Positions 1-53,409 of a stretch of 53,409 bases of DNA are shown here, piece after piece. The stretch is from a virus. The notes beneath the pieces were generated by a model. That model ran no database searches and was not told the origin of the DNA. It was given only the letters and a program-made list of their open reading frames with translations. The stretch spans positions 1 through 53,409 of IMG/VR virus record IMGVR_UViG_3300020477_000034; one strand, 5' to 3'. The position numbers were made by a program, and so were the translations under genes. How positions within the stretch are numbered: position 1 is the first letter of the stretch; each line of letters opens with the position of its first letter.

Positions 1-1359
1 GAAAAAGAAGCAATACGAAGATACAAAGATGAAGTTGGATTAAAATCTGACGCAGGTATTAAAACACTTTTAATAAAAGATGTTGGAGAAGAAAAGAAAG
101 ACCCTTGTTGGAAAGATTATGAAATGGTAGGTACGAAAATGAAAGATGGTAAAGAAGTACCAAATTGTGTGCCTAAAAACGAAGCGTTTTCTGTACAGAT
201 AACTAAAATGGATGGTGGTAAATTTATACACGGTACATATAAAACTAAAGCAGAAGCAGAAAAATTTATTAAGTGGTATAAAACTGGTGATTTAAGAAAG
301 ACTAAAAAAATAGCAATTGTTAAAGAAACATTTAAATCTTTAAGAAACAAATTACAAGAAGCAACACCTGACCCTATAAAATATGGTCCTGATAAAGTTG
401 CAAAGGCAATGAAAATTGCTGTAAAAAGTGATGGTAATTATAGTGGTGCAGTAAGAGAAATAGAAAAGATTGCTAGAGATTTATCTAAAGTATCTACTAT
501 TGCAAAAGCATTAAAAACTGCCAACGAAGATGTAAAAGAAGGTGGACCAGGTTCTGGACCACGAGAAGGAGATACAAGAGGCACATATAAAACAGGTCAT
601 AAAAAAACTTATATGAAACCTGGCGCTGGTGCTAGACCAGGTAGTGCAAAAGACGGTGGTCAAACTGACAAAGAAGCAGATGATTATGATACAGAAATAG
701 GTGAAGCGTGTTGGGACGGATATACAAAGGTTGGTATGAAAAACAAAGGTGGAAAACAAGTACCTAATTGTGTGCCAGATAAAGATAATAAGATTCCAAA
801 AGAAAAGAAACAAGAAGAAAAAGAACTTGATGAAAGAGGTGGTGCTAATACATCTACAAGACAAGGTAGTTTTGCTAAAAGTAGAAAACCAAAATATAGA
901 TTTGGATATAGAGTTGCAGAAAAAGAACCTGAAGGTGGTAAAAAATTAAAAGAAATTAGAATTAGACCTAAAAGAGCAGTTGAATCTGACTTAACAAAAT
1001 CGCAAGTTAAAAAAGTACATAAGAAAGCTGATGAACTACCAAAGAAATCTTTTAGAGACCAGTATGGTAAGAAGAAAGGTGATAGTGTAAGATATGCTGT
1101 TGCAACTAATCAAACTAAAAAGAAACTTGGTATAGAAAATAAAAATCATCCTGCTAAAAAGAAATGGGAAACTTTAGTTGCTAAAAAAGCAAAGAAAGAA
1201 AGTGATAATAATACAGATATATTACCGAAGTCCCAGGAACCTACCCAAAAGACTGACCCTATGAATATACAAACAAAAGAACCTGAAAAGAAAAAAACTG
1301 ATAACGGTACAAAATCTGACAAGATTGATGTAAATCCAAGAATAGATTATCACGCATAG
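1..1359 (+). CDS. Virion-associated-type protein, 5' truncated by window edge
   Basis: The frame is open from base 1, so the start lies outside the window; 452 codons remain. The protein is Lys/Glu rich and low complexity. A 23-residue module starting with Cys-Trp and ending VPNCVP occurs twice, encoded at 106-174 and 709-777. Between the copies lies a Gly/Pro stretch (GGPGSGPR). Near the C terminus is a basic segment (KKSFRDQYGKKKGD). I know the paired Cys-Trp/PNCVP module from marine T4-like phage proteins of unknown function, often encoded near structural genes. A virion or head-core role is inference only. The gene ends 51 bp before the next start codon, and a strong promoter lies in that gap. 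Confidence 0.6.
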   Translation, partial: EKEAIRRYKDEVGLKSDAGIKTLLIKDVGEEKKDPCWKDYEMVGTKMKDGKEVPNCVPKNEAFSVQITKMDGGKFIHGTYKTKAEAEKFIKWYKTGDLRKTKKIAIVKETFKSLRNKLQEATPDPIKYGPDKVAKAMKIAVKSDGNYSGAVREIEKIARDLSKVSTIAKALKTANEDVKEGGPGSGPREGDTRGTYKTGHKKTYMKPGAGARPGSAKDGGQTDKEADDYDTEIGEACWDGYTKVGMKNKGGKQVPNCVPDKDNKIPKEKKQEEKELDERGGANTSTRQGSFAKSRKPKYRFGYRVAEKEPEGGKKLKEIRIRPKRAVESDLTKSQVKKVHKKADELPKKSFRDQYGKKKGDSVRYAVATNQTKKKLGIENKNHPAKKKWETLVAKKAKKESDNNTDILPKSQEPTQKTDPMNIQTKEPEKKKTDNGTKSDKIDVNPRIDYHA

Positions 1360-1368
1360 TTTTTTTGC

Positions 1369-1397
1369 TTGACTTTAAGTGGGGAAAGTGTTATAAT
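1369..1397 (+). promoter_or_regulatory. sigma70-type promoter (TTGACT-17-TATAAT)
   Basis: TTGACT (1369-1374), a 17-nt spacer and perfect TATAAT (1392-1397). The -35 is preceded by TTTTTTGC, giving the GCTTGAC block seen at other promoters in the window. Transcription should start near 1404, only about 6 nt before the ATG at 1410. This excludes an in-frame ATG at 1365 as the start. Confidence 0.8.
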
Positions 1398-1409
1398 AAA
1401 AGAAAAACT

Positions 1410-2009
1410 ATGAAATATAAAGAACTCCGACAGGATGTAATCCATCAAAGAAACAAACTAGAGAATATCCACGAGTATAGAAGGGATGGTTTAAGAGATA
1501 AACTACCTAGAATATATTGTGATATGGATGGAGTAGTATGTAATTTTGAAAAAGCTGCTGAAAAAGCAGTAGGTATGCCTATGTCTCAATGGGCAAAAGA
1601 ACCTGGAAAGAAATTCAAATCAATAAGAGATAAGTGGAAACCAATAATGCAGACTAAAAACTTCTGGTCGTCATTACCTTGGGCGCCAGGTGGTCAAAGA
1701 CTATGGTCGTTTATAAGAAAATATGATCCACATATTTTATCTGCTTATGTAGAACAAACTACTGACCCTAATTGTATACCAGGTAAATCAAAATGGGCAA
1801 GAACAAGATTAGGTATGTCAGGCAATAAAGTTAACCTAGTAAAACGAAGAGAGAAACAAAATTTTGCTAAGGTTGGAGGTATGCCTACAATACTAATTGA
1901 TGACTATATAAAGAATATATCGCAGTTTAGAGCGAGAGGTGGTATAGGTATTCATCATACAAGCACTAGTAATACAATATCTGAATTGAGAAAACTAGGT
2001 TTCAAATAA
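1410..2009 (+). CDS. HAD-superfamily 5'-deoxyribonucleotidase-like phosphatase
   Basis: A 199-residue protein with the HAD motif I signature CDMDGVVCNF (nucleophile and acid Asp about residues 38 and 40), as in 5'(3')-deoxyribonucleotidases (NT5C type). A late Asp pair (LIDDYIKN, about residue 163-170) fits HAD motif IV. These enzymes dephosphorylate nucleoside monophosphates, so a role in nucleotide turnover is plausible. I chose the ATG at 1410 rather than the in-frame ATG at 1365, because a perfect promoter -10 box lies at 1392-1397. Function follows from the family; substrate is not determinable here. Confidence 0.7.
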   Translation: MKYKELRQDVIHQRNKLENIHEYRRDGLRDKLPRIYCDMDGVVCNFEKAAEKAVGMPMSQWAKEPGKKFKSIRDKWKPIMQTKNFWSSLPWAPGGQRLWSFIRKYDPHILSAYVEQTTDPNCIPGKSKWARTRLGMSGNKVNLVKRREKQNFAKVGGMPTILIDDYIKNISQFRARGGIGIHHTSTSNTISELRKLGFK

Positions 2010-2017
2010 TCATTATT

Positions 2018-2025
2018 CATAAATA
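2018..2025 (+). promoter_or_regulatory. T4-type late promoter box (CATAAATA)
   Basis: One mismatch from the T4 late consensus TATAAATA. It lies 48 nt upstream of the ATG at 2074, which also has a Shine-Dalgarno sequence (AAGGAG). Moderately supported only. Confidence 0.4.
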
Positions 2026-2073
2026 TAACAGATTAATCAAGTTTAATTAATTAAATTTAATAAGGAGACTATT

Positions 2074-2658
2074 ATGGGACTATGGGGAGCAGACACAAAT
2101 GACGAGAGCAAACCTAAAAACCTAACCACGGAGCAGAAGAAAGAAGTTTTTGCTAATAATATGGGTTGGGTGCAAGAGGCAGGCACAAAAGCGTCAGGAA
2201 ACGATAACGCAAACGCAACTCCAGAAGTATTAGTCGCTATTGGTGATTTAGCAACACAATTAGGACAAGCAACTATTGACGCTGTGAACTTTGCAACTGG
2301 TCAAACAATTTCAGGTGCAGGTGGATCAACTATTACGGTAGAGGTTCACTTTAATGAACAGGTTACAATTGCAGGTGGTTCGCCTCTAATGTATGTTTCT
2401 AATAACCAAGCAGGTAGTGGAGGAGCTTCCTCAATTACTTTAACGATGGACGGTGGTGCTGGAACTAGAGATACACTTTCTTTTTCAGGAACCGCTTCAA
2501 ACGCTAATGTTAATGCAAATGATGTAATATCAATTGCTGCTCAAACCGTTGACTTAAACGGTGCAACAATAGTGGATGCTATCGGTGGCGGAAACGCAGT
2601 AAGAACTATCTCAGCAAATGTTGGATCAGCTGCTGGAACTATTACGGTTGGAAGTTAA
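2074..2658 (+). CDS. Virion structural protein with Ig/SwmB-like domain
   Basis: 194 residues. The first about 35 (starting MGLWG, containing LTTEQKKEVFANN) match an N-terminal module I recognise from structural proteins of marine T4-like phages. Residues about 75-194 are Gly/Ser/Thr/Asn rich with alternating beta pattern (TITVEVHFNEQVTI, DTLSFSGTASN). This resembles SwmB/cadherin-like Ig repeats that phages use for surface display. A strong terminator follows directly, so this is a short transcription unit. Start supported by AAGGAG seven nt upstream. Likely a decoration or tail-associated protein; precise location unknown. Confidence 0.6.
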   Translation: MGLWGADTNDESKPKNLTTEQKKEVFANNMGWVQEAGTKASGNDNANATPEVLVAIGDLATQLGQATIDAVNFATGQTISGAGGSTITVEVHFNEQVTIAGGSPLMYVSNNQAGSGGASSITLTMDGGAGTRDTLSFSGTASNANVNANDVISIAAQTVDLNGATIVDAIGGGNAVRTISANVGSAAGTITVGS

Positions 2659-2690
2659 TAGATAACTAACAAAATCTAGTAATAATATTA

Positions 2691-2716
2691 AAGGGGACCT
2701 TATGGTCCCCTTTTTT
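2691..2716 (+). terminator. Rho-independent terminator
   Basis: GGGGACC (2693-2699), TTAT loop, GGTCCCC (2704-2710), followed by TTTTTT. Perfect 7-bp GC-rich stem plus U tract directly after the structural gene ending at 2658. Confidence 0.9.
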
Positions 2717-2721
2717 ATTTG

Positions 2722-2729
2722 TATAAATA
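2722..2729 (+). promoter_or_regulatory. T4-type late promoter box TATAAATA
   Basis: Exact TATAAATA, 67 nt upstream of the ATG at 2796 and just after a terminator, so it should restart transcription of the next virion gene. The leader contains a small hairpin, TCCGTA (2740-2745) with TACGGA (2753-2758). Confidence 0.6.
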
Positions 2730-2795
2730 GTATAGATGGTCCGTATATGATGTACGGAGTAGTTTACCGTTAAATCGGAATTATAGGAGAAAAAA

Positions 2796-3245
2796 ATGGC
2801 AGACAAAAAAATCACCGCCCTGGATGACCTGGGCACAGCGTTAGCAGATGTGGATTTGTTTCACATTGTTGACGATCCTTCAAACACACCAATAAATAAA
2901 AAGGTAACAGCAAAAAATGTTTTCAATAACATACCTAGTTTTATAGGACTAGGCCAAGCTAGTGAAGCATTAACTTCATCTAGTACAGCGGCTAATGTTA
3001 CCTCAGCAATATCAGAAGTAGACCAAAGTGGTGGTGCAACAGCATTAACACTAGCAGATGGTTCTGATGGACAAATTAAAACATTAATAACTATTGGTAC
3101 TGGAGCAAACAATTGCGTAATCACACCAACTAATTTAAGAGGACACTCAACTATTACTCTTAATGCAGAAGGAGAATCGGTTACATTATTATTCAAAAAT
3201 AGTAAATGGAATATAATCGCTGGTCACGGATACGCAGTAGCATAA
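2796..3245 (+). CDS. Virion/tail-fibre-type structural protein
   Basis: 149 residues. The N terminus (MADKKITALDDLGTALADVD, then a VDDPSN motif) is a module I recognise from several marine myophage structural and fibre-like proteins. The remainder is Thr/Ser/Ala rich with a C-terminal beta-rich segment (LLFKNSKWNIIAGHG) typical of small trimerising or shaft proteins. Start has a TAGGAG-type ribosome site. Likely a small fibre or decoration subunit. Confidence 0.55.
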   Translation: MADKKITALDDLGTALADVDLFHIVDDPSNTPINKKVTAKNVFNNIPSFIGLGQASEALTSSSTAANVTSAISEVDQSGGATALTLADGSDGQIKTLITIGTGANNCVITPTNLRGHSTITLNAEGESVTLLFKNSKWNIIAGHGYAVA

Positions 3246-3269
3246 TTAATATTATTATAGGAGTTTATA

Positions 3270-3512
3270 ATGGCAATATCATTAGCAATAATTGAGAAAG
3301 AATTTAATCAATTATACAAAGAACGAGCTGCTTTAACTGAAAGTGTAAATAAATTAGAAACAGATTTAGCAAGTGCGAAATCACAACTAAATGCCTTACA
3401 CGGTGCAGTACAAGTTTGTGAAAAATTTTTGCGAAAAGCAGATAGCGATTTGACTTTAAGGGAAGCTAACCAAGAACTTAAAGGAAAAGAAGATGGAGAA
3501 GATAAAAAATAA
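3270..3512 (+). CDS. Small coiled-coil protein
   Basis: 80 residues, predominantly helical heptads (residues about 5-60), with one Cys and a charged KEDGEDKK tail. GGAG-type ribosome site upstream. Lies in the virion gene run. No family recognised. Confidence 0.55.
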   Translation: MAISLAIIEKEFNQLYKERAALTESVNKLETDLASAKSQLNALHGAVQVCEKFLRKADSDLTLREANQELKGKEDGEDKK

Positions 3513-3618
3513 CATAGATAACTCGGATAAAGAGTTAGAAGAATTTGAGGAAGATTTGGTTCAACCAAATAAGGAAGAATCAAATCAAACTATAAATGAT
3601 AAAGAGGAGAAAAAATGA
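3493..3618 (+). CDS. Small acidic protein (41 aa)
   Basis: ATG at 3493 overlaps the end of the preceding gene by 20 nt, and its stop overlaps the next ATG (ATGA at 3615-3618). This is typical translational coupling. The product is very acidic (ELEEFEEDLVQ) with no hydrophobic core. Its ribosome site would be the GGAAAAGAAG inside the upstream gene. Real but uncharacterised, on overlap evidence. Confidence 0.45.
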   Translation: MEKIKNNIDNSDKELEEFEEDLVQPNKEESNQTINDKEEKK

Positions 3619-4046
3619 AAACTTTTAGAGAACACTTAAAGGAAGACAAGTCAGCAAGTGCTGTCAATGTACAAACTTCAAACGCAGTTGAAGACGGTTC
3701 TTTAGGTACGGCGAATTTAAAAGACCAAAGAGTTTTAGATAGAGTTAATGCTTTTGTTGGTAGTGTAGGAAATATGGAATACATTAAACCACAATTTGCA
3801 GTTGACAAATTAAGAGAAAATCTAATGAGAATAGGATTAGATATTAGTCCTATGAAATTAGAAGGAACTTCTGGAACGGTAACTGGTGAAGTAAAACAAT
3901 TCGGTGGTACTTACGGAAAAACAACTGATACTAAACCTGAAGATGTGGTAGTAGATAATGGACCTGGTATTGATAATTTAAAATTAGAAGTAAAATACGA
4001 AACATTGTCTAACGGTTCATCAAAGGTTTACGCTAAATTAGTGTAG
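3615..4046 (+). CDS. Conserved marine phage protein, unknown function
   Basis: 143 residues starting MKTFREHLKED, a start I know from several marine T4-like phage proteins. The C-terminal half has alternating beta strands ending KLEVKYETLSNGSSKVYAKL. Good ribosome site (AGAGGAG). Located in the virion-gene block; role unknown. Confidence 0.55.
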   Translation: MKTFREHLKEDKSASAVNVQTSNAVEDGSLGTANLKDQRVLDRVNAFVGSVGNMEYIKPQFAVDKLRENLMRIGLDISPMKLEGTSGTVTGEVKQFGGTYGKTTDTKPEDVVVDNGPGIDNLKLEVKYETLSNGSSKVYAKLV

Positions 4047-4052
4047 ACAATA

Positions 4053-4415
4053 ATGTTCAAACAGATAACCGAAGATAATTGGTTATTATATGCTCAAAAG
4101 CATTATGATAATCCAACTTTTGAAACTGAAAAAGAATTTTGGGATGATATTAAGCGATTTAAATACATCAAAAGATTGTTTCGGAAATATGAATTAACAG
4201 GTGAAGTAAAGATAAGACTTGTTATCAATCATATTGTCGTACTACAAAATGTCTTTGGAGTGGATGCCTGTATTACTTTGCTTCTGTATAAGAACGAAGC
4301 AAGATATTGGCCTTTACTGAAGTCTGTTTTTAGTTATTTAAACTATTTGTATCCGAAAGAACTTGATACTCTTACGGAAGACGAATACATTAAATTAGAA
4401 TTAAGGAACTTATAA
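4053..4415 (+). CDS. Conserved T4-like phage hypothetical protein
   Basis: 120 residues, helical and aromatic rich (FWDDIKRFKYIKRLFRKYE; LLLYKNEARYWPLLKSVFSYL). The pattern resembles a small conserved protein family in marine T4-like phages near structural genes. No catalytic motif. Stop overlaps the next start by one base. Confidence 0.5.
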   Translation: MFKQITEDNWLLYAQKHYDNPTFETEKEFWDDIKRFKYIKRLFRKYELTGEVKIRLVINHIVVLQNVFGVDACITLLLYKNEARYWPLLKSVFSYLNYLYPKELDTLTEDEYIKLELRNL

Positions 4416-4990
4416 TGGCAAGTAGAGCAGTAGACTTATTAATAGCATATAGAGTAATTAAATTATTGGTTACTCCGTTTAAAAACTCACCAGCTTTTAG
4501 AGCAGGTATTATAGACGATAAAGGTAAAGTGCTAAAACCGTATAGACTATTAAAAACTAGTAAAGAAAAATCATCTTATACTATGTTGCATAGATTCGTA
4601 TTTAATATGAAACGAATACTAGGTAAAGTTGGTCTAGGTAGTAAGTTAGGTTCTTTTGCAGTTGCATTAGGATTACTTTTAAAAGAAGATAAAGATTTTT
4701 ATAGTGAACACGGCAAGAATATAGAACGAACTTGCTATAAATATTTAAAAAGTATAGATGAATTTAACTATACTGAAACTCTTAATGAAGAATACTTTAA
4801 TGAAAGAGTTTTAAAATCAGGTAAGTATGATTTGAAGTCCGACTTATTTGATGGAGATAACTTTCTTCCGAAAGGAACGATAGTACAATGCAACGAGGAC
4901 ACGAAACCATATACTACAGCGTTAGGTATGGACATATATAATATAAATGGACGATTAGTCCCAGGAGATTATTTAAATGCCATCAGTTAA
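4415..4990 (+). CDS. Conserved T4-like phage hypothetical protein
   Basis: 191 residues. The N-terminal half has amphipathic helices and a motif SYTMLHRFVFNMKRIL; the C-terminal part (DGDNFLPKGTIVQCNED) looks like a beta-barrel or processing site. I recognise the layout as conserved among marine T4-like phages but know no assigned function. Its 3' end overlaps the next gene by 14 nt. Confidence 0.5.
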   Translation: MASRAVDLLIAYRVIKLLVTPFKNSPAFRAGIIDDKGKVLKPYRLLKTSKEKSSYTMLHRFVFNMKRILGKVGLGSKLGSFAVALGLLLKEDKDFYSEHGKNIERTCYKYLKSIDEFNYTETLNEEYFNERVLKSGKYDLKSDLFDGDNFLPKGTIVQCNEDTKPYTTALGMDIYNINGRLVPGDYLNAIS

Positions 4991-5693
4991 AGAGATATTG
5001 ATGAAGTACTTAAAAGATAAGAAGAACGAAGACTCGCAAAAAGGATTTATAGTTAAATTTGCTAAGTCTAAAGGTGGAAAAATATCGCAAGCGTGGTATA
5101 GAAGTAAAGCGGATGCTGAAAAGGCATTAGCAATGTTAAAGAAATCTGGTCTTAATGGTATCATAAGTGCTGGTACAATGGACGAAGACGCACCTGTCAA
5201 TTCAGTTGCAGGAGGTGGTGTATCTATGCCACCAGACGCAGTACAAGATAAGAAAAAGAAAAAAGAAATTATGACAAGACTTGGTACTACGGTCAAAGAA
5301 AACAAAGAAACTAATAGTGTTCTTTTAAATCAGATACTAGACCAAATGGATAAGATAGATGTTATAGTAGATGAAAAATCTTATGGGAAAAATGAAATAG
5401 AATTTGTAGAAGAACCTGTTAAGAAATCTGTATTAGAAAAAGCTGGGTTAAAAGAATTTGGTGCTTTTAATATAGGTAGTGGAAGTTATGGTGCAATGCA
5501 CCCTATTGCTGCTCTAGGTGATACACCACCTAAAGGTAGACATAGAACAATGAGGTCTGTAGGATTAGTTTCTCAAACAGATCCAACTTTAAAAAAAGAA
5601 ATTTCTATCAGACTTAAAGCTAAAGTTTTGGATAGAAAAATTAAAAGATTCGATAAGAAATTTAAACAGAATCTAAAAGATAGGAAACCATAG
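4977..5693 (+). CDS. Basic conserved phage protein, possible virion component
   Basis: 238 residues, Lys rich. Residues about 20-55 (GFIVKFAKSKGGKISQAWYR, then KADAEKALAML) resemble the start of the protein at 1-1359 (YKTKAEAEKFIKW), so the two may share a small alpha/beta module. The middle has a Gly/Pro linker (GGGVSMPP). The C-terminal 60 residues are strongly basic. Role unknown; virion association inferred from context and similarity. Confidence 0.5.
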   Translation: MPSVKEILMKYLKDKKNEDSQKGFIVKFAKSKGGKISQAWYRSKADAEKALAMLKKSGLNGIISAGTMDEDAPVNSVAGGGVSMPPDAVQDKKKKKEIMTRLGTTVKENKETNSVLLNQILDQMDKIDVIVDEKSYGKNEIEFVEEPVKKSVLEKAGLKEFGAFNIGSGSYGAMHPIAALGDTPPKGRHRTMRSVGLVSQTDPTLKKEISIRLKAKVLDRKIKRFDKKFKQNLKDRKP

Positions 5694-5700
5694 GACAAAT

Positions 5701-6183
5701 ATGAGTAGATTTAATGGACTGCTTGACGCTATATTTTTACCACCAAGAAATTGGGTATTAAATAATGCGTTAAAATTCGTAGCAGATTTAAACGAAGTAG
5801 AGATAAGTAAATTAGCAAGATGTGGAGTTGCAGTTAAAGATAATGGCGAAGTTACCGTACCTGCTGGATACATCACAGATTTAGCTAGTGTACCAAGAAT
5901 AGCTTGGGCAGTAATAGCTCCGTTTGATGTTGCAAGAGCGGCAGTAGTACACGATATACTTTATGAAAAAATTAATGGTGCATTTAAAGAAGGTACTATT
6001 AAAAGTAAAAGTGAGAGAGAAGAATATAGAGCAATAGCAGATAACATATTCAGACAAGGTATGGAATATGCTGAACCTTCTGTCTCAAAATTTAAAATTT
6101 TATCTGCCTATTACGCAGTTAGAATGTTCGGCCGTTGGGCAATTAATAGCTCGGCACCAAGAGGAGCAAAACCAAAGAAATAA
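5701..6183 (+). CDS. DUF1353-family protein
   Basis: 160 residues containing the DUF1353 signature: VTVPAGYITDLASVPR (about residues 51-66) and VVHDILYE (about 81-88). DUF1353 proteins occur in phages and prophages, commonly near tail or lysis genes; function is not established. Here it precedes membrane and spanin-like genes. Start ATG at 5701 follows the previous stop by 7 nt. Confidence 0.75.
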   Translation: MSRFNGLLDAIFLPPRNWVLNNALKFVADLNEVEISKLARCGVAVKDNGEVTVPAGYITDLASVPRIAWAVIAPFDVARAAVVHDILYEKINGAFKEGTIKSKSEREEYRAIADNIFRQGMEYAEPSVSKFKILSAYYAVRMFGRWAINSSAPRGAKPKK

Positions 6184-6184
6184 T

Positions 6185-6457
6185 ATGTGGTTCTTTATAG
6201 TAAAATCCTGTATGGGTGCTATCATTGGTCAAAGTACCAATGCGTGGTTTAAAAAAACAAAAATGGGACATTGGTTTTATAAGAAGGTAGACCAATGTTA
6301 TAATTGGGCAGCTAAAAGATATAATTTAGATGTATTAACGAAGGAAGAGAAACTAATTAAGAAGTTTCCATCGTTAAGTGCGAAGATAAATAAACTAGAA
6401 GACCAGGTGGCTAAAATGAAATTAGAGCTGGTCAATCTTAAAGGAAGGAAGAAATAA
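6185..6457 (+). CDS. Small conserved protein with C-terminal coiled coil
   Basis: 90 residues. Begins MWFFIVKSCMGAIIG (short hydrophobic segment), then basic/aromatic residues and a C-terminal coiled coil (residues about 60-88). An in-frame ATG at 6068 would overlap the DUF1353 gene by 115 nt, so I use 6185, one base after the preceding stop. The stop overlaps the next ATG. Possibly a membrane-associated lysis-region protein. Confidence 0.5.
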   Translation: MWFFIVKSCMGAIIGQSTNAWFKKTKMGHWFYKKVDQCYNWAAKRYNLDVLTKEEKLIKKFPSLSAKINKLEDQVAKMKLELVNLKGRKK

Positions 6458-6564
6458 TGTTTTTAACAATAGGACTTATTATAGGATTCGCTTTAGGTTG
6501 GTATGTTAATGAGAAGTTTGAAGACCTAGCGGGTTTAGTTAAAAAATTAAAATTCTGGAAGTAG
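6457..6564 (+). CDS. Single-pass membrane peptide (35 aa)
   Basis: The ORF starts in the stop of the preceding gene. Residues 2-17 (FLTIGLIIGFALGWYV) form one membrane span, followed by a charged tail ending KFWK. Similar micro-membrane proteins occur next to lysis genes in marine myophages. Could be a holin partner; not demonstrable. Confidence 0.5.
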   Translation: MFLTIGLIIGFALGWYVNEKFEDLAGLVKKLKFWK

Positions 6565-6573
6565 AGTAAACTT

Positions 6574-7050
6574 ATGTTTGGTTATATGAAAATGGCAATG
6601 GTTGTAATAATGATTAGTGGACTTGCAGGTGCAGGTCTCTATGTTATGAAATTGCAGAAGGACAATGCAATTTTAAAAGCTAATCAAGTTAAGTTAGAAG
6701 CTGCCGTTGAAGGTCAAAAGAAAGTTATAGCCCAACAAAAAGAAGACTTTGGTAAAATCCTTGAAGCAAATAATAAGATGAATACTCTTATGAATAAACT
6801 TCAAAAGGATTTACAAGATTTAGACAAGAGATTTACTAAAGGTGGAAGAGACTTTGGTAAACTTGCATTAGAAAAAACGAAAGTCATACAGAAAATAATC
6901 AATAGAGGTAGCGATAATGTTATGCGTTGTGTTGAAATTGCTGGTGGCGCTGCCTTAACAGAAGCAGAAATTAAAGCTACAAAGAAATCTGAAATTAATA
7001 GAGAATGTCCAAGTATAGCGAACCCAAATTATGTACCGTATAGTAATTAG
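6574..7050 (+). CDS. Inner-membrane spanin (Rz-like) candidate
   Basis: 158 residues. One N-terminal membrane anchor (about 5-25) is followed by a long periplasmic coiled coil (about 28-110) with no other domain, the architecture of Rz-type i-spanins. The 3' end overlaps by 20 nt a lipoprotein gene in another frame, the classic Rz/Rz1 arrangement. i-spanins join the inner to the outer membrane through their lipoprotein partner in the last step of Gram-negative lysis. Two Cys near the C terminus may form a disulfide. Assignment is by architecture, not sequence identity. Confidence 0.55.
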   Translation: MFGYMKMAMVVIMISGLAGAGLYVMKLQKDNAILKANQVKLEAAVEGQKKVIAQQKEDFGKILEANNKMNTLMNKLQKDLQDLDKRFTKGGRDFGKLALEKTKVIQKIINRGSDNVMRCVEIAGGAALTEAEIKATKKSEINRECPSIANPNYVPYSN

Positions 7051-7396
7051 TATTTTATTCATAGTCCTTTTAACTGGATGCTCAAGTATTAAAAAACTTG
7101 ACATATTCACAACAGAAGTTGAAAGACAAAAATTAGAATTACAAAAACCAACCTTACCACAATTAGAAAAACTTAAATGGATTATCATTACTTCTGATAA
7201 TGCTGCTGAAGTATTCCAGAAGTTAGAAGATGAAGGTATTGATCCTGTGTTATTTGGTTTAACAGATAAAGATTTTCAATTAATCGCTAAAAACTTTGCT
7301 CAAATTAGAAATCATATGAAAGCAACCAACGATTTGATTGACGCATATAAAGAATATTATGAACCAGAGGAGAAAAAACCAAAGAACAAAGAGTAA
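7031..7396 (+). CDS. Outer-membrane lipoprotein, o-spanin-like
   Basis: 121 residues with a lipoprotein signal peptide (MYRIVISILFIVLLTGC; lipobox LTGC, Cys at about 17). The mature part is helical and charged, ending in a Lys/Glu tail. It overlaps the Rz-like gene by 20 nt in a different frame, as o-spanin genes do. It is longer than most Rz1 proteins (40-60 residues mature), so it may have an extra role. Could alternatively be an unrelated lipoprotein. Confidence 0.5.
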   Translation: MYRIVISILFIVLLTGCSSIKKLDIFTTEVERQKLELQKPTLPQLEKLKWIIITSDNAAEVFQKLEDEGIDPVLFGLTDKDFQLIAKNFAQIRNHMKATNDLIDAYKEYYEPEEKKPKNKE

Positions 7397-7399
7397 TTT

Positions 7400-7564
7400 A
7401 TGGACGCAGATTTAGTATTAATGATAAGTAGATTGTGGCCAATGTTTGTGGCATTTATCATTTTAATAGTAACCTTAGCACAATCACATTATAGAATAAA
7501 AGTGTTAGAAGAAAAAGTTAAAGTAGCTTTTGAACTTATAAACAAATTGACAGATAAAAAGTAA
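7400..7564 (+). CDS. Small membrane protein with coiled-coil tail (54 aa)
   Basis: ATG at 7400 is three bases after the lipoprotein stop. Residues about 12-28 (LWPMFVAFIILIVTLAQ) form a membrane span; residues about 32-52 form a charged coiled coil. This is a candidate holin accessory or inner-membrane lysis regulator by position only. Confidence 0.45.
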   Translation: MDADLVLMISRLWPMFVAFIILIVTLAQSHYRIKVLEEKVKVAFELINKLTDKK

Positions 7565-7581
7565 TATCTGTTTAAAAACAG

Positions 7582-7743
7582 ATGAATACACATTTATTAT
7601 TAATAAATTTAATTATATTATGGGCAGTTATATACTGGTCTTTCAGACTAGGAAATTTCATAGCAATATATACAAAAATATCAATCACAACATTTATAAT
7701 TTTCGTAGCATTGATTAAATTTGTGTTGATTAGCTATGATTAA
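7582..7743 (+). CDS. Two-span small membrane protein, holin candidate (53 aa)
   Basis: Residues about 5-20 and 28-50 are hydrophobic spans separated by a short charged turn, a class II holin-like layout. It ends head-to-head with the cyclase gene (stop at 7743, opposite stop at 7744). A perfect 8-bp inverted repeat ATCTGTTT/AAACAGAT (7565-7582) runs into its start codon and could affect translation initiation. No true holin motif exists, so this is tentative. Confidence 0.45.
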   Translation: MNTHLLLINLIILWAVIYWSFRLGNFIAIYTKISITTFIIFVALIKFVLISYD

Positions 7744-9369
7744 TTACTTAATAGAATAACAATTAATCTTTTCTTCTTTACCTTTTACTTTAACTTTACC
7801 AAGTTTATAGAACGGCAAATCTCCAGCGATACTATTTTCTGATATTACAATAGTTGTATTGAATTCTTTACTTTGACCTTCTAATCTACTTGCAAGATTA
7901 ACAGCGTCACCGATAACAGAATAGTCAAACCTTTGTTCACTACCCATATTACCTACAAGACAATCGCCTGTATTGATACCTATACCAATATTTAAAGGTG
8001 GGTTAAACTCTCCACTCTTATTCATTTCTCTAACGGTTCTTCTCATTTGATACGCAGATAATATTGCTAGTCTTTTATGTTCTGGATTATCAAGTGGTGC
8101 ATTCCAAAATGCCATTATACAATCACCCATATACTTATCAATAGTGCCACCATTTTTAAGTATTATACTTGTCATTGCAGTAAGAAACTTATTAACATAC
8201 TTAGCAACCTTTTCTGGTTCGCCTTTCATTGATTCAGTTATAGGAGTAAAACCTCTTATATCAGAAAACAAAAATGTCATTTCTTTTCTCTCTCCACCTA
8301 GTTTTAATAGTGATGGATTTTGTTGTAATTTTTTAACCATTTGAGGTGCTAGATAATGTTCAAATTGTTTTTTAATTTGTAGTTTCAATCTATTTTCTCT
8401 AGCAAAATTATTGTATATTAAATGACCTGAAACTAAAGTACCTATTACTAATGGACTTAACCAATCAGTTAGATATAAATTTTGTGTCCATAGATATATA
8501 CTTCCTAGTGCGATAGGTATAGAGTAACCAGCATACATTAATGCAGAAGATAATACACCTAATTTAGGAATAAAAAACAATAGTATTACACAACCTATTA
8601 TTATATAAAAAAATTCTAAACTAGATAACCAATGTGGTCTACTAATATATTTACCAGACAATAAAGTTTCTGTACTAACTGCCATAATTTCGTGTGTGTT
8701 TTTTAAACCATTTGGAGTTAATGCAAAAGTAGAACCTTTAAATGTAGTACCTATGAAAACTATTTTACCTTTCATAGATGACCAATCTTTATCTGTAAAA
8801 TCTACTCTAGGAATATGATGTCTAAAATCTAACCAAATATTATCTACTTCAGGTGTAGGAAATTTTATTACTTTTAATACGACTTCAGGTATTGATTTAT
8901 CCAGAGGTAGTTTTCTTATAGTACCATCTATATCAACAGGTACAGATACATTACCTATTGCTAATGCTCTTCTGGATATACTGATAAGATTTTTAACTTC
9001 ATTTGTTTCAGTTAGTATGACAGGATATTTTTGTATCATCTTCAAAAACATTTCATCACCACCTAGTCTATCTTTATGAGGAAAGACTACTTGTAATACT
9101 ACTAGAGCGGCACCATTTTTATACGCATTAATTATAGTGCGACCAAGTGTATCTCTTTTCCAAGGCCATTGTCCGTTCTTTTTAAGTGCTTTGTCTGAAA
9201 TATCCAATAGGACTAAAGATTTGGAATCTAAATGAGTCCCAAATTTCTGGTAAGTATCAAAGGTTGCTAGTCTAGTTGATTGTAATAGTACTGGATTTAC
9301 CAAGTAAATTCCAAGAAGTATAACAAAAGTGAGACAAGCAAACCATCTTGTAGTAAATATTTGATTCAT
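7744..9369 (-). CDS. CHASE2-domain class III adenylate/guanylate cyclase
   Basis: 541 residues from the chosen start. Order: one membrane helix (about 10-28); periplasmic CHASE2 sensor domain (about 30-245; TFDTYQK, VVLQVVFPHKD, VFIGTTFKG motifs); three membrane helices (about 252-320); cytoplasmic class III cyclase domain (about 360-520). Catalytic residues are present: metal Asp in FSDIRGFT (D370), Lys and second Asp in IDKYMGD (K412, D416), and the Asn/Arg pair in GDAVNLASRLEG (N491, R495). The base-selecting Lys with Ser (YSVIGD) favours ATP. An upstream in-frame ATG at 9433-9435 overlaps csgF, so I chose 9369, which has GAGAA upstream. A phage-borne sensor cyclase making cAMP is very unusual; it is divergent from the curli-like operon. 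Confidence 0.9.
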   Translation of the reverse strand: MNQIFTTRWFACLTFVILLGIYLVNPVLLQSTRLATFDTYQKFGTHLDSKSLVLLDISDKALKKNGQWPWKRDTLGRTIINAYKNGAALVVLQVVFPHKDRLGGDEMFLKMIQKYPVILTETNEVKNLISISRRALAIGNVSVPVDIDGTIRKLPLDKSIPEVVLKVIKFPTPEVDNIWLDFRHHIPRVDFTDKDWSSMKGKIVFIGTTFKGSTFALTPNGLKNTHEIMAVSTETLLSGKYISRPHWLSSLEFFYIIIGCVILLFFIPKLGVLSSALMYAGYSIPIALGSIYLWTQNLYLTDWLSPLVIGTLVSGHLIYNNFARENRLKLQIKKQFEHYLAPQMVKKLQQNPSLLKLGGERKEMTFLFSDIRGFTPITESMKGEPEKVAKYVNKFLTAMTSIILKNGGTIDKYMGDCIMAFWNAPLDNPEHKRLAILSAYQMRRTVREMNKSGEFNPPLNIGIGINTGDCLVGNMGSEQRFDYSVIGDAVNLASRLEGQSKEFNTTIVISENSIAGDLPFYKLGKVKVKGKEEKINCYSIK

Positions 9370-9386
9370 ATCAATTCTCGTCTGAC

Positions 9387-9401
9387 TATTTATTATAAAT
9401 A
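9387..9401. promoter_or_regulatory. Back-to-back T4-type late promoter boxes
   Basis: Plus strand TATAAATA at 9394-9401 points to csgF (ATG 9425, with TTAGGAG ribosome site). Minus strand AATAAATA, complementary to 9387-9394 and one mismatch from consensus, points to the cyclase. The two boxes abut within a 55-bp intergenic region. No TTGACA-type promoter is present there, suggesting late, coordinated expression. Confidence 0.55.
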
Positions 9402-9424
9402 TTATAGCAATTATTAGGAGAATT

Positions 9425-9883
9425 ATGAGATTCATTACAAGTATTATACTTACACTTGTCTTTATCTCTAGTGCATACTCAAGCGAACTAACATTTGAAT
9501 TTGATAGTCCTTCGTTTTCAGGTAAAGGAAAGTCTTCACATTATTTAACAATAGAGAACATTGAGAAAACTAGAAAAGACGCAATCAAGGCAGCGAACAA
9601 AGCGGCAGCTGATAAAGCAACAGCAGACGCAAAGGCAACTGCTATAGCTAAATTCAAAGCAAATTTAGAGAGTAGATTCTATACTGCTCTGGCAAAACAA
9701 ATTACGGACAATGTATTCGGTACAGATGGTCTACAACAAGACTCTGGTACATTTACATCACCAGTTGGTGGAGAAGTGGTCACTTGGACTACACCATCAG
9801 GTACAGGTAATGTAGTGGTAACGGTAACAGAATCAGATGGTACGGTAACAACTTATACTTTACCTAAAGAAGATAACTCGTAG
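9425..9883 (+). CDS. csgF: CsgF-like curli assembly factor
   Basis: 152 residues with a Sec signal peptide (cleavage likely after about residue 19, ...SAYSS). The mature N terminus, LTFEFDSPSFSG, matches the CsgF region that plugs into the CsgG pore (family pattern TFxFxNPxFGG). An Ala/Lys-rich helix (about 55-95) and a C-terminal beta region (VVVTVTESDGTVTTYTLP) also fit CsgF. In curli systems CsgF couples secretion of CsgA/B to surface nucleation. It directly precedes csgG, as in many operons. A loop insertion of Ala/Lys/Asp residues distinguishes it from the enterobacterial form. Confidence 0.85.
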   Translation: MRFITSIILTLVFISSAYSSELTFEFDSPSFSGKGKSSHYLTIENIEKTRKDAIKAANKAAADKATADAKATAIAKFKANLESRFYTALAKQITDNVFGTDGLQQDSGTFTSPVGGEVVTWTTPSGTGNVVVTVTESDGTVTTYTLPKEDNS

Positions 9884-9891
9884 GAAAAAAT

Positions 9892-11004
9892 ATGTTAAGA
9901 ATTATATCTTTGTTATTGCTTACACTCTTTTTGGGTAGTTGTGCGAGTACAAAATCAGATTTTGATGTAAGAACTCAAACGGTATCATATAAAGGATTGA
10001 CAGAAATTAATTCGCCAAAAGGTGAACCAGTAGTAATTGCTGTGTATGATTTTTTAGATATGACAGGACAAAAGAAACCAGGTGGTTCTTTTGCGTCAAT
10101 GAGTACAGCGGTAACGCAAGGGTCATATCAATTATTAATTAAAGCATTACAAGACGCAGGTGATGGCAAATGGTTTAGAGTTGTTGAAAGAGCAAGTCTA
10201 CCAAGTCTATTACAAGAGAGAAAATTAATAAGGTCTACAAGACAACAAGTAAATGGTGAAGGTGCAGAACCTTTACCACCATTACTATTCGCAGGTGCAT
10301 ATATCACAGGTGGTATAGTAGGATATGATAGTGATACTAAATCTGGTGGTGTTGGTGCAAGAATATTAGGTATTCAAGCACACAAACAATACAGACAAGA
10401 TGTGGTTACTATTATATTAAGATTAGTTAATGTACAAAGTGGTGAAGTAGTAATAACTACAACCGTTGAAAAGACTATACTTTCAGGCGAAACAGGTGCA
10501 GATGTATTTAAATACCTAGATACAGATACAATGTTAGTAGAGATTGAAATGGGAGTGGCAAGAAACGAACCAGTTACCTATGCAGTAAGAAAAGCAATAG
10601 AAAAAGGTGTAGTAGATTTAATTAATGAAGGTGCTAAAAAAGGTTTATGGGAAATTGATGAAACAATAGTGCCAGAAATTAAAGATTATGTAGAAGATGG
10701 TCACGCTTTAGATAAGTATGACGGAACACCAATTACCGTAGAGATAGGTGAAGAAAAAGTTGAGAAAACATACGAAGACTATCTTAAACAAAAAGAAGAA
10801 GAAAAAGAAGCAAGAAAAAGAGATATAAAAATTAAAATGGAATGCGAGAAAAACGCTAATGCTTCTGGTAAAGTATCAGAAGAGTGTACAAAACTCGTAG
10901 ATGAAAAAGATTGGGACGAAGTAGACAAACATACAGAACAGGAGAACAAGTCAGATGAAAAAGATAGTAATGGCAATAGTGATTCTTCTAGCGACACTAA
11001 CTAA
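9892..11004 (+). CDS. csgG: CsgG-like outer-membrane curli secretion pore
   Basis: 370 residues. Lipoprotein signal (LFLGSC lipobox, Cys about 17). CsgG core signatures run in order: SYKGLTEI, VAVYDFLDMTGQKKPGG, WFRVVERASLPSLLQERK, GGIVGYDSDTKSGGVGAR, RLVNVQSGEV, EKTILSG, NEPVTYAVRKAIEKGV and GLWEID. CsgG forms a nonameric outer-membrane channel for unfolded amyloid subunits. The core (about 1-270) is followed by an extra acidic/basic tail (about 271-370) not found in the usual about 277-residue protein. The tail coding region overlaps the next gene by 50 nt, so the extension could have been selected for coupling. Confidence 0.93.
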   Translation: MLRIISLLLLTLFLGSCASTKSDFDVRTQTVSYKGLTEINSPKGEPVVIAVYDFLDMTGQKKPGGSFASMSTAVTQGSYQLLIKALQDAGDGKWFRVVERASLPSLLQERKLIRSTRQQVNGEGAEPLPPLLFAGAYITGGIVGYDSDTKSGGVGARILGIQAHKQYRQDVVTIILRLVNVQSGEVVITTTVEKTILSGETGADVFKYLDTDTMLVEIEMGVARNEPVTYAVRKAIEKGVVDLINEGAKKGLWEIDETIVPEIKDYVEDGHALDKYDGTPITVEIGEEKVEKTYEDYLKQKEEEKEARKRDIKIKMECEKNANASGKVSEECTKLVDEKDWDEVDKHTEQENKSDEKDSNGNSDSSSDTN

Positions 11005-12040
11005 TAGTTTCGCTGGCAATTCTGTTTATATTCAGCAAGACAATCAAACTAGTGCAGGATCCGTCTATATAAAACAAGATGGTTCAGGTAATAAGTTTGG
11101 TTCTTCCTCAGCAAATTTTATAATTAATGGTCCTAACTTAACACTTATCATAAAACAATTAGGCGATAATAATGTTGCTGTAGATACCAACCACGACACT
11201 TTTTATGGGTCTAATATGACCTTTGATTACATTGCAACAGGCGATTCAAATGTATTAAGACTTGATTTAGATGACACAGGCGCAGATGGACACTATTACG
11301 ATATAGATATTACAGGTAACTCAAACATAGTAGAGTTAGATTCACATACAAGTGATGATATACAAGATACTCACATAGATTTAGATATTAAAGGTGACTC
11401 AAATGATTTTTGGGCATATTTAAGAGGTGACTCACACTTCTTATATGTTCTTATGTCAGGTGATTCAAATGATGTAGAGTTTTATGGTGCAACTAACTCA
11501 ACAGGTATGGTTGGTTCAAGTAAAGCAAATGTTATGATTGGTCCAAATGTAGAATCACACGGACAATTTGCAGATACAAGTGGTGACGAAGGTGCTACAA
11601 TTGATGTTTATATAATTGGTAGCTCCAATACGGTTCATATGGCAAGTTGGGGTGCTAGTAATTATCAAGTACACGATGTCATAGGTGATTCAAATGTATT
11701 AGATGTTCATCCAGACGCTGTAGGTTCTCACATAAGGATGATTCAATACGGCGATAATAATTATATGAAAACGGTTACAAGTGGTAACTCAAATGTTTAT
11801 AGATATTATGGAAGTGGTGGAAACAATAAGGCATATGTTTATATCTATACTTCAAACGCAGTAGTAGAATTAAAACAAACAGGTGGTTCAAACGAAGCAA
11901 ACTTAACCGTAAGTGGTGATTCAATTTACGATTACACTTTACTTGTTGACCAAGATGGTTCAGATAATTGTACATACTCTTTCAATAGAAACAATCAGAC
12001 AGCAGATACAACCGTTCAGCTAAACAATAGCGGGTGTTAA
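10955..12040 (+). CDS. Curlin-like secreted repeat (amyloid) protein
   Basis: 361 residues. Signal peptide (about 1-20, ...NSFAG), then about ten to twelve imperfect repeats of 20-30 residues. Each is a hydrophobic alternating strand followed by a turn G(D/N/S)(S/N)N, for example IKQDGSGNKF, IKQLGDNNVAV, ATGDSNVLRL, IKGDSNDFWA, LMSGDSNDVEF. Curlin repeats (SxxxxxQxGxxNxA) have this plan; the first and last repeats keep Gln (YIQQDNQ, VELKQTGGSN). The middle repeats are Asp rich and lack Gln. It starts 50 nt inside csgG with AGGAG upstream. Likely the secreted amyloid cargo of the CsgG/CsgF machine. Larger than CsgA (about 150 residues). Confidence 0.8.
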   Translation: MKKIVMAIVILLATLTNSFAGNSVYIQQDNQTSAGSVYIKQDGSGNKFGSSSANFIINGPNLTLIIKQLGDNNVAVDTNHDTFYGSNMTFDYIATGDSNVLRLDLDDTGADGHYYDIDITGNSNIVELDSHTSDDIQDTHIDLDIKGDSNDFWAYLRGDSHFLYVLMSGDSNDVEFYGATNSTGMVGSSKANVMIGPNVESHGQFADTSGDEGATIDVYIIGSSNTVHMASWGASNYQVHDVIGDSNVLDVHPDAVGSHIRMIQYGDNNYMKTVTSGNSNVYRYYGSGGNNKAYVYIYTSNAVVELKQTGGSNEANLTVSGDSIYDYTLLVDQDGSDNCTYSFNRNNQTADTTVQLNNSGC

Positions 12041-14185
12041 ATGCAAAAACTATTTCTCATAGTATCTTTCCTGGTACTTTTCTGTACTAGTGCAATAGCT
12101 CAAATAACAGGTCCAAAAGTTGGCGAAGTCATAGGTTCAATGGGTACGACTTGGAACGAAAGGGACGGTTCAACTGAAAACACTTCTACTGGTTATGAAT
12201 TACAGATGAACGACTTTCTTCAAACAGGTGAAGATGGTGGTATGATAATATCATATGTTGATAAAACTAAATTTACAATGGGACCAAATACAGAATTAAT
12301 TATTGATGAGTTTGCTTTTGATACTTCTGTTGTGCCAATAGAATTAGCAATGAACATATCGGTTAATGTAGGTTCATTTACATATGAATCTGGAAGTGTA
12401 TCAGAATTAGGTGGTGAAGTTAATATTAATGCTGGTAACGCTACGATTACGGTACAAGGTACAGCGTTTTCAGGTACCGTTGATACTTCAGGTAAAGCAA
12501 CAATTACTTTGTTGCCTGATAGTGATGGTTCAGTAGGTATGTTAACCGTATCTAATGACGCAGGTTCTCAAACAATTACAAACGCATTTAATTCCGTAAC
12601 CGTTTATAATAATGATTTAGCACCTACACCTCCTAAAATAGAAACTAATAAACAAAACATTATTGAGTTAGATAAATTTGAAGAAGATATAAAAGAAGAT
12701 GTTGAGAAATCTTTTGGTGATATGGATACTAAAGTTGAAAAAGCACAAGCAATGGAAGAGGCGATAATAAATGAAGAAGTAAATGTAGTAGAGAACAATG
12801 ACACAATTGTTCAAACAGATATGTCTGTTAGTGAAGGTGACGCAATAATTGAAACACAATCAATAGAAGAAAAAGGTTTAGATACAGCAGTTGTAGAATC
12901 AGAAGTAGATACATCTTACTATGATGAATGGGAAGATGATTTAAAAGAGTGGGGTTATATAGATGAAGATAACCAGATTTCTGTATGGGATGCTGAAGGT
13001 GAAAAGACTATGGATTGGGATGACGCTAAACAAATGTATGCTGAAATGGACCAAGCATATTTTGACGCAATAGGTTGTTCAGATTGTAGTTGGGATAGTG
13101 TTAATTGGGATGATATAAATTGGGATGAAGTTGATTGGGATGCTTATGATGAGGCATATAACGAAATTTTATCTGACTATGGTCTTGCTTCTTGGAATGT
13201 AGAAGTAGTTGAGGAAGATGTAGTTGAAGAAACTAAAGAAGAAACAGAAGCAGAAGTAGTTGAAGGATATACTTGGGAAGATTTTGCTTTAGATGACGCT
13301 TACTATAGCAATTCTGAATACATTGCTAATGGAGGTCCTCCTACATTAACGGTACAAAACTATTGTGAGTACAATGGTTACGAAGACTATTGGTGTAACC
13401 AAGACTATGTTGATTACTTAAACGATTGGTATAAAGATGACTGGACTTTAAAAGTAACCAATGATAGTTGGACTAAAGAAGCTAAAAAGATATTTGGTAA
13501 ATTATATGGTTGGTGTGGAAGTTGGCCAAACTATAAGATGTGTGCTGACCAACCTAAACCTTGGAAAATGAAAGATTTAAAAAAGACTTACATAACTGAT
13601 TGGGAATGGTCAGATTGGGATACATATTGGGACGCATTATACGATTGGTGGTACACAGGTTACGATTACAATAATGAAGATGACCAATCTAGTTGGGAAG
13701 ATGAATATGCTTACGAAGATGACTATGATATAGACGCAGAACTAGAAATATTATTAGCTAGTTATAATGAAGACGAGTGTTTAAAATATGGATACTATTG
13801 GGACAATGCTAATTCTAGTTGTGGTACTGAATGGGTTGATAATACTGGTGCAGAAACACAGGTAACTGCTAGTGGTGAAACTTTAAACTATACTACTGGA
13901 GATGTAACCCAAACTTTAACTACAACGGATGGGGTTACAGGTGCGACTTCAAGTGCTACTTCCACAGGAAGAGTATCAACATTAAATAATGATTTTGACG
14001 CTACTGCTTCTACTAGTGGTGACTACACAATTATAAATAGATATAACGATAATCATAGAGCTTATGTAAAAACTGAAACGAGTAATGAGGCAGATATTCA
14101 AATTTTACAAGATAAAGAAGCACAACACCTTGATGTGGGAAATTCCTCTACCCAAAATAATATAACAATAATACAGACAGATTAG
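12041..14185 (+). CDS. FecR-domain secreted protein with Asp/Trp/Tyr-rich region and curlin-like C terminus
   Basis: 714 residues. Signal peptide (about 1-21, ...TSAIAQ). FecR domain (about 25-190: FLQTGEDGGMIISYVDKT, TKFTMGPNTELIIDEF, AGNATITVQGTAFSGTVD). Then an acidic helical linker, and a long Asp/Trp/Tyr/Glu-rich region (about 290-590) with short repeats such as NWDDINWDEVDWDAYDEA and clustered Cys. The C-terminal about 70 residues (YTIINRYNDNHRAYVKTE; NNITIIQTD) revert to curlin-like strand-turn pattern. It starts one base after the curlin-like gene. FecR domains in bacteria are often encoded beside CHASE2 proteins, which matches the neighbouring cyclase. Could be a surface nucleator or adhesin; inferred. 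Confidence 0.75.
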   Translation: MQKLFLIVSFLVLFCTSAIAQITGPKVGEVIGSMGTTWNERDGSTENTSTGYELQMNDFLQTGEDGGMIISYVDKTKFTMGPNTELIIDEFAFDTSVVPIELAMNISVNVGSFTYESGSVSELGGEVNINAGNATITVQGTAFSGTVDTSGKATITLLPDSDGSVGMLTVSNDAGSQTITNAFNSVTVYNNDLAPTPPKIETNKQNIIELDKFEEDIKEDVEKSFGDMDTKVEKAQAMEEAIINEEVNVVENNDTIVQTDMSVSEGDAIIETQSIEEKGLDTAVVESEVDTSYYDEWEDDLKEWGYIDEDNQISVWDAEGEKTMDWDDAKQMYAEMDQAYFDAIGCSDCSWDSVNWDDINWDEVDWDAYDEAYNEILSDYGLASWNVEVVEEDVVEETKEETEAEVVEGYTWEDFALDDAYYSNSEYIANGGPPTLTVQNYCEYNGYEDYWCNQDYVDYLNDWYKDDWTLKVTNDSWTKEAKKIFGKLYGWCGSWPNYKMCADQPKPWKMKDLKKTYITDWEWSDWDTYWDALYDWWYTGYDYNNEDDQSSWEDEYAYEDDYDIDAELEILLASYNEDECLKYGYYWDNANSSCGTEWVDNTGAETQVTASGETLNYTTGDVTQTLTTTDGVTGATSSATSTGRVSTLNNDFDATASTSGDYTIINRYNDNHRAYVKTETSNEADIQILQDKEAQHLDVGNSSTQNNITIIQTD

Positions 14186-14195
14186 GGATAAATAA

Positions 14196-14651
14196 ATGGC
14201 AGAAAAATCACTAACTTCTTTAGAGAGAGAAGTCGCAGACAACAGGACAAGTATTGAGGTGCTGAGAACAGAACTAGAACAAAACTCAATGGTGCATAAA
14301 AGACTAGATACAGCGATTGAGAAGTTAACAGGTATATCTTCAAGTATTAAGTCTATGCTAGCAGTACACGAAGAAAAACTATCACAAGCAGAAAAATTAG
14401 ATGAAATTATCTTTTCTAAATTAAAGGAAAGACAAGTAGAGACAGAAACAAGATATGCGTCTCTAAAAGAGAATATGGACCTTACTGAAAAGCGTATTAT
14501 GAACGAGATTAAGTCTATCAAAAATACACTTGGAGATAGGGTAAATGTACTAGAGAAATGGAAGTGGTTGATTATAGGTGGGTCAATAGTAATAGGGTTT
14601 ATATTAGCTAGGAATTTTCCTCTAGTAATTGAACTTATGAAAGTCCAATAG
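14196..14651 (+). CDS. Coiled-coil protein with C-terminal membrane anchor
   Basis: 151 residues. A long coiled coil (about 5-120) is followed by one membrane span (WLIIGGSIVIGFILA, about 124-143). ATG at 14196 lies 10 nt after the FecR gene stop, so probably in the same transcript. Conserved proteins of this layout occur in marine T4-like phages; function unknown. It could be a tail-anchored part of the envelope block. Confidence 0.5.
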   Translation: MAEKSLTSLEREVADNRTSIEVLRTELEQNSMVHKRLDTAIEKLTGISSSIKSMLAVHEEKLSQAEKLDEIIFSKLKERQVETETRYASLKENMDLTEKRIMNEIKSIKNTLGDRVNVLEKWKWLIIGGSIVIGFILARNFPLVIELMKVQ

Positions 14652-14720
14652 GTTTTCTACCTTTTTAAAGGGCGAATTTACCTTGGCATTTTTTTCCCCA
14701 AATACCTTTTTTAGAGGTGC

Positions 14721-14749
14721 TTGACAAATAGCTCGTATTAGTGTAATAT
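14721..14749 (+). promoter_or_regulatory. sigma70-type promoter (TTGACA-17-TAATAT)
   Basis: TTGACA (14721-14726), 17-nt spacer, TAATAT (14744-14749), preceded by GGTGC. The -10 box covers an in-frame ATG at 14748, so the primase start is moved to 14778, about 22 nt downstream of the predicted transcription start. The 96 bases 14652-14747 are non-coding; a weak AGGT/ACCT hairpin with five T (about 14649-14666) may end the upstream transcript. Confidence 0.75.
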
Positions 14750-14777
14750 GAGTAATAATAATAATTATGAGATTGCT

Positions 14778-15782
14778 ATGTCCAGTTATATTGATTTAAA
14801 ATTCATAAATGAGATTTCGGTAAGATTAGGCCAATTTAAGAAAAAAGGTGACTATCTATTCAATTTCAGATGTCCTCATTGTGGGGATAGTCAGAAGTCA
14901 AAACTAAAAAGTAGAGGTTATTTCTATCGTAAGAAAAACGATATGTTTTTCAAATGCCATAATTGTGGTGTTGGTCAAAACCTTGCAAATTTTTTAAAAT
15001 TTATAGACCCAAAAGTCTATGAAACATATCTATTAGAAAGATATAAAACGGCGTCCCCAGCGACACCTAAACCAGAGTTTAAATTTGATTTTAAACCTGA
15101 TATAAAAGATGACCATATTAGTGAACTGAAAAGTATTGCTGAGTTAGACGCTCAACACCCAGCAAGAAAAGTTGTTGTAGAAAGACTTATTCCAGAGAAG
15201 TATTTTGATAAGTTATTTTTATGCGACAAATTTTATGAATGGGCACATAAGATTGCTCCAAGAAAATATAATAAACCGAAGTACGACCATCCTAGATTGA
15301 TTATTCCTTTCTATGATGAACAAGGTAAGGTGTTTGCTTATCAAGGTCGTGCCTTTGGAAAAGAAGTACCAAAATATGTAACCATTAAGTTAGATGAAAA
15401 TAAACAAAAAGTATTTGGACTTGAAAGAATAAATTTTGCAAAACATATATTTGTTGTAGAAGGACCTATTGATAGTTTATTTTTAGATAATTGTTTAGCT
15501 GCTGGTGGGGCAGATTTATCTTTAGATAGTAAAATCTCAAAAGATAAGGTCACATATATATTTGACAACGAACCTCGTAATAAAGAAATCATTAATAGAA
15601 TGGAAAAGATTATTGAACAAGGATATAACATTTTTATTTGGCCTAGTGAGATACAACTTAAAGATGTTAATGACTTAATTATGACAGGTGTAACCAAAGT
15701 ACAATTAGATGAAATTATAAGTATCAACACATACTCTAAATTATCAGCAAAACAAGCATTAGTAAATTATAAAAAAGTTTAA
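14778..15782 (+). CDS. 61: DNA primase, T4 gp61-type
   Basis: 334 residues. N-terminal zinc-binding domain with CPHC (Cys32, Cys35) and CHNC (Cys60, Cys63). Central basic region with YQGRAFG, and a Toprim-type catalytic segment (IFVVEGPIDSLFLDN, then DLSLDSK and TYIFDNEP). Makes RNA primers for lagging-strand synthesis with the T4-type helicase. The start at 14778 is chosen because the upstream in-frame ATG (14748) lies in the promoter -10. nrdA follows after 15 nt, so replication and dNTP genes are co-transcribed. Confidence 0.9.
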   Translation: MSSYIDLKFINEISVRLGQFKKKGDYLFNFRCPHCGDSQKSKLKSRGYFYRKKNDMFFKCHNCGVGQNLANFLKFIDPKVYETYLLERYKTASPATPKPEFKFDFKPDIKDDHISELKSIAELDAQHPARKVVVERLIPEKYFDKLFLCDKFYEWAHKIAPRKYNKPKYDHPRLIIPFYDEQGKVFAYQGRAFGKEVPKYVTIKLDENKQKVFGLERINFAKHIFVVEGPIDSLFLDNCLAAGGADLSLDSKISKDKVTYIFDNEPRNKEIINRMEKIIEQGYNIFIWPSEIQLKDVNDLIMTGVTKVQLDEIISINTYSKLSAKQALVNYKKV

Positions 15783-15797
15783 TATAAAGGAAAAATT

Positions 15798-18176
15798 ATG
15801 GGTGAAGAAGGCAAGAAGATATTTGTTATAAAAAGAAATGGTCGTGGACGAGAAGAAATAAATGTAGATAAAATCCACGATATGGTTGAGTATGCTTGTG
15901 AAGACATTAAAGGTGTGTCATCTTCACAGGTAGAAATGAATAGTGATTTACAATTTTATGATAACATACCGACAGACCAAATTCAACAAATCTTAATTAA
16001 GTCTGCTTCAGATTTAATCTCATTAGAAAATCCAAATTACCAATATGTAGCTGCTAGACTATTACTTTATAGTTTAAGAAAATCTATTAACAGAAGATTG
16101 TGGGACCATCCACATTTATTTAAACACACAAAGAAATGTGTTGAACTTGGAGTATATGATAAAGATATTTTAAAATGGTACGATGAAGCAGATTTTGACC
16201 GTATGAATGCTATGTTGGCACACGATAGAGATTATTCATTTACATATGCTGGTTTAAGACAAGTGATGGACAAATATCTTGTACAAGATAGAAGTAATGG
16301 AACTATCCACGAAACTCCACAACAGATGTATATGATGATTGCCGCTACAATATTTGCTCAATATCCAAAAAATAAAAGATTAACTTATGTTAAAAAATAT
16401 TATAACGCAATCTCAACATTTAAAATTAATATTCCTACTCCTGTTATGGCAGGTGTTAGAACTCCAATTAAACAATATGCTAGTTGTGTATTAGTAGATG
16501 TTGCTGATACTCTACAATCTATTTTTTCAAGTGATATGGCAGTTGGATACTATACAGCACAAAGAGCAGGTATAGGTCTTAATATGGGTCGTATAAGAGG
16601 TATTAACTCTAAAATAAGAGGTGGAGAAGTGCAACACACAGGTGTTATACCTTTCTTAAAGAAATTTGAAGCAACCGTTAAGAGTTGTACACAAAACGGT
16701 GTACGAGGTGGTTGTGCAACGGTACACTTTCCTATATGGCATAAAGAGATAGAAGATATATTAGTTTTAAAAAATAATAAAGGTAGTGATGATAATAGAG
16801 TTAGAAAATTAGATTATTCAATTCAGTTATCAAAACTATTTTACGAAAGATTTATTAATGACGAAGATATAACTTTGTTTAGTCCACACGAAGTACCTGG
16901 TCTATATGACGCTTTTGGTACAGACGCTTTTGATGAAATGTATTTAAAATATGAAAAAGATACATCGGTATATAGAAAGAAAGTATCGGCACAAAGATTG
17001 TTTATGGACTTATTAAAAGAAAGAGCAGAAACAGGTCGTATATACATTATGAATATAGACCACGCAAACTCACACTCCTCTTTTAAAGACAAAGTTAATA
17101 TGTCAAATCTATGCCAAGAAATTACTTTACCAACAGACCCTATACATCACATAGATGGCAAAGGTGAAATTGCATTATGTATTTTAAGTGCAATCAATGT
17201 TGGTCTTTTAAAATCACTAGACGATTTAGAAGAACTATGTGATTTATCAGTAAGAGCATTAGACGAAATTATAGACCATCAAAAGTATCCAGTTAAGGCA
17301 GCTGAAATATCTACTAAAGCTAGAAGAAGTTTAGGAGTTGGATATATTGGTCTAGCACACTATCTTGCTAAGAAAGGTTATACTTATGACCAAAAGATGG
17401 CGTGGAAAGAAGTAGATAAACTTACAGAAGCATTCCAGTATTACCTGTTATGTGCAAGTAATGAACTTGCAAAAGAGAAAACAAAGTGTGATTACTTTGA
17501 CAGGACAAAATATTCAGACGGTATCCTTCCGATAGATACTTACAAGAAAGAAGTTGATGAGATTGTAAATCGTAAACTCAGCTTTGATTGGGAAGAATTA
17601 CGGAACGATATAAAAAAGTATGGGCTCCGACATAGCACTCTCTCGGCCCAAATGCCTTCTGAATCTTCTAGTGTGGTTTCCAATGCTACAAACGGCATTG
17701 AACCACCTAGAGGTTTTTTAAGTGTTAAGAAAAGTAAGAAAGGTACATTAAAACAAGTTGTGCCTGATTATACAAGATTAAAAAATAACTATACATTGTT
17801 ATGGGATATGAAAGACAATGAAGGATATATAAATGTAGTGTCAGTAATGCAGAAGTATTTTGACCAAGCTATATCTGGTAATTGGTCTTTCAATCCTGAA
17901 AATTACGAAGATAATCAAGTGCCAGTATCTACAATGGCAGGTGATTTATTAACGACTTATAAGTATGGGTGGAAGACATCTTATTATCAGAATACATATG
18001 ACGGTAAAGTTGAAGATGAGCCAATGCACCCATTGACTTATGAAGAAGCAGAAATAGGTAGTGTAAATCTACAACCAAATCAACAACCAAATATATTACT
18101 AGATACTAAAGAGGAAATAAAGGTTCCACAAAAAGAAGAATTGTCGGAAGAGGAATGCGAAGCGTGTAATATATAA
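15798..18176 (+). CDS. nrdA: Ribonucleotide reductase class Ia, alpha subunit
   Basis: 792 residues, close to the family length. ATP-cone at the N terminus (about 7-95). Catalytic-site cysteines: C230 (QYASC), C439 (NLCQE) and C461 (ALCIL). PSESSSVVSNATNGIEPPRG is the expected substrate-site loop. A C-terminal CxxC (ECEAC) serves as redox shuttle. Converts NDPs to dNDPs with NrdB. Ribosome site AAAGGA upstream. The glutaredoxin gene at 27490 can supply electrons. The region about 17570-17700 is visibly more GC-rich than its surroundings. Confidence 0.97.
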   Translation: MGEEGKKIFVIKRNGRGREEINVDKIHDMVEYACEDIKGVSSSQVEMNSDLQFYDNIPTDQIQQILIKSASDLISLENPNYQYVAARLLLYSLRKSINRRLWDHPHLFKHTKKCVELGVYDKDILKWYDEADFDRMNAMLAHDRDYSFTYAGLRQVMDKYLVQDRSNGTIHETPQQMYMMIAATIFAQYPKNKRLTYVKKYYNAISTFKINIPTPVMAGVRTPIKQYASCVLVDVADTLQSIFSSDMAVGYYTAQRAGIGLNMGRIRGINSKIRGGEVQHTGVIPFLKKFEATVKSCTQNGVRGGCATVHFPIWHKEIEDILVLKNNKGSDDNRVRKLDYSIQLSKLFYERFINDEDITLFSPHEVPGLYDAFGTDAFDEMYLKYEKDTSVYRKKVSAQRLFMDLLKERAETGRIYIMNIDHANSHSSFKDKVNMSNLCQEITLPTDPIHHIDGKGEIALCILSAINVGLLKSLDDLEELCDLSVRALDEIIDHQKYPVKAAEISTKARRSLGVGYIGLAHYLAKKGYTYDQKMAWKEVDKLTEAFQYYLLCASNELAKEKTKCDYFDRTKYSDGILPIDTYKKEVDEIVNRKLSFDWEELRNDIKKYGLRHSTLSAQMPSESSSVVSNATNGIEPPRGFLSVKKSKKGTLKQVVPDYTRLKNNYTLLWDMKDNEGYINVVSVMQKYFDQAISGNWSFNPENYEDNQVPVSTMAGDLLTTYKYGWKTSYYQNTYDGKVEDEPMHPLTYEEAEIGSVNLQPNQQPNILLDTKEEIKVPQKEELSEEECEACNI

Positions 18177-18188
18177 GAAAGAGAGTGT

Positions 18189-18839
18189 ATGAATTTTGTT
18201 GCGAACATACCACATATTCGTTGTTTTATAAAAAAAGAATATGTCCACGATTTAGAAAGAGGACACGGCGAATATATAGAAGCAGTATTAATAGCAGTTA
18301 AATCAATGAGAGGTAAGGCATTGATGTTTGAAGCATACTTACCTGAATATGGTGCTTGTTTTGATAAGTTTCCAATAAGTGCGTTAGTGTGGAGAAAGAA
18401 TATAATTAATAGTGAACAATTAAATCTTAATCAATTAGAACTTTGGGATGCTTTTAGTTATCATATTCAAATATGGGAAAAGAGTTTATTAAAGAATTGT
18501 AATGTTAAAATATGGATACCAGATAAAGGAGAAATGAAAGGTGAATATCTATTTACTATCGATTCAGTCCACTCGGATCCAAACACAATAAATACTGGAG
18601 TGTCGGAGGTACCAACCGAACACAAACAATTTAATTTTGGTAAGTTAGAAAACGGGCAATACTTTGCTCAACCAAATAATAGAATGCTTTGGTACGAACA
18701 ATCTCTTACTCCAAAAGAGTTAAAAAAACCTGACTTTAAGGTATGTGGGAGATATTACTATTGCGAACAAGAAGAACAATGGAGATATGGCGATAGTGAT
18801 GATTATTTTTATAAAGGAGAAAAGGTAAAAGATGAGTGA
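18189..18839 (+). CDS. Hypothetical protein inside the RNR operon
   Basis: 216 residues, aromatic rich, with acidic C terminus. Contains PEYGACFDKFPISALVW and HIQIWEKS. No enzyme motif recognised. Placed between nrdA and the L7/L12 gene, which overlaps its end by 8 nt, so translationally coupled. A link to nucleotide metabolism rests on position alone. Confidence 0.55.
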   Translation: MNFVANIPHIRCFIKKEYVHDLERGHGEYIEAVLIAVKSMRGKALMFEAYLPEYGACFDKFPISALVWRKNIINSEQLNLNQLELWDAFSYHIQIWEKSLLKNCNVKIWIPDKGEMKGEYLFTIDSVHSDPNTINTGVSEVPTEHKQFNFGKLENGQYFAQPNNRMLWYEQSLTPKELKKPDFKVCGRYYYCEQEEQWRYGDSDDYFYKGEKVKDE

Positions 18840-19203
18840 TAAGTTAGACGCATTAGTAGAACAAATAGGTAATCTTACTATGCAAGAAGCAGCCGATATG
18901 GCAAAGATGATGGAAGAGAAATGGGGTATTCAAGCAAGTAATATACAACCTAGTGCTTCTCCAGTTGTAGAAGAAGCAAAAGCTACGAAAAATGTATATC
19001 TAATTGGTTTTGAAGATAGTAAGAAGATTATGGTTATTAAGACTATAAGACCTATACTAGATTTAGGATTATTAGAAGCAAAGAATTTTGTTGAAAAATC
19101 AGCAAGTGAAAAAGTAGAGGTTAAAACGGATTTAGAACCAGAAGAAGCAGAAAAGATTTCTAAAGAACTTACAGCAGCAGGTGGAAAGGTTGAAATCAAA
19201 TAA
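18832..19203 (+). CDS. rplL: Ribosomal protein bL12 (L7/L12)
   Basis: 123 residues, the length of bacterial bL12 (about 121). The N-terminal dimerisation and L10-binding domain (1-35: ALVEQIGNLTMQEAADMAKM) is followed by a flexible Ala/Pro/Ser hinge (about 36-52). The C-terminal factor-binding domain (53-123) has the VIKTIRPILDLGLLEAKNFV segment and EVKTDLEPEEAEKISKEL, matching [21 protein letters not shown] in E. coli. bL12 recruits IF2, EF-Tu and EF-G. Both domains are intact, so it could replace host bL12 on ribosomes. It lies between nrdA and nrdB, overlapping the upstream gene by 8 nt. Confidence 0.93.
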   Translation: MSDKLDALVEQIGNLTMQEAADMAKMMEEKWGIQASNIQPSASPVVEEAKATKNVYLIGFEDSKKIMVIKTIRPILDLGLLEAKNFVEKSASEKVEVKTDLEPEEAEKISKELTAAGGKVEIK

Positions 19204-19207
19204 GAAG

Positions 19208-20314
19208 ATGACGAGTACCGTTTTTAATAAAGGAAAAGGTTTAGACTTTACAAAACAACCTATGTTTTTTGGTGAAGATTTAGCAGTACAAAGATATGAC
19301 GATATGAAATATCCTATCTTTGATAAATTGACACAACAACAATTAGGTTTCTTTTGGAGACCAGAAGAAGTATCTTTACAAAAAGATAGGTCAGATTGGG
19401 CGATATTAAGAGAAGAACAGAAGTTTATATTTACTAGTAATTTAAAATATCAAACTATGTTAGATAGTGTACAAGGTAGAGGTCCGTGTTTGGCATTTTT
19501 ACCATTTGTATCACTACCAGAATTAGAAGGTTGTATAGTTGCTTGGGATTTTTTTGAAACTATACATAGTAGAAGTTATACATATATTATCAAAAATTTA
19601 TATAGTAATCCTTCAGAAGTTTTTGATACTATAATAGAAGACGAGAAGATAGAGAGAAGAAGTAAATCGGTAACTCAACATTATGATGAACTTATACAAT
19701 TAGGTAATAAGTGGTCATTAGATAAATCTAAAGTTGATGAATACGATTTAAAAGAGAAACTTTGGCGAACTTTGGTAACGGTAAACATACTTGAAGGATT
19801 AAGATTTTATGTTTCCTTTGCTTGTAGTTTCGCTTTTGGTGAATTAAAACTAATGGAAGGTAGTGCAAAGATTATATCATTTATATCAAGGGACGAAAGT
19901 CAGCATTTAGCAGTATCACAAAGAATAATTAATAACTATAGAGGTCCTGAAAAAGATAAAGTAATGGACAAAGTTATTAAGAATAATGAAAAGTATGTTG
20001 CTAAATTATATGATGACGCAGTTGCAGAAGAGAAGCGTTGGGCAACATATCTATTCAGTAAAGGTAGTATGATAGGTTTATCAGAAAAACTTTTACATAA
20101 CTATGTTGAATGGACTGCTAACAAAAGATTAAAAGCAATTGGTATGAAACCACGATACGATATATCTAATACAAACCCATTGCCTTGGACTGAACATTGG
20201 TTTAATAGTCGTGGATTACAAAACGCACCACAGGAAACAGAAATAGAAAGTTATGTTATCGGTGGTATAAAACAAGATGTAGAGAAAGACCAATTTAAGA
20301 AATTTAAATTATAA
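19208..20314 (+). CDS. nrdB: Ribonucleotide reductase class Ia, beta subunit
   Basis: 368 residues. Diiron and radical residues visible: E and H in DFFETIHSRSYTYI, with the radical Tyr in SRSYTYI; E in NILEGLRF; E and H in SRDESQHLAV. C terminus ends KKFKL. Generates the tyrosyl radical for NrdA. An in-frame ATG at 19181 overlaps the L7/L12 gene; the ATG at 19208, four bases after that stop, is preferred. Confidence 0.96.
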   Translation: MTSTVFNKGKGLDFTKQPMFFGEDLAVQRYDDMKYPIFDKLTQQQLGFFWRPEEVSLQKDRSDWAILREEQKFIFTSNLKYQTMLDSVQGRGPCLAFLPFVSLPELEGCIVAWDFFETIHSRSYTYIIKNLYSNPSEVFDTIIEDEKIERRSKSVTQHYDELIQLGNKWSLDKSKVDEYDLKEKLWRTLVTVNILEGLRFYVSFACSFAFGELKLMEGSAKIISFISRDESQHLAVSQRIINNYRGPEKDKVMDKVIKNNEKYVAKLYDDAVAEEKRWATYLFSKGSMIGLSEKLLHNYVEWTANKRLKAIGMKPRYDISNTNPLPWTEHWFNSRGLQNAPQETEIESYVIGGIKQDVEKDQFKKFKL

Positions 20315-20318
20315 GATA

Positions 20319-20492
20319 ATGGCACAGAAAAGAAAGACACAATGTCCTCATTGTGAAGAAAGTTTTACAATAATTTGGGAAGAGGTAGATTTAGAACCTT
20401 GGACTTGTCCTTTCTGTGGTGGTGCATTAGATAAAGATGACGAAACTGAAACGATTTCAAGTGAGGAAGATGATGAAGATAATTGGAATTGA
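20319..20492 (+). CDS. Small zinc-ribbon protein (57 aa)
   Basis: Two Cys pairs, CPHC (about residues 9-12) and CPFC (30-33), form a zinc ribbon; the tail is acidic (SSEEDDEDN). ATG is five bases after nrdB. The end overlaps the next gene by 20 nt. Comparable mini zinc ribbons accompany RNR genes in marine T4-like phages; role unknown. Confidence 0.6.
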   Translation: MAQKRKTQCPHCEESFTIIWEEVDLEPWTCPFCGGALDKDDETETISSEEDDEDNWN

Positions 20493-21048
20493 TTATAGTT
20501 TAACTTGTCCTTGTTGTTGTGTAGTAGATGGTGGTTTTAATGGCGATAATGCAGGTTTAGATAATTGCAGATTCTACTATCTAACAGGTGTAAAAAAATA
20601 TGAAGGTTTATTTTTAGATGGTCAAATACAAGGTGACTATTTTCCTGATTGGAATACACAACAAGAAAGACACGATAATATATCAGAATGGGTATTTGAT
20701 ACGGTAATAGGAAGTACCGTAAACCCTATGGTTTATATTGAAGACTACTCTTTTGGAAGTAAAGGAAGAGTATTTAATTTAGCAGAAAATACAGGACTTT
20801 TAAAACATAAACTATATAAAAAAGGTATAAAATTTGAGACATTGGTTCCATCTGTAATTAAGAAACTGGCAACAGGTAAAGGTAATGCAGATAAGGAAAA
20901 GATGTATGATAAATTTTATGAGGAAACAGGAGTTAATATGATGGAAGCGTGTGACCAAACTACACTCAATAATCCTGTTACCGATATAGTAGATAGTTTT
21001 TTCATAGCGAGGTGTGGATATGAAACTACAAAGGCAAAGCAAAATTAG
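20473..21048 (+). CDS. RuvC-like Holliday junction resolvase
   Basis: 191 residues with RNase H-fold acidic residues: D in IIGIDYSLT (about 6), E in VYIEDYSFG (about 88), D in PVTDIVDSFF (about 175-179). A GKGNADKEKM motif is seen in phage/poxvirus RuvC-like nucleases. It would cut branched DNA before packaging, a role filled by endonuclease VII in T4. The ATG at 20473 has GAGGAAG upstream; in-frame ATGs at 20437 and 20470 are less likely. Confidence 0.75.
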   Translation: MKIIGIDYSLTCPCCCVVDGGFNGDNAGLDNCRFYYLTGVKKYEGLFLDGQIQGDYFPDWNTQQERHDNISEWVFDTVIGSTVNPMVYIEDYSFGSKGRVFNLAENTGLLKHKLYKKGIKFETLVPSVIKKLATGKGNADKEKMYDKFYEETGVNMMEACDQTTLNNPVTDIVDSFFIARCGYETTKAKQN

Positions 21049-21253
21049 ATGGTTAGGTTTTACCCTAGCTATTATTGGTGTCTATATTTTAAGTAATGCC
21101 CAACCAGATACTCAATGGATTGGTTGGTCTATTACATCTATGAGTTGTGCGATATGGGTACTGAAAGGAATAGAAGATAGAGATATTCCTCGTACTTTGA
21201 TGGAATTAATGTATGTGATTCTGGCAATTCGGGCTATTTTTAACTGGTTTTAG
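21020..21253 (+). CDS. Small multi-span membrane protein
   Basis: 77 residues, three hydrophobic spans (about 9-24, 32-46, 58-75). GAGGTG ribosome site precedes the ATG at 21020, inside the end of the RuvC-like gene (29-nt overlap). Similar in size and topology to the next protein, so possibly an ancient duplication. Unknown function. Confidence 0.5.
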   Translation: MKLQRQSKIRWLGFTLAIIGVYILSNAQPDTQWIGWSITSMSCAIWVLKGIEDRDIPRTLMELMYVILAIRAIFNWF

Positions 21254-21307
21254 CCCAAAATCTCCCAAAAACCCTTTAAAATCAACGAAAATTAATCAAA
21301 AAAGTGC

Positions 21308-21336
21308 TTGACATAGTACTGGAATCGTGGTATTAT
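21308..21336 (+). promoter_or_regulatory. sigma70-type promoter (TTGACA-17-TATTAT), leaderless start
   Basis: TTGACA (21308-21313), 17-nt spacer, TATTAT (21331-21336), preceded by AGTGC. Predicted transcription start about 21343 coincides with the ATG of the next gene. Confidence 0.75.
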
Positions 21337-21342
21337 GTACAT

Positions 21343-21585
21343 ATGATTAATAATAACACAAATACCCAAATACTAGAATGGTTAGGAACTTCAATATTGA
21401 TTATTGGAGTTGGCATAAACTCTCTAGGATACTACCCTTTAGGACCTATTGTAATGATATTCGGTGGTCTGACTTGGGTTTTAGTAGGATTTATGTGGAA
21501 TAGACTATCTATAATCACTACAAATCTTGTAATAACTATTGTATCTTTGATTGGTTTATCAATAAATTATGGTCTATTTGGATAA
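21343..21585 (+). CDS. Small membrane protein, leaderless mRNA
   Basis: 80 residues. Asn/Thr-rich polar start, then about three hydrophobic spans (15-33, 38-55, 58-77). An in-frame ATG at 21304 is ruled out because the promoter overlaps it. The ATG at 21343 falls at the predicted transcript 5' end, so no ribosome site can exist upstream. Function unknown. Confidence 0.55.
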   Translation: MINNNTNTQILEWLGTSILIIGVGINSLGYYPLGPIVMIFGGLTWVLVGFMWNRLSIITTNLVITIVSLIGLSINYGLFG

Positions 21586-21617
21586 GAACAAAATGAGAAC
21601 ATTTAAGAATTATTTGC

Positions 21618-21646
21618 TTGACAATGATAGTCAAAACTGATAGAAT
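21618..21646 (+). promoter_or_regulatory. sigma70-type promoter (TTGACA-17-TAGAAT)
   Basis: TTGACA (21618-21623), 17-nt spacer, TAGAAT (21641-21646), with TTTGC upstream. It begins a long run of short early-type genes (21.7-24.5 kb). Confidence 0.75.
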
Positions 21647-21652
21647 ATGAGT

Positions 21653-21709
21653 ATGATTTTAAACAATAACACACTAACAAAAAGAGGTAAAACACTATGG
21701 CAAAAGTAA
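21653..21709 (+). CDS. Possible 18-residue leader peptide
   Basis: ATG lies at the predicted transcription start (21653), so it would be translated leaderless. It is polar and basic (NNNTLTKRGK). It overlaps the next gene start (21697) by 13 nt and could couple or tune its translation. Too short to prove; the same region also carries the GAGGT ribosome site of the next gene. Confidence 0.25.
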   Translation: MILNNNTLTKRGKTLWQK

Positions 21710-21888
21710 AAACAATGGCTTGGGATAATGCAGAAAAAAAAGTTGATAATATAATTGACGATATGAATAATGGTAAATATAATTCAACGGTTGCTAAAAA
21801 CAAAATACTTGCAGTTGATAATGTTGAACTTACAGGTATTGACGAACACAATGTTGACGAAGTAATTGACAACAATAGAGGAAAATAA
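21697..21888 (+). CDS. Small hypothetical protein
   Basis: 63 residues, Asp/Asn rich (DNAEKKVDNIIDDMNNGK). GAGGT ribosome site 9 nt upstream. First full gene after an early-type promoter, so probably early expressed. No family recognised. Confidence 0.55.
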   Translation: MAKVKTMAWDNAEKKVDNIIDDMNNGKYNSTVAKNKILAVDNVELTGIDEHNVDEVIDNNRGK

Positions 21889-21962
21889 TGATTACAAGTT
21901 TTTTTATATTGATGATAATAATGATGACAACAATAATACTATTGAGAAAGGTACTATCATAA
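21888..21962 (+). CDS. Membrane micro-peptide (24 aa)
   Basis: Starts in the stop of the previous gene (TAATG) and ends directly before the next ATG, so tightly coupled. Nearly all hydrophobic with clustered Met/Ile, ending LLRKVLS. One membrane span. Confidence 0.4.
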   Translation: MITSFFILMIIMMTTIILLRKVLS

Positions 21963-22490
21963 ATGAACGCATTAGTTAAACACATTAGAGATATGAACGC
22001 TAAGACGCAGAAGTGGATTGACGAAGACCCTAAAAATAGATTCGGTGGTAAGTTAGTTGAAGACTTAAATCATTGGAAAGAATATGGTGTACATACACCA
22101 AAAGACCTAGACAAGTACCTTGCAATTCAAACTTGTTATGAGGTGACTTCTAGTGCGTATAGTAAATCATATGCTAGAAGTTTTAATTATGACAAAATGT
22201 CTATTGAAGAAATTGAAAAATTAACAGATGAAATGTCTGTTATCGCAGATGAAAATATTAAAGAAGAAAAGAAAGCTGAAGAACAAGCTATTACAGAATT
22301 TAAAGACCTGATTAATAAGACAATCAAAGCTGGTGCAAAAGATGAGAAAGAAGCATTAAGATGGTTGACTAAAGATTTAGGACTAACCCACATACAAGAT
22401 TATGAACACTTTGTTTGGGAAAAAGGATTTTTATTTACCGATTACGGTAGAGAGTTAGTTAAACAATTAAAGAACATTTATTTAAATTAA
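21963..22490 (+). CDS. Hypothetical protein
   Basis: 175 residues, mainly helical and charged, with a coiled-coil middle (about 75-125). Immediately follows the micro-peptide. No motif recognised. Confidence 0.55.
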   Translation: MNALVKHIRDMNAKTQKWIDEDPKNRFGGKLVEDLNHWKEYGVHTPKDLDKYLAIQTCYEVTSSAYSKSYARSFNYDKMSIEEIEKLTDEMSVIADENIKEEKKAEEQAITEFKDLINKTIKAGAKDEKEALRWLTKDLGLTHIQDYEHFVWEKGFLFTDYGRELVKQLKNIYLN

Positions 22491-22503
22491 GGAGGATTAT
22501 ATT

Positions 22504-22962
22504 ATGAAAAAAGTTGATACAGATGTTTGGTTTAATAAAGATGATGTAGGTAAAAACCTATACAGAAAGAAAACTTATTACACACTTTGCGTTGAGCAAG
22601 ATGTAATTGCTAAAGATAAAGACGAGGCAGATAATAAGTTTAGTGAGTGTGGAGTAAATTATTCTAAAATCACAAAAGATATTACTGATACTAAAGATGG
22701 AGTTGAGACCTATATGGTTGACGCTAACTATACTGAAACAGATGATACCAAGTTTATTGGTAAAGTAAAATATGATGATGATAGTTTTAGTCAAACGCTT
22801 GAAGAAGCAGTTGAGAACGAAGATATACACATTGATACTTGGGCAGACGAAGACGAGCCACATCAATTAACAAAAATCAAATTAGTTGATACAGGTACTA
22901 AAGAAGAATCAGATGTTGATATTGCTTTAAATTTAGAAGCAGAAAGTCAAATAGGTAAATAA
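22504..22962 (+). CDS. Acidic hypothetical protein
   Basis: 152 residues, strongly acidic, alternating beta pattern. Strong AAGGAGG ribosome site suggests high expression. Acidic small early proteins of phages often mimic DNA or bind host factors, but nothing specific can be shown. Confidence 0.55.
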   Translation: MKKVDTDVWFNKDDVGKNLYRKKTYYTLCVEQDVIAKDKDEADNKFSECGVNYSKITKDITDTKDGVETYMVDANYTETDDTKFIGKVKYDDDSFSQTLEEAVENEDIHIDTWADEDEPHQLTKIKLVDTGTKEESDVDIALNLEAESQIGK

Positions 22963-23171
22963 TGACAAAATCAGATTATTCACCACACGATTGGAGAAAG
23001 AATACAGACAACGCAGTTGTAGTTGATGAGAATAAGGCAATGCTTAAAGTCAATGAGTGTAAAGTATATTTTACAAATCCTAAAACTTTAAAAGACGAGG
23101 AAGTTGAAGTATCCAGATTGATTAGAGTATTTGTAAATAATAAAGAACTTATGGCGAAAAGTGTTAAATGA
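22962..23171 (+). CDS. Small hypothetical protein
   Basis: 69 residues; start overlaps the previous stop (TAATG) and its end overlaps the next start (ATGA). Beta-rich centre (MLKVNECKVYF). Unknown function. Confidence 0.5.
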   Translation: MTKSDYSPHDWRKNTDNAVVVDENKAMLKVNECKVYFTNPKTLKDEEVEVSRLIRVFVNNKELMAKSVK

Positions 23172-23617
23172 ATATGAACGGATATTTTGCAGTTGTACTA
23201 GATAAACAATCTCAAAAAGAAATGAAATTAAATGCTACCTTTGATGTTGTTAATGGCGACCATATCACACTTGCTTATAAACCAGATAGTAAGAAGTTTG
23301 TGAAATTGGCGCCATTAGTTGATAGAAAAGTGGATGCGTTTGTTAATCAAATAAGAGGTAACGAAAGTATAGAAGCATATTGGGTAGACGAAATGTATTT
23401 GAAAGAAACATATTGGTCACATAAACATAGTAAGTATATGTCAGCATATCAGAAATTAAAAAGATTAGATAAAGGACCTGCCCATATTACAATATCACAT
23501 AAGAAAGATTTTAAATCAGGTGACGCAAATAGTATGTTTAAAAAACCAACTTGGAAAGAAAACATACCAGAACAAATAAAAGTATCAGGAAAGGTAAAAT
23601 GGATAGAGTACAAGTAG
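23168..23617 (+). CDS. 2H phosphoesterase-like protein, Acb1/gp57B-type candidate
   Basis: 149 residues with the two catalytic HxT motifs of the 2H phosphoesterase superfamily: DHITLAY (His32, Thr34) and AHITISH (His106, Thr108). Length and motif spacing fit T4 gp57B/Acb1 (about 152 residues), which hydrolyses cyclic oligonucleotide messengers and blocks CBASS immunity. 2H enzymes also act on RNA 2',3'-cyclic phosphates, so substrate is open. ATG overlaps the preceding stop; a second ATG at 23174 is possible. Confidence 0.6.
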   Translation: MNMNGYFAVVLDKQSQKEMKLNATFDVVNGDHITLAYKPDSKKFVKLAPLVDRKVDAFVNQIRGNESIEAYWVDEMYLKETYWSHKHSKYMSAYQKLKRLDKGPAHITISHKKDFKSGDANSMFKKPTWKENIPEQIKVSGKVKWIEYK

Positions 23618-23865
23618 AACTAAAAAAGAAAACTATATTAGAAGCAATGAATATAGTTAGAATACAAAGAGATTTAGGTTTTCCATCATATCAAAAAGGT
23701 GAACCTTTACACGATTTACTTATGGAAATTAAAAGAGATTTAAAAAAACAAATGAAACAAAAGAAAACTGCTTGGAGACAATTACTAGAATTTTGGCCTT
23801 TGAGTATAGTTATTCCAAGTATGTTAATATTAATATTATTAGGTGCAGGAGGAGTTTTTGGATGA
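23599..23865 (+). CDS. Tail-anchored small membrane protein
   Basis: 88 residues: charged helical N-terminal part, then a C-terminal membrane span (WPLSIVIPSMLILILLGAGG). The ATG at 23599 has AGGAAAGG upstream; an in-frame ATG at 23551 would lie deeper in the 2H gene. Overlaps genes on both sides. Unknown function. Confidence 0.5.
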   Translation: MDRVQVELKKKTILEAMNIVRIQRDLGFPSYQKGEPLHDLLMEIKRDLKKQMKQKKTAWRQLLEFWPLSIVIPSMLILILLGAGGVFG

Positions 23866-24209
23866 ATAGAAGATTAAAACATTTTAAAGACGGCAAACTA
23901 CACATTTATGTAAGAACTGATAAGTACAATGGTAAAATCAAGTCAGATAATTGGGTTGGTCGTACTTATATTCAAGGTAGTGATATTGTTAAATCTTCAG
24001 GTACTAGTGATTTTAATAAAGCAAAACAAATATTATTTAAATGGTACGATGAACTACAATTTAAAAAGAAACACAATATTGAAGTACATAAGAGAGATTG
24101 GTTAGAAAGAGAATTAGATAAACATAACCACAAATTAGAATTGGTAAGAACAATACTTCCAATTATATTGTTAGTTATGCAAACAATAATTATGATAAAG
24201 ATTTTTTAA
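23862..24209 (+). CDS. Hypothetical protein with Arm-like N terminus and C-terminal membrane span
   Basis: 115 residues. Residues about 1-60 form a beta-rich module (LHIYVRTDKYNGKIKS, NWVGRTYIQ) loosely like integrase Arm-binding domains. A helix and a C-terminal hydrophobic span (ILPIILLVMQTIIMI) follow. GGAGG ribosome site supports 23862 over the in-frame ATG at 23772. Confidence 0.5.
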   Translation: MNRRLKHFKDGKLHIYVRTDKYNGKIKSDNWVGRTYIQGSDIVKSSGTSDFNKAKQILFKWYDELQFKKKHNIEVHKRDWLERELDKHNHKLELVRTILPIILLVMQTIIMIKIF

Positions 24210-24219
24210 GGAGGACAAT

Positions 24220-24456
24220 ATGATTGAGACAATTGAAGCAATTGATAATTTAGATAAAGCTATTGATAAACTTGATAATGCCAAATGTTCAAATGATACA
24301 GATAAACTGAAATCAGCTATTGATGATGTTTTAGATGATTTGAGAACTTGGAAATCAAAGAAAGAAGATGAACTAGATTTATTTGAAAAGACTATGAAAA
24401 AAGAGTATGATAGTAAAATGCCTGTCGGAGAACTTGCAAACGACCCTATTAGATAA
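24220..24456 (+). CDS. Acidic coiled-coil protein
   Basis: 78 residues, Asp/Lys-rich heptads throughout. Strong AAGGAGG ribosome site. Last gene of this transcription unit; followed by a structured non-coding stretch. Unknown function. Confidence 0.5.
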   Translation: MIETIEAIDNLDKAIDKLDNAKCSNDTDKLKSAIDDVLDDLRTWKSKKEDELDLFEKTMKKEYDSKMPVGELANDPIR

Positions 24457-24485
24457 TGAGAAATACAACTAAAAGTAGTATATTT

Positions 24486-24565
24486 AGGGTGATACAAGTA
24501 TCGCAAGGTGGTGGAAATCGCCCTATACACCGCCCTATGACGGTCAAAATGAGTAAAAAAGGGTG
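24486..24565 (+). ncRNA. Candidate structured RNA with mutually exclusive hairpins
   Basis: AGGGTGAT (24486-24493) can pair with ATCGCCCT (24517-24524), 8 bp with one G-U. GGTGGTG (24507-24513) can pair with CACCGCC (24528-24534), 7 bp with one G-U. The helices cross, so only one can form fully. GATAC/GTATC (24491-24502) and CGCCCT (24531-24536) with AGGGTG (24560-24565) add alternatives. No U tract follows. It could be a switch, a small RNA or an mRNA 3' end. A 51-codon ORF (24456-24611) also spans it. Confidence 0.35.
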
Positions 24566-24588
24566 TAAATATGCGATAAATCCGCTTA

Positions 24589-24617
24589 TTGACAATATAA
24601 GGGTTTTATAGTATTAT
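24589..24617 (+). promoter_or_regulatory. sigma70-type promoter (TTGACA-17-TATTAT)
   Basis: TTGACA (24589-24594), 17-nt spacer, TATTAT (24612-24617). The block GCTTATTGACA is shared with the promoter at 26817. Confidence 0.75.
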
Positions 24618-24646
24618 AGTAATAACAATGAGAGAGGTGCAATAAT

Positions 24647-24967
24647 ATGACATTTACATATACAAAAGAAATGATGTTTAGTGAGTTTAAAACGGCTACC
24701 ATCAAAGACCAAAAAGGTAAGAAAGAGAAATACGACAATCGTATTAAGTTTTTAAAAGAAATGAAATCTCTTAAAAAAGAACATCCTAGTGCTATGAGAC
24801 AAATTGGGATTACACAAAAACAATTTGATAATTTAATCTTTGCGTGGTCAAGTCCAAATCCTAGAGACCATTTTTATAAAACGGTATTTGGTAGAACTTA
24901 TGCAGAACAACAACAACACGAAATAGACCAATATGGACCTGAAAAGGAAGAAAAAGCTAATGGGTAA
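24647..24967 (+). CDS. Hypothetical protein
   Basis: 106 residues, helical, basic. Ribosome site GAGAGAGG upstream, about 23 nt after the predicted transcript start. Contains PSAMRQIGITQKQFDNLIF, which could be a small helix-turn-helix, but no clear family. Confidence 0.55.
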   Translation: MTFTYTKEMMFSEFKTATIKDQKGKKEKYDNRIKFLKEMKSLKKEHPSAMRQIGITQKQFDNLIFAWSSPNPRDHFYKTVFGRTYAEQQQHEIDQYGPEKEEKANG

Positions 24968-25196
24968 ATACGGTAAATTAGATAGAGATAAACTTACAGG
25001 TTTTCCTCTACCTGATTATAATTCAGATAACAGAAATTCTATACCAACAAGTGATAGAATACCAGGATATGCTACTAAAAAAGCAATGCCAAAAGTAGTA
25101 CTTCCTGAAGGCAAGACAATTGGCGTTGCATATAACAAAGGCAATTATCAGATAGTTGATAAAGCCGATTTTAAAACAATGGGAAAGAAAATATAG
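24960..25196 (+). CDS. Small basic hypothetical protein
   Basis: 78 residues, Lys/Pro rich. The ATG at 24960 overlaps the previous gene by 8 nt and is preferred over 24933. Ends with a beta-like segment (KTIGVAYNKGNYQIVD). Unknown function. Confidence 0.5.
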   Translation: MGKYGKLDRDKLTGFPLPDYNSDNRNSIPTSDRIPGYATKKAMPKVVLPEGKTIGVAYNKGNYQIVDKADFKTMGKKI

Positions 25197-25198
25197 TT

Positions 25199-25453
25199 AT
25201 GAATAAGATACTTATATTATGTGTAATATTACTTGGAGTTATGATGAGTAATGTAATTGCAGAAGAACAAAAGACTTATACATTTACAGAAGTTAAAACA
25301 GCAGTTTTTAATATTCCGTCAGATGTATCAAATTTTTTGACAAGTGAAGTTGAAAAAACAAAAGCTTATCAAAAAGAATCTTGGGCAGAAATGAAGACTC
25401 AAACTGCCGAGAATTGGGCACAATTGAAATCGTTATTTGGAGTTAAGAACTAA
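25199..25453 (+). CDS. Exported small protein
   Basis: 84 residues with a Sec signal peptide (about 1-21, cleavage after NVIA). The mature part is a charged helical segment with aromatic repeats (SWAEMKTQTAENWAQLK). First of a group of exported proteins (25.2-27.5 kb). Unknown function. Confidence 0.6.
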   Translation: MNKILILCVILLGVMMSNVIAEEQKTYTFTEVKTAVFNIPSDVSNFLTSEVEKTKAYQKESWAEMKTQTAENWAQLKSLFGVKN

Positions 25454-25659
25454 TGGATTTTCAATTAACTAGTGCCAACGATGGTACTTTTCTAATCAGA
25501 CCTGTATCCGCTAGGGCACAGGTTTGGTGGACAGATACAAGAATGGCAGAAAGATTTGTTGTTGATAATACACAAAACGATTTTGCTGTAATATTAAGTG
25601 AAAACCAAAAGAAAGTTTGTGATGAAATTAGACAGAATAATTTTGATTTTATTAATTAG
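25453..25659 (+). CDS. Small hypothetical protein
   Basis: 68 residues, cytoplasmic-looking (no signal). Start overlaps the previous stop; end overlaps the next lipoprotein start. Contains VWWTDTRMAERF. Unknown. Confidence 0.45.
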   Translation: MDFQLTSANDGTFLIRPVSARAQVWWTDTRMAERFVVDNTQNDFAVILSENQKKVCDEIRQNNFDFIN

Positions 25660-26149
25660 TTTATTAACTGCTTGTAGTAGTACAAAACAAGTTAATGTTA
25701 ATGTTAGTGAAGAAACACCAAATTACAAATTTACTAGAAGTCATTTAGGAGTTGTCCTAGGTGGTGCTACTGGTGCTGGTGCGTGTATTGAACTTATTGG
25801 GACAGACCCATATATCGCCGCTGGTTGTGCAGTAGTAGGTGCCTTTGTTGGTGCAGATATAATGTATAATAGTGATTACGATTTACACCAGGCAGTATTT
25901 GTTGACCATTTGAATAACGGTCCTTCAAGTGCTAGTTATACTAATTGGTATAGTACGAAGTCAGGAAATAATGGAACGATTAAGATTAATAGAAGTTATG
26001 TACAAGGTCCATTAATATGCAAAGAGTATGAAAGTAATTTTAATATTAAATCAAACTGGCCAGTAGTTGGTATTGGAAATCAATATGTTGATACGAGATT
26101 TGGAACCGTTTGCCAAATGCCAGATGGTCGTTGGGTGGAGAAAAGATGA
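25622..26149 (+). CDS. Surface-antigen-like lipoprotein (17 kDa antigen type)
   Basis: 175 residues. Lipoprotein signal with lipobox LLTAC (Cys about 18 from the ATG at 25622). A glycine-zipper stretch (VVLGGATGAGAC; GCAVVGAFVGAD) is followed by a C-terminal domain ending CKEYESN...GTVCQMPDGRW. This order (lipobox, glycine zipper, CxEY...ACRxPDGxW) is that of alphaproteobacterial 17-kDa surface antigens. Probably outer-membrane located. The in-frame ATG at 25598 adds charged residues before the signal and is less likely. Looks host derived. Confidence 0.65.
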   Translation: MKLDRIILILLISLLTACSSTKQVNVNVSEETPNYKFTRSHLGVVLGGATGAGACIELIGTDPYIAAGCAVVGAFVGADIMYNSDYDLHQAVFVDHLNNGPSSASYTNWYSTKSGNNGTIKINRSYVQGPLICKEYESNFNIKSNWPVVGIGNQYVDTRFGTVCQMPDGRWVEKR

Positions 26150-26718
26150 ATCCGAGAACTATAATATACATAACAATATTTTTGATGTTTATGTCTTTAC
26201 TGGCGATTACCGCTGGGGCAAATGAACCTACTTGGGTTATGAAAAAAGTTAAACCCGAAGAAGGTGAAATTATGCAAGTTAATTCGGCACCTGTTGATGT
26301 CATTTATGTTAATGAAGTACACGAAAAGGTACAGGCGAAATTAAAACTATTAAGTGAGAACGAGAAGAAAAAGATTTTAAAAGAAACTACACTAGAGAGA
26401 TTTGAAAGAGACGGTCAATGGTGTTTTATTAAGATTGTTATAAGAGAACTTGATAATGGAGATATAATCAAGGAAGAAATTATGGAGTGTGCTGATACCG
26501 AACACGGTAAAACAGACAAGGAAAAAATTGCAGAACTGGAAAAACAAATTGAGTTAGAGAAAGCAAAGAAACCAGGTTATTGGGAACTATTTGCTGCCTT
26601 CTATTACAAAGATTTGAATGCACCAGAATATTGTAGGTTGTATTCTCAACCTTCACACGCTTTTAAGACCTTCGGAACGGCGTGTTTAACGACAGAAGGT
26701 AAATGGGAGAAAAGATAA
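26146..26718 (+). CDS. Exported protein with surface-antigen-like C terminus
   Basis: 190 residues. Sec signal peptide (about 1-25, ...ITAGA), coiled-coil middle, and a C-terminal segment (EYCRLYSQ...FGTACLTTEGKWEKR) echoing the end of the previous lipoprotein (FGTVCQMPDGRWVEKR). The two neighbouring genes probably share this terminal domain. GGAG ribosome site supports 26146. Four-base overlap with the previous gene. Confidence 0.6.
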   Translation: MNPRTIIYITIFLMFMSLLAITAGANEPTWVMKKVKPEEGEIMQVNSAPVDVIYVNEVHEKVQAKLKLLSENEKKKILKETTLERFERDGQWCFIKIVIRELDNGDIIKEEIMECADTEHGKTDKEKIAELEKQIELEKAKKPGYWELFAAFYYKDLNAPEYCRLYSQPSHAFKTFGTACLTTEGKWEKR

Positions 26719-26719
26719 T

Positions 26720-26875
26720 ATGACGAAAAATCTAATTATACTTGGACTCCTTGCTATGTTGTTAACTGGTATGACTTTTAACGAAGTCGCTGTCTATGTA
26801 GAAGACAATCAGCTTATTGACAAACTTAGCGATTTATTATATAATGTAATAAGGAGTGTGAAAAACAATGTATAA
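26720..26875 (+). CDS. Small exported or membrane peptide (51 aa)
   Basis: N-terminal hydrophobic segment (NLIILGLLAMLLTGMTF), then a short acidic part. ATG one base after the previous gene stop. Its 3' half overlaps a perfect promoter for the next lipoprotein gene, and its end overlaps that gene by 8 nt. Confidence 0.45.
   Translation: MTKNLIILGLLAMLLTGMTFNEVAVYVEDNQLIDKLSDLLYNVIRSVKNNV
26817..26845 (+). promoter_or_regulatory. sigma70-type promoter (TTGACA-17-TATAAT)
   Basis: Perfect TTGACA (26817-26822), 17-nt spacer, perfect TATAAT (26840-26845), inside the preceding small ORF. Drives the lipoprotein at 26868, with AAGGAG at about 26850. Confidence 0.75.
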
Positions 26876-27512
26876 ATCAATATGGAAGACCGTAGGTGTA
26901 TTGCTATTTGCAGTATTACTTACAAATTGCTCTTCTACAAAGTACAAAATCAAACAGGAGAGTGATAAAATAGTTACCGAGGTGCCACAATGGTATATGG
27001 CTAACTTTGACGAAAAGAAACATTGCGATATTTCAATGTGGGCGAATAAGCCAATCGTTAAAAGTGAAGATGACGATAAAGTCTGTATCTATGGTGTCGG
27101 AACTTCTGTATCTCCATCTTTAGAACTTGCAATTGAGAAAGCAAAACTAATTGCAAAAGCTGAAATGGCTGATATAGTTGCAGGTGAAATGAATAAGAAA
27201 GCAAAAATATTCGTTACCGAGATTGGAAAAACAAACCAGAAAACGGTAGTTGAAGATGTTGAAACTGCTTTAGTTAATGTTATTTCAAATACACCTGTTA
27301 GAGGATATGAAATCTTTGCTCAGGAAGTAACCAGAACGAAAAAAGGTTATTATAGAGCGTGGATTGGTTTAAGATTACCTCTAGGTGAGTTTAATAAGAT
27401 GTATGATTACACAATTGCAGAAGTAGTTGATAGTCATAAAATTAAACTAAAAGCACTTGAAGCATTTGAAGATGTGGAGAGTACAAGTAATGAAAAAAAG
27501 AACGATGGATAA
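26868..27512 (+). CDS. LPP20-family lipoprotein
   Basis: 214 residues with lipobox LLTNC (Cys about 21). LPP20-like core: VPQWYM, CIYGVGTSVSPSLELAIEKA (about 69-88) and AEMADIVAGEM, as in LPP20/LPP-type lipoproteins of Gram-negative bacteria. Outer-membrane associated by family; role unknown. It has its own strong promoter, so is probably well expressed early. Overlaps glutaredoxin start. Confidence 0.65.
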   Translation: MYKSIWKTVGVLLFAVLLTNCSSTKYKIKQESDKIVTEVPQWYMANFDEKKHCDISMWANKPIVKSEDDDKVCIYGVGTSVSPSLELAIEKAKLIAKAEMADIVAGEMNKKAKIFVTEIGKTNQKTVVEDVETALVNVISNTPVRGYEIFAQEVTRTKKGYYRAWIGLRLPLGEFNKMYDYTIAEVVDSHKIKLKALEAFEDVESTSNEKKNDG

Positions 27513-27771
27513 TAAGATAATTGTTTATTCAAAAAACAATTGTGTTTATTGCGTGAAGGCGAAGTCCCTTCTAAAGGGACTTGGTCTCACTTTTGTTGAG
27601 AAGAAGTTAGAAGAATTTGATAGTGTGGACGATATGATAAAAGACATAGGTAAAAAAGTCAGGTCAATGCCACAGATAAAGATAGATGGAAAACTGATTG
27701 GTGGATATAATCAGTTAATTGAACACTACAATAATGAAGGTTTAGTAGATTTCAAAGGCAACATCAAGTAA
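27490..27771 (+). CDS. Glutaredoxin
   Basis: 93 residues. Thioredoxin fold with active site CVYC (IIVYSKNNCVYC), cis-Pro in SMPQIKIDGK and GGYNQL at the glutathione site. Supplies electrons to the phage ribonucleotide reductase, the role of T4 NrdC. Start at 27490 has GGAG upstream; ATG at 27505 is the alternative. Contains a near-palindrome (27567-27582) in the coding sequence. Confidence 0.9.
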   Translation: MKKRTMDNKIIVYSKNNCVYCVKAKSLLKGLGLTFVEKKLEEFDSVDDMIKDIGKKVRSMPQIKIDGKLIGGYNQLIEHYNNEGLVDFKGNIK

Positions 27772-27929
27772 TGAACGAAGTAGAAAACAAAAGAGTTTTT
27801 GGAAGTGTAAATTTTCAGGAAGAAGGAGAATTTATATTTTGTTCCAAATGTGGAGATAATACGGTACATAAACCAAAATTTGGTGCGTGTGTGAAGTGTG
27901 GACTAGAGGAATATAATGACAGACGATAA
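27771..27929 (+). CDS. Small zinc-ribbon protein (52 aa)
   Basis: Two Cys pairs, FCSKCG (24, 27) and CVKCG (40, 43), form a zinc ribbon. Starts in the stop of glutaredoxin; overlaps the next gene by 14 nt. Unknown role, perhaps nucleic-acid or protein binding. Confidence 0.55.
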   Translation: MNEVENKRVFGSVNFQEEGEFIFCSKCGDNTVHKPKFGACVKCGLEEYNDRR

Positions 27930-28494
27930 AGACGATAAGAAAGATAAACCAAAAAATGCGTTTAAAAATGTTGTTTTATTTCCAGAGAATAAAATAAAAC
28001 GACCACCTAAACCTACTGACCCTACGGCAGCTAAAAAGATGAGAGCATATCAGGCCGCTAAATTTGTAGAAACTGCTACAGATGAGATTGGATTAGATTT
28101 AGTTAGACGATTTGTTGGTATGGGATTAGATACAAAACAAGATGTATTTACAAAAGATTTAGCATTATCTATGGACTCAATTAGAGGATTATTATACAGA
28201 CAATTTAATATGGTACACCCTATACAAAAAGTTGTGGATGCTTCTGTTAAGTTGCGTATGAATCCTGCTGGTGTGGTGACTGCTAGAATAGAATATAGTA
28301 ATATAAGTGATGAGACAAGTAAAACTACAAAACCAATTAATAAAGATATTTCAGACGATTTAAATAATCGTAATCACGGTTTCTTTCAATTTACGGAAGA
28401 CTTTGATTTTAAAGACGGACCTGAATTTGATAACAATAACATACCACCAGTACCATTAGGTCCTGATGATGACGAAGGTCCAGAGAACGCATAA
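27916..28494 (+). CDS. Conserved T4-like phage hypothetical protein
   Basis: 192 residues. Charged N terminus; conserved-looking centre (VGMGLDTKQDVFTKDLALSM, about 68-87); acidic Pro/Asp tail. I recognise the centre from marine T4-like phages without an assigned function. Confidence 0.55.
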   Translation: MTDDKDDKKDKPKNAFKNVVLFPENKIKRPPKPTDPTAAKKMRAYQAAKFVETATDEIGLDLVRRFVGMGLDTKQDVFTKDLALSMDSIRGLLYRQFNMVHPIQKVVDASVKLRMNPAGVVTARIEYSNISDETSKTTKPINKDISDDLNNRNHGFFQFTEDFDFKDGPEFDNNNIPPVPLGPDDDEGPENA

Positions 28495-28600
28495 AAGAAT
28501 TTGCTTGTGGGAAACCATTATAATGCGATTTGCCACAACAAATAAAAAGGAGGTTTGAACAATTATGTTTAAATTTTTATTTAATAAAGGAGAAGATAGA

Positions 28601-28870
28601 ATGGCTAGAACCAAATTATCTAAAACGCAAAAGGTGTTAAACCTTTTGTCAAAAGGTGAACCAGTATCTTGGAAAACATTAAGGACAAGATTTGACCTTA
28701 TGTCACCAAGAGCTATGGTTGACAAATTAAGAGAACAAGGACATATGATATACATTAACAAAGGTGTTAAAGGTACTTCATATAGAATTGGAACTCCTAC
28801 TAGAGCTATTATAGCTGCTGGTATTAAAAAACTTTACGGTACAGATTACTCTTACGCAAATAGAGCATAG
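28601..28870 (+). CDS. Winged-helix/HTH-type small basic protein
   Basis: 89 residues. The pattern KVLNLLSKGEPVSWKTLRTR, then SPRAMVDKLREQGH and IYINKG, matches a winged-helix fold common in marine T4-like phages. The ATG at 28601 has AAGGAG at 8 nt; an in-frame ATG at 28565 also has AAGGAGG, so two forms (89 and 101 residues) are possible. The leader contains a quasi-palindrome TTGTGG/CCACAA (28505-28538) around a TATAAT sequence. Probably DNA binding. Confidence 0.6.
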   Translation: MARTKLSKTQKVLNLLSKGEPVSWKTLRTRFDLMSPRAMVDKLREQGHMIYINKGVKGTSYRIGTPTRAIIAAGIKKLYGTDYSYANRA

Positions 28871-28880
28871 TACCTAAAGG

Positions 28881-28951
28881 TGAGGAAGGCAACATTAGTT
28901 TGCTTGTAAGGGCGAAGAAAGCTAGCGTGGACTTCGCCCTACTCTTCCTCA
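28881..28951 (+). ncRNA. Candidate structured RNA, three-way junction
   Basis: Outer stem TGAGGAAG (28881-28888) with CTTCCTCA (28944-28951), 8 bp. Inner arm 1 GCAA (28889-28892) with TTGC (28900-28903). Inner arm 2 AGGGCGAAG (28909-28917) with CTTCGCCCT (28932-28940), 9 bp, whose loop has GCTAGC. No T run follows, so not a simple terminator. Lies in the 101-base gap between two genes, 21 nt upstream of the next ATG. Could be a small RNA, a cis-regulator or a processing site. Confidence 0.5.
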
Positions 28952-28971
28952 ATAACTAATAAGGAAATTTT

Positions 28972-29193
28972 ATGACGGATAGTGATGACAAACAAAGAGG
29001 TTTAGACGCTACATTAGAGAACGAAGGTAGTAGAGATTTATCTCCAATGGTTCAGATTTCAATAAAAGAATATGACCAATTAAAAGAGAAGACAAGATAT
29101 ATTACAGATAAAAGTTTAATTGAATACATAGACAAGATAGAGTTTTTTGTAAAAGAATTAAGAAAACATATAGTAAGAACGGATATAAAATAA
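28972..29193 (+). CDS. Small charged protein
   Basis: 73 residues, acidic N terminus and helical C terminus (LIEYIDKIEFFVKELRKHI). Start downstream of the candidate structured RNA with AAGGA. Unknown. Confidence 0.5.
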   Translation: MTDSDDKQRGLDATLENEGSRDLSPMVQISIKEYDQLKEKTRYITDKSLIEYIDKIEFFVKELRKHIVRTDIK

Positions 29194-29303
29194 TGACAAA
29201 GATAAAAAATACGATTATTAAATACATATTAGGAATTGGTGGTATTGCAGGAGTTTTAATTGCTTTATCATTGATATTAAATTATTTACAAGGAACATTA
29301 TAA
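29193..29303 (+). CDS. Single-span membrane peptide (36 aa)
   Basis: Starts in the previous stop and ends in the next start (TAATG junctions both sides). Span about residues 10-30 (YILGIGGIAGVLIALSLIL). Confidence 0.45.
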   Translation: MTKIKNTIIKYILGIGGIAGVLIALSLILNYLQGTL

Positions 29304-29509
29304 TGGCGAAGATGAGAATATTTAAATTCTGGAAAGATGATGGAGAAGTAGAAGAAATAGAATCATCTGGATTTAAAAAGGCAGTTAAATCTTTTCAGAA
29401 CAAAGTAAAACAAAGTATAGTTTATATGGAGTGGGTTGCTAAGAAAGGTACTGAAATGACCAAATGGCAAAAACTTCCACTAGGACGAAAAGATAAATTA
29501 GGTAAATAA
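29303..29509 (+). CDS. Small basic protein
   Basis: 68 residues, Lys/Trp rich (RIFKFWKDDG; KWQKLPLGRKD). Overlaps both neighbours by one base, so co-translated with RNase H. Unknown. Confidence 0.5.
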   Translation: MAKMRIFKFWKDDGEVEEIESSGFKKAVKSFQNKVKQSIVYMEWVAKKGTEMTKWQKLPLGRKDKLGK

Positions 29510-30372
29510 TGATTATCGTAGATATGCACCAAGTATTGATTAGCAATATTATGGCACAAATTACAATGAAAAGTTGGAAAGGTACTAAAGTAGGTGTTGT
29601 TAATAAAGAAATGGTTAGGCATATGTGTTGTAATTCATTAAGAGGTTATGTTAGAAAGTTTGGTAATGAATACGGTAGAGATAATTTAGTACTTGCTTGT
29701 GATAGTGCTGACCCTTGGAGACGAGATTACTTTCCTAATTACAAATGGAGTAGAAGACAAGGTAGAGAAGAAAGCAAAAGTGATTGGGACTTAATGTTCA
29801 AAATCATTTTAGAAGTTAAAGATGAGATTGCTGATAACTTACCTTACAAAGTAGTTGCAGTAGACAACGCAGAAGCAGATGATATAATTGCTGTGATTGT
29901 AGGTCTACAAGAGGAGAAAAAGTACCTTATTATATCGGGTGATAAGGATTTTAAACAATTACAGAAGTTTAAAAATGTGTTTCAGTTTTCTCCTATTCAG
30001 AAGATTATGGTTAAAGAAGATAATCCTAGAAGATATTTACACGAACAAATAATCAAAGGTGACCGAAGTGATGGTGTTCCTAACATCTTGTCTGCCGATG
30101 ATGTATTTGCAACGAAGAAGAAACAAAACCCTATAACGAAGAAGAAATTAGAAGAGTGGGCACAGGTTGATGATATACCTTTGGGTAGTGAGACCAAGAA
30201 ATATTATAATAGGAATAAGAAATTAATAGACTTTACTATGATACCAAAATCACTAGAAAAATCTATTATAAATAGCTATAAGAATTGTAAAGTACCTAGT
30301 AGGTCCAAACTATTACCGTATTTTATGAATTATAAACTGAAATCACTAATTGAAAACATTAATGATTTTTAA
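29509..30372 (+). CDS. rnh: RNase H / 5'-3' exonuclease, T4 rnh-type
   Basis: 287 residues of the FEN-1/5'-nuclease family. Acidic metal ligands in MIIVDMHQ, LVLACDSADPWRRDYFP, VDNAEADDIIA and ISGDKDF. Helix-hairpin region about KGDRSDGVPN, where the family binds DNA. Removes RNA primers from lagging-strand fragments, acting with gp32. The ATG overlaps the previous stop. Confidence 0.93.
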   Translation: MIIVDMHQVLISNIMAQITMKSWKGTKVGVVNKEMVRHMCCNSLRGYVRKFGNEYGRDNLVLACDSADPWRRDYFPNYKWSRRQGREESKSDWDLMFKIILEVKDEIADNLPYKVVAVDNAEADDIIAVIVGLQEEKKYLIISGDKDFKQLQKFKNVFQFSPIQKIMVKEDNPRRYLHEQIIKGDRSDGVPNILSADDVFATKKKQNPITKKKLEEWAQVDDIPLGSETKKYYNRNKKLIDFTMIPKSLEKSIINSYKNCKVPSRSKLLPYFMNYKLKSLIENINDF

Positions 30373-30396
30373 TATTGCAATATAAGAGGAAATGAA

Positions 30397-30903
30397 ATGG
30401 CTGAAAATAAAAGTATATTAAATCCTGCCCTTAAACAAGCGGCAGCTACAGCGTCTTCAATGGTGCTGACATTCCACGAAATCTTTACTAAAGTTAATAA
30501 CGCCAAAGACAAGCAAAGGAAGATTGAAGTATTAAGACAATACGATAGTCCTGCTATGAGACAAGTGTTAAAAGGTGCGTTTGACCCAAAAATCAAATGG
30601 GATTTACCTGAAGGTACTCCTCCGTACATTGAGAACGAGGCACCATTAGGTACTGAACACACTTACCTTGACCAAGAAGCAAAAAGGTTATGGCATTTTG
30701 TAGTCGGTGCGGATATGAACTTAACTAAAGTGAAAAAAGAAACTCTTTTTATACAAATGCTAGAAGGTTTATCGGCAGACGAAGCGAAGTTGTTGGTAGG
30801 CGTTAAGGATAAGAATCTTAACAATATCTATAAAGGATTGACTTCTGCTGTAATAAAAGAAGCATTTAGTTGGAATGATGATTTTGTCAAAATTGAGACA
30901 TAA
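30397..30903 (+). CDS. DUF6433-like conserved phage protein
   Basis: 168 residues. Conserved centre KIEVLRQYDSPAMRQVLKGA and PYIENEAPLGTEHTYL, which I know as a common T4-like phage family (DUF6433) often next to RNase H. Function unknown. Followed by a terminator. Confidence 0.65.
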   Translation: MAENKSILNPALKQAAATASSMVLTFHEIFTKVNNAKDKQRKIEVLRQYDSPAMRQVLKGAFDPKIKWDLPEGTPPYIENEAPLGTEHTYLDQEAKRLWHFVVGADMNLTKVKKETLFIQMLEGLSADEAKLLVGVKDKNLNNIYKGLTSAVIKEAFSWNDDFVKIET

Positions 30904-30909
30904 AAGTAG

Positions 30910-30962
30910 TGATTTTTAGGGGGTTTTTACTGATAAAATCCCTTAAAAATAGTCAATTTTTT
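30910..30962 (+). terminator. Rho-independent-like terminator
   Basis: TGATTTTTAGGG (30910-30921) pairs imperfectly with CCCTTAAAAATAGTCA (30940-30955), followed by ATTTTTT (30956-30962). The T run directly abuts the next promoter, giving a compact module boundary. Confidence 0.6.
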
Positions 30963-30964
30963 GC

Positions 30965-30993
30965 TTGACAAAGGGTCCGAATTTGTGTATAAT
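30965..30993 (+). promoter_or_regulatory. Perfect sigma70 promoter (TTGACA-17-TATAAT)
   Basis: TTGACA (30965-30970), 17-nt spacer, TATAAT (30988-30993), with TTTTTTGC upstream. A late-like AATAAATA (30991-30998) overlaps its -10, so the unit may be transcribed both early and late. Confidence 0.85.
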
Positions 30994-31023
30994 AAATACT
31001 ATAAATGATGAGAAAGGTATATT

Positions 31024-31335
31024 ATGATTAAATTGATGATTAAAGTATGTGTTTTTATATGGTTATTTGGAGTAGGGTTACACCTGACTATGCAACACGC
31101 AAAAGCAGACGAGTACACTACCGCTACAACAGCACACATAATCACACAAACGGTTAACGGAAACGATATAGACCATAAGAAAGTTTTAACTGCCGAAGTT
31201 GAAAGACTAATCCATAGAATGGCAGTTGATATGACTTTTGTTATACAGAAACACTTGCCGAATATTTTAGAAGGCATTGCCGCTGAAATAAGGGAAGACG
31301 CAGATAGAATATATAAAGAAAGCCAAACTAACTAG
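31024..31335 (+). CDS. Exported small protein
   Basis: 103 residues with signal peptide (about 1-28, cleavage near HAKA-DE). Mature part helical, acidic. First gene of a strong early promoter; GAGAAAGG ribosome site. Periplasmic by prediction; unknown function. Confidence 0.55.
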   Translation: MIKLMIKVCVFIWLFGVGLHLTMQHAKADEYTTATTAHIITQTVNGNDIDHKKVLTAEVERLIHRMAVDMTFVIQKHLPNILEGIAAEIREDADRIYKESQTN

Positions 31336-31343
31336 GGAGGTTT

Positions 31344-31490
31344 ATGGAAAATTTTATTTATAGTGTTGCTGACACATTGCAACTTATGTATAGTATCGCA
31401 CCTAAAGAAATATGGATTATTGTTTTTAGTTGTGTTTTTCTATATCTACATTTAGAATACAAAGATTGGAAAAATAACAGAAACAAATAA
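31344..31490 (+). CDS. Membrane peptide (48 aa)
   Basis: ATG at 31344 with AGGGAGG upstream. One membrane span (about 22-38, IWIIVFSCVFLYLHL) and a basic tail. Unknown. Confidence 0.5.
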   Translation: MENFIYSVADTLQLMYSIAPKEIWIIVFSCVFLYLHLEYKDWKNNRNK

Positions 31491-31501
31491 GAGAGAGAAC
31501 T

Positions 31502-31921
31502 ATGCCATCACTAAAACCTAAATCAGTTAGGTATGCTACTCTTAAAAAAAGAGTTAAATCAGAATATAAGCATACAAACAAATATAAAACTACCTATAAA
31601 GATATAAAGAAAGTATTTGCCTGGATAAACGAGGCGATATTTGATAATGAATTACAACCTTTCAATGATGTACATTTAAAAGATTTAAGAAATCAAAGAT
31701 GTTTTGGACAGGTTACACAATGGGAATGGAAAAGAAAAGGTACTAGTGCCTTTCATTTAGAGTTATGTACTCACTATAAAAATAAGAAAGAATTTATTGA
31801 TACACTTGGCCACGAAATGGTCCATCTGTTTCAAATGACAAGAGGTGATAGTGGTAATCATAACAAGTTGTTTTACTCATATAAAAATAAAATGAGTAGA
31901 GCAGGAATTGACATAGTTTAA
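31502..31921 (+). CDS. SprT-like zinc metallopeptidase
   Basis: 139 residues with the HEMVH zinc-binding motif (TLGHEMVHLF, about residues 101-110), a third ligand His in GNHNKLF, and a SprT-type upstream strand region (FGQVTQWEW). SprT/Spartan proteins cut DNA-protein crosslinks in eukaryotes; phage members are uncharacterised. Ribosome site GAGAGA. Confidence 0.75.
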   Translation: MPSLKPKSVRYATLKKRVKSEYKHTNKYKTTYKDIKKVFAWINEAIFDNELQPFNDVHLKDLRNQRCFGQVTQWEWKRKGTSAFHLELCTHYKNKKEFIDTLGHEMVHLFQMTRGDSGNHNKLFYSYKNKMSRAGIDIV

Positions 31922-31936
31922 TAGTTGAAAAACATT

Positions 31937-32635
31937 ATGGGAAAAGTGAAACAAAAAATTAATAAAGAAGTCAGTAATGCAGTTGTGTCTGTTAAAAAAT
32001 GGACAAAGAGAATATTGGGCATAGGACTATTATTTGGTTCCATATATCTAGTGGGAACCTTTCATCCAAACAATTACATCTTACACAAATACGAAAAAGA
32101 ATTTGAAAACAAATACCTAGACAAATTAAAAGAACTAGATTTAAGAGAACCTGCTTTTGAATTTAATAATGATATGCAGTTTGTTAGGGCAGTCCATAAA
32201 TGTATTGACTATTTAAACTTCACAACACCATCGCATAATAGAGTACCATATGAAATGGTTACGGCACAGGCAGTTTTGGAAAGTGCTTGGGGTAATAGTA
32301 GATTTGCAGAAAAAGCAAACAACTTATTTGGCATAAGAGTATTTAAAACAACACAACCACATATGCTACCTGAAGGTATGGAGAAGTGGCCTGGTTGGGG
32401 AGTAAGAGTATTCGCTACGAAATGCGATAGTGTAAAAGAATATATTAGATTAATGAACGAGCATCCTGCTTATGAGAGATTTAGAAAGTTGAGAATAAAA
32501 CAACTTTCTTTATATGGCAAAATGGACCCAATTGAGTTGGTAAAAACACTTGATAAATTTTCCACTACACCTGATTATCCAGAACGAGTAATCAGAATTA
32601 TTAAAAAGATAAGAAAACTAGAGGAACAAATGTAA
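31937..32635 (+). CDS. Membrane-anchored glucosaminidase-type peptidoglycan hydrolase
   Basis: 232 residues. N-terminal membrane anchor (about 26-44, ILGIGLLFGSIYLVG), then a Bax/FlgJ-type glucosaminidase domain (about 75-225) with catalytic Glu in TAQAVLESAWG and the family motif NNLFGIRVF. Cleaves glycan strands, presumably as a signal-anchor endolysin. An in-frame TTG at 31925 exists, but the ATG at 31937 is preferred. The lack of a strong ribosome site suggests modest expression. Confidence 0.75.
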   Translation: MGKVKQKINKEVSNAVVSVKKWTKRILGIGLLFGSIYLVGTFHPNNYILHKYEKEFENKYLDKLKELDLREPAFEFNNDMQFVRAVHKCIDYLNFTTPSHNRVPYEMVTAQAVLESAWGNSRFAEKANNLFGIRVFKTTQPHMLPEGMEKWPGWGVRVFATKCDSVKEYIRLMNEHPAYERFRKLRIKQLSLYGKMDPIELVKTLDKFSTTPDYPERVIRIIKKIRKLEEQM

Positions 32636-32943
32636 TGAGACCAAATAATTGGGAAGATGAAAGTTATAATAACATTAAGGAAGATAATCGTCCTTATATG
32701 GATCCTTTTTTAAAGAAAATGATTGAACAAGCATTTTTGACCTTTGAAAGGATGAGACGAGGAGAACGCAAGGTATATTTCACAGGCAATTGGCAAAAAG
32801 ATGTGATGTCTTGTTTTCCAGGAAGACAATCTAATAAGATATTTAAAAAGATGAGACTATTTTTAGATAACAGAAATTACATATTCACACAAAAGAAATT
32901 AGAAAATGTGGAAGGATATGAATATATAGTTATCAGGAGATAA
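32635..32943 (+). CDS. Hypothetical protein
   Basis: 102 residues, basic, helical C-terminal half. Starts in the previous stop. Contains KVYFTGNWQKDVMSCFPGRQ. No family recognised. Confidence 0.5.
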   Translation: MRPNNWEDESYNNIKEDNRPYMDPFLKKMIEQAFLTFERMRRGERKVYFTGNWQKDVMSCFPGRQSNKIFKKMRLFLDNRNYIFTQKKLENVEGYEYIVIRR

Positions 32944-32944
32944 A

Positions 32945-33991
32945 ATGGGTATATTAGCATTTTTAGCGGCATTAAGTATTTCAGGCGTAGCTGCCTTTTA
33001 TAGTATTTTAGGTTTAGCTGCCATATTCGCTGGTGCAAAAGTACCTATTATAATAATGGGTGCAGTATTAGAAGTTGGTAAGTTAGTTACCGCTTCTTGG
33101 TTATATCAGAACTGGAGAAATCCATTACTGCCGAAGTCCATAAAATACTATTTGACAACCTCCGTAGTTGTGTTAGTATTTGTTACCTCAATGGGTATAT
33201 TTGGTTTCCTATCAAAGGCACATTTAGACCAAGTTAAACCTACCACAACAAATGAAACTAGAATTGTTTTAATTGATAAACAAATATTACAAGAAGAACG
33301 AGTAATAGTACGAGCAGAAAAGACTTTAGAAAGATTAGACAAAGCGTTAGATGTTTATATTGCAAAAGAATATGTAAGTAGAGGTCTAAAAGAGAGAAAG
33401 AAACAAAAAGAAGAACGAGAAGAACTTAATTTAGCAATCAACAATGCAATGGATAAGATTGATGAGTTGATGTTAAAGAAACAAGAATTTGAATTAGAGA
33501 CGAAGATGTTAGAGGCAGAAGTAGGACCTCTTAAATACATCGCAGAACTAATATATGGTGATAATGCCAAAGACTACTTTGATGAAGCAGTTAGAGCGGT
33601 TATAATAGTATTGATATTTGTATTTGACCCATTGGCAGTATTATTATTAATTGCTGCTAATATATCATTATCAGGTTGGAGTAAATTACGAAGTAAGAAG
33701 AAACAATATGATATTAAAAAGTTAGATTTACAGATTAAAAGAGAAAACGAGAAGATTAAAGAAGCAAAGAAACAGATAGGTAATTATAAAGAATTTTTTA
33801 AGAAACTAGCTAAAAAGAACTTAACCAATGAAGATTACGAGAAGTTTTTTCTTGCATTAGGAAATAAAGAATTAAGAGATATGGGTCTGGATCCAGATGA
33901 GATTCGTATAAAAATGGACCAAATACTTGATTGGAACGCAAGTGAACCAAAAGGTGTTGATAAAACACTAGTAAAGTCTAAAATTGAGTAG
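32945..33991 (+). CDS. Multi-span membrane protein with long coiled coil
   Basis: 348 residues. Three hydrophobic spans at about 5-25, 33-52 and 68-90, a long charged coiled coil (about 100-195), another hydrophobic segment (about 215-240) and a second coiled coil (about 250-300). I recognise this architecture from marine T4-like phages without assigned function. The promoter immediately after its stop shows it ends a transcription unit. Confidence 0.55.
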   Translation: MGILAFLAALSISGVAAFYSILGLAAIFAGAKVPIIIMGAVLEVGKLVTASWLYQNWRNPLLPKSIKYYLTTSVVVLVFVTSMGIFGFLSKAHLDQVKPTTTNETRIVLIDKQILQEERVIVRAEKTLERLDKALDVYIAKEYVSRGLKERKKQKEEREELNLAINNAMDKIDELMLKKQEFELETKMLEAEVGPLKYIAELIYGDNAKDYFDEAVRAVIIVLIFVFDPLAVLLLIAANISLSGWSKLRSKKKQYDIKKLDLQIKRENEKIKEAKKQIGNYKEFFKKLAKKNLTNEDYEKFFLALGNKELRDMGLDPDEIRIKMDQILDWNASEPKGVDKTLVKSKIE

Positions 33992-34020
33992 TTGACAACA
34001 ACAAGGAAATGGTGTATAAT
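33992..34020 (+). promoter_or_regulatory. Perfect sigma70 promoter (TTGACA-17-TATAAT), leaderless start
   Basis: TTGACA (33992-33997) begins one base after the previous stop codon; TATAAT at 34015-34020. Predicted transcription start about 34027, one base before the ATG at 34028. Confidence 0.85.
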
Positions 34021-34027
34021 GAAACTT

Positions 34028-34165
34028 ATGTATACTGATAAAAGAAAAAATGAATTGATTAAGAACGCTGAAACAATGATGAATAAAGCACAATCAAAAT
34101 GGGCAAAAATGTTTTGGACTGGAGTATGGAAACAATTGTCTATTAAATTTAATAGAGTTAATTAA
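34028..34165 (+). CDS. Small basic protein (45 aa), near-leaderless
   Basis: Basic and aromatic (KWAKMFWTGVWKQL), amphipathic helix. Its ATG falls at the promoter's expected start site, so no ribosome site precedes it. Ends one base into the next gene. Unknown. Confidence 0.45.
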   Translation: MYTDKRKNELIKNAETMMNKAQSKWAKMFWTGVWKQLSIKFNRVN

Positions 34166-34665
34166 TGAATATATTTTGTTTAGACGAAGACCCGATTAAA
34201 GCAGTACAAATGATGTGTGATAAACACATTGTTAAAATGATATTAGAATCTGCTCAACTTATGAGTACTGCTCATAGAGAACTAGATGGAGATAATGCTA
34301 ATGAGAATTTATATAAATCAACTCATAAAAATCATCCTAGTGCCAAGTGGGTAAGAGAATCATTATGGAATTATGTGTGGTTGTACAGACATTGGGTTGC
34401 TATGAACGATGAATATAAATTAAGATATAATAAAACAAAAAATCATATGTCGTTTGATAAACTTAATGATATTTTAAAAAACCCACCTAAAAATATACCT
34501 TTAGCTAAAATAGGTACACTACCAACACCTGCTATGCCTGATTATTGTAAGATAGATGGTGATGTAGTTGCTTCATATAGAAAATATTATATAAACGAAA
34601 AGAAAGATATTGCTACTTGGAAAATACCTAGTAGAAAACCAAAATGGTTTGAGGTAACACAATGA
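34165..34665 (+). CDS. Conserved phage protein (DKH...AQLMSTAHR family)
   Basis: 166 residues. Conserved features: CDKHIVKMILESAQLMSTAH, NHPSAKWVRESLWNY and a final WF. I know this family from many T4-like and other phages as a conserved hypothetical of unknown function. No sequence match to T4 DenV is seen, so pyrimidine-dimer glycosylase activity should not be assumed. Confidence 0.6.
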   Translation: MNIFCLDEDPIKAVQMMCDKHIVKMILESAQLMSTAHRELDGDNANENLYKSTHKNHPSAKWVRESLWNYVWLYRHWVAMNDEYKLRYNKTKNHMSFDKLNDILKNPPKNIPLAKIGTLPTPAMPDYCKIDGDVVASYRKYYINEKKDIATWKIPSRKPKWFEVTQ

Positions 34666-35135
34666 CAGATTTATTTTTAGACGCAGAAGAACAGAAACAA
34701 AAAGAAGTTGAAAAAGAGTTAAAGAATACTCATCCAATTGCTCAGGCACACGAAGCAAAAGATATTGCAACAGGAACAAGAATTAAAGTTGGAGATTTAT
34801 CACAAACTACCAAAGACTTTTTAACAGAAGTAAATAAAGAAAAAGAACAATTAGAAGCGTCTATGCAAGAATCATTTAGACAGCGTGATGAAAGAGTTGC
34901 TAGAGAAAAGAAAAGAGATATACAGAAGTTATTAGAAGAAAACAAGATAACAAATTTTAAAACACCAGAACAAGAAATGGCACAAAGATTAGAAGATGAT
35001 AAGTATAGAGAAGCAAAGAACCTTAAAACAGACTTATCAGGTATACCTTTCCAGATGACGCCAGAAGAAGAAGATAGAAACGCAGGAGTTGAACGAGACG
35101 AAAATGGCAATGTTAAGTCAGAAGAAACAAGATAG
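34662..35135 (+). CDS. Charged helical hypothetical protein
   Basis: 157 residues, Glu/Lys/Arg rich, largely helical. ATGA overlap with the previous gene. No motif. Confidence 0.5.
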   Translation: MTDLFLDAEEQKQKEVEKELKNTHPIAQAHEAKDIATGTRIKVGDLSQTTKDFLTEVNKEKEQLEASMQESFRQRDERVAREKKRDIQKLLEENKITNFKTPEQEMAQRLEDDKYREAKNLKTDLSGIPFQMTPEEEDRNAGVERDENGNVKSEETR

Positions 35136-35136
35136 T

Positions 35137-35310
35137 ATGGATATAGTTGACGGTTTGACATTGGGAATAGGTGGCACAATATTAACCATTTTAGGTTTTG
35201 GGATTGCGTTATTTTTAGGAACATACACAAAAGAAAAAAAAGAAAAACAAATAGAAGAAGATAAGGATAATCCAATAGTAAAATTTTGGAACGATTTTAG
35301 GAGTAAATAA
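35137..35310 (+). CDS. Single-span membrane protein
   Basis: 57 residues from the ATG just after the previous stop. Span about 7-30 (LTLGIGGTILTILGFGIALFLG), charged tail ending WNDFRSK. In-frame ATGs at 35104 and 35110 are possible alternatives. Unknown. Confidence 0.5.
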   Translation: MDIVDGLTLGIGGTILTILGFGIALFLGTYTKEKKEKQIEEDKDNPIVKFWNDFRSK

Positions 35311-35311
35311 T

Positions 35312-35698
35312 ATGATGATAGAAACACTAGTAAGTAAAACAATTGTTTTATTAAACAACATACAATTAGCACATTGGCAAACACATAGTTATGCTGAACA
35401 CGAAGCATTAGGAGAATTTCATAAAAAGTTATCTGACCTTAACGATAAATTAGTTGAAGCGTGGCAAGGTAACCAAAATAAAAGAGTACATATTGAAAGT
35501 GGACAACATACTTTACAAAATTATAAAAGTAAAGAACATACCACTTCAGAAATAGTACAATATCAACAGGATGTTTCACAAGCAACATATAACATAACAC
35601 AACAAAATGATTTGAATCAATTTGAAGATATAATTTCTGTGTTAGAAGATATGGCAGAAACTACTTCTCAAACATTATATCACTTGTCATTAAGGTAA
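35312..35698 (+). CDS. DUF5856 / Dps-like four-helix protein
   Basis: 128 residues. The first 50 (LLNNIQLAHWQTHSYAEHEA, then DLNDKLVEAWQG) resemble Dps/ferritin-like helices (HWxTxxYAEHxALG), the DUF5856 pattern. Might bind DNA or iron; the full Dps ferroxidase set is not obvious. Starts after one base of spacing. Confidence 0.6.
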   Translation: MMIETLVSKTIVLLNNIQLAHWQTHSYAEHEALGEFHKKLSDLNDKLVEAWQGNQNKRVHIESGQHTLQNYKSKEHTTSEIVQYQQDVSQATYNITQQNDLNQFEDIISVLEDMAETTSQTLYHLSLR

Positions 35699-35705
35699 AA
35701 ACACA

Positions 35706-36008
35706 ATGCCGACATATTCGTTTATAAACACCAAAACTAAAGAAGAATTTACAGATTTTATGAGTATGTCTGAAAAAGACAAGTATTTGAAGAAGAATAA
35801 ACACATTAAGCAGATATTGAAAGCAATAAATATAGTAAGTGGAACAGGAAGTACAAATATTAGAACTGATGGCGGATGGAAAGAAGTACAATCAAAAATC
35901 GCAGAAAGAAATCCTGGTACACCTTTCGCCGAGAGACACGGTAGAGCGTCAACTAAAGATATTAAAACAAGACAAGTATTAAAGAAACACGGAATACTAC
36001 CGAAGTAA
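35706..36008 (+). CDS. FmdB-like protein without zinc cysteines
   Basis: 100 residues. Begins MPTYSFINTKTKEEF, the pattern of FmdB-type zinc ribbons (MPTYxFxCxxC), but the Cys pairs are replaced by Asn/Lys. A basic C-terminal helix follows (STKDIKTRQVLKKHG). Known in T4-like phages as a conserved hypothetical. Confidence 0.55.
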   Translation: MPTYSFINTKTKEEFTDFMSMSEKDKYLKKNKHIKQILKAINIVSGTGSTNIRTDGGWKEVQSKIAERNPGTPFAERHGRASTKDIKTRQVLKKHGILPK

Positions 36009-36009
36009 T

Positions 36010-36231
36010 ATGATATACAGAATAATTTTTTTATGCGTTATTGGAACAATTGTTAGTAATTGTAGTGCTGGGTTTAATAACCTATTCACCGTTGGTGGCA
36101 TAAGTACAGCAGTTGTTAATAAAAACGCATATAGTATTGGTTATAATGCTGTGGACTTGGGTGTACAGATACAATCTGGTAAACCTATAAGGGTCCATAT
36201 CATAGACAATATTAAGGAGGAAGACAAGTAA
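36010..36231 (+). CDS. Small lipoprotein
   Basis: 73 residues. Signal peptide with Cys about 18 (IVSNCSAG; a weak lipobox SNC). Rest beta-rich and glycine containing. Start follows the previous stop by one base. Unknown. Confidence 0.5.
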   Translation: MIYRIIFLCVIGTIVSNCSAGFNNLFTVGGISTAVVNKNAYSIGYNAVDLGVQIQSGKPIRVHIIDNIKEEDK

Positions 36232-36638
36232 TGGCAAAAAACGATATGCCTGATTATATGAGAGGTTTTGACCTTAATGATGATTGGGGTTTTACTCCAG
36301 TCACCAATAAACCTGTTGAAGAAAAACCAGGTGTTGATGAAAAACAACTAGATTCAAAGTTTGAAGGTACTAACATAGAGTTAGCGAAAGTTAAATCAGA
36401 TGTTGGTTCTATTAAAACTATGATGAACGAGATAATGCAAATAGTTGCTGAAAAGGATACTATTACTAAAGAGATAACTACAGAAGAAACAAAAGAAAGA
36501 TTTAAAGAAATTGAAAAGATTATATTACCTTTCTTATACAATCTTTCCAAATCAGAAGAGCCATATATACATTGGCCAAATAGAGGACCTATAATCAAAG
36601 CACAAATTGATAAGATATTAAAACTAACAAGGGGGTAA
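36231..36638 (+). CDS. Conserved T4-like phage protein
   Basis: 135 residues. N terminus MPDYMRGFDLNDDWGF, central coiled coil (about 50-75) and C-terminal helical part (EPYIHWPNRGPIIKAQID) that I know from marine T4-like phages. Unknown function. AGGAGG ribosome site. Confidence 0.55.
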   Translation: MAKNDMPDYMRGFDLNDDWGFTPVTNKPVEEKPGVDEKQLDSKFEGTNIELAKVKSDVGSIKTMMNEIMQIVAEKDTITKEITTEETKERFKEIEKIILPFLYNLSKSEEPYIHWPNRGPIIKAQIDKILKLTRG

Positions 36639-36641
36639 TTT

Positions 36642-36806
36642 ATGTCGCTTAAAGCGAAACATAAGGAACTGAAAAAGGAAGTATTAATAGCTGAAGATGT
36701 AAGACAACAAAGACGAGGATATAATTCGTGGTTAAGATTAAGAGAACTTAAAAAAATGAAACTAAAAGCGAAGGATAAATTAAATGAAATTAAGCAAAAA
36801 CTTTAG
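36642..36806 (+). CDS. DUF465/YdcH-like small helical protein (54 aa)
   Basis: Pattern LKAKHKELKKEV...LKKMKLKAKDKLNEI matches the DUF465 pattern (two helices, Lys rich). Overlaps the next gene by 23 nt. Ribosome site GGGGG 8 nt upstream. Confidence 0.5.
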   Translation: MSLKAKHKELKKEVLIAEDVRQQRRGYNSWLRLRELKKMKLKAKDKLNEIKQKL

Positions 36807-37254
36807 TTTAAAGGAGTTAACCACTTCTCAAACGGCTGAAAGGAAAGGGATTAATAATAATCCCAATGATGACCAAATTACAGCATTGCAGAAATTAAGT
36901 GAAAATATTTTGCAACCTGTAAGGGACCATTATGCAAGTCCAGTCACCGTATCAAGTGGGTTCCGCTCCGAGGAACTTTGCGTAGCCATAGGAAGCTCCG
37001 TAAATTCACAGCACGCCAAAGGCCAAGCCGCCGATTTTGAAATTTTTGGTGTGCCGAATGCGGAATTGGCAAAATGGATTATGGAAAATTTAGACTATGA
37101 CCAATTGATATTGGAATACCATAAACCAGACGAACCAAATTCTGGATGGATTCATTGCTCTTATAAGAGTCCAACAGACAATAGAAAGAGTACATTAAGA
37201 GCATTTAGAGACGATAAAGGTAAAACTCAATATGTTGAGTATAACCCTAATTGA
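36784..37254 (+). CDS. Peptidase M15-type endolysin (D,D/L,D-peptidase)
   Basis: 156 residues, M15A family: SSGFRS, then zinc ligands His and Asp in SQHAKGQAADFE (about 77-88), Glu in LILEYH and His in GWIHCS. Cleaves peptidoglycan cross-bridges, acting as endolysin. Codon use in about 36950-37070 is clearly more GC-rich (TCCGCTCC, GCCAAAGGCCAAGCCGCC) than surrounding genes, a sign of recent acquisition. Confidence 0.85.
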   Translation: MKLSKNFSLKELTTSQTAERKGINNNPNDDQITALQKLSENILQPVRDHYASPVTVSSGFRSEELCVAIGSSVNSQHAKGQAADFEIFGVPNAELAKWIMENLDYDQLILEYHKPDEPNSGWIHCSYKSPTDNRKSTLRAFRDDKGKTQYVEYNPN

Positions 37255-37307
37255 ACGCTCGGTATCGTAAGTAAAGACGAGGTTAATGATATGCTTATGA
37301 ATAACAG

Positions 37308-37350
37308 GTCAAGCTAGGTGCTTGACATTGTGCTCGTGTGATGATATAAT
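37308..37350 (+). promoter_or_regulatory. Perfect sigma70 promoter overlapped by inverted repeat
   Basis: TTGACA (37322-37327), 17-nt spacer, TATAAT (37345-37350). A perfect inverted repeat GTCAAGC (37308-37314)/GCTTGAC (37320-37326) overlaps the -35 with a TAGGT loop and could be an operator. SD AAGGAG at 37361-37366. The 119-base gap 37255-37373 holds nothing else I can support. Confidence 0.8.
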
Positions 37351-37373
37351 GATTGAAATAAAGGAGTAATATA

Positions 37374-38060
37374 ATGGCTAAAGAATTTAAATTTGTTGAT
37401 GTGAATAAATCACTTCTGCCAACTACTAAAGGTCGGAACCAAGATGGTTTCAGATTTTACGAGATAGATGGCAAGAACTATCCATCAGTAACCTCAATCC
37501 TAAATATTAGAAAATCAGATGGTCTAAAGGCCTGGAGAGCTAATATTGGAGAAGATGTAGCGAACTTTGAAATGAGACGAGCTGCTAAAAGAGGTAAATC
37601 TACTCACACATTAGTTGAGAACTATTTAAAAGGCGAAACGCCTGGTGAGACTTCTGTATTACCATTAGGTCTGTTTAGACTTATGAAACCCTACCTAGAC
37701 AATATTGAGAATATACATTTGATTGAAGCGATAATGTATAGTACTAAATTGACGCTAGCAGGTCAAACTGATTGTATTGCTGACTATAGAGGTAAACTAT
37801 CAGTAATAGATTTCAAAACAGCAAACAAAGAAAAGATTGAAGATTGGGTTGATAACTATTTTCTTCAATGTACTGCCTATGCAGTTATGTATGAGGAGCT
37901 ATTCGGTAAACCGATAGAGCAAATAGTTGTCCTTATCGCTGGGGAAGATGGTTCAATGCAAGAGTGGATAAAAAATCCTAAAGATTATTACGAGGAATTA
38001 GACAAATCTATAAAAAGTTTTTATAAATATTACGAAGGCGTTATGGCCTTGCGTAAGTAA
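37374..38060 (+). CDS. PD-(D/E)XK exonuclease (RecB/MGME1-like)
   Basis: 228 residues with nuclease core: His in STHTLVE (motif I), GQTDCIAD (motif II Asp), VIDFKT (D-x-K), then Gln in YFLQCTAYAVMY. The set HxxxE, GxxD, DFKT, QxxxY identifies the RecB-like nuclease group. Likely processes DNA ends during recombination. Strong promoter and SD precede. Confidence 0.85.
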   Translation: MAKEFKFVDVNKSLLPTTKGRNQDGFRFYEIDGKNYPSVTSILNIRKSDGLKAWRANIGEDVANFEMRRAAKRGKSTHTLVENYLKGETPGETSVLPLGLFRLMKPYLDNIENIHLIEAIMYSTKLTLAGQTDCIADYRGKLSVIDFKTANKEKIEDWVDNYFLQCTAYAVMYEELFGKPIEQIVVLIAGEDGSMQEWIKNPKDYYEELDKSIKSFYKYYEGVMALRK

Positions 38061-38138
38061 AATAAAACAATAGAGCAGAAGTCAAATAATTATTAGTTAA
38101 CGAAGTGAGTTGTTTCTGTCTAATTAAGGAAAGATTAG

Positions 38139-38519
38139 ATGAACATATTTCACAATCCCATAGAGAAATGGATTATAGTTGTGTTAGTATCAATTATGGT
38201 ACTATTAGGATTTAAGTCAGTAAAAGCTGACCACAACGAAAGTATATTTTTTCAAACTACAGCACCGATATTATGTGCCTCTTATGACGATATGACAAAG
38301 TGGCTAGAACATAATGACTTTGAAATAGTAAGTGTTGGAATTGGAAGAAAAGGTGGGGTAGCAGATGGAGAACCTGTATATATGATACAAGGTTATAAGA
38401 AAAAGGACAAAGATGTCTTTGTTTCTAGTGTAGAAACTCCAGATGGAGTGGATAAGTGTTTAATGTATAACTTATTTGACTATAAAAGAGTAGAAGAACT
38501 TGAAAAAGGATTTAAATAA
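38139..38519 (+). CDS. Exported hypothetical protein
   Basis: 126 residues. Signal peptide (about 1-31, cleavage near VKAD). Mature domain of mixed alpha/beta with two Cys (CASYDD; DKCLMY). AAGGAA ribosome site. The 78-base gap before it (38061-38138) is non-coding without a convincing structure. Confidence 0.55.
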   Translation: MNIFHNPIEKWIIVVLVSIMVLLGFKSVKADHNESIFFQTTAPILCASYDDMTKWLEHNDFEIVSVGIGRKGGVADGEPVYMIQGYKKKDKDVFVSSVETPDGVDKCLMYNLFDYKRVEELEKGFK

Positions 38520-38526
38520 AGGAAAT

Positions 38527-38721
38527 ATGAAAACAATTGGATTGTTTTTGATTGCATTATTTTTTGTTAGTGCCTGTAGCATAAAAACTCCTAGTGTTAA
38601 ACTTGGAAAGAAATGTATGATTAAAGGTGATGAAGTGGTATATTCATATGTATGGATACACGATAAAAATTTACCATTACAAGCTAACAAAGAAACTTGC
38701 AAACAAATTGAAAAGAATTAG
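38527..38721 (+). CDS. Small lipoprotein
   Basis: 64 residues, lipobox VSAC (Cys about 17). The short mature part is Lys/Cys rich. ATG at 38527 after AAGGAAAT; an in-frame ATG at 38500 is inside the preceding gene. The tmRNA starts just after its stop. Confidence 0.55.
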   Translation: MKTIGLFLIALFFVSACSIKTPSVKLGKKCMIKGDEVVYSYVWIHDKNLPLQANKETCKQIEKN

Positions 38722-38724
38722 TCG

Positions 38725-38975
38725 TTGAAAGTGTTGTAATAACTGGAGAAGACTTGGGTGCAATTCCCAACACCTCCACCACTCACTTTAAACATATACC
38801 ATTGGTGTATGCTTATGGGGGGTGATACAGGTTCGATTCACAGATTAAAGAACATTGGAGATTAATAGTTGGAGAACTTAAAACTCATTTTTAACTGGCA
38901 ATAATACATTTGCCCTTGCTGCCTAGTTAATAGGCAACGGAGTTTGGTGGACACTTGGCAACAGAAGTCCACCTT
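38725..38975 (+). ncRNA. ssrA: tmRNA (ssrA), circularly permuted two-piece type
   Basis: Order is reversed relative to one-piece tmRNA. Acceptor piece: T arm TTGGG/CCCAA (38754-38770) and CACCTCC-ACCA (38771-38781). Removed linker: 38782-38817. Coding piece begins GGGGGTG (38818-38824), pairing with CACCTCC including the G3-U70 wobble that marks alanine tRNAs. Next GGTTCGA, then helix H2 (CAG, ATTA and AAC at 38841-38853 with GTT, TAAT and CTG at 38733-38745). Tag: GGC then codons for N-N-T-F-A-L-A-A and TAG (38897-38926). H5 is GCCTA/TAGGC (38921-38935), holding the stop. A 3' hairpin GGTGGAC/GTCCACC ends at 38973. Rescues stalled ribosomes and tags products ending ALAA for proteolysis. Exact ends are estimates. 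Confidence 0.93.
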
Positions 38976-39000
38976 TAAACACAAATAGGACAACACTAAA

Positions 39001-39261
39001 ATGTTAAAAGAAACTTTTTTTATGATAATCGCTATTCTAATTGCGTCTGGAGAACCAGATGAAATTAGACATCATCCAGGATATAAGTTTGAAACACTTA
39101 AAGAATGTACAGATTTCGTTACCTTAAATTATCCTTCATTATATACTGGATTGTTAATGACACTAGCACAGGAAGGTTCTAATAAGATGATAAATTCTAT
39201 TGCGTGTGGTGAATATGATATAGACCCTACCCAAATAAAGGCAGCTAAATTAAATAGATAG
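39001..39261 (+). CDS. Small secreted or membrane-anchored protein
   Basis: 86 residues. Weak N-terminal hydrophobic segment (FFMIIAILIASG), then a Cys-containing helical domain (ECTDF, IACGEY). AGGA ribosome site. Unknown. Confidence 0.5.
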   Translation: MLKETFFMIIAILIASGEPDEIRHHPGYKFETLKECTDFVTLNYPSLYTGLLMTLAQEGSNKMINSIACGEYDIDPTQIKAAKLNR

Positions 39262-39265
39262 GTGC

Positions 39266-39293
39266 TTGACTTTCCGTAGGAATGTGATATAGT
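39266..39293 (+). promoter_or_regulatory. sigma70-type promoter (TTGACT-16-TATAGT), leaderless start
   Basis: TTGACT (39266-39271), 16-nt spacer, TATAGT (39288-39293), preceded by GGTGC. Predicted start coincides with the ATG at 39300. Confidence 0.7.
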
Positions 39294-39299
39294 AGTACT

Positions 39300-39515
39300 A
39301 TGAACTCAAAACAATTTAGTTTAGAAATAGAAACTTACAAAAAAGAACACAAAGGTATCTCTTATATGGAGGCCATTGTTGGATATTGTGAGGAAAGAAA
39401 GATTGATACTGCTACCGTTGGACCTTTAATAAACAAAGCATTAAAAGAAAAGGTAGCGTTGGAGTGTCAGAAACTTAATTTATTACCAAAGACTAGTGGA
39501 GTATTGCCTTTATGA
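39300..39515 (+). CDS. 33: Late-transcription coactivator, T4 gp33-type
   Basis: 71 residues. ISYMEAIVGYCEERKID and INKALKEKVALECQKLNLL align with the core of T4 gp33 (SYLEATTAFLEENSIP; IEKIQSEAIDENLL). gp33 binds the RNA polymerase beta flap and joins it to sigma factor gp55 at TATAAATA late promoters. This fits the late boxes found elsewhere in the window. Shorter than T4 gp33 (112 residues), lacking the N-terminal part. Its mRNA appears leaderless. Confidence 0.75.
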   Translation: MNSKQFSLEIETYKKEHKGISYMEAIVGYCEERKIDTATVGPLINKALKEKVALECQKLNLLPKTSGVLPL

Positions 39516-40147
39516 TAGAGGTAGCTTTTGTAAATAAAATGGGCAATGATATGTCAGTAGTAAATGCTGCTAGAGTGTCCTTTGCAAAAGTTAAAAAAGG
39601 CAAATTAGACGCCAAAGATGACAAGTTAATTAAGTACTTGGCATATTGGGGTCATTGGTCACCTTTTGCTCACGCTACAATGTCATTTAGAATTAAAGCA
39701 CCTATATTTGTTGCAAGACAATTAGTTAAACATCAAGTAGGTTTAGCTTGGAACGAAGTGAGTAGAAGATACATAGATGATAAACCAGAATTTTATATGA
39801 CAGACGAGTGGAGAAGTAGACCAGATAAATCTATTAAACAAGGTTCAGGTGATAAGATTATAAAATATGATATTAACCACGCTGTTAATGTTGCATTAGA
39901 AACTTATAATGATATGTTAGAAGAAGGTATTGCTCCTGAAATGGCTCGTATGATACTCCCACAAAATACTATGACCGAATGGATATGGTCTGGTAGTGTA
40001 TATGCTTTTAGTAGAGTATGTAATTTAAGAATTAAACCAAACGCACAAAAAGAAACAGGAAGAGTAGCGGAACAAATAGTTAAACATATGCAAGAGCATT
40101 TTCCTATTTGTACTAAATATTTGATAGAACGACCAGAGTTAGTATAA
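39512..40147 (+). CDS. thyX: Flavin-dependent thymidylate synthase ThyX
   Basis: 211 residues. ThyX pattern: ARVSFAK, WSPFAHATMSF, VARQLVKHQ and WNEVSRRY (nucleotide/FAD motif, equivalent to RHRxxSxNExSxRY, with KHQ in place of RHR), and ILPQNTMTEWIW. Makes dTMP from dUMP with FAD and folate. Overlaps gp33 by 4 nt, so co-translated; complements the RNR for dNTP synthesis. Confidence 0.93.
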   Translation: MIEVAFVNKMGNDMSVVNAARVSFAKVKKGKLDAKDDKLIKYLAYWGHWSPFAHATMSFRIKAPIFVARQLVKHQVGLAWNEVSRRYIDDKPEFYMTDEWRSRPDKSIKQGSGDKIIKYDINHAVNVALETYNDMLEEGIAPEMARMILPQNTMTEWIWSGSVYAFSRVCNLRIKPNAQKETGRVAEQIVKHMQEHFPICTKYLIERPELV

Positions 40148-40148
40148 T

Positions 40149-40754
40149 ATGTATGGCGGATTTGAAGTTTTTAAAATATGGTTGGCAGTAAAACTACATT
40201 TTACTACCAAGACTTACGATTACTTTCAATACGGAGGTAAAGTTAATTGCAAACTGGAGACATTTACAAAACGAAATGATAGATACTTCTTTCATAAACT
40301 CTCTAAAAAATATGACGCTGACCAAGCACTTGATTTCTTTGTTGCGAACTTCTTGGTTAGTGATAAAGCGTGGATTGGAAATCTTGCCAAGCAAGATGGT
40401 ACCGATAACTATGTTTCTCATAGAGCTTATAAAGATAGTTTTAGTTATAATTTTAGGAGTGAGTGTAGGATTATTAGGGATACTTTGGATAATAACAACA
40501 TTAAGTTTGATGATTTGTTTCTGGTTGATAGAGGCCAACATCCACCATTTTTCAAACTTCTCTCATCTAAAAGAATTAGCTATCAGACTTTTTGCGTATT
40601 TGAAAACTTCCTTGATTTCATTAAAAAATGGGATAAAGAGATTGTGGAAGGCGTAGTTTGGCCAGTTTTTAGTAAAAGAATAAAGAAATATCTGCCATTT
40701 ATACGATATAATAGAACGCAGATGAAACTGATAATTAAAGAAGAATTAACATAG
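40149..40754 (+). CDS. 59: Replicative helicase loader, T4 gp59-type
   Basis: 201 residues, all helical and basic. N terminus GGFEVFKIWLAVKLHFTT, then YDYFQYGGKVNCKLETF and FFHKLSKK are typical gp59. Loads gp41 helicase onto gp32-coated forks. Directly upstream of gene 32, as expected functionally. Confidence 0.88.
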   Translation: MYGGFEVFKIWLAVKLHFTTKTYDYFQYGGKVNCKLETFTKRNDRYFFHKLSKKYDADQALDFFVANFLVSDKAWIGNLAKQDGTDNYVSHRAYKDSFSYNFRSECRIIRDTLDNNNIKFDDLFLVDRGQHPPFFKLLSSKRISYQTFCVFENFLDFIKKWDKEIVEGVVWPVFSKRIKKYLPFIRYNRTQMKLIIKEELT

Positions 40755-40763
40755 CACGGACTA

Positions 40764-40792
40764 TTGACAAAGGTTGTAGAATGTGTTATATT
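40764..40792 (+). promoter_or_regulatory. sigma70-type promoter (TTGACA-17-TATATT) for gene 32
   Basis: TTGACA (40764-40769), 17-nt spacer, TATATT (40787-40792). It gives a leader of about 100 nt, the longest of the mapped promoters here. Confidence 0.7.
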
Positions 40793-40795
40793 GTT

Positions 40796-40883
40796 AATAA
40801 TAGTATAAAAGTATTATAAATACTATTATTGAAATACGATTTATATTATGATACTTAAATACGAAAATACAAATACGAAATAC
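40796..40883 (+). promoter_or_regulatory. gene 32 leader: hairpin, AAATAC repeats and a late promoter box
   Basis: AATAATAGTAT (40796-40806) pairs with ATACTATTATT (40820-40830), 11 bp. The right arm overlaps TATAAATACTATTATT (40815-40830), a near-perfect extended T4 late promoter. AAATAC occurs five times (40832, 40857, 40865, 40871, 40878), three of them as AAATACGA. Unstructured repeats next to a hairpin resemble T4 gene 32 autogenous repression, so gp32 may bind here. Confidence 0.5.
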
Positions 40884-40900
40884 ATACAAAGGAGAAAATT

Positions 40901-41803
40901 ATGGATTTTGAAACATTAAAAGATAGTCAAAAGAACTTTGACAAACTTTCAAAACAAATAGAAGCAAACCTCAATCCTGAGGACGCTTCCAAGACAAAAA
41001 ACAAATACCAAGACGATAGATTGTGGAAACCAGAACTAGATAAGACTGGAAATGGTTATGCAGTTATTCGTTTCCTACCTGCTAGTAAAACAGAAGAAAT
41101 GCCGTGGGCAAGAGTTTGGTCTCACGCTTTCCAAGGACCAGGTGGATGGTATATTGAGAACTCTTTAACAACATTGGGTCAGAAGGATCCTGTTAGTGAA
41201 GAAAATACAAGACTATGGAACACAGGTGTTGATAGTGATAAAGAAATTGCTCGTAAGAGAAAAAGAAAATTATCATACTACTCAAACATCTATGTTGTAT
41301 CAGACGCCAAACATCCAGAGAACGAAGGTAAAGTCTTCTTATTTAAATTCGGTAAAAAGATATTTAATAAGATTACAGAAGCAATGTCGCCAGCGTTTGA
41401 AGATGAAAAACCAATTAACCCATTTGACTTTTGGTCAGGTGCTAACTTCAAATTGAAGATTAGAAAAGTTGATGGTTTTTGGAACTATGATAAATCTGAA
41501 TTTGAGGCACCTTCTCCAGTCAATAGTGATGACGAAAAAATCAAAGAGATTTGGAGTAAGCAATATCCTCTTAAACCATTCCTTGAAACTAGCAACTTTA
41601 AATCATATGACGATTTAAAAGAGAAATTAAATCGTGTGATTGCTGGTTCAAAGAATACCGAGACTGCTAGTGAGATAGACCTCCCACCTTCTACTGGCAC
41701 AGCAGCTAAAACTGCTTCGGTACAAAGTAATGAGGCGTCTAAAGGCGTTGGTGATGAGGATGATACCTTATCATATTTTTCAAAACTCGCTGAAGACGAA
41801 TAA
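40901..41803 (+). CDS. 32: Single-stranded DNA-binding protein, T4 gp32-type
   Basis: 300 residues (T4: 301). N-terminal basic cooperativity domain, core OB-fold with RFLPASK, WARVWSHAFQGPGGWYIENS and WSGANFKLKIRK, and an acidic C-terminal tail (GDEDDTLSYFSKLAEDE) that contacts replication partners. No clear Cys/His zinc set in the core, unlike T4. SD AAGGAG; strong terminator after the gene. Confidence 0.95.
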   Translation: MDFETLKDSQKNFDKLSKQIEANLNPEDASKTKNKYQDDRLWKPELDKTGNGYAVIRFLPASKTEEMPWARVWSHAFQGPGGWYIENSLTTLGQKDPVSEENTRLWNTGVDSDKEIARKRKRKLSYYSNIYVVSDAKHPENEGKVFLFKFGKKIFNKITEAMSPAFEDEKPINPFDFWSGANFKLKIRKVDGFWNYDKSEFEAPSPVNSDDEKIKEIWSKQYPLKPFLETSNFKSYDDLKEKLNRVIAGSKNTETASEIDLPPSTGTAAKTASVQSNEASKGVGDEDDTLSYFSKLAEDE

Positions 41804-41832
41804 TCTCTCTCTTTCCTACATTACTTTTAAAG

Positions 41833-41865
41833 CAAAGGGGTCCTTTCTGGACCCCTTTGTCATTT
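41833..41865 (+). terminator. Strong hairpin terminator after gene 32
   Basis: CAAAGGGGTCC (41833-41843), loop TTTCT, GGACCCCTTTG (41849-41859): perfect 11-bp stem. The tail TCATTT is T-poor, so it may also act as an RNA stabiliser. Confidence 0.75.
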
Positions 41866-41869
41866 CTAA

Positions 41870-41877
41870 TATAAATA
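41870..41877 (+). promoter_or_regulatory. T4-type late promoter box TATAAATA
   Basis: Exact TATAAATA, starting 15 nt before the ATG at 41885; transcription would begin only about 2 nt before the start codon. Begins the tail-gene block. Confidence 0.55.
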
Positions 41878-41884
41878 TAGCATT

Positions 41885-42442
41885 ATGGCAATATCAATAC
41901 TAGACCCATTAGTACAGAAACAAGGAGACACCAGAAAGTCTGGTGCCTGGTACAGACAAGCAGTTGCTTCAATAGCTGATAAGGCAAGAGCAGGTGTTTT
42001 AATGAGAAAAGGTCAGTTATTGGGTAGACCATCGGGCGGAAGATTAAATCTATTCTTTTATGACCCAAAATTTAAAAAGACTTTACCGTATTACGACACT
42101 TTTCCATTAGTATTACCTTTAGACACAATTAAAGGTGGTTTTGTTGGTATGAACTTTCACTACTTGCCACCTGCTATGAGATTTACTTTATTATCTCGTT
42201 TAGACCGATTTTTGGTAGGAGACAAGTTAGGAAGAACTTCCAAGTATCAAATATCATACAATTCTGTTAAAAATATTCCAATGGTTAAACCAACACTACA
42301 TAAATATCTTTATAGTCATATCAGAAGTCAATTTTTGAGAATAGACGCAACGGAAGCGGCATTGGCAGTCTACTTGCCAGTACAGCAATTTAAGAAACAA
42401 CCAGCCACAACGGTTTGGAGTAGAAGCAGAAGAGGAATTTAA
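41885..42442 (+). CDS. Conserved tail-region structural protein
   Basis: 185 residues, basic. GRLNLFFYDPKFKKTLPYYD (about 52-71), followed by a hydrophobic FHYLPPAMR segment, is conserved in T4-like phages; the annotation I recall for it varies between phages (tail completion or DNA end protection), so I leave it unnamed. Basic C terminus (WSRSRRG) suggests nucleic acid or assembly contacts. No SD can be seen, matching a near-leaderless transcript. Confidence 0.6.
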   Translation: MAISILDPLVQKQGDTRKSGAWYRQAVASIADKARAGVLMRKGQLLGRPSGGRLNLFFYDPKFKKTLPYYDTFPLVLPLDTIKGGFVGMNFHYLPPAMRFTLLSRLDRFLVGDKLGRTSKYQISYNSVKNIPMVKPTLHKYLYSHIRSQFLRIDATEAALAVYLPVQQFKKQPATTVWSRSRRGI

Positions 42443-42455
42443 TATTTGATAAGCA

Positions 42456-42608
42456 ATGGCAAGAAGAACACTTTGGAGAGTGTTGATAGTAAGATTGAGA
42501 ATGTGGTACGCTGATGTTAGAGGTCACCACGGACATAAATGGAATTATGAACCATCCGACAATTATATGGGTATGCGAAATAGACGCAATAAAAACGACA
42601 ACGACTAG
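42456..42608 (+). CDS. Small basic protein (50 aa)
   Basis: Very basic, with LRMWYADVRGHHGHKWNY and a C-terminal Asn/Arg tail. Conserved-looking next to tail genes. Ends 9 nt before gp54. Possible assembly factor. Confidence 0.5.
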   Translation: MARRTLWRVLIVRLRMWYADVRGHHGHKWNYEPSDNYMGMRNRRNKNDND

Positions 42609-42617
42609 GTAAGTAAA

Positions 42618-43553
42618 ATGGCAATTTTAAGAGGCGGTAAAAGAATAATGGGTATGGATATCCGATTGGGTATTCCAAGAGACCGTTCAATGGATAACAT
42701 TAATAGGGATCCTAGATTTAAACAAAGAGCAGGTGCCAACCCAGCAACAACAATAGGTAGATACCAATCCTATGTAAATGAAGCAGAAGGTTTTGCTCGT
42801 AAGGCAAGATTTTATGTTGTATTTGAATTACCAAGAGCTAATTTTGAAGAAGATGAATCTTCTTCTGGTATGATTAACCAAGCTAAACTATCAAAATTTT
42901 CAAAAGAAGCAAATCTACAAAAAAGAGTACAGGCATTTTGTTCGCAAGTAAGTATGCCTGAAAGAACTATGAAGACGATTGCAGTTAAACATAATGGACC
43001 TGCTAGACACATAGTTAACGATTATGAAATGGCAGATGTAGATATGACATTTTATACAGACAAGTATTTGAGAGAAAGAATATTTTTTGAAATGTGGCAA
43101 AAGACTGCCTTTTCAAATATGACACACAATTATTCTTATTATGATGAGTATGTTGCACCAATTAATATATTGCAATTAGGTGCTGATCCAGGTGCTCAGG
43201 AGAGAGACGGAGCAACATATGGAGTTAGATTATGGGAAGCGTATCCAGTTAAAGTAGGAGCAGTAGAATATGCTTCAGAAACTAACGCTGCTCAAACATT
43301 TACGGTATCTTTTAAATATAGATACTGGTTAAATTTTGCAATAGACCAACAAAACAAATTTCATATTGGCCAATCACAATTTGGTATGCCAATAGTGAAA
43401 GAAGGTAAATCTGGATTTTTATCTAAATTACCACCTGAATTGAGGAGAGCAGGTGAACAGGTATTACAGAATTTGAAACGAAGTTTCCCTATTGGGAAAA
43501 TAACAGGTGGAAGAGTTATGCCACCATTCAAGTTTGGACCACTAAATATATAA
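42618..43553 (+). CDS. 54: Baseplate tail-tube initiator, T4 gp54-type
   Basis: 311 residues (T4 gp54: 320). Tail-tube fold elements: RFYVVFELPRA, SQVSMPERTMKTI, NDYEMADVDMTFYTDKYLRE, IFFEMWQKTAF and VSFKYRYWLNF. gp54 starts tube (gp19) polymerisation on the hub. Followed by gp26. Confidence 0.8.
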   Translation: MAILRGGKRIMGMDIRLGIPRDRSMDNINRDPRFKQRAGANPATTIGRYQSYVNEAEGFARKARFYVVFELPRANFEEDESSSGMINQAKLSKFSKEANLQKRVQAFCSQVSMPERTMKTIAVKHNGPARHIVNDYEMADVDMTFYTDKYLRERIFFEMWQKTAFSNMTHNYSYYDEYVAPINILQLGADPGAQERDGATYGVRLWEAYPVKVGAVEYASETNAAQTFTVSFKYRYWLNFAIDQQNKFHIGQSQFGMPIVKEGKSGFLSKLPPELRRAGEQVLQNLKRSFPIGKITGGRVMPPFKFGPLNI

Positions 43554-43585
43554 TATATAATAATTATTAAGGAGTATGAAACATA

Positions 43586-44320
43586 ATGGCTTTACCAAAG
43601 ATTGATGTCCCAACATACGAGTTGACATTACCATCGGAAGACAAAGTTGTACAATATAGACCGTTCTTGGTCAAAGAAGAAAAACTATTAATGATTGCTA
43701 TGGAATCTGGAGAAGACAAACAGGTTCAACAGGCAGTTTTAGATTTAGTTAATTCTTGTACTTTCGGAAAACTTAAACCAGCAAGTATGCCAATATTTGA
43801 CATAGAATATTTGTTTTTAAATATTCGTGCCAAGTCAATTGGTGAGATTGCTAAGTTTAGAGTTTTTTGTCCTGAAGATAAGGTAACATTAATTCCTGTT
43901 GAGATAGACTTAACTAAAGTTGAAGTACAAGTAGACGACAACCATACAAACAATGTGTTATTAGACGAACAAAGACAACTAGGTCTTGTTTTGAATTATC
44001 CAACTATGAGCTCCGTTCCTATGGGCGTAGGTGATAAGTTTAGTACAGAACAAATATTTAAAACAATTATTTCCTGTATTGACTACATCTATGAAGGTGA
44101 ACAGATCCATAAGGCAAAGGATAGCTCCAAAGCAGAACTAGAAGAGTTTTTTAATAGTCTTAATACTGACCAATTTGCAAAAATCAGAAAATTTTTTGAT
44201 GAAATGCCTAAATTGCGACACGAAGTAGAGGTTGAGAATCCCAAAACTAAAGTAAAATCAACGGTTACCTTTAGTGGCTTAGCGGATTTTTTCGTATCTG
44301 CCTCTCCCACAGCGACCTAG
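43586..44320 (+). CDS. 26: Baseplate hub subunit / tail assembly chaperone, T4 gp26-type
   Basis: 244 residues in frame 0. LPSEDKVVQYRPFLVKEEK and FRVFCPEDKVTLIPVEIDL are typical of gp26. Strong AAGGAG ribosome site. It ends just after a canonical -1 frameshift signal (44287-44325), so a fraction of ribosomes should make a longer fusion, as for lambda gpG/gpGT chaperones upstream of the tape measure. Located upstream of the tape-measure gene (47175), which fits. Confidence 0.85.
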   Translation: MALPKIDVPTYELTLPSEDKVVQYRPFLVKEEKLLMIAMESGEDKQVQQAVLDLVNSCTFGKLKPASMPIFDIEYLFLNIRAKSIGEIAKFRVFCPEDKVTLIPVEIDLTKVEVQVDDNHTNNVLLDEQRQLGLVLNYPTMSSVPMGVGDKFSTEQIFKTIISCIDYIYEGEQIHKAKDSSKAELEEFFNSLNTDQFAKIRKFFDEMPKLRHEVEVENPKTKVKSTVTFSGLADFFVSASPTAT

Positions 44321-44325
44321 AGGCG
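44287..44325 (+). promoter_or_regulatory. -1 ribosomal frameshift signal in gene 26
   Basis: Slippery heptamer TTTTTTC (44287-44293; frame 0 codons TTT TTC), 6-nt spacer, then stem TGCCTCT (44299-44305) with AGAGGCG (44319-44325; six Watson-Crick pairs and one wobble). The gp26 stop codon lies inside the stem. Confidence 0.8.
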
Positions 44326-44499
44326 TACTATGAAACTAACTTTGCACTTGTCCAACATCATAAATATAGTTTAAGTGAACTAGAATCTATGCTTCCGTGG
44401 GAACGGGATGTATATGTGGGTTTATTGGTTAAATACCTGAAAGAAGAAAAGGAAAAGGCACGAAGGGATAACCTTCAAAGAGGCCAGACTAAAATATAA
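44293..44499 (+). CDS. -1 frame extension of gp26 (trans-frame C terminus)
   Basis: The -1 frame is open from the slippery site to TAA at 44497-44499, adding about 68 residues. It contains DLEAYYETNFALVQHHKYSL and ESMLPWERDVYVGLL, then a Lys/Glu/Arg helix. There is no suitable start codon, so it should exist only as a fusion to gp26, spanning 43586-44499. The conserved-looking aromatic motif argues it is real protein. Confidence 0.75.
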   Translation, partial: RICLSHSDLEAYYETNFALVQHHKYSLSELESMLPWERDVYVGLLVKYLKEEKEKARRDNLQRGQTKI

Positions 44500-44511
44500 T
44501 TAAGGAAGATT

Positions 44512-44967
44512 ATGGCAAAGGACAGAATAGATATATCAAGTGAATCAGCGGTAAGTATGCCGATGAAGAATTTGCTCGCTATCATTTCCGCTGTGGCGGT
44601 TGGAGTGTGGGCATACTTCGGAGTGATTGAGCGCTTGAACAAGCTAGAGACAAATACAACACTATTAGAAAAAGACTTAATACAAGCAGAAGAAACATTA
44701 GCAGTTGACATAGAGAAGAATAACGAATTTAGAATCAAATGGCCAAGAGGCGATATGGGTTCTTTACCTGCCGATTCCGAGCAATTTATGCTCATAGAAT
44801 TTTTAAGTGGCCAGGTGGAGTCCATCCAAAAAGATTTACAAAATATGATGAACAACGCAGTTAACATTGAAAGGTTGCAAAAAGATATGGACAAGGTTCT
44901 TGCTGATGTTGAGGAATTAAAAGACAAAATTAGAAGTGTTAAGAACGGACATAAAACAGGAGAATAA
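44512..44967 (+). CDS. Membrane-anchored coiled-coil protein
   Basis: 151 residues. Span about 20-38 (NLLAIISAVAVGVWAYFGV), then coiled coil to the end. AAGGAAG ribosome site. Conserved next to gp26 in marine T4-like phages; unknown function. Confidence 0.55.
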   Translation: MAKDRIDISSESAVSMPMKNLLAIISAVAVGVWAYFGVIERLNKLETNTTLLEKDLIQAEETLAVDIEKNNEFRIKWPRGDMGSLPADSEQFMLIEFLSGQVESIQKDLQNMMNNAVNIERLQKDMDKVLADVEELKDKIRSVKNGHKTGE

Positions 44968-44970
44968 GAT

Positions 44971-45270
44971 ATGGATGCTGCTACACTAGTTACCATTATT
45001 ACAATGTTTATAGTTACCGACACTTCAAGCGAATTCGTCAAGTATGACGGATTAGGTGCTTGCTTGAAGGATAAAAGAGCAATTGAAAAATTAAAAGATG
45101 GTCGTAGAGTAATCTGTGGTCCATCAATGGCCGAAGTGGATGCTGAAGGTAACATTATTGCTATTAAAAATAAAATGCCTGACCAATCTGGTAGTTTGAA
45201 ACTAGGTGGTACGGCGAAATCTCTAACTGAAAAGAAAAAAGAGAAAAAAGTTAAAGTATTAACAAAATAG
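44971..45270 (+). CDS. Small exported-like protein
   Basis: 99 residues. N-terminal hydrophobic stretch (ATLVTIITMFIV) and a two-Cys small domain (ACLKDKRAIEK; VICGPSMAE). Lys-rich tail. Unknown; four bases after the previous gene. Confidence 0.5.
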   Translation: MDAATLVTIITMFIVTDTSSEFVKYDGLGACLKDKRAIEKLKDGRRVICGPSMAEVDAEGNIIAIKNKMPDQSGSLKLGGTAKSLTEKKKEKKVKVLTK

Positions 45271-45277
45271 GTAAATT

Positions 45278-46354
45278 ATGAAAATAGATTTTAAAAAGAA
45301 TATTCAAAATATCATTGGCGTGGTATTATTGGCCGCTGTATTATTATCAGTTGCTTTTACTAGTAATAGTAATAAAGGTAAAAAAGTTGAAGTACTTAAA
45401 GAAATAGGATTACTACAAGAAGTTAGAGAACGAGGTTTTGTAAGATGTGGAGTTAATGCAAATTTACCTGGTTTTTCTGCTCAGGATGAAAACGGAAATT
45501 GGTCTGGTTTAGATGTTGATTTCTGTAAGGCAGTTGCCGCTGCTATATTTGGTGATTCAAATAAAGTAGAATATGTAGGATTAAATGCTGCTCAAAGATT
45601 TCCAACATTAGCGTCAGGTAATATTGATTTACTTGCAAGAAACACGACTTGGACAATTAGCCGTGATGTTAACTTAATGTTTGAATTTGCAGGCGTTAAC
45701 TATTACGATGGACAAGGGTTTTTAATACCAACAGAACTAGGCATTGAAAGTGCTAAAGAACTAGATGGTGCCTTTGTTTGTATTACAAAAGAAACTACAT
45801 CTGAACTGAACTTAAACGATTATTTTGCAGAAAACAATATGACATATAAACCAATATATGTTGAAGGTAATAAAGAAGCAAAAGCTAAATTGTTTGGTGG
45901 CGAGTGTGATGTATTCACAACAGACGCTTCAGGTCTTGCGTCAGCAAGGTCTGGTGCAGAAGACCCTAGTAAATGGGTTGTTTTACCAGAAATTATATCA
46001 AAAGAACCATTAGGTCCACTTGTAAGACAAGGCGACCAAGAATGGGAAGATGTAGTTAGATGGACACATTTCATTATGGTAAATGCTGAAGAAGCAGGTA
46101 TCACTAGTCAAAATGTGGATATGATGTTAACTGCCAAATCAAAAGAAGTTAAAAGAATATTGGGCGTAGAAGGTTATGTAGGTCCAATGTTAGGACTTGG
46201 TATGAAATTTGGTTATAATATTATTAAACAAGTTGGTAACTATGGAGAATCATACGAGAGAAATGTAGGACCAAATACTCCTCTTGCATTAGAAAGAGGA
46301 CTAAACAAACTATGGAAGGATGGTGGTGTTATGTATGTACCACCTATCAGATAA
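45278..46354 (+). CDS. aapJ: AapJ-like L-amino acid ABC transporter binding protein
   Basis: 358 residues, the full AapJ/BztA length. N-terminal signal or anchor (about 12-32). Binding-protein signatures: RGFVRCGVNANLPGFSAQDE, GLDVDFCKAVAAAIFGD, LLARNTTWTISRDV, FAGVNYYDGQGFLIP, CDVFTTDASGLAS, PEIISKEPLGP, RWTHFIMVNAEEAG, IKQVGNYGESYERNVGP and a final PPIR. These match alphaproteobacterial general L-amino acid binding proteins nearly end to end. No transporter permease is present. Flanked by tail genes on both sides in the same orientation. May boost host amino-acid uptake or bind a host surface; both are inference. Confidence 0.95.
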   Translation: MKIDFKKNIQNIIGVVLLAAVLLSVAFTSNSNKGKKVEVLKEIGLLQEVRERGFVRCGVNANLPGFSAQDENGNWSGLDVDFCKAVAAAIFGDSNKVEYVGLNAAQRFPTLASGNIDLLARNTTWTISRDVNLMFEFAGVNYYDGQGFLIPTELGIESAKELDGAFVCITKETTSELNLNDYFAENNMTYKPIYVEGNKEAKAKLFGGECDVFTTDASGLASARSGAEDPSKWVVLPEIISKEPLGPLVRQGDQEWEDVVRWTHFIMVNAEEAGITSQNVDMMLTAKSKEVKRILGVEGYVGPMLGLGMKFGYNIIKQVGNYGESYERNVGPNTPLALERGLNKLWKDGGVMYVPPIR

Positions 46355-46355
46355 T

Positions 46356-46838
46356 ATGTTTAAAAAACTAATAAAGAAAATAGGATTTAAGAATGGTGAT
46401 ACAAAAGACTTGTTAAAGATTGTAGCAGGTATATTTGTGGCCGCTATATTAATTGGACTATTTTTAAATAATAAAGCACAGGCAAATTGTACTGGTTGCG
46501 GAGACGATGGACACCAACAATGTCCTATTGAAGGTGCTGAACACACACACGAACCCGAAGTAGTATTTGCTGTATGTGTATTTTCAGACGGAACATTAAT
46601 TGACCATAAAGGTGCAGATAATATGTCCGATTGTTTGAAGACCAAAAGACAGGTTGAAAAACTTTGGAGAGATAGAGCAGAAGGTACAGATAGCGTAGAG
46701 ATTAATGGTATCACATATCAAATACACGGTGATTCATTAAATTTTATGTGTGATTTAGTTGACGCCGAAGTACATCATTATGAAGATGGTACTTGGGAAA
46801 TAGTTAAAATATTAGGTAAACACAAAAAAGAGGAATAA
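46356..46838 (+). CDS. Exported Cys-rich hypothetical protein
   Basis: 160 residues. Signal/anchor (about 20-40, IVAGIFVAAILIGLF), cleavage near AQA-NC. The mature part carries CTGCGDD, CPIEG, VCVF, DCLKT and MCDLV: several Cys and His (GAEHTHEPE), perhaps metal binding or disulfide bonded. ATG one base after AapJ stop; the in-frame ATG at 46320 lies inside it. Unknown. Confidence 0.5.
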   Translation: MFKKLIKKIGFKNGDTKDLLKIVAGIFVAAILIGLFLNNKAQANCTGCGDDGHQQCPIEGAEHTHEPEVVFAVCVFSDGTLIDHKGADNMSDCLKTKRQVEKLWRDRAEGTDSVEINGITYQIHGDSLNFMCDLVDAEVHHYEDGTWEIVKILGKHKKEE

Positions 46839-46842
46839 CAAT

Positions 46843-47142
46843 ATGTGGAATATAAAAAACTTATTTACAGGTGGTTGGACTAATTTTAAATACGGTGTAA
46901 AACAAGTATGGCATTTCATTGAGGTAGAGATACCTGAATTAATGTCAAATTGGAGATTAGTACCACGACTTTTAATGATTGCCTATGGTTGGGCATTTTT
47001 AGATGTTATAAATTGGTTTATGGCACTAGAGAATCCTAACAACGCACAGGCAGGTTTAGTTTCAGTAGTAGTTGGTGCTGGTGCTGGTTGGTTTGCAATA
47101 TATGTGAACGGAAAAGCAACAAAAATCAAAAATAAAGACTAA
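46843..47142 (+). CDS. Conserved small membrane protein of the tail region
   Basis: 99 residues: aromatic N-terminal part (WTNFKYGVKQVWHF), span about 40-60 and span about 68-88 (GLVSVVVGAGAGWFAIYV). Seen beside tail genes in marine T4-like phages; holin-like topology but role unproven. GAGGAA ribosome site. Confidence 0.55.
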   Translation: MWNIKNLFTGGWTNFKYGVKQVWHFIEVEIPELMSNWRLVPRLLMIAYGWAFLDVINWFMALENPNNAQAGLVSVVVGAGAGWFAIYVNGKATKIKNKD

Positions 47143-47174
47143 ATATTACTATACACTAAAGAGAGACAATTCAA

Positions 47175-48713
47175 ATGGCCGCAACAACTTTAACAGAAGC
47201 AACCGAAGCAGAAATATTAAAAATATTTAAAGTTGTTGCGAAGAAATCAATCACATCCGTTGAAGGTATGGTCCAAGCGACCAAACCAAAATTAAACGCT
47301 TTAATCGCAGAAACAATAGACGCATTTAGAGACTCACCTAGAAATGTTGAGAAAACGATGGATACACTTATCCTTCGTATGAAAGAACTAGGAATGAGTG
47401 TTGATGACTTGTCTGGAGATATGAAAAAACTGCCTAAAGGTTTTGAAAGTCTCCAAAATGCTTTAAGAGCAAAAGAACAAAACAGAATTCTAGTAGAGAA
47501 ACAAGTAGAAGATTTAAGAAGTAAAGGTATTGCCGCTGAAATAGTTAATAATAAAGTTAAAATCATCACTCAAAAAGAAATGAAAACGAGAGAAGATAGG
47601 TGGGCAAAAACACAGGAAATTATTAATAATAGACATACAGAAGTTTTAAAAGCAACAAAAGAATTAGAAACAATTACAAACAAAACAGATAGAGCTAAAA
47701 AAGAAGAATTTATTATTAAAGAACGAGAGAAAATAGTTGAAGCCGAAACAAAATTAGCAAATAAAAAAGAACAAGCCAAAGGTAAAACTGCTGAAGAAGT
47801 AGGAGTTATGGGTCAAGGAGATATGATTGATTCTCAAGGTATTCTTTCTCCACTTGCCGACCAATTTATGGCAATTAAAGATAGTATTACAGGTCCATTT
47901 TTAGAAATGGCAGAATTAGGTAAGAGAATAGGTGTATCATTTAAGAACTTTGGTAAGGCAATGCTTACACCAATTAAATCATTAAAACTTTTTGGTGCTA
48001 ATTTGATGTTGTCAATAGTACCATTAATGTTAAAAACATTGGCATTTCTTGCTGTTGTCGCAATAATAACTGCTATAATATTTAAATTTGCTGATATTAA
48101 AGATAAACTTACTGAATGGTGGGATCAAATGTCTCAAACATTAGCAAATTGGTGGCAAAGTATGAAAGAATTAGGAACTAGATTGATGGAATGGGTTACA
48201 AATATACCTAAAATGTTAGGTGAGGCAGTTGGTAATGCAGTAGATTGGATGGCTGGTATAAAAGATAAAATATTAAATGGAATAAAAGGTGCTATTGAAT
48301 CTGCTACAGATTTTATTGTAGATGGTTTTTATTCAATAATCAATGCACCAATAAAATTATTAAACAAAATACCTGGTATTAATATACCACTTCTTGGAGG
48401 CGAAGGTGCCGCTGCCGCTGAAGCAAGTAGTGTAACCGCTGACCAAATAGTTGCAGAACCAAGTAAAGTACAAATGGACAAAGACGAAAGTAAATGGTAT
48501 AAACCTTGGACTTGGAATAAAGACGATGACGAAATAGCAGAAGTGATGAAGACAGAAGCAGTTGCTCCTGTTGGTGCAGGAAATAATGTTATTGTACAAG
48601 ACAATAAGACAATTAGTAATACTCAATCAAATGCTGAAACATCTATGGTTGCTAAGGCAGATAAGAATCCTGAACCATCTAGTTTTTGGGATAAAATATC
48701 ATTTTGGAACTAA
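47175..48713 (+). CDS. 29: Tape-measure/tail-length protein, gp29-type
   Basis: 512 residues. N-terminal helical region (about 1-190), a long coiled coil (about 130-205), then a hydrophobic middle (about 270-320, LMLSIVPLMLKTLAFLAVVA) typical of tape-measure proteins. After that come Trp-rich repeats (LTEWWDQMSQTLANWWQSM) and a disordered C terminus. Sits after gp26, as in T4-like gene order. Length is below T4 gp29 (590). Confidence 0.75.
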   Translation: MAATTLTEATEAEILKIFKVVAKKSITSVEGMVQATKPKLNALIAETIDAFRDSPRNVEKTMDTLILRMKELGMSVDDLSGDMKKLPKGFESLQNALRAKEQNRILVEKQVEDLRSKGIAAEIVNNKVKIITQKEMKTREDRWAKTQEIINNRHTEVLKATKELETITNKTDRAKKEEFIIKEREKIVEAETKLANKKEQAKGKTAEEVGVMGQGDMIDSQGILSPLADQFMAIKDSITGPFLEMAELGKRIGVSFKNFGKAMLTPIKSLKLFGANLMLSIVPLMLKTLAFLAVVAIITAIIFKFADIKDKLTEWWDQMSQTLANWWQSMKELGTRLMEWVTNIPKMLGEAVGNAVDWMAGIKDKILNGIKGAIESATDFIVDGFYSIINAPIKLLNKIPGINIPLLGGEGAAAAEASSVTADQIVAEPSKVQMDKDESKWYKPWTWNKDDDEIAEVMKTEAVAPVGAGNNVIVQDNKTISNTQSNAETSMVAKADKNPEPSSFWDKISFWN

Positions 48714-48745
48714 TACTATTAACATTGGCAATCTTCATATTGGTT

Positions 48746-48883
48746 ATGCACAATAATCCAGAACTATTTTCTAGGATTACAAGAGCATTGAGAATAAGAA
48801 CTGCTTATCTAAAACCTGAAGTGAGTATTGCTGAACTGATTATAATTGGATTACTTGCTTGGCAATTAGTTAAACTTACCTAA
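48746..48883 (+). CDS. Small conserved protein (45 aa)
   Basis: ATG at 48746 (a TTG at 48704 is in frame upstream). Helical N terminus (NPELFSRITRALRIRTAYL) and C-terminal span (ELIIIGLLAWQLV). Overlaps the convergent gp4 gene by 18 nt. Unknown. Confidence 0.45.
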   Translation: MHNNPELFSRITRALRIRTAYLKPEVSIAELIIIGLLAWQLVKLT

Positions 48884-49300
48884 ATCATCTTCCGTAAATA
48901 TTTTAAAGTGCCAACCTTGCATATCACAATAACGCCTAGCAGCACCCCATTTACATTTATTCTTAATATACGCTAAACTTTCATTAATATATGCTCGTGT
49001 TTTTCTTTTACGAGGTCTAGGTTTAATTGTAAATGCTTTGGGTTTAATTTCTATAATTGTCTTTGCTTTCTTGGTGACAACAAAGAAGTCAGGAAAGTAA
49101 TTTGATATTTTTTTAGTGATAGGATTACGATAACGAATAGCAATCTCCTCACTACCCCAATGAAGAATGGCGTCATTACGGTCACAATAGACCATAAATC
49201 TTCTCTCCCAATTTGAACGATATACTATTCTATCTGGATTTCCTATGTATTTGTCTTTGTTTATAGGTAAATATCTTCCTTTATAACTTGCTGTAGCCAT
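48866..49300 (-). CDS. 4: Head-completion nuclease-like protein, T4 gp4
   Basis: 144 residues from the ATG at 49298-49300. Matches T4 gp4: IGNPDRIVYRSNWE (T4 RGDPKKITYRSNWE), then YFPDFFV and IIEIKPK (PD-ExK-like acid/Lys core), ending KIFTEDDL. Needed to complete heads before tail joining; nuclease-like fold. AGAGGAT is 6-8 nt upstream of this ATG, so it is preferred to the one two codons earlier. It is the only minus-strand gene in the tail block. Confidence 0.9.
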   Translation of the reverse strand: MATASYKGRYLPINKDKYIGNPDRIVYRSNWERRFMVYCDRNDAILHWGSEEIAIRYRNPITKKISNYFPDFFVVTKKAKTIIEIKPKAFTIKPRPRKRKTRAYINESLAYIKNKCKWGAARRYCDMQGWHFKIFTEDDLGKFN

Positions 49301-49321
49301 TAACATATCCTCTATTTCTTG

Positions 49322-49329
49322 TATAAATA
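49322..49329 (+). promoter_or_regulatory. T4-type late promoter box TATAAATA (gp48)
   Basis: Exact match starting 36 nt before gp48 ATG (49358). Paired with a minus-strand box at 49349-49356. Confidence 0.55.
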
Positions 49330-49348
49330 TTAAAACAACTCATAAGGA

Positions 49349-49356
49349 TATTTATA
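49349..49356 (-). promoter_or_regulatory. T4-type late promoter box TATAAATA on minus strand (gp4)
   Basis: TATTTATA on the plus strand is TATAAATA on the minus strand, about 49 nt before the gp4 ATG. The two late promoters overlap and fire apart across the 57-base gap (49301-49357). Confidence 0.55.
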
Positions 49357-49357
49357 T

Positions 49358-50569
49358 ATGGCGTGGACAAAGAAAATCAGTAGTGTTATTAAAGGAAGAA
49401 TCAATAGTGGTGCTTCTAGTGCTAAGGGGTTTATTGATAATATGGCTGGTAACTTAACAGGCGAAATAGATAAGTTTACTAGTGCTTTTTCTGGTGTTGC
49501 AGATATTAATGCTGCCAAGGCAAAAGCTAAAAATATAATCAATTCATCTCCGTTAGAAATAGGTTCTGGTGGTGCAGTACAAAAATCTATGGCAGAAAGC
49601 GGTAAATACAATTACGGCACAATATATTATCCAGAAGAAACATCTAATTTAGATGAAGGACACTATGTAATAATAGATGTAGTGGCACACGATAAGTCAA
49701 GTTTTAACAAGGCAATGAATCGTGTGATTGAGCTACCAGATGGAAAAACTGGAACAACTTTACCTGGACAAGCTACTACTACAAACGATTTAGCAGAAAA
49801 AAGTGGTATGATAAAAGACGCTGAGTCTGCTAGACAATCACATTTAAGAACAATGTCATCTGGTATTGGTCAAGGTGGCAGTCATACACATACAAGAATA
49901 ACAGATAGTATTTGTTTATATACTCCTGCTGAGGCAGTAAAATTTAAGTATGGTGCTTCATATGAAAATTTAGCAACAGGTCTTGCAGGTCTATTTGCTT
50001 CTTCAATGGAAAGAGGAAAGAGTATGTCTATAAAGGAAGCTATATTGCAAGGTGGTGGAGCTGCTTTAGAGAGAGTATTAGGTGAAGCGATTACTGGAAT
50101 TGCAAGTGCTTTACCTGGTGTTGGAGATGTTAGAGGTGCAATAGACAAATCAATGGGAAGAGCATTAAACCCATTTAACGAACAAGTTTTTAGAAGTGTA
50201 CCATTTAGAGAATTTGCATTTCCATTTGTATTTGCGCCAAAGAATAGAAAAGAAATGGAAAATGTACAGAAGATTATCAAGTTATTGAAATTTCATATGT
50301 TACCAGAATTTAGTAATAAAACATATAGCGCTTTCTTATCGCCATCTGAATTTCAAATAACTTATATGTACCGAAGTAAAATGAACTCATATATTCCTCT
50401 AATATCTAGGTGTGTATTGACATCAATGGAAGTAGATTATGCTAACGAAGGAGCATTCCACACATTTAGAGAAGATGATAAAGGAGCGGCACCTGTAATA
50501 ACATCGGTGACTTGTAATTTTGCCGAAACAGAAATTATGACTAAAGAAACAATAGCACAAGGATATTAA
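49358..50569 (+). CDS. 48: Baseplate tail-tube cap, T4 gp48-type
   Basis: 403 residues (T4 gp48: 364). CLYTPAEAVKFKYGASYENL, Gly/Ala-rich central part, then FREFAFPFVFAPKNRKEM and DKGAAPVITSVTCNFAETE are typical of gp48. With gp54 it caps the hub to start tube assembly. Late promoter 36 nt upstream. Confidence 0.85.
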   Translation: MAWTKKISSVIKGRINSGASSAKGFIDNMAGNLTGEIDKFTSAFSGVADINAAKAKAKNIINSSPLEIGSGGAVQKSMAESGKYNYGTIYYPEETSNLDEGHYVIIDVVAHDKSSFNKAMNRVIELPDGKTGTTLPGQATTTNDLAEKSGMIKDAESARQSHLRTMSSGIGQGGSHTHTRITDSICLYTPAEAVKFKYGASYENLATGLAGLFASSMERGKSMSIKEAILQGGGAALERVLGEAITGIASALPGVGDVRGAIDKSMGRALNPFNEQVFRSVPFREFAFPFVFAPKNRKEMENVQKIIKLLKFHMLPEFSNKTYSAFLSPSEFQITYMYRSKMNSYIPLISRCVLTSMEVDYANEGAFHTFREDDKGAAPVITSVTCNFAETEIMTKETIAQGY

Positions 50570-50574
50570 CAACT

Positions 50575-51084
50575 ATGTATTTTTCAAGTTTTCCATTATT
50601 ACTTTATGATATGAAAGGTGACCAGAAAGCAAAACTGGTTACTAACATTATCAAAAGAGTGAAAGTTAGAGAAAAGATATTGGACGCTTCTAGTTTGTAT
50701 CAAAAGTATTTTGTACAACAAGGAGAAAGACCTGAAGATGTTGCAGATAGACACTTTGGAAAGTCTGAATATCATTGGATTATATTGTTGACAAATAATA
50801 TAACAGACGCATATTACGGATGGCCTATGGGATATGCTGAGTTTGAAACTTTTATTAAAGACAAATATACAAATCCTGAAGCGATACATCATTACGAGAA
50901 ACCTCAATCTTCAGGTAGTACTGAAACAATGATTGAGTGTATATCTTCTGATTCAGGTGCAGTATCCATATCAAATAGAGAGTATGAACAAAGACTACAA
51001 AATGATATGTCCGAGATTAAATTATTAGACCCAGGTTTTTTACCAACCTTCTTGGACGAGTTTGACAAATTAATGAGTGAGTAA
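50575..51084 (+). CDS. 53: Baseplate wedge protein, T4 gp53-type
   Basis: 169 residues. YQKYFVQQGERPEDVADRHF and YHWIILLTNNITDAYYGWPM match gp53. Component of the wedge that joins the hub. Follows gp48 by 5 nt. Confidence 0.9.
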   Translation: MYFSSFPLLLYDMKGDQKAKLVTNIIKRVKVREKILDASSLYQKYFVQQGERPEDVADRHFGKSEYHWIILLTNNITDAYYGWPMGYAEFETFIKDKYTNPEAIHHYEKPQSSGSTETMIECISSDSGAVSISNREYEQRLQNDMSEIKLLDPGFLPTFLDEFDKLMSE

Positions 51085-51087
51085 TAA

Positions 51088-52542
51088 ATGTATAGCCAAT
51101 TAAATTCAACAGACTTAAAGAAAGCTGGTGACTATGTACTATCACAAATTGCTGTAGTAAGCAAGGAGAGTTTTGATGGTTCATCAACGCCAAAGAAAAT
51201 TGATATAACAAGTCTGGTTGTTGAAATTAACATTTACGAAGACATTGACGAAAAGAATTTATCAGGACAAATAGTTATATCAGACTCAACAGGATTACCT
51301 AATAATATGCCTTTAACAGGCAACGAACTAATCCAGTTTAAGTTAGGTACTCCTGGGTCTGAAAGATTTTATGACTTTGAAAAGAACCCAATGGTCATAT
51401 ATAAAATAGGTCAAAGACAAGTCCACAATCCTAGGTCTCAAATCTATGTACTATATTTCTGTAGTATAGAACAACTAACAAATCAAACCGTAAAAGTCCA
51501 AAGAAGTTTTGAAGGTTCAGTAGATAATATGTTAGGCAAAGTATGTCAAGGTGAACTAGGAACAGGTAAAGATATATTCATTGAGAAGACAAGAGGAAAT
51601 AGAAAATATGTTATACCAAGATGGAAACCATATAGAACAATTGATTTTCTATGCAACAATGCTCAATCAGTACAATTTCAAAGTACAGGATATAAGTTTT
51701 ACGAAACATCGCAAGGATTTCATTGCAGGTCGTTAGAGAGTATGATGGCAGTAGGAGTAGACGCTGCTAGACCCGCTAATGGTGCATTTAAACAACAGAT
51801 GATAGGTGTGGATGGTTTAAATGTAGTAAAACAAATGCAGACTATATCCTCATACGAAATACTAGAAAATTTTAATACTATGAAACTATTAGCAACTGGC
51901 GCCTTGGCGAGTAGAGTATTAAAGACAGATTTATTTAACAAAACATTTAAGAGTACAGATTTTGATTATGTAAAGAACTATGAGAAGGCACATCACCTAG
52001 AACACAACAATGGTGCTAGAGAGCATATGAAGAAAGTCGTGCCTGAATATCCATTTAGAGACGGCAAGATGTTATCAGAATTCCCAGATGGTACATTTTA
52101 TCACTCATCGGACAATAGTAATACATACGAAGACGCAAATGGAAATGTCTATCAACACATAGACGATGGAGATAAAATATCAAAAAGAATAAGTCAGGCC
52201 GCTTGTTTAGATAGTTTTAAAATGAGAATAAATGTGCCAGGTTATACAGGATTATCAGTAGGCGAACTTATTACAATAGAATTACCTAGATATGAAGCAG
52301 TATCAGAAGGAGACAAGGACCGAGACACTATATTATCAGGCAGATACCTAGTATCAAAAATAGTACATATGGTCAAACCTGGTAATTCTTATCACTCAAT
52401 GAGTGTTGAGTGTGTGAAAGATAGTGTGATGGTTCCATACTACTCATCAACAATAGAAACCGAACCAAAACAAGTAGATAAAAAAGGAGATGTTTATTAC
52501 CAAGAGAGTATAGACGATGGAATCTTCCATACTATATCGTAG
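51088..52542 (+). CDS. 27: Baseplate hub protein, T4 gp27-type
   Basis: 484 residues. MYSQLNSTDLKKAGDYVLSQ at the N terminus, VVEINIYEDIDEKNLSGQIV and DSTGLPNNMPLTGNELIQFK show the hub domain fold of gp27 (T4: 391). Extra length is in the C-terminal half (HHLEHNNGA... and a beta-rich end). Expected to form the trimeric hub on which gp5 sits; gp5 follows. Confidence 0.75.
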   Translation: MYSQLNSTDLKKAGDYVLSQIAVVSKESFDGSSTPKKIDITSLVVEINIYEDIDEKNLSGQIVISDSTGLPNNMPLTGNELIQFKLGTPGSERFYDFEKNPMVIYKIGQRQVHNPRSQIYVLYFCSIEQLTNQTVKVQRSFEGSVDNMLGKVCQGELGTGKDIFIEKTRGNRKYVIPRWKPYRTIDFLCNNAQSVQFQSTGYKFYETSQGFHCRSLESMMAVGVDAARPANGAFKQQMIGVDGLNVVKQMQTISSYEILENFNTMKLLATGALASRVLKTDLFNKTFKSTDFDYVKNYEKAHHLEHNNGAREHMKKVVPEYPFRDGKMLSEFPDGTFYHSSDNSNTYEDANGNVYQHIDDGDKISKRISQAACLDSFKMRINVPGYTGLSVGELITIELPRYEAVSEGDKDRDTILSGRYLVSKIVHMVKPGNSYHSMSVECVKDSVMVPYYSSTIETEPKQVDKKGDVYYQESIDDGIFHTIS

Positions 52543-52636
52543 TTTATTCATATTTGCAACATATGAGAGAATGCTTAGAGAAGAGAAGAGTCCGCCCGCT
52601 AAAGTGCCTAAAATCGCATTAAACACTATAATATAG
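52517..52636 (+). CDS. Small ORF (39 aa), doubtful
   Basis: ATG at 52517 overlaps the hub gene by 26 nt; AAGAGAG lies upstream. No motif. It occupies part of the 176-base gap 52543-52718; a competing minus-strand ORF (52447-52695) spans the same gap and is less credible. Confidence 0.25.
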   Translation: MESSILYRSLFIFATYERMLREEKSPPAKVPKIALNTII

Positions 52637-52718
52637 GGTCTTTCAGCATACTCTCCACTATATTCTGACACGAAAACAGAACAATATGAGAACATTTTGA
52701 ACTAGAGAACTTAATAAT

Positions 52719-52967
52719 ATGACTATGAAACAATTAAACAACGCTTTACGCAACACATTTGAAACCATACGCAACTCCCGAGAGGATGCTTTGTATAAAA
52801 TATCCTTACAGACATTTTTCAAAGGCCAGGCGCAGACATCTGGTCTAAAAGATGAAGTCGGCGTACTAGAGAAGATTGGGTACGCAGAAGCAATTGTCTT
52901 ACACACTATCAAAGATATGGCGATAAATCGCCATTTGCGTAGGTTTGGAATAAATAGTAATAAATGA
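52719..52967 (+). CDS. Conserved small T4-like protein
   Basis: 82 residues, helical, basic C terminus. LNNALRNTFETIRNSRED and LKDEVGVLEKIGYAEAIVLH. Lies between hub and gp5, as in related phages; unknown function. ATG at 52725 is an alternative. Confidence 0.5.
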   Translation: MTMKQLNNALRNTFETIRNSREDALYKISLQTFFKGQAQTSGLKDEVGVLEKIGYAEAIVLHTIKDMAINRHLRRFGINSNK

Positions 52968-53010
52968 TGTATCACGCAGTACAATTAAATAACGCAGTAT
53001 AGGAATAAAA

Positions 53011-53409
53011 ATGGCCAAGTTTATACATTTTACAGGAATAGTAGAAGACAGACAAGACCCACATCAAGCAGGCCGTGTGCGTGTTCGTTGTTTAGGATTT
53101 CATTCTGAAAATAAAACAGCATTACCCACAGCCGACCTGCCGTGGGCACAGCCATTGTTGCCAACGACTGCTAGCGGTATCTCTGGACTAGGTACCTCTC
53201 CTACCTTTTTGGTCAATGGTACTTGGGTTTTTGGATTCTTCCGAGATGGGGAGACAATGCAACAACCAGTCGTGTTAGGCACATTACCTGGTAAACCTAC
53301 CGAGTACTCTAGCCGATGGTATGACAAGGCCTTCTATGATGGCCAAGGTATATACCCGAAATATATTGGAGAGTCTGATATGAATAGGTTGGCCACCAAT
53401 GAGATTGGA
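53011..53409 (+). CDS. 5: Baseplate puncturing protein, T4 gp5-type, 3' truncated by window edge
   Basis: 133 codons, open to the window end. N-terminal OB domain signature: GIVEDRQDPHQAGRVRVRCL, LPTADLPWAQPLLPTT, GISGLGTSPTFLVNGTWVFG and VVLGTLPGKP. T4 gp5 pierces the outer membrane with a beta-helix and carries lysozyme. Whether this one has lysozyme cannot be seen. The gene is more GC-rich than the rest of the window. Confidence 0.92.
   Translation, partial: MAKFIHFTGIVEDRQDPHQAGRVRVRCLGFHSENKTALPTADLPWAQPLLPTTASGISGLGTSPTFLVNGTWVFGFFRDGETMQQPVVLGTLPGKPTEYSSRWYDKAFYDGQGIYPKYIGESDMNRLATNEIG

Follow-up and report, generated by a model that had tools for sequence, protein, structure and literature searches.

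What is a secretion system foreign to its host, yet under selection, doing in abundant ocean phages? This puzzle, left by three earlier papers, is taken up here for a locus in a 53,409-nucleotide stretch of viral DNA (the window; IMG/VR record IMGVR_UViG_3300020477_000034) whose source is a marine phage related to phages of SAR11 bacteria. The locus comprises a single operon of csgF, csgG, a curlin-repeat gene and a FecR-domain gene, together with a divergent gene for a CHASE2-adenylate cyclase (AC). The reading favoured here, at a probability of about one half, is that the module mediates late-expressed, curli-type secretion of a surface β-fibre and that the FecR-domain protein and the cyclase constitute an envelope sensor.

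The operon, on the plus strand, consists of csgF (9425–9883; 152 aa, signal peptide, N-terminal FEFDSPSFSG motif; Pfam CsgF, 2.5e-12), csgG (9892–11004; 370 aa; Pfam CsgG, 5.9e-50), the gene of the curlin-like cargo (10955–12040; 361 aa, signal peptide), which overlaps csgG by 50 bases, and the gene of the secreted FecR-domain protein (12041–14185; 714 aa). All four products are predicted to be exported, CsgG as a lipoprotein. Every gene was located where a preliminary description had placed it, and the phage-borne curli-type module described there was upheld by unmistakable CsgG and CsgF matches. In agreement with that description, csgE, csgD and a separate csgB were not recognised, and the Pfam-scanned neighbours contained no candidate for a CsgE secretion gate; csgC, csgD and csgE are also missing from Alphaproteobacteria (PMC3521004). 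The same neighbourhood was found elsewhere, with all five genes in the same order in dozens of IMG/VR contigs. Among 20 fully flanked modules, AC was divergent in 16, colinear in 4 and absent from none, being retained in all 20 despite the change of side and strand. The dN/dS values of 0.10–0.33 across the five genes indicate purifying selection, which, together with the recurrence in order, makes the module more than a chance assembly. The notion that it is a hitchhiker or decaying cargo without a current role draws on the absence of curli from the host clade (PMC7029224, PMC9599517); it is contradicted by these dN/dS values, by a conserved promoter box and by the presence of the module in two phage families, and is hardly credible.

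CsgG scored 169.9 bits (Pfam cut-off 20.8), and its residues 8–257 aligned to E. coli CsgG structures (E 6.8e-49). The lipobox, with Cys17 after LFLGS, is invariant in an alignment of 12 diverse phage CsgG proteins. The core extends to about residue 257 and is followed by a charged C-terminal tail of ~110 aa, which the CsgG proteins of E. coli and of Pelagibacter phage HTVC008M lack. The eyelet of the E. coli protein (Tyr51/Asn55/Phe56) is not preserved: the corresponding stretch reads PGGSFASMSTAV, with Phe56 replaced by Met. Position 56 is Leu in HTVC008M and in Methylophilales phage Melnitz, and mostly Phe or Tyr in cellular Alphaproteobacteria, which are likewise without Tyr51/Asn55; this eyelet is a trait of the E. 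coli protein and does not define the family. The pore residues, on which the preliminary description had made its identification depend, therefore give a divided result, with family match and lipobox retained but the E. coli eyelet residues lost. CsgF scored over its Pfam cut-off and carries the CsgG-binding motif F-x-F-x-x-P-x-F-x-G at its N-terminus (LTFEFDSPSFSG); F26, P29, F31 and G33 are invariant in an alignment of 10 phage CsgF proteins. The absence of CsgE had been taken to suggest an ungated pore, an argument that is weakened because cellular alphaproteobacterial systems also do without csgE (PMC3521004) and because the CsgG protein here has its own charged tail.

A T4-type late promoter box (TATAAATA) is located at 9394–9401 on the plus strand, 31 bases 5' of the csgF ATG. 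It was detected before csgF in 36 of 44 distinct upstream regions of relatives (1.03 in shuffles), mostly at -28 to -32, and a late-type box also precedes csgF in HTVC008M. The conservation is confined to this place before csgF: over the window as a whole the box is not enriched (11 seen, 11.9 expected), and none was found upstream of csgG, the curlin gene, the FecR gene, the early primase gene or the spanin genes. Before AC, the exact box occurred in 0/38 regions, with a one-mismatch version in 11. Late-type boxes had been described as lying between the two units, which, since the AC side has no exact box, holds for the csgF side only. The Melnitz record contains an annotated late-transcription coactivator, and expression of these module genes has been reported from ocean metatranscriptomes (PMC9599517).

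The module adjoins lysis genes on its 5' side, all on the plus strand: an Rz-like i-spanin (6574–7050; 158 aa, transmembrane segment at residues 7–25 and coiled coil; PHROG 739 'Rz-like spanin', E 6.8e-11), an overlapping Rz1-like o-spanin lipoprotein (7031–7396; lipobox LLTGC; PHROG 812 'Rz-like spanin', E 2.3e-10), and, as candidates, two short open frames judged by hydropathy. The first of these (7400–7564; 54 aa, one transmembrane helix) occupies a putative holin/antiholin position and matched only PHROG 5851 (function unknown); the second (7582–7743; 53 aa, two hydrophobic segments) is holin-like in appearance, had no match in a family search and has its 3' end adjoining the stop codon of AC. 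On the 3' side of the operon, a coiled-coil protein with a C-terminal transmembrane segment is encoded at 14196–14651 on the plus strand (Pfam DUF7201, 1.5e-15; weak match to the phage 'hemolysin' family PHROG 1193, E 2e-4). The adjacency to lysis genes may reflect no more than common late expression. Along the lines of a pinholin/secretin-like idea put forward for CsgG/CsgF (PMC9004378), the two proteins could form an outer-membrane pore that aids or times lysis, with cargo, FecR-domain protein and AC being secondary. Such a role, also raised in the preliminary description, would fit the late box, the spanin neighbours, the position of the module directly before spanins and endolysin in a podophage, and an eyelet devoid of the aromatic Phe56. 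We consider it unlikely, as the outer membrane is already handled by spanins, loss of the cyclase was never seen in fully flanked modules, and a pure lysis pore leaves the conservation of the cargo gene unaccounted for; its constraint ranks with the strongest in the module (dN/dS 0.10–0.17), and the turn residues of its product are invariant.

The cargo matched Curlin_rpt (PF07012) with 30.1 bits (4.5e-7; cut-off 20.7). It contains 15 G-x-x-N turns (3.7 in shuffles) at a spacing of ~11 or 22–27 aa, of which only 5 show the full QxGxxN pattern, a count that makes amyloid formation less certain, and two near-invariant cysteines (339 and 361). Its AlphaFold2 (AF2) model is β-rich (pLDDT 74, pTM 0.77), and a Foldseek comparison with the PDB returned no significant match, the likeness to β-helix tailspikes being weak and non-significant. 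A monomeric β-solenoid adhesin or receptor mask that keeps progeny from adsorbing to debris, or keeps superinfecting phages off, could account for the fairly confident monomer model, the tailspike likeness, the few QxGxxN motifs and the PA14 domain on a second curlin gene of HTVC008M. The Pfam curlin match over cut-off and the curli-specific partners CsgF and CsgG argue for a fibre instead, and superinfection exclusion would be of little use at a late stage, so that such an adhesin or mask appears rather unlikely.

The divergent gene (7744–9435, minus strand, as first delimited) encodes a class III adenylate cyclase with matches to CHASE2 (6.9e-27) and Guanylate_cyc (3.5e-21). The start at 9435 is probably too far upstream; 9369, giving 541 aa (7744–9369), is most likely, because close relatives have 541–555 aa and their start codon is separated from that of csgF by ~55 bases. 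A conserved CTAAATA/AATAAATA element is found at a very short distance from the AC start. The catalytic set is complete (metal-binding D370 and D416, ATP-type K412 and D482, transition-state N491 and R495) and is retained in 58–59 of 59 homologues; the nearest solved cyclases are 6fht and 3r5g (CyaB). Eight related phage records encode no cNMP-binding protein that could serve as a phage-borne cAMP receptor; in the one Pelagibacter MAG searched for a host receptor, two cNMP-binding matches fell in long open frames of ~1,000 residues and thus carry little information.

The FecR-domain protein consists of a signal peptide, a FecR β domain (aa 24–196), a disordered acidic linker (197–288), a Trp/Tyr/Asp/Cys-rich domain (290–545) and a C-terminal β region (605–714) ending in NNITIIQTD. 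Its FecR match (PF04773; E 0.0022, 18.8 bits) falls under the 24-bit cut-off; the assignment is upheld because the orthologues of HTVC008M and Melnitz exceed that cut-off and because Foldseek matched the AF2 model to FecR-type anti-sigma periplasmic domains (4m0n/4m0h, E 7e-5 to 4e-4; PupR 6ovk, E 1.1e-3; probability 1.00 in each case). The initial designation as a FecR/curlin-like protein is correct as to the FecR fold and a curlin-like C-terminal strand, [IV]T[IV]xQ[TIS][DN], which is short, strictly conserved and common to myophages and a podophage; this strand is not a Pfam curlin repeat.

It has been suggested that FecR acts as an iron-dependent regulator and AC as a curli inducer (PMC9599517), in which case both would regulate the module by iron or host state. 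The name and fold of the FecR domain are compatible with this proposal, as is the cAMP control of curli in Gammaproteobacteria on which it was argued. The protein nevertheless has a signal peptide and is without a cytoplasmic anti-sigma part and transmembrane helix (hydropathy finds the signal peptide segment only), neither an ECF sigma factor nor a TonB receptor adjoins it among the annotated neighbours here or in HTVC008M and Melnitz, the operon carries a phage late promoter box, and bacterial FecR domains pair with CHASE2 genes; regulation of this kind is decidedly improbable. In Alphaproteobacteria, 24 of 31 cellular CHASE2 genes had a FecR gene no more than 6 kb away (0.23 expected), counts that are not independent because the 15 genomes, picked for carrying csgG, are related and mostly rhizobial. 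A FecR and CHASE2 histidine kinase pair is also found in a Burkholderia biofilm operon (BiofilmReg; PMC5192318), in a study that called CHASE2 ligands unknown. Because the two genes adjoin in Alphaproteobacteria far from curli genes, the phage FecR-domain protein is probably a partner of the CHASE2 sensor and not an iron regulator. The signalling loop through CHASE2, initially only one of several possible roles, is strengthened by this genomic partnership outside curli loci.

Under the favoured reading of curli-type secretion coupled to an envelope sensor, in which secretion itself, the formation of a fibre and the signalling loop are all inferred, CsgG and CsgF would make an outer-membrane channel late in infection. 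Through it the β-repeat cargo would reach the exterior of the dying cell and may assemble there into a curli-like coat, persisting beyond lysis or accompanying it. The FecR-domain protein would be tied to the secreted subunits through its curlin-like C-terminal strand, the periplasmic CHASE2 domain would sense its FecR domain, and AC would convert the state of secretion or of the fibre into cAMP. A stronger version, in which the secreted FecR-domain protein with its curlin-strand end is itself the CHASE2 ligand, reporting surface secretion or fibre assembly as cAMP, and FecR proteins are CHASE2 ligands in bacteria generally, is put forward tentatively as a doubtful possibility. The comparative data point to late expression beside lysis genes and recast an 'iron regulator' as a likely CHASE2 sensor partner, making two questions testable: the purpose of pelagiphage curli and what CHASE2 domains sense.

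Its gene content identifies the locus as a type VIII (curli) secretion module of the pelagiphage kind, with a variant layout. The combination of cargo, FecR and cyclase, at first thought to be new, had been reported as CsgF-CsgG-CsgA/B-FecR-AC in pelagiphages of two families (PMC9599517, 2022), and the same gene set is present in the records of the cultured phages HTVC008M and Melnitz. In HTVC008M (gp14–gp19), csgF, csgG, curlin, FecR and AC (CHASE2-AC by Pfam) are likewise clustered, but AC is colinear and last, FecR has ~368 aa instead of 714 aa, and there is a second curlin gene, with the PA14 domain, that is missing here. Melnitz has the order csgF-csgG-curlin-FecR-curlin-AC, again with a colinear AC and a short FecR; its description discussed CsgG/CsgF and a role in lysis timing alone, and no clumping was seen in infections (PMC9004378), which tells against the favoured reading. 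Bacterial curli systems share the CsgG lipoprotein pore, the N-terminal CsgG-binding motif of CsgF and the curlin repeats, whereas the module here lacks CsgE, CsgD and CsgB and has FecR and AC added; the alphaproteobacterial order is curlin-csgF-csgG, as opposed to csgF-csgG-curlin. Neither FecR nor CHASE2 was found within 10 kb of any of 16 cellular csgG genes, and the idea that the module was taken over, complete with FecR and AC, from curli operons of Alphaproteobacteria was rejected, none of the 16 being so flanked. The sole cellular csg-FecR operon found is chromosomal, on a gammaproteobacterial MAG contig (curlin-csgF-csgG-curlin-curlin-FecR; FecR 37 bits); its CsgF and CsgG cluster with their phage counterparts, apart from Alphaproteobacteria (100/99 and 100/98), although it has an extra curlin gene upstream and lacks a CHASE2-AC within the part of the contig that was read. 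Burkholderia BiofilmReg resembles the phage pair in combining an exported FecR-domain protein and a CHASE2 membrane sensor with a link to biofilm (PMC5192318), but it uses a histidine kinase and response regulator as output, carries LysM on the FecR protein and has no curli genes. What is already known is thus the gene set; new are the layout and the support obtained for late expression and for a sensor pair, namely the late box before csgF, the AC orientation counts, the lysis-gene adjacency, the FecR–CHASE2 pairing and the cellular csg-FecR operon.

The five genes at window positions 7744-14185 most likely constitute a late, lysis-adjacent module that would combine curli-type secretion with an envelope sensor made of FecR and a CHASE2-adenylate cyclase (AC). 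Sequence comparison establishes the gene identities, the operon, the late promoter box, the gene neighbourhood and the selection; export, fibre formation, the ligand role of FecR and any gain for the phage are inferred. The open reading frames named in the preliminary description were all recovered and identified by Pfam: the minus strand encodes CHASE2 joined to a class III cyclase, whereas csgF, csgG, the curlin-repeat cargo gene and the FecR-domain gene follow in this order on the plus strand. Purifying selection acts on every gene of the module (dN/dS 0.10-0.33). The window, an IMG/VR virus record of 53,409 bases, is related to pelagimyophages; its best DNA matches, the Pelagibacter phages Mosig and HTVC008M, share ~75-76% identity with it, chiefly in the ribonucleotide reductase and primase regions. 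Between its two ribonucleotide reductase genes, window 18189-18839 strongly matches the phage 'ferredoxin' PHROG 3704 (E 5e-85).

Layouts were compared in 75 IMG/VR loci plus the window, which yielded 20 distinct modules with at least 1.9 kb on each side of csgF-FecR. The AC gene was divergent and upstream in 16 and colinear and downstream in four, and was missing from none (0/20). Some relatives (L063, L065 and L068) encode two CHASE2 cyclases, one divergent and adjoining csgF, the other more distant, past FecR or farther out (L063:12503-14428 and L063:5818-7464).

CsgG retains the lipobox Cys17 and is alignable with E. coli CsgG over residues 8-257, but the eyelet residues Tyr51, Asn55 and Phe56 are not conserved; position 56 is mostly aromatic in cellular Alphaproteobacteria, in contrast to Met or Leu in these phages. 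CsgF retains its F-x-F-x-x-P-x-F-x-G start. In the window's clade, CsgG (~305-425 aa in total, compared with 280 in HTVC008M) carries an extra charged, variable C-terminal tail that is absent from HTVC008M and E. coli; in the window it comprises codons 258-370 of the gene at 9892-11004, whose last 50 bases are shared with the 5' end of the cargo gene. Given an E. coli-like fold, the tail would be periplasmic, and it might stand in for the absent CsgE plug. A 1,499-bp 'Salmonella phage' record encoding CsgG (OR851715.1) is probably host DNA filed as phage.

The putative secreted cargo (361 aa, window 10955-12040, plus strand) contains 15 G-x-x-N turns, compared with 3.7 in shuffled sequences, most of them invariant among 33 relatives. 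AlphaFold models it as a beta-rich protein (pLDDT 74, pTM 0.77), and a structure search with this model returned parallel beta-helix proteins only at non-significant resemblance. In the same relatives, Cys339 is invariant and Cys361 nearly so, and the two may cap the repeat with a disulfide. In HTVC008M, the second curlin protein is gp18 (L002:10638-11963), which contains a PA14 domain (E 2.7e-6); a domain of this carbohydrate-binding type suggests that gp18 is an adhesive part of a fibre.

Across the whole window, the late-type promoter box TATAAATA occurs at chance frequency, without enrichment. Of 44 distinct regions upstream of csgF, 36 contain it, compared with a mean of 1.03 and a maximum of 5 in shuffled sequences; these counts are inflated by relatedness, whereas the contrast among genes within the same loci is independent of it. 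The box lies mostly at -28 to -32 from csgF, in divergent and colinear layouts alike, and 13 bases upstream of the annotated csgF start in HTVC008M. It is absent upstream of csgG, the cargo gene, FecR and the primase gene, and directly upstream of the spanins; as csgG, cargo and FecR lack a box of their own, the operon has a single promoter. Upstream of the module, the window encodes two tiny membrane proteins and an i-spanin/o-spanin pair (PHROGs 739 and 812). In L107, a podophage-like contig with terminase and portal genes that was binned as a Pelagibacter MAG, the order is csgF-csgG-curlin-FecR-AC-i-spanin-o-spanin-endonuclease-endolysin-terminase, so that the module adjoins lysis genes in two phage lineages. 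The L107 module, with spanins and endolysin directly after it, spans L107:6238-13670; the gene upstream of its csgF (128 aa, PHROG 10198) resembles a small membrane protein, not a histidine kinase.

The window FecR protein (714 aa) scores below the Pfam cut-off, and its HTVC008M and Melnitz (OM43 phage) orthologues score above it. Its AlphaFold model, built from 28 relatives and usable per domain only (mean pLDDT 63.6, pTM 0.28), resembles the periplasmic domains of the FecR-type anti-sigma proteins 4m0n and 6ovk (probability 1.00). Members of the window's clade (~706-745 aa) contain a disordered linker, followed by a domain rich in Trp, Tyr, Asp and Cys and by a C-terminal beta region, whereas those of HTVC008M, Melnitz and a podophage have ~370 aa. 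Myophage FecR proteins end in a strict, curlin half-repeat-like strand, [IV]T[IV]xQ[TIS][DN], to which the end IKITQSN in a podophage is related; this strand would tie FecR to the secreted subunits.

In 15 isolate-like, mostly Rhizobiales genomes with csgG, a FecR-domain gene lay within 6 kb of a CHASE2 gene in 24 of 31 cases (0.23 expected under uniform placement), and neither FecR nor CHASE2 was found within 10 kb of any of their 16 csgG genes. A Burkholderia biofilm operon pairs FecR with a CHASE2 protein of histidine kinase output, the ligands of CHASE2 being described as unknown (PMC5192318). In Sinorhizobium, the cAMP regulator Clr targets a FecR-domain protein, and CyaD1 deleted for CHASE2 produces cAMP constitutively (PMC5498481). 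The persistence of the pair across outputs (kinase, cyclase) and contexts (biofilm, curli, phage) suggests that CHASE2 senses FecR. In the phage AC, no catalytic residue expected of an ATP-type class III enzyme is missing; as a search of eight phage records found no cyclic-nucleotide-binding protein, the cAMP target is perhaps in the host.

A lead to the origin of the module comes from L101, a gammaproteobacterial MAG contig with the order curlin-csgF-csgG-curlin-curlin-FecR (L101:8679-13779) between flanks that read as chromosomal (pyruvate phosphate dikinase, acyl-CoA dehydrogenases). Its CsgF and CsgG fall on the phage side of the trees, separate from those of Alphaproteobacteria (100/99 and 100/98), on long branches; it is the single contig of this type found, and the phage label of the MAG contigs L079, L080, L083 and L107 is our own assignment, so that L101 serves as a pointer. 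It does show that a cellular curli operon can include FecR, which PMC9599517 states is not the case. L079, L083 and L107, filed under Flavobacteriaceae/Pelagibacter MAGs, carry the phage-type module and are probably viral.

The combination with FecR and cyclase, described as not known from the literature in the preliminary description, had already been published. Two curli-system homologues have been reported from pelagimyophages (PMC7029224), as have csgG/csgF from Melnitz, for which a role in lysis timing was proposed and infected cells did not clump (PMC9004378). CsgF, CsgG, CsgA/B, FecR and adenylate cyclase, often with a second CsgA/B, were described in both podo- and myophages, ocean-wide and expressed in metatranscriptomes, in a main text that does not use the terms CHASE2, spanin or promoter (PMC9599517). 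The whole gene set is visible in the GenBank records of HTVC008M and Melnitz, both of whose cyclases contain a CHASE2 domain (Pfam). The window carries a real, conserved module of an already published kind, in a variant layout.

Follow-up and report, generated by a model that had tools for sequence, protein, structure and literature searches.

A predicted -1 ribosomal frameshift at the end of gp26 in a T4-related marine virus and its relatives

The elements that can make up a frameshift signal are exemplified by dnaX of E. coli: a slippery heptamer (A_AAA_AAG), preceded at about 10 nt by an SD-like element and followed by a hairpin. Long-tailed phages show G/GT-type frameshifting, in lambda with a product G that coats the tape measure and a product GT that recruits tube subunits, and T4 is listed as an exception to this rule (PMC5009743). 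The T4 protein gp51 is required for assembly yet absent from the particle (PMC3004832), as is expected of a chaperone; in 2010 it was noted that the gp51 of cyanophages and of marine vibriophages is without its first ~200 residues and Aeh1 was said to lack gp51 (PMC3037559). G/GT-type frameshifting is thus already known, and what is new in the following is its predicted occurrence across T4's relatives, a group listed as the exception. In the open full-text literature we found no earlier description of a gp26 frameshift (most subscription papers and bioRxiv preprints were beyond reach), and many phage records annotate the gp26/gp51 pair without one.

The window, by which we mean the whole stretch of DNA that was analyzed, is a linear virus fragment of 53,409 bases (an IMG/VR record) of the T4-superfamily type. 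The T4-superfamily genes it contains encode: a gp32-like SSB, a DNA end protector, a tail-tube type protein, gp48-like and gp53-like proteins and ribonucleotide reductase. Its source is a T4-related virus of marine bacteria, and the isolate nearest to the locus discussed here is Pelagibacter phage Mosig (51% identity for gp26, 70% for the -1 peptide). Elsewhere in the window, a gene that is unusual for a phage contig (7744-9435, - strand) encodes 562 aa that combine a CHASE2 sensor (E 7e-27) with the catalytic domain of a class III adenylate/guanylate cyclase (E 4e-21), and a 714-aa ORF (12041-14185, + strand), for which a FecR-like match stayed below threshold (E 0.002), possibly encodes a large structural or adhesin protein.

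The gp26-like gene (43586..44320, + strand) has a 0-frame product of 244 aa, the G-like short form, which belongs to the gp26/gp51 family: it matches PF12322 (T4_baseplate, E 8.1e-66; 222.3 bits against a curated cut-off of 24.5) and phrog_150 ('baseplate hub', E 5.5e-71). The first-pass annotation had noticed a slippery TTTTTTC in frame with the gp26 codons and, behind it, a -1 frame that stays open for about 68 residues and has no start codon; all of this was confirmed. The gene ends in ...TTA GCG GAT TTT TTC GTA TCT GCC TCT CCC ACA GCG ACC TAG, in which the heptamer T_TTT_TTC (44287..44293, + strand; P site TTT 44288-44290, A site TTC 44291-44293) has the phase that fits tandem -1 slippage (GAT TTT TTC GTA), with CGT at 44293 as the post-slip codon. 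The 0-frame stop TAG lies at 44318..44320 (+ strand), its last base being 27 nt past the heptamer, and the -1 frame extension (44293..44499, + strand) runs for 68 codons up to TAA at 44497-44499, its first ATG being that of the MLPW motif at 44387, within the conserved domain. The predicted fusion has 304 aa, with the junction peptide ...GLADFFRICLSH... Within the ten long ORFs of the window, T_TTT_TTN occurs in frame only 3 times in 4521 codon positions. The motif in the -1 frame that had been called conserved-looking and aromatic is indeed conserved, and it proved to be part of an already annotated family, 'gp51': the T-like domain matches phrog_634 ('baseplate hub assembly catalyst', E 2.2e-27 with a query starting from 44287) and also the C-terminal 50 positions of phrog_150 (E 3e-6). 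The N-terminus is missing from this family because, on our reading, the frameshift would supply the gp26 part.

Relatives were gathered via gp26, via the -1 peptide alone and from named phages, and the gp26 and extension profiles were mapped independently on all loci. All of the first 87 loci carried T_TTT_TTN in frame, and in the full collection it was found at the same codon and in phase in 201 of the 205 distinct loci with gp26 and a -1 extension (165 TTTTTTC, 24 TTTTTTT, 11 TTTTTTA and 1 TTTTTTG), the loci recovered through the -1 peptide alone included. After clustering at 50% identity the slippery site was present in 45/45 representatives, and other Phe-Phe pairs of the same genes were slippery in 9/192 cases only. 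The codon before the Phe pair of the heptamer ends in T in 201/201 loci, against 125.6 expected from codon usage. Together these figures lie well beyond chance; like the substitution counts given below, they are pooled over related, non-independent sequences, which overstates significance, and they serve as effect sizes and not as exact probabilities. In most loci the 0-frame stop comes one codon past the heptamer: the distance is 6 nt in 149 loci, 27 nt in 27 and 3 nt in 22. The layout was found in phages of cyanobacteria and Pelagibacter and of Vibrio, Aeromonas, Rhizobium, Sinorhizobium, Ochrobactrum and Pseudomonas, for instance in: the Kyanoviridae (P-SSM2, S-RSM4, S-PM2, S-WAM1, Mosig, Melnitz and Ochrobactrum phage OC), the Straboviridae of Vibrio and Aeromonas (EniLVp02, ValKK3, Aeromonas 65 and Aeh1), the Pootjesviridae (P10VF, with TTTTTTG), Emdodecavirus (phiM12) and the Otagovirus Astolliot, where the stop follows directly after the heptamer. 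Conservation of the heptamer and of the open -1 frame in related phages, by which the first-pass annotation had proposed to judge its reading, was therefore found.

The four loci of the 205 without T_TTT_TTN were two that look Ackermannviridae-like, to judge by host and genome size (L093 and L095), Vibrio phage pv27, which has two tandem genes, and L272, a T4-type gp51 locus whose frame is broken. In L093, L095 and a third locus that looks Ackermannviridae-like (L096) the gp26-like slip position reads ATT TTC or CTT TTC; L093 and L095 retain the -1 extension, and the stop lies in a TAATG in two of these three loci. These phages may have switched to reinitiation, perhaps relying on it alone.

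The register of the extension was -1 in 254 loci and +1 in none, and the extension evolves as coding sequence in that frame, as judged from the substitutions at codon positions 1:2:3 in the pooled relatives (13690:6504:26064). The extension was found in the same ORF as the gp26-like part in T4-type gp51 genes only (11 loci). One further locus, a metagenomic contig (L175), has its gp26 frame broken 5' of an intact TTTTTTC, which is probably a sequencing error.

The T4-type genes show what the two frames amount to when they are joined. In T4, gp26 has 208 aa and gp51 has 249 aa; each matches PF12322, the two are paralogues (E 4e-19), and the C-terminus of phrog_150 and phrog_634 are covered by T4 gp51 alone and not by T4 gp26. 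We compared a profile of 97 in-silico fusions with the T4-type gp51 and gp26 families: with gp51 it aligned over columns 5-277 of 300 (240 columns, E 4.9e-24) with no break at the slip point, and with gp26 over columns 5-229, stopping at the FF of the slip site (E 4.7e-28). In a joint alignment the unfused gp26 and the -1 peptides fall edge to edge along gp51. A single gp51-like chain, with a gp26-like N-terminal domain and the C-terminal extension, results only if a frameshift joins the frames. Genes 26 and 51 are adjacent and divergently oriented in T4, and likewise in Aeromonas phage 31, whereas Vibrio phage pv27 has a short and a long gp26-like gene in tandem (811-2153 of its locus). T4 thus appears, from these alignments, to encode the short and the long form as paralogous genes 26 and 51 in place of a slip, and its lack of G/GT-type frameshifting would be explained by its having homologues of both products as separate genes. 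The literature on 'truncated' gp51 can be understood in the same way: what the cyanophages and vibriophages seemed to have lost is gp26, read in the other frame, while Aeh1 seems to lack gp51 because its gp51 domain sits in the -1 frame after a heptamer (GAT TTT TTC GAC TGA, followed by the -1 domain). A search with the T4 gp51 protein against Aeh1 gave no match, a result that is uninformative by itself.

Could gp51 instead be a separate small gene, expressed by termination-reinitiation or from its own start, with the T run being incidental? Many records do annotate small gp51 ORFs, an ATG in the -1 frame near the stop (-30 to +12 nt) is present in 54/205 loci, and TAATG or TGATG overlaps or a nearby ATG are found in some lineages (Vibrio ValKK3 and EniLVp02, Rhizobium P10VF and phiM12). 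However, 151/205 loci, the window included, have no such ATG, many of the annotated gp51 starts sit inside the conserved domain (at MLPW), loci without any start keep the heptamer, and the peptide starts in register with the gp26 FF and follows on from it without interruption in T4 gp51. An open and conserved -1 ORF without a start of its own is what characterizes the G/GT-type chaperones, and a start is present in only a minority of the relatives. We consider a separate gp51 improbable, and as a general mechanism independent initiation was rejected on account of the 151 loci.

The surroundings of the heptamer were inspected for elements that could stimulate a slip. The first-pass annotation had described a 6-nt spacer and a 7-bp stem containing the frame-0 stop. 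A possible hairpin, GCCTCT (44300-44305) with AGAGGC (44319-44324), is present at 44300..44324 on the + strand behind a spacer of that length; its stem has 6 Watson-Crick base pairs and reaches 7 only by counting U44299.G44325, which shortens the spacer to 5 nt, and the TAG at 44318-44320 shares no more than two bases with the 3' arm. The local fold is mildly unusual (z -1.5, 13/200 shuffles being equally good). The arms are near-invariant in the 17 members of the window's clade, with compensatory changes absent, and in two other sub-clades hairpins with compensatory changes occur at the same place. The stem is the weakest element of the window's predicted signal. Over the relatives, the 75 nt 3' of the heptamer have a mean folding z of -1.58 against shuffles, compared with -0.5 for upstream controls. 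Upstream, many relatives write a Glu-Gly pair as GAG GGN, which contains the SD-like GAGG: this Glu is GAG in 90/116 cases versus 26% elsewhere in the same genes, a bias that survives but weakens after 50% clustering (11/17), and the calculated anti-SD pairing in the relatives is strongest for 8-mers whose end lies 8 nt from the heptamer. No strong SD-like element was found upstream of the heptamer of the window, where the SD match is poor. From these patterns, an SD-like element or a hairpin may stimulate the slip.

The same elements bear on a second alternative, namely that the fusion is made by transcriptional slippage on the T run. T runs can make RNA polymerase slip, and 24 loci have seven T's and some eight, but 165/205 runs are exactly six T followed by C, which is short for polymerase slippage, the codon phase is fixed, and the SD spacing and downstream hairpins are typical of ribosomal stimulators; we regard this alternative as very unlikely. 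That one ORF was split by a mistake in sequencing or assembly, or because the gene is broken, as the resemblance of the two frames together to an intact T4 gp51 might suggest, has next to no probability and was rejected, since the same break with the same heptamer recurs in ~200 distinct loci, finished isolate genomes included.

The 3' end of gp26 is, then, very probably a programmed -1 ribosomal frameshift site at which the fusion is made by a slip on T_TTT_TTC, as had been proposed at the outset; the conservation of the heptamer, the uniform -1 register and the homology of the fusion to T4 gp51 all argue for it. Most ribosomes would read GAT TTT TTC and stop soon after, giving the short gp26, and some would slip back by one base, read CGT and make the long form. 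That ribosomes shift in vivo is strongly indicated by the sequences, from which we infer the existence of a ratio between the two products as well. In some lineages the overlapping TAATG or TGATG, or a nearby ATG, could add free peptide by reinitiation. We further think it likely that -1 frameshifting (yielding gp26 and gp26-51) is ancestral in the T4 superfamily and that T4 and its closest relatives duplicated the gene into a short-form 26 and a long-form 51, pv27 representing another duplicated state; the gp51 'catalyst' would then be a GT-type chaperone that acts with gp26 on the tape measure gp29. T4 would thereby provide a natural experiment, in which a frameshift ratio was swapped for two independently expressed genes.

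AlphaFold modelled the window gp26 with a pLDDT of 91.7 and a T4-type gp51, taken with a mixed alignment as a stand-in for the fused protein, with 95.2. When compared with solved structures by VIA-align, the gp26 model came nearest to 2ob9, the tail assembly chaperone of HK97 (Z 8.0, 83 residues), followed by the prophage-type proteins 3fgx (Z 7.5) and YqbN 3klu (Z 6.9), and then by matches at 4.8 and 2.8; Foldseek alone gave a weak match to 2ob9 (E 3.3, prob 0.30). The matches of gp26 suggest that its first 85 residues may fold like a tail chaperone. In the gp51 model the extension forms four short helices, the first of which runs across the slip point; there was no tail chaperone among its Foldseek and VIA matches, and gp51 may have such a fold all the same. 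If the two products behave like those of lambda G/GT and P2 E/E+E', the tape-measure protein would be coated by the short form, tube subunits would be recruited or nucleated through the helical extension, and neither the short form nor the fusion need be in the virion; a chaperone function of both towards tape measure and tube is the role we infer.

The genetic context can be compared in the same manner. Directly 5' of gp26, in the position of lambda V, lies a gene of the tail-tube/tube-initiator type (42618..43553, + strand; phrog_45 tail tube, E 2e-31), the Mosig counterpart of which is annotated 'baseplate tail tube initiator', and in the position of lambda H lies a tape-measure candidate (47175..48713, + strand) with weak PHROG tape-measure matches (best E 7.7e-6). 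The first-pass annotation had put gp26 upstream of the tape measure; the candidate does lie 3', with four small ORFs intervening between it and the -1 ORF. In the phiM12 record, a tape-measure-like gene is named two genes 3' of the gp26/extension locus. One of the four ORFs, amid the tail genes (45278-46354, + strand), encodes a family 3 extracellular solute-binding protein (SBP_bac_3, E 2e-14), and is a possible auxiliary metabolic gene.

Taken against the known systems, the evidence best supports reading this T4-type gene as one with a lambda G/GT-type layout. Like lambda, the window has a predicted -1 slip close to where the short-form ORF ends, an extension without a start codon and, as in the lambda order V-G-T-H, a pair placed between the tube and tape-measure genes. 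It differs in the slippery site (T_TTT_TTC versus G_GGA_AAG), in the shorter extension (68 aa) and in the extra ORFs before the tape measure. P2 E/E+E' shares with it the contractile tail, a T TTT TTG in the same phase (TTT TTG after GGT), the -1 direction and a short extension; the P2 site is directly before the tape-measure gene and its short form is much smaller (91 aa versus 244 aa). As single sequences, neither lambda T nor P2 E' had significant similarity to the extension (hhalign E 0.08 for P2). With dnaX many of the relatives share a homopolymeric heptamer, a similar SD-like spacing and a downstream hairpin; the dnaX slip ends the protein early, whereas that in gp26 would add residues, and the window is without the SD-like element. 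T4, finally, has in gp26 a homologue of the short form that ends at the slip point and in gp51 a homologue of the full fusion, extension included, encoded by two separate, divergent genes that need no frameshift.
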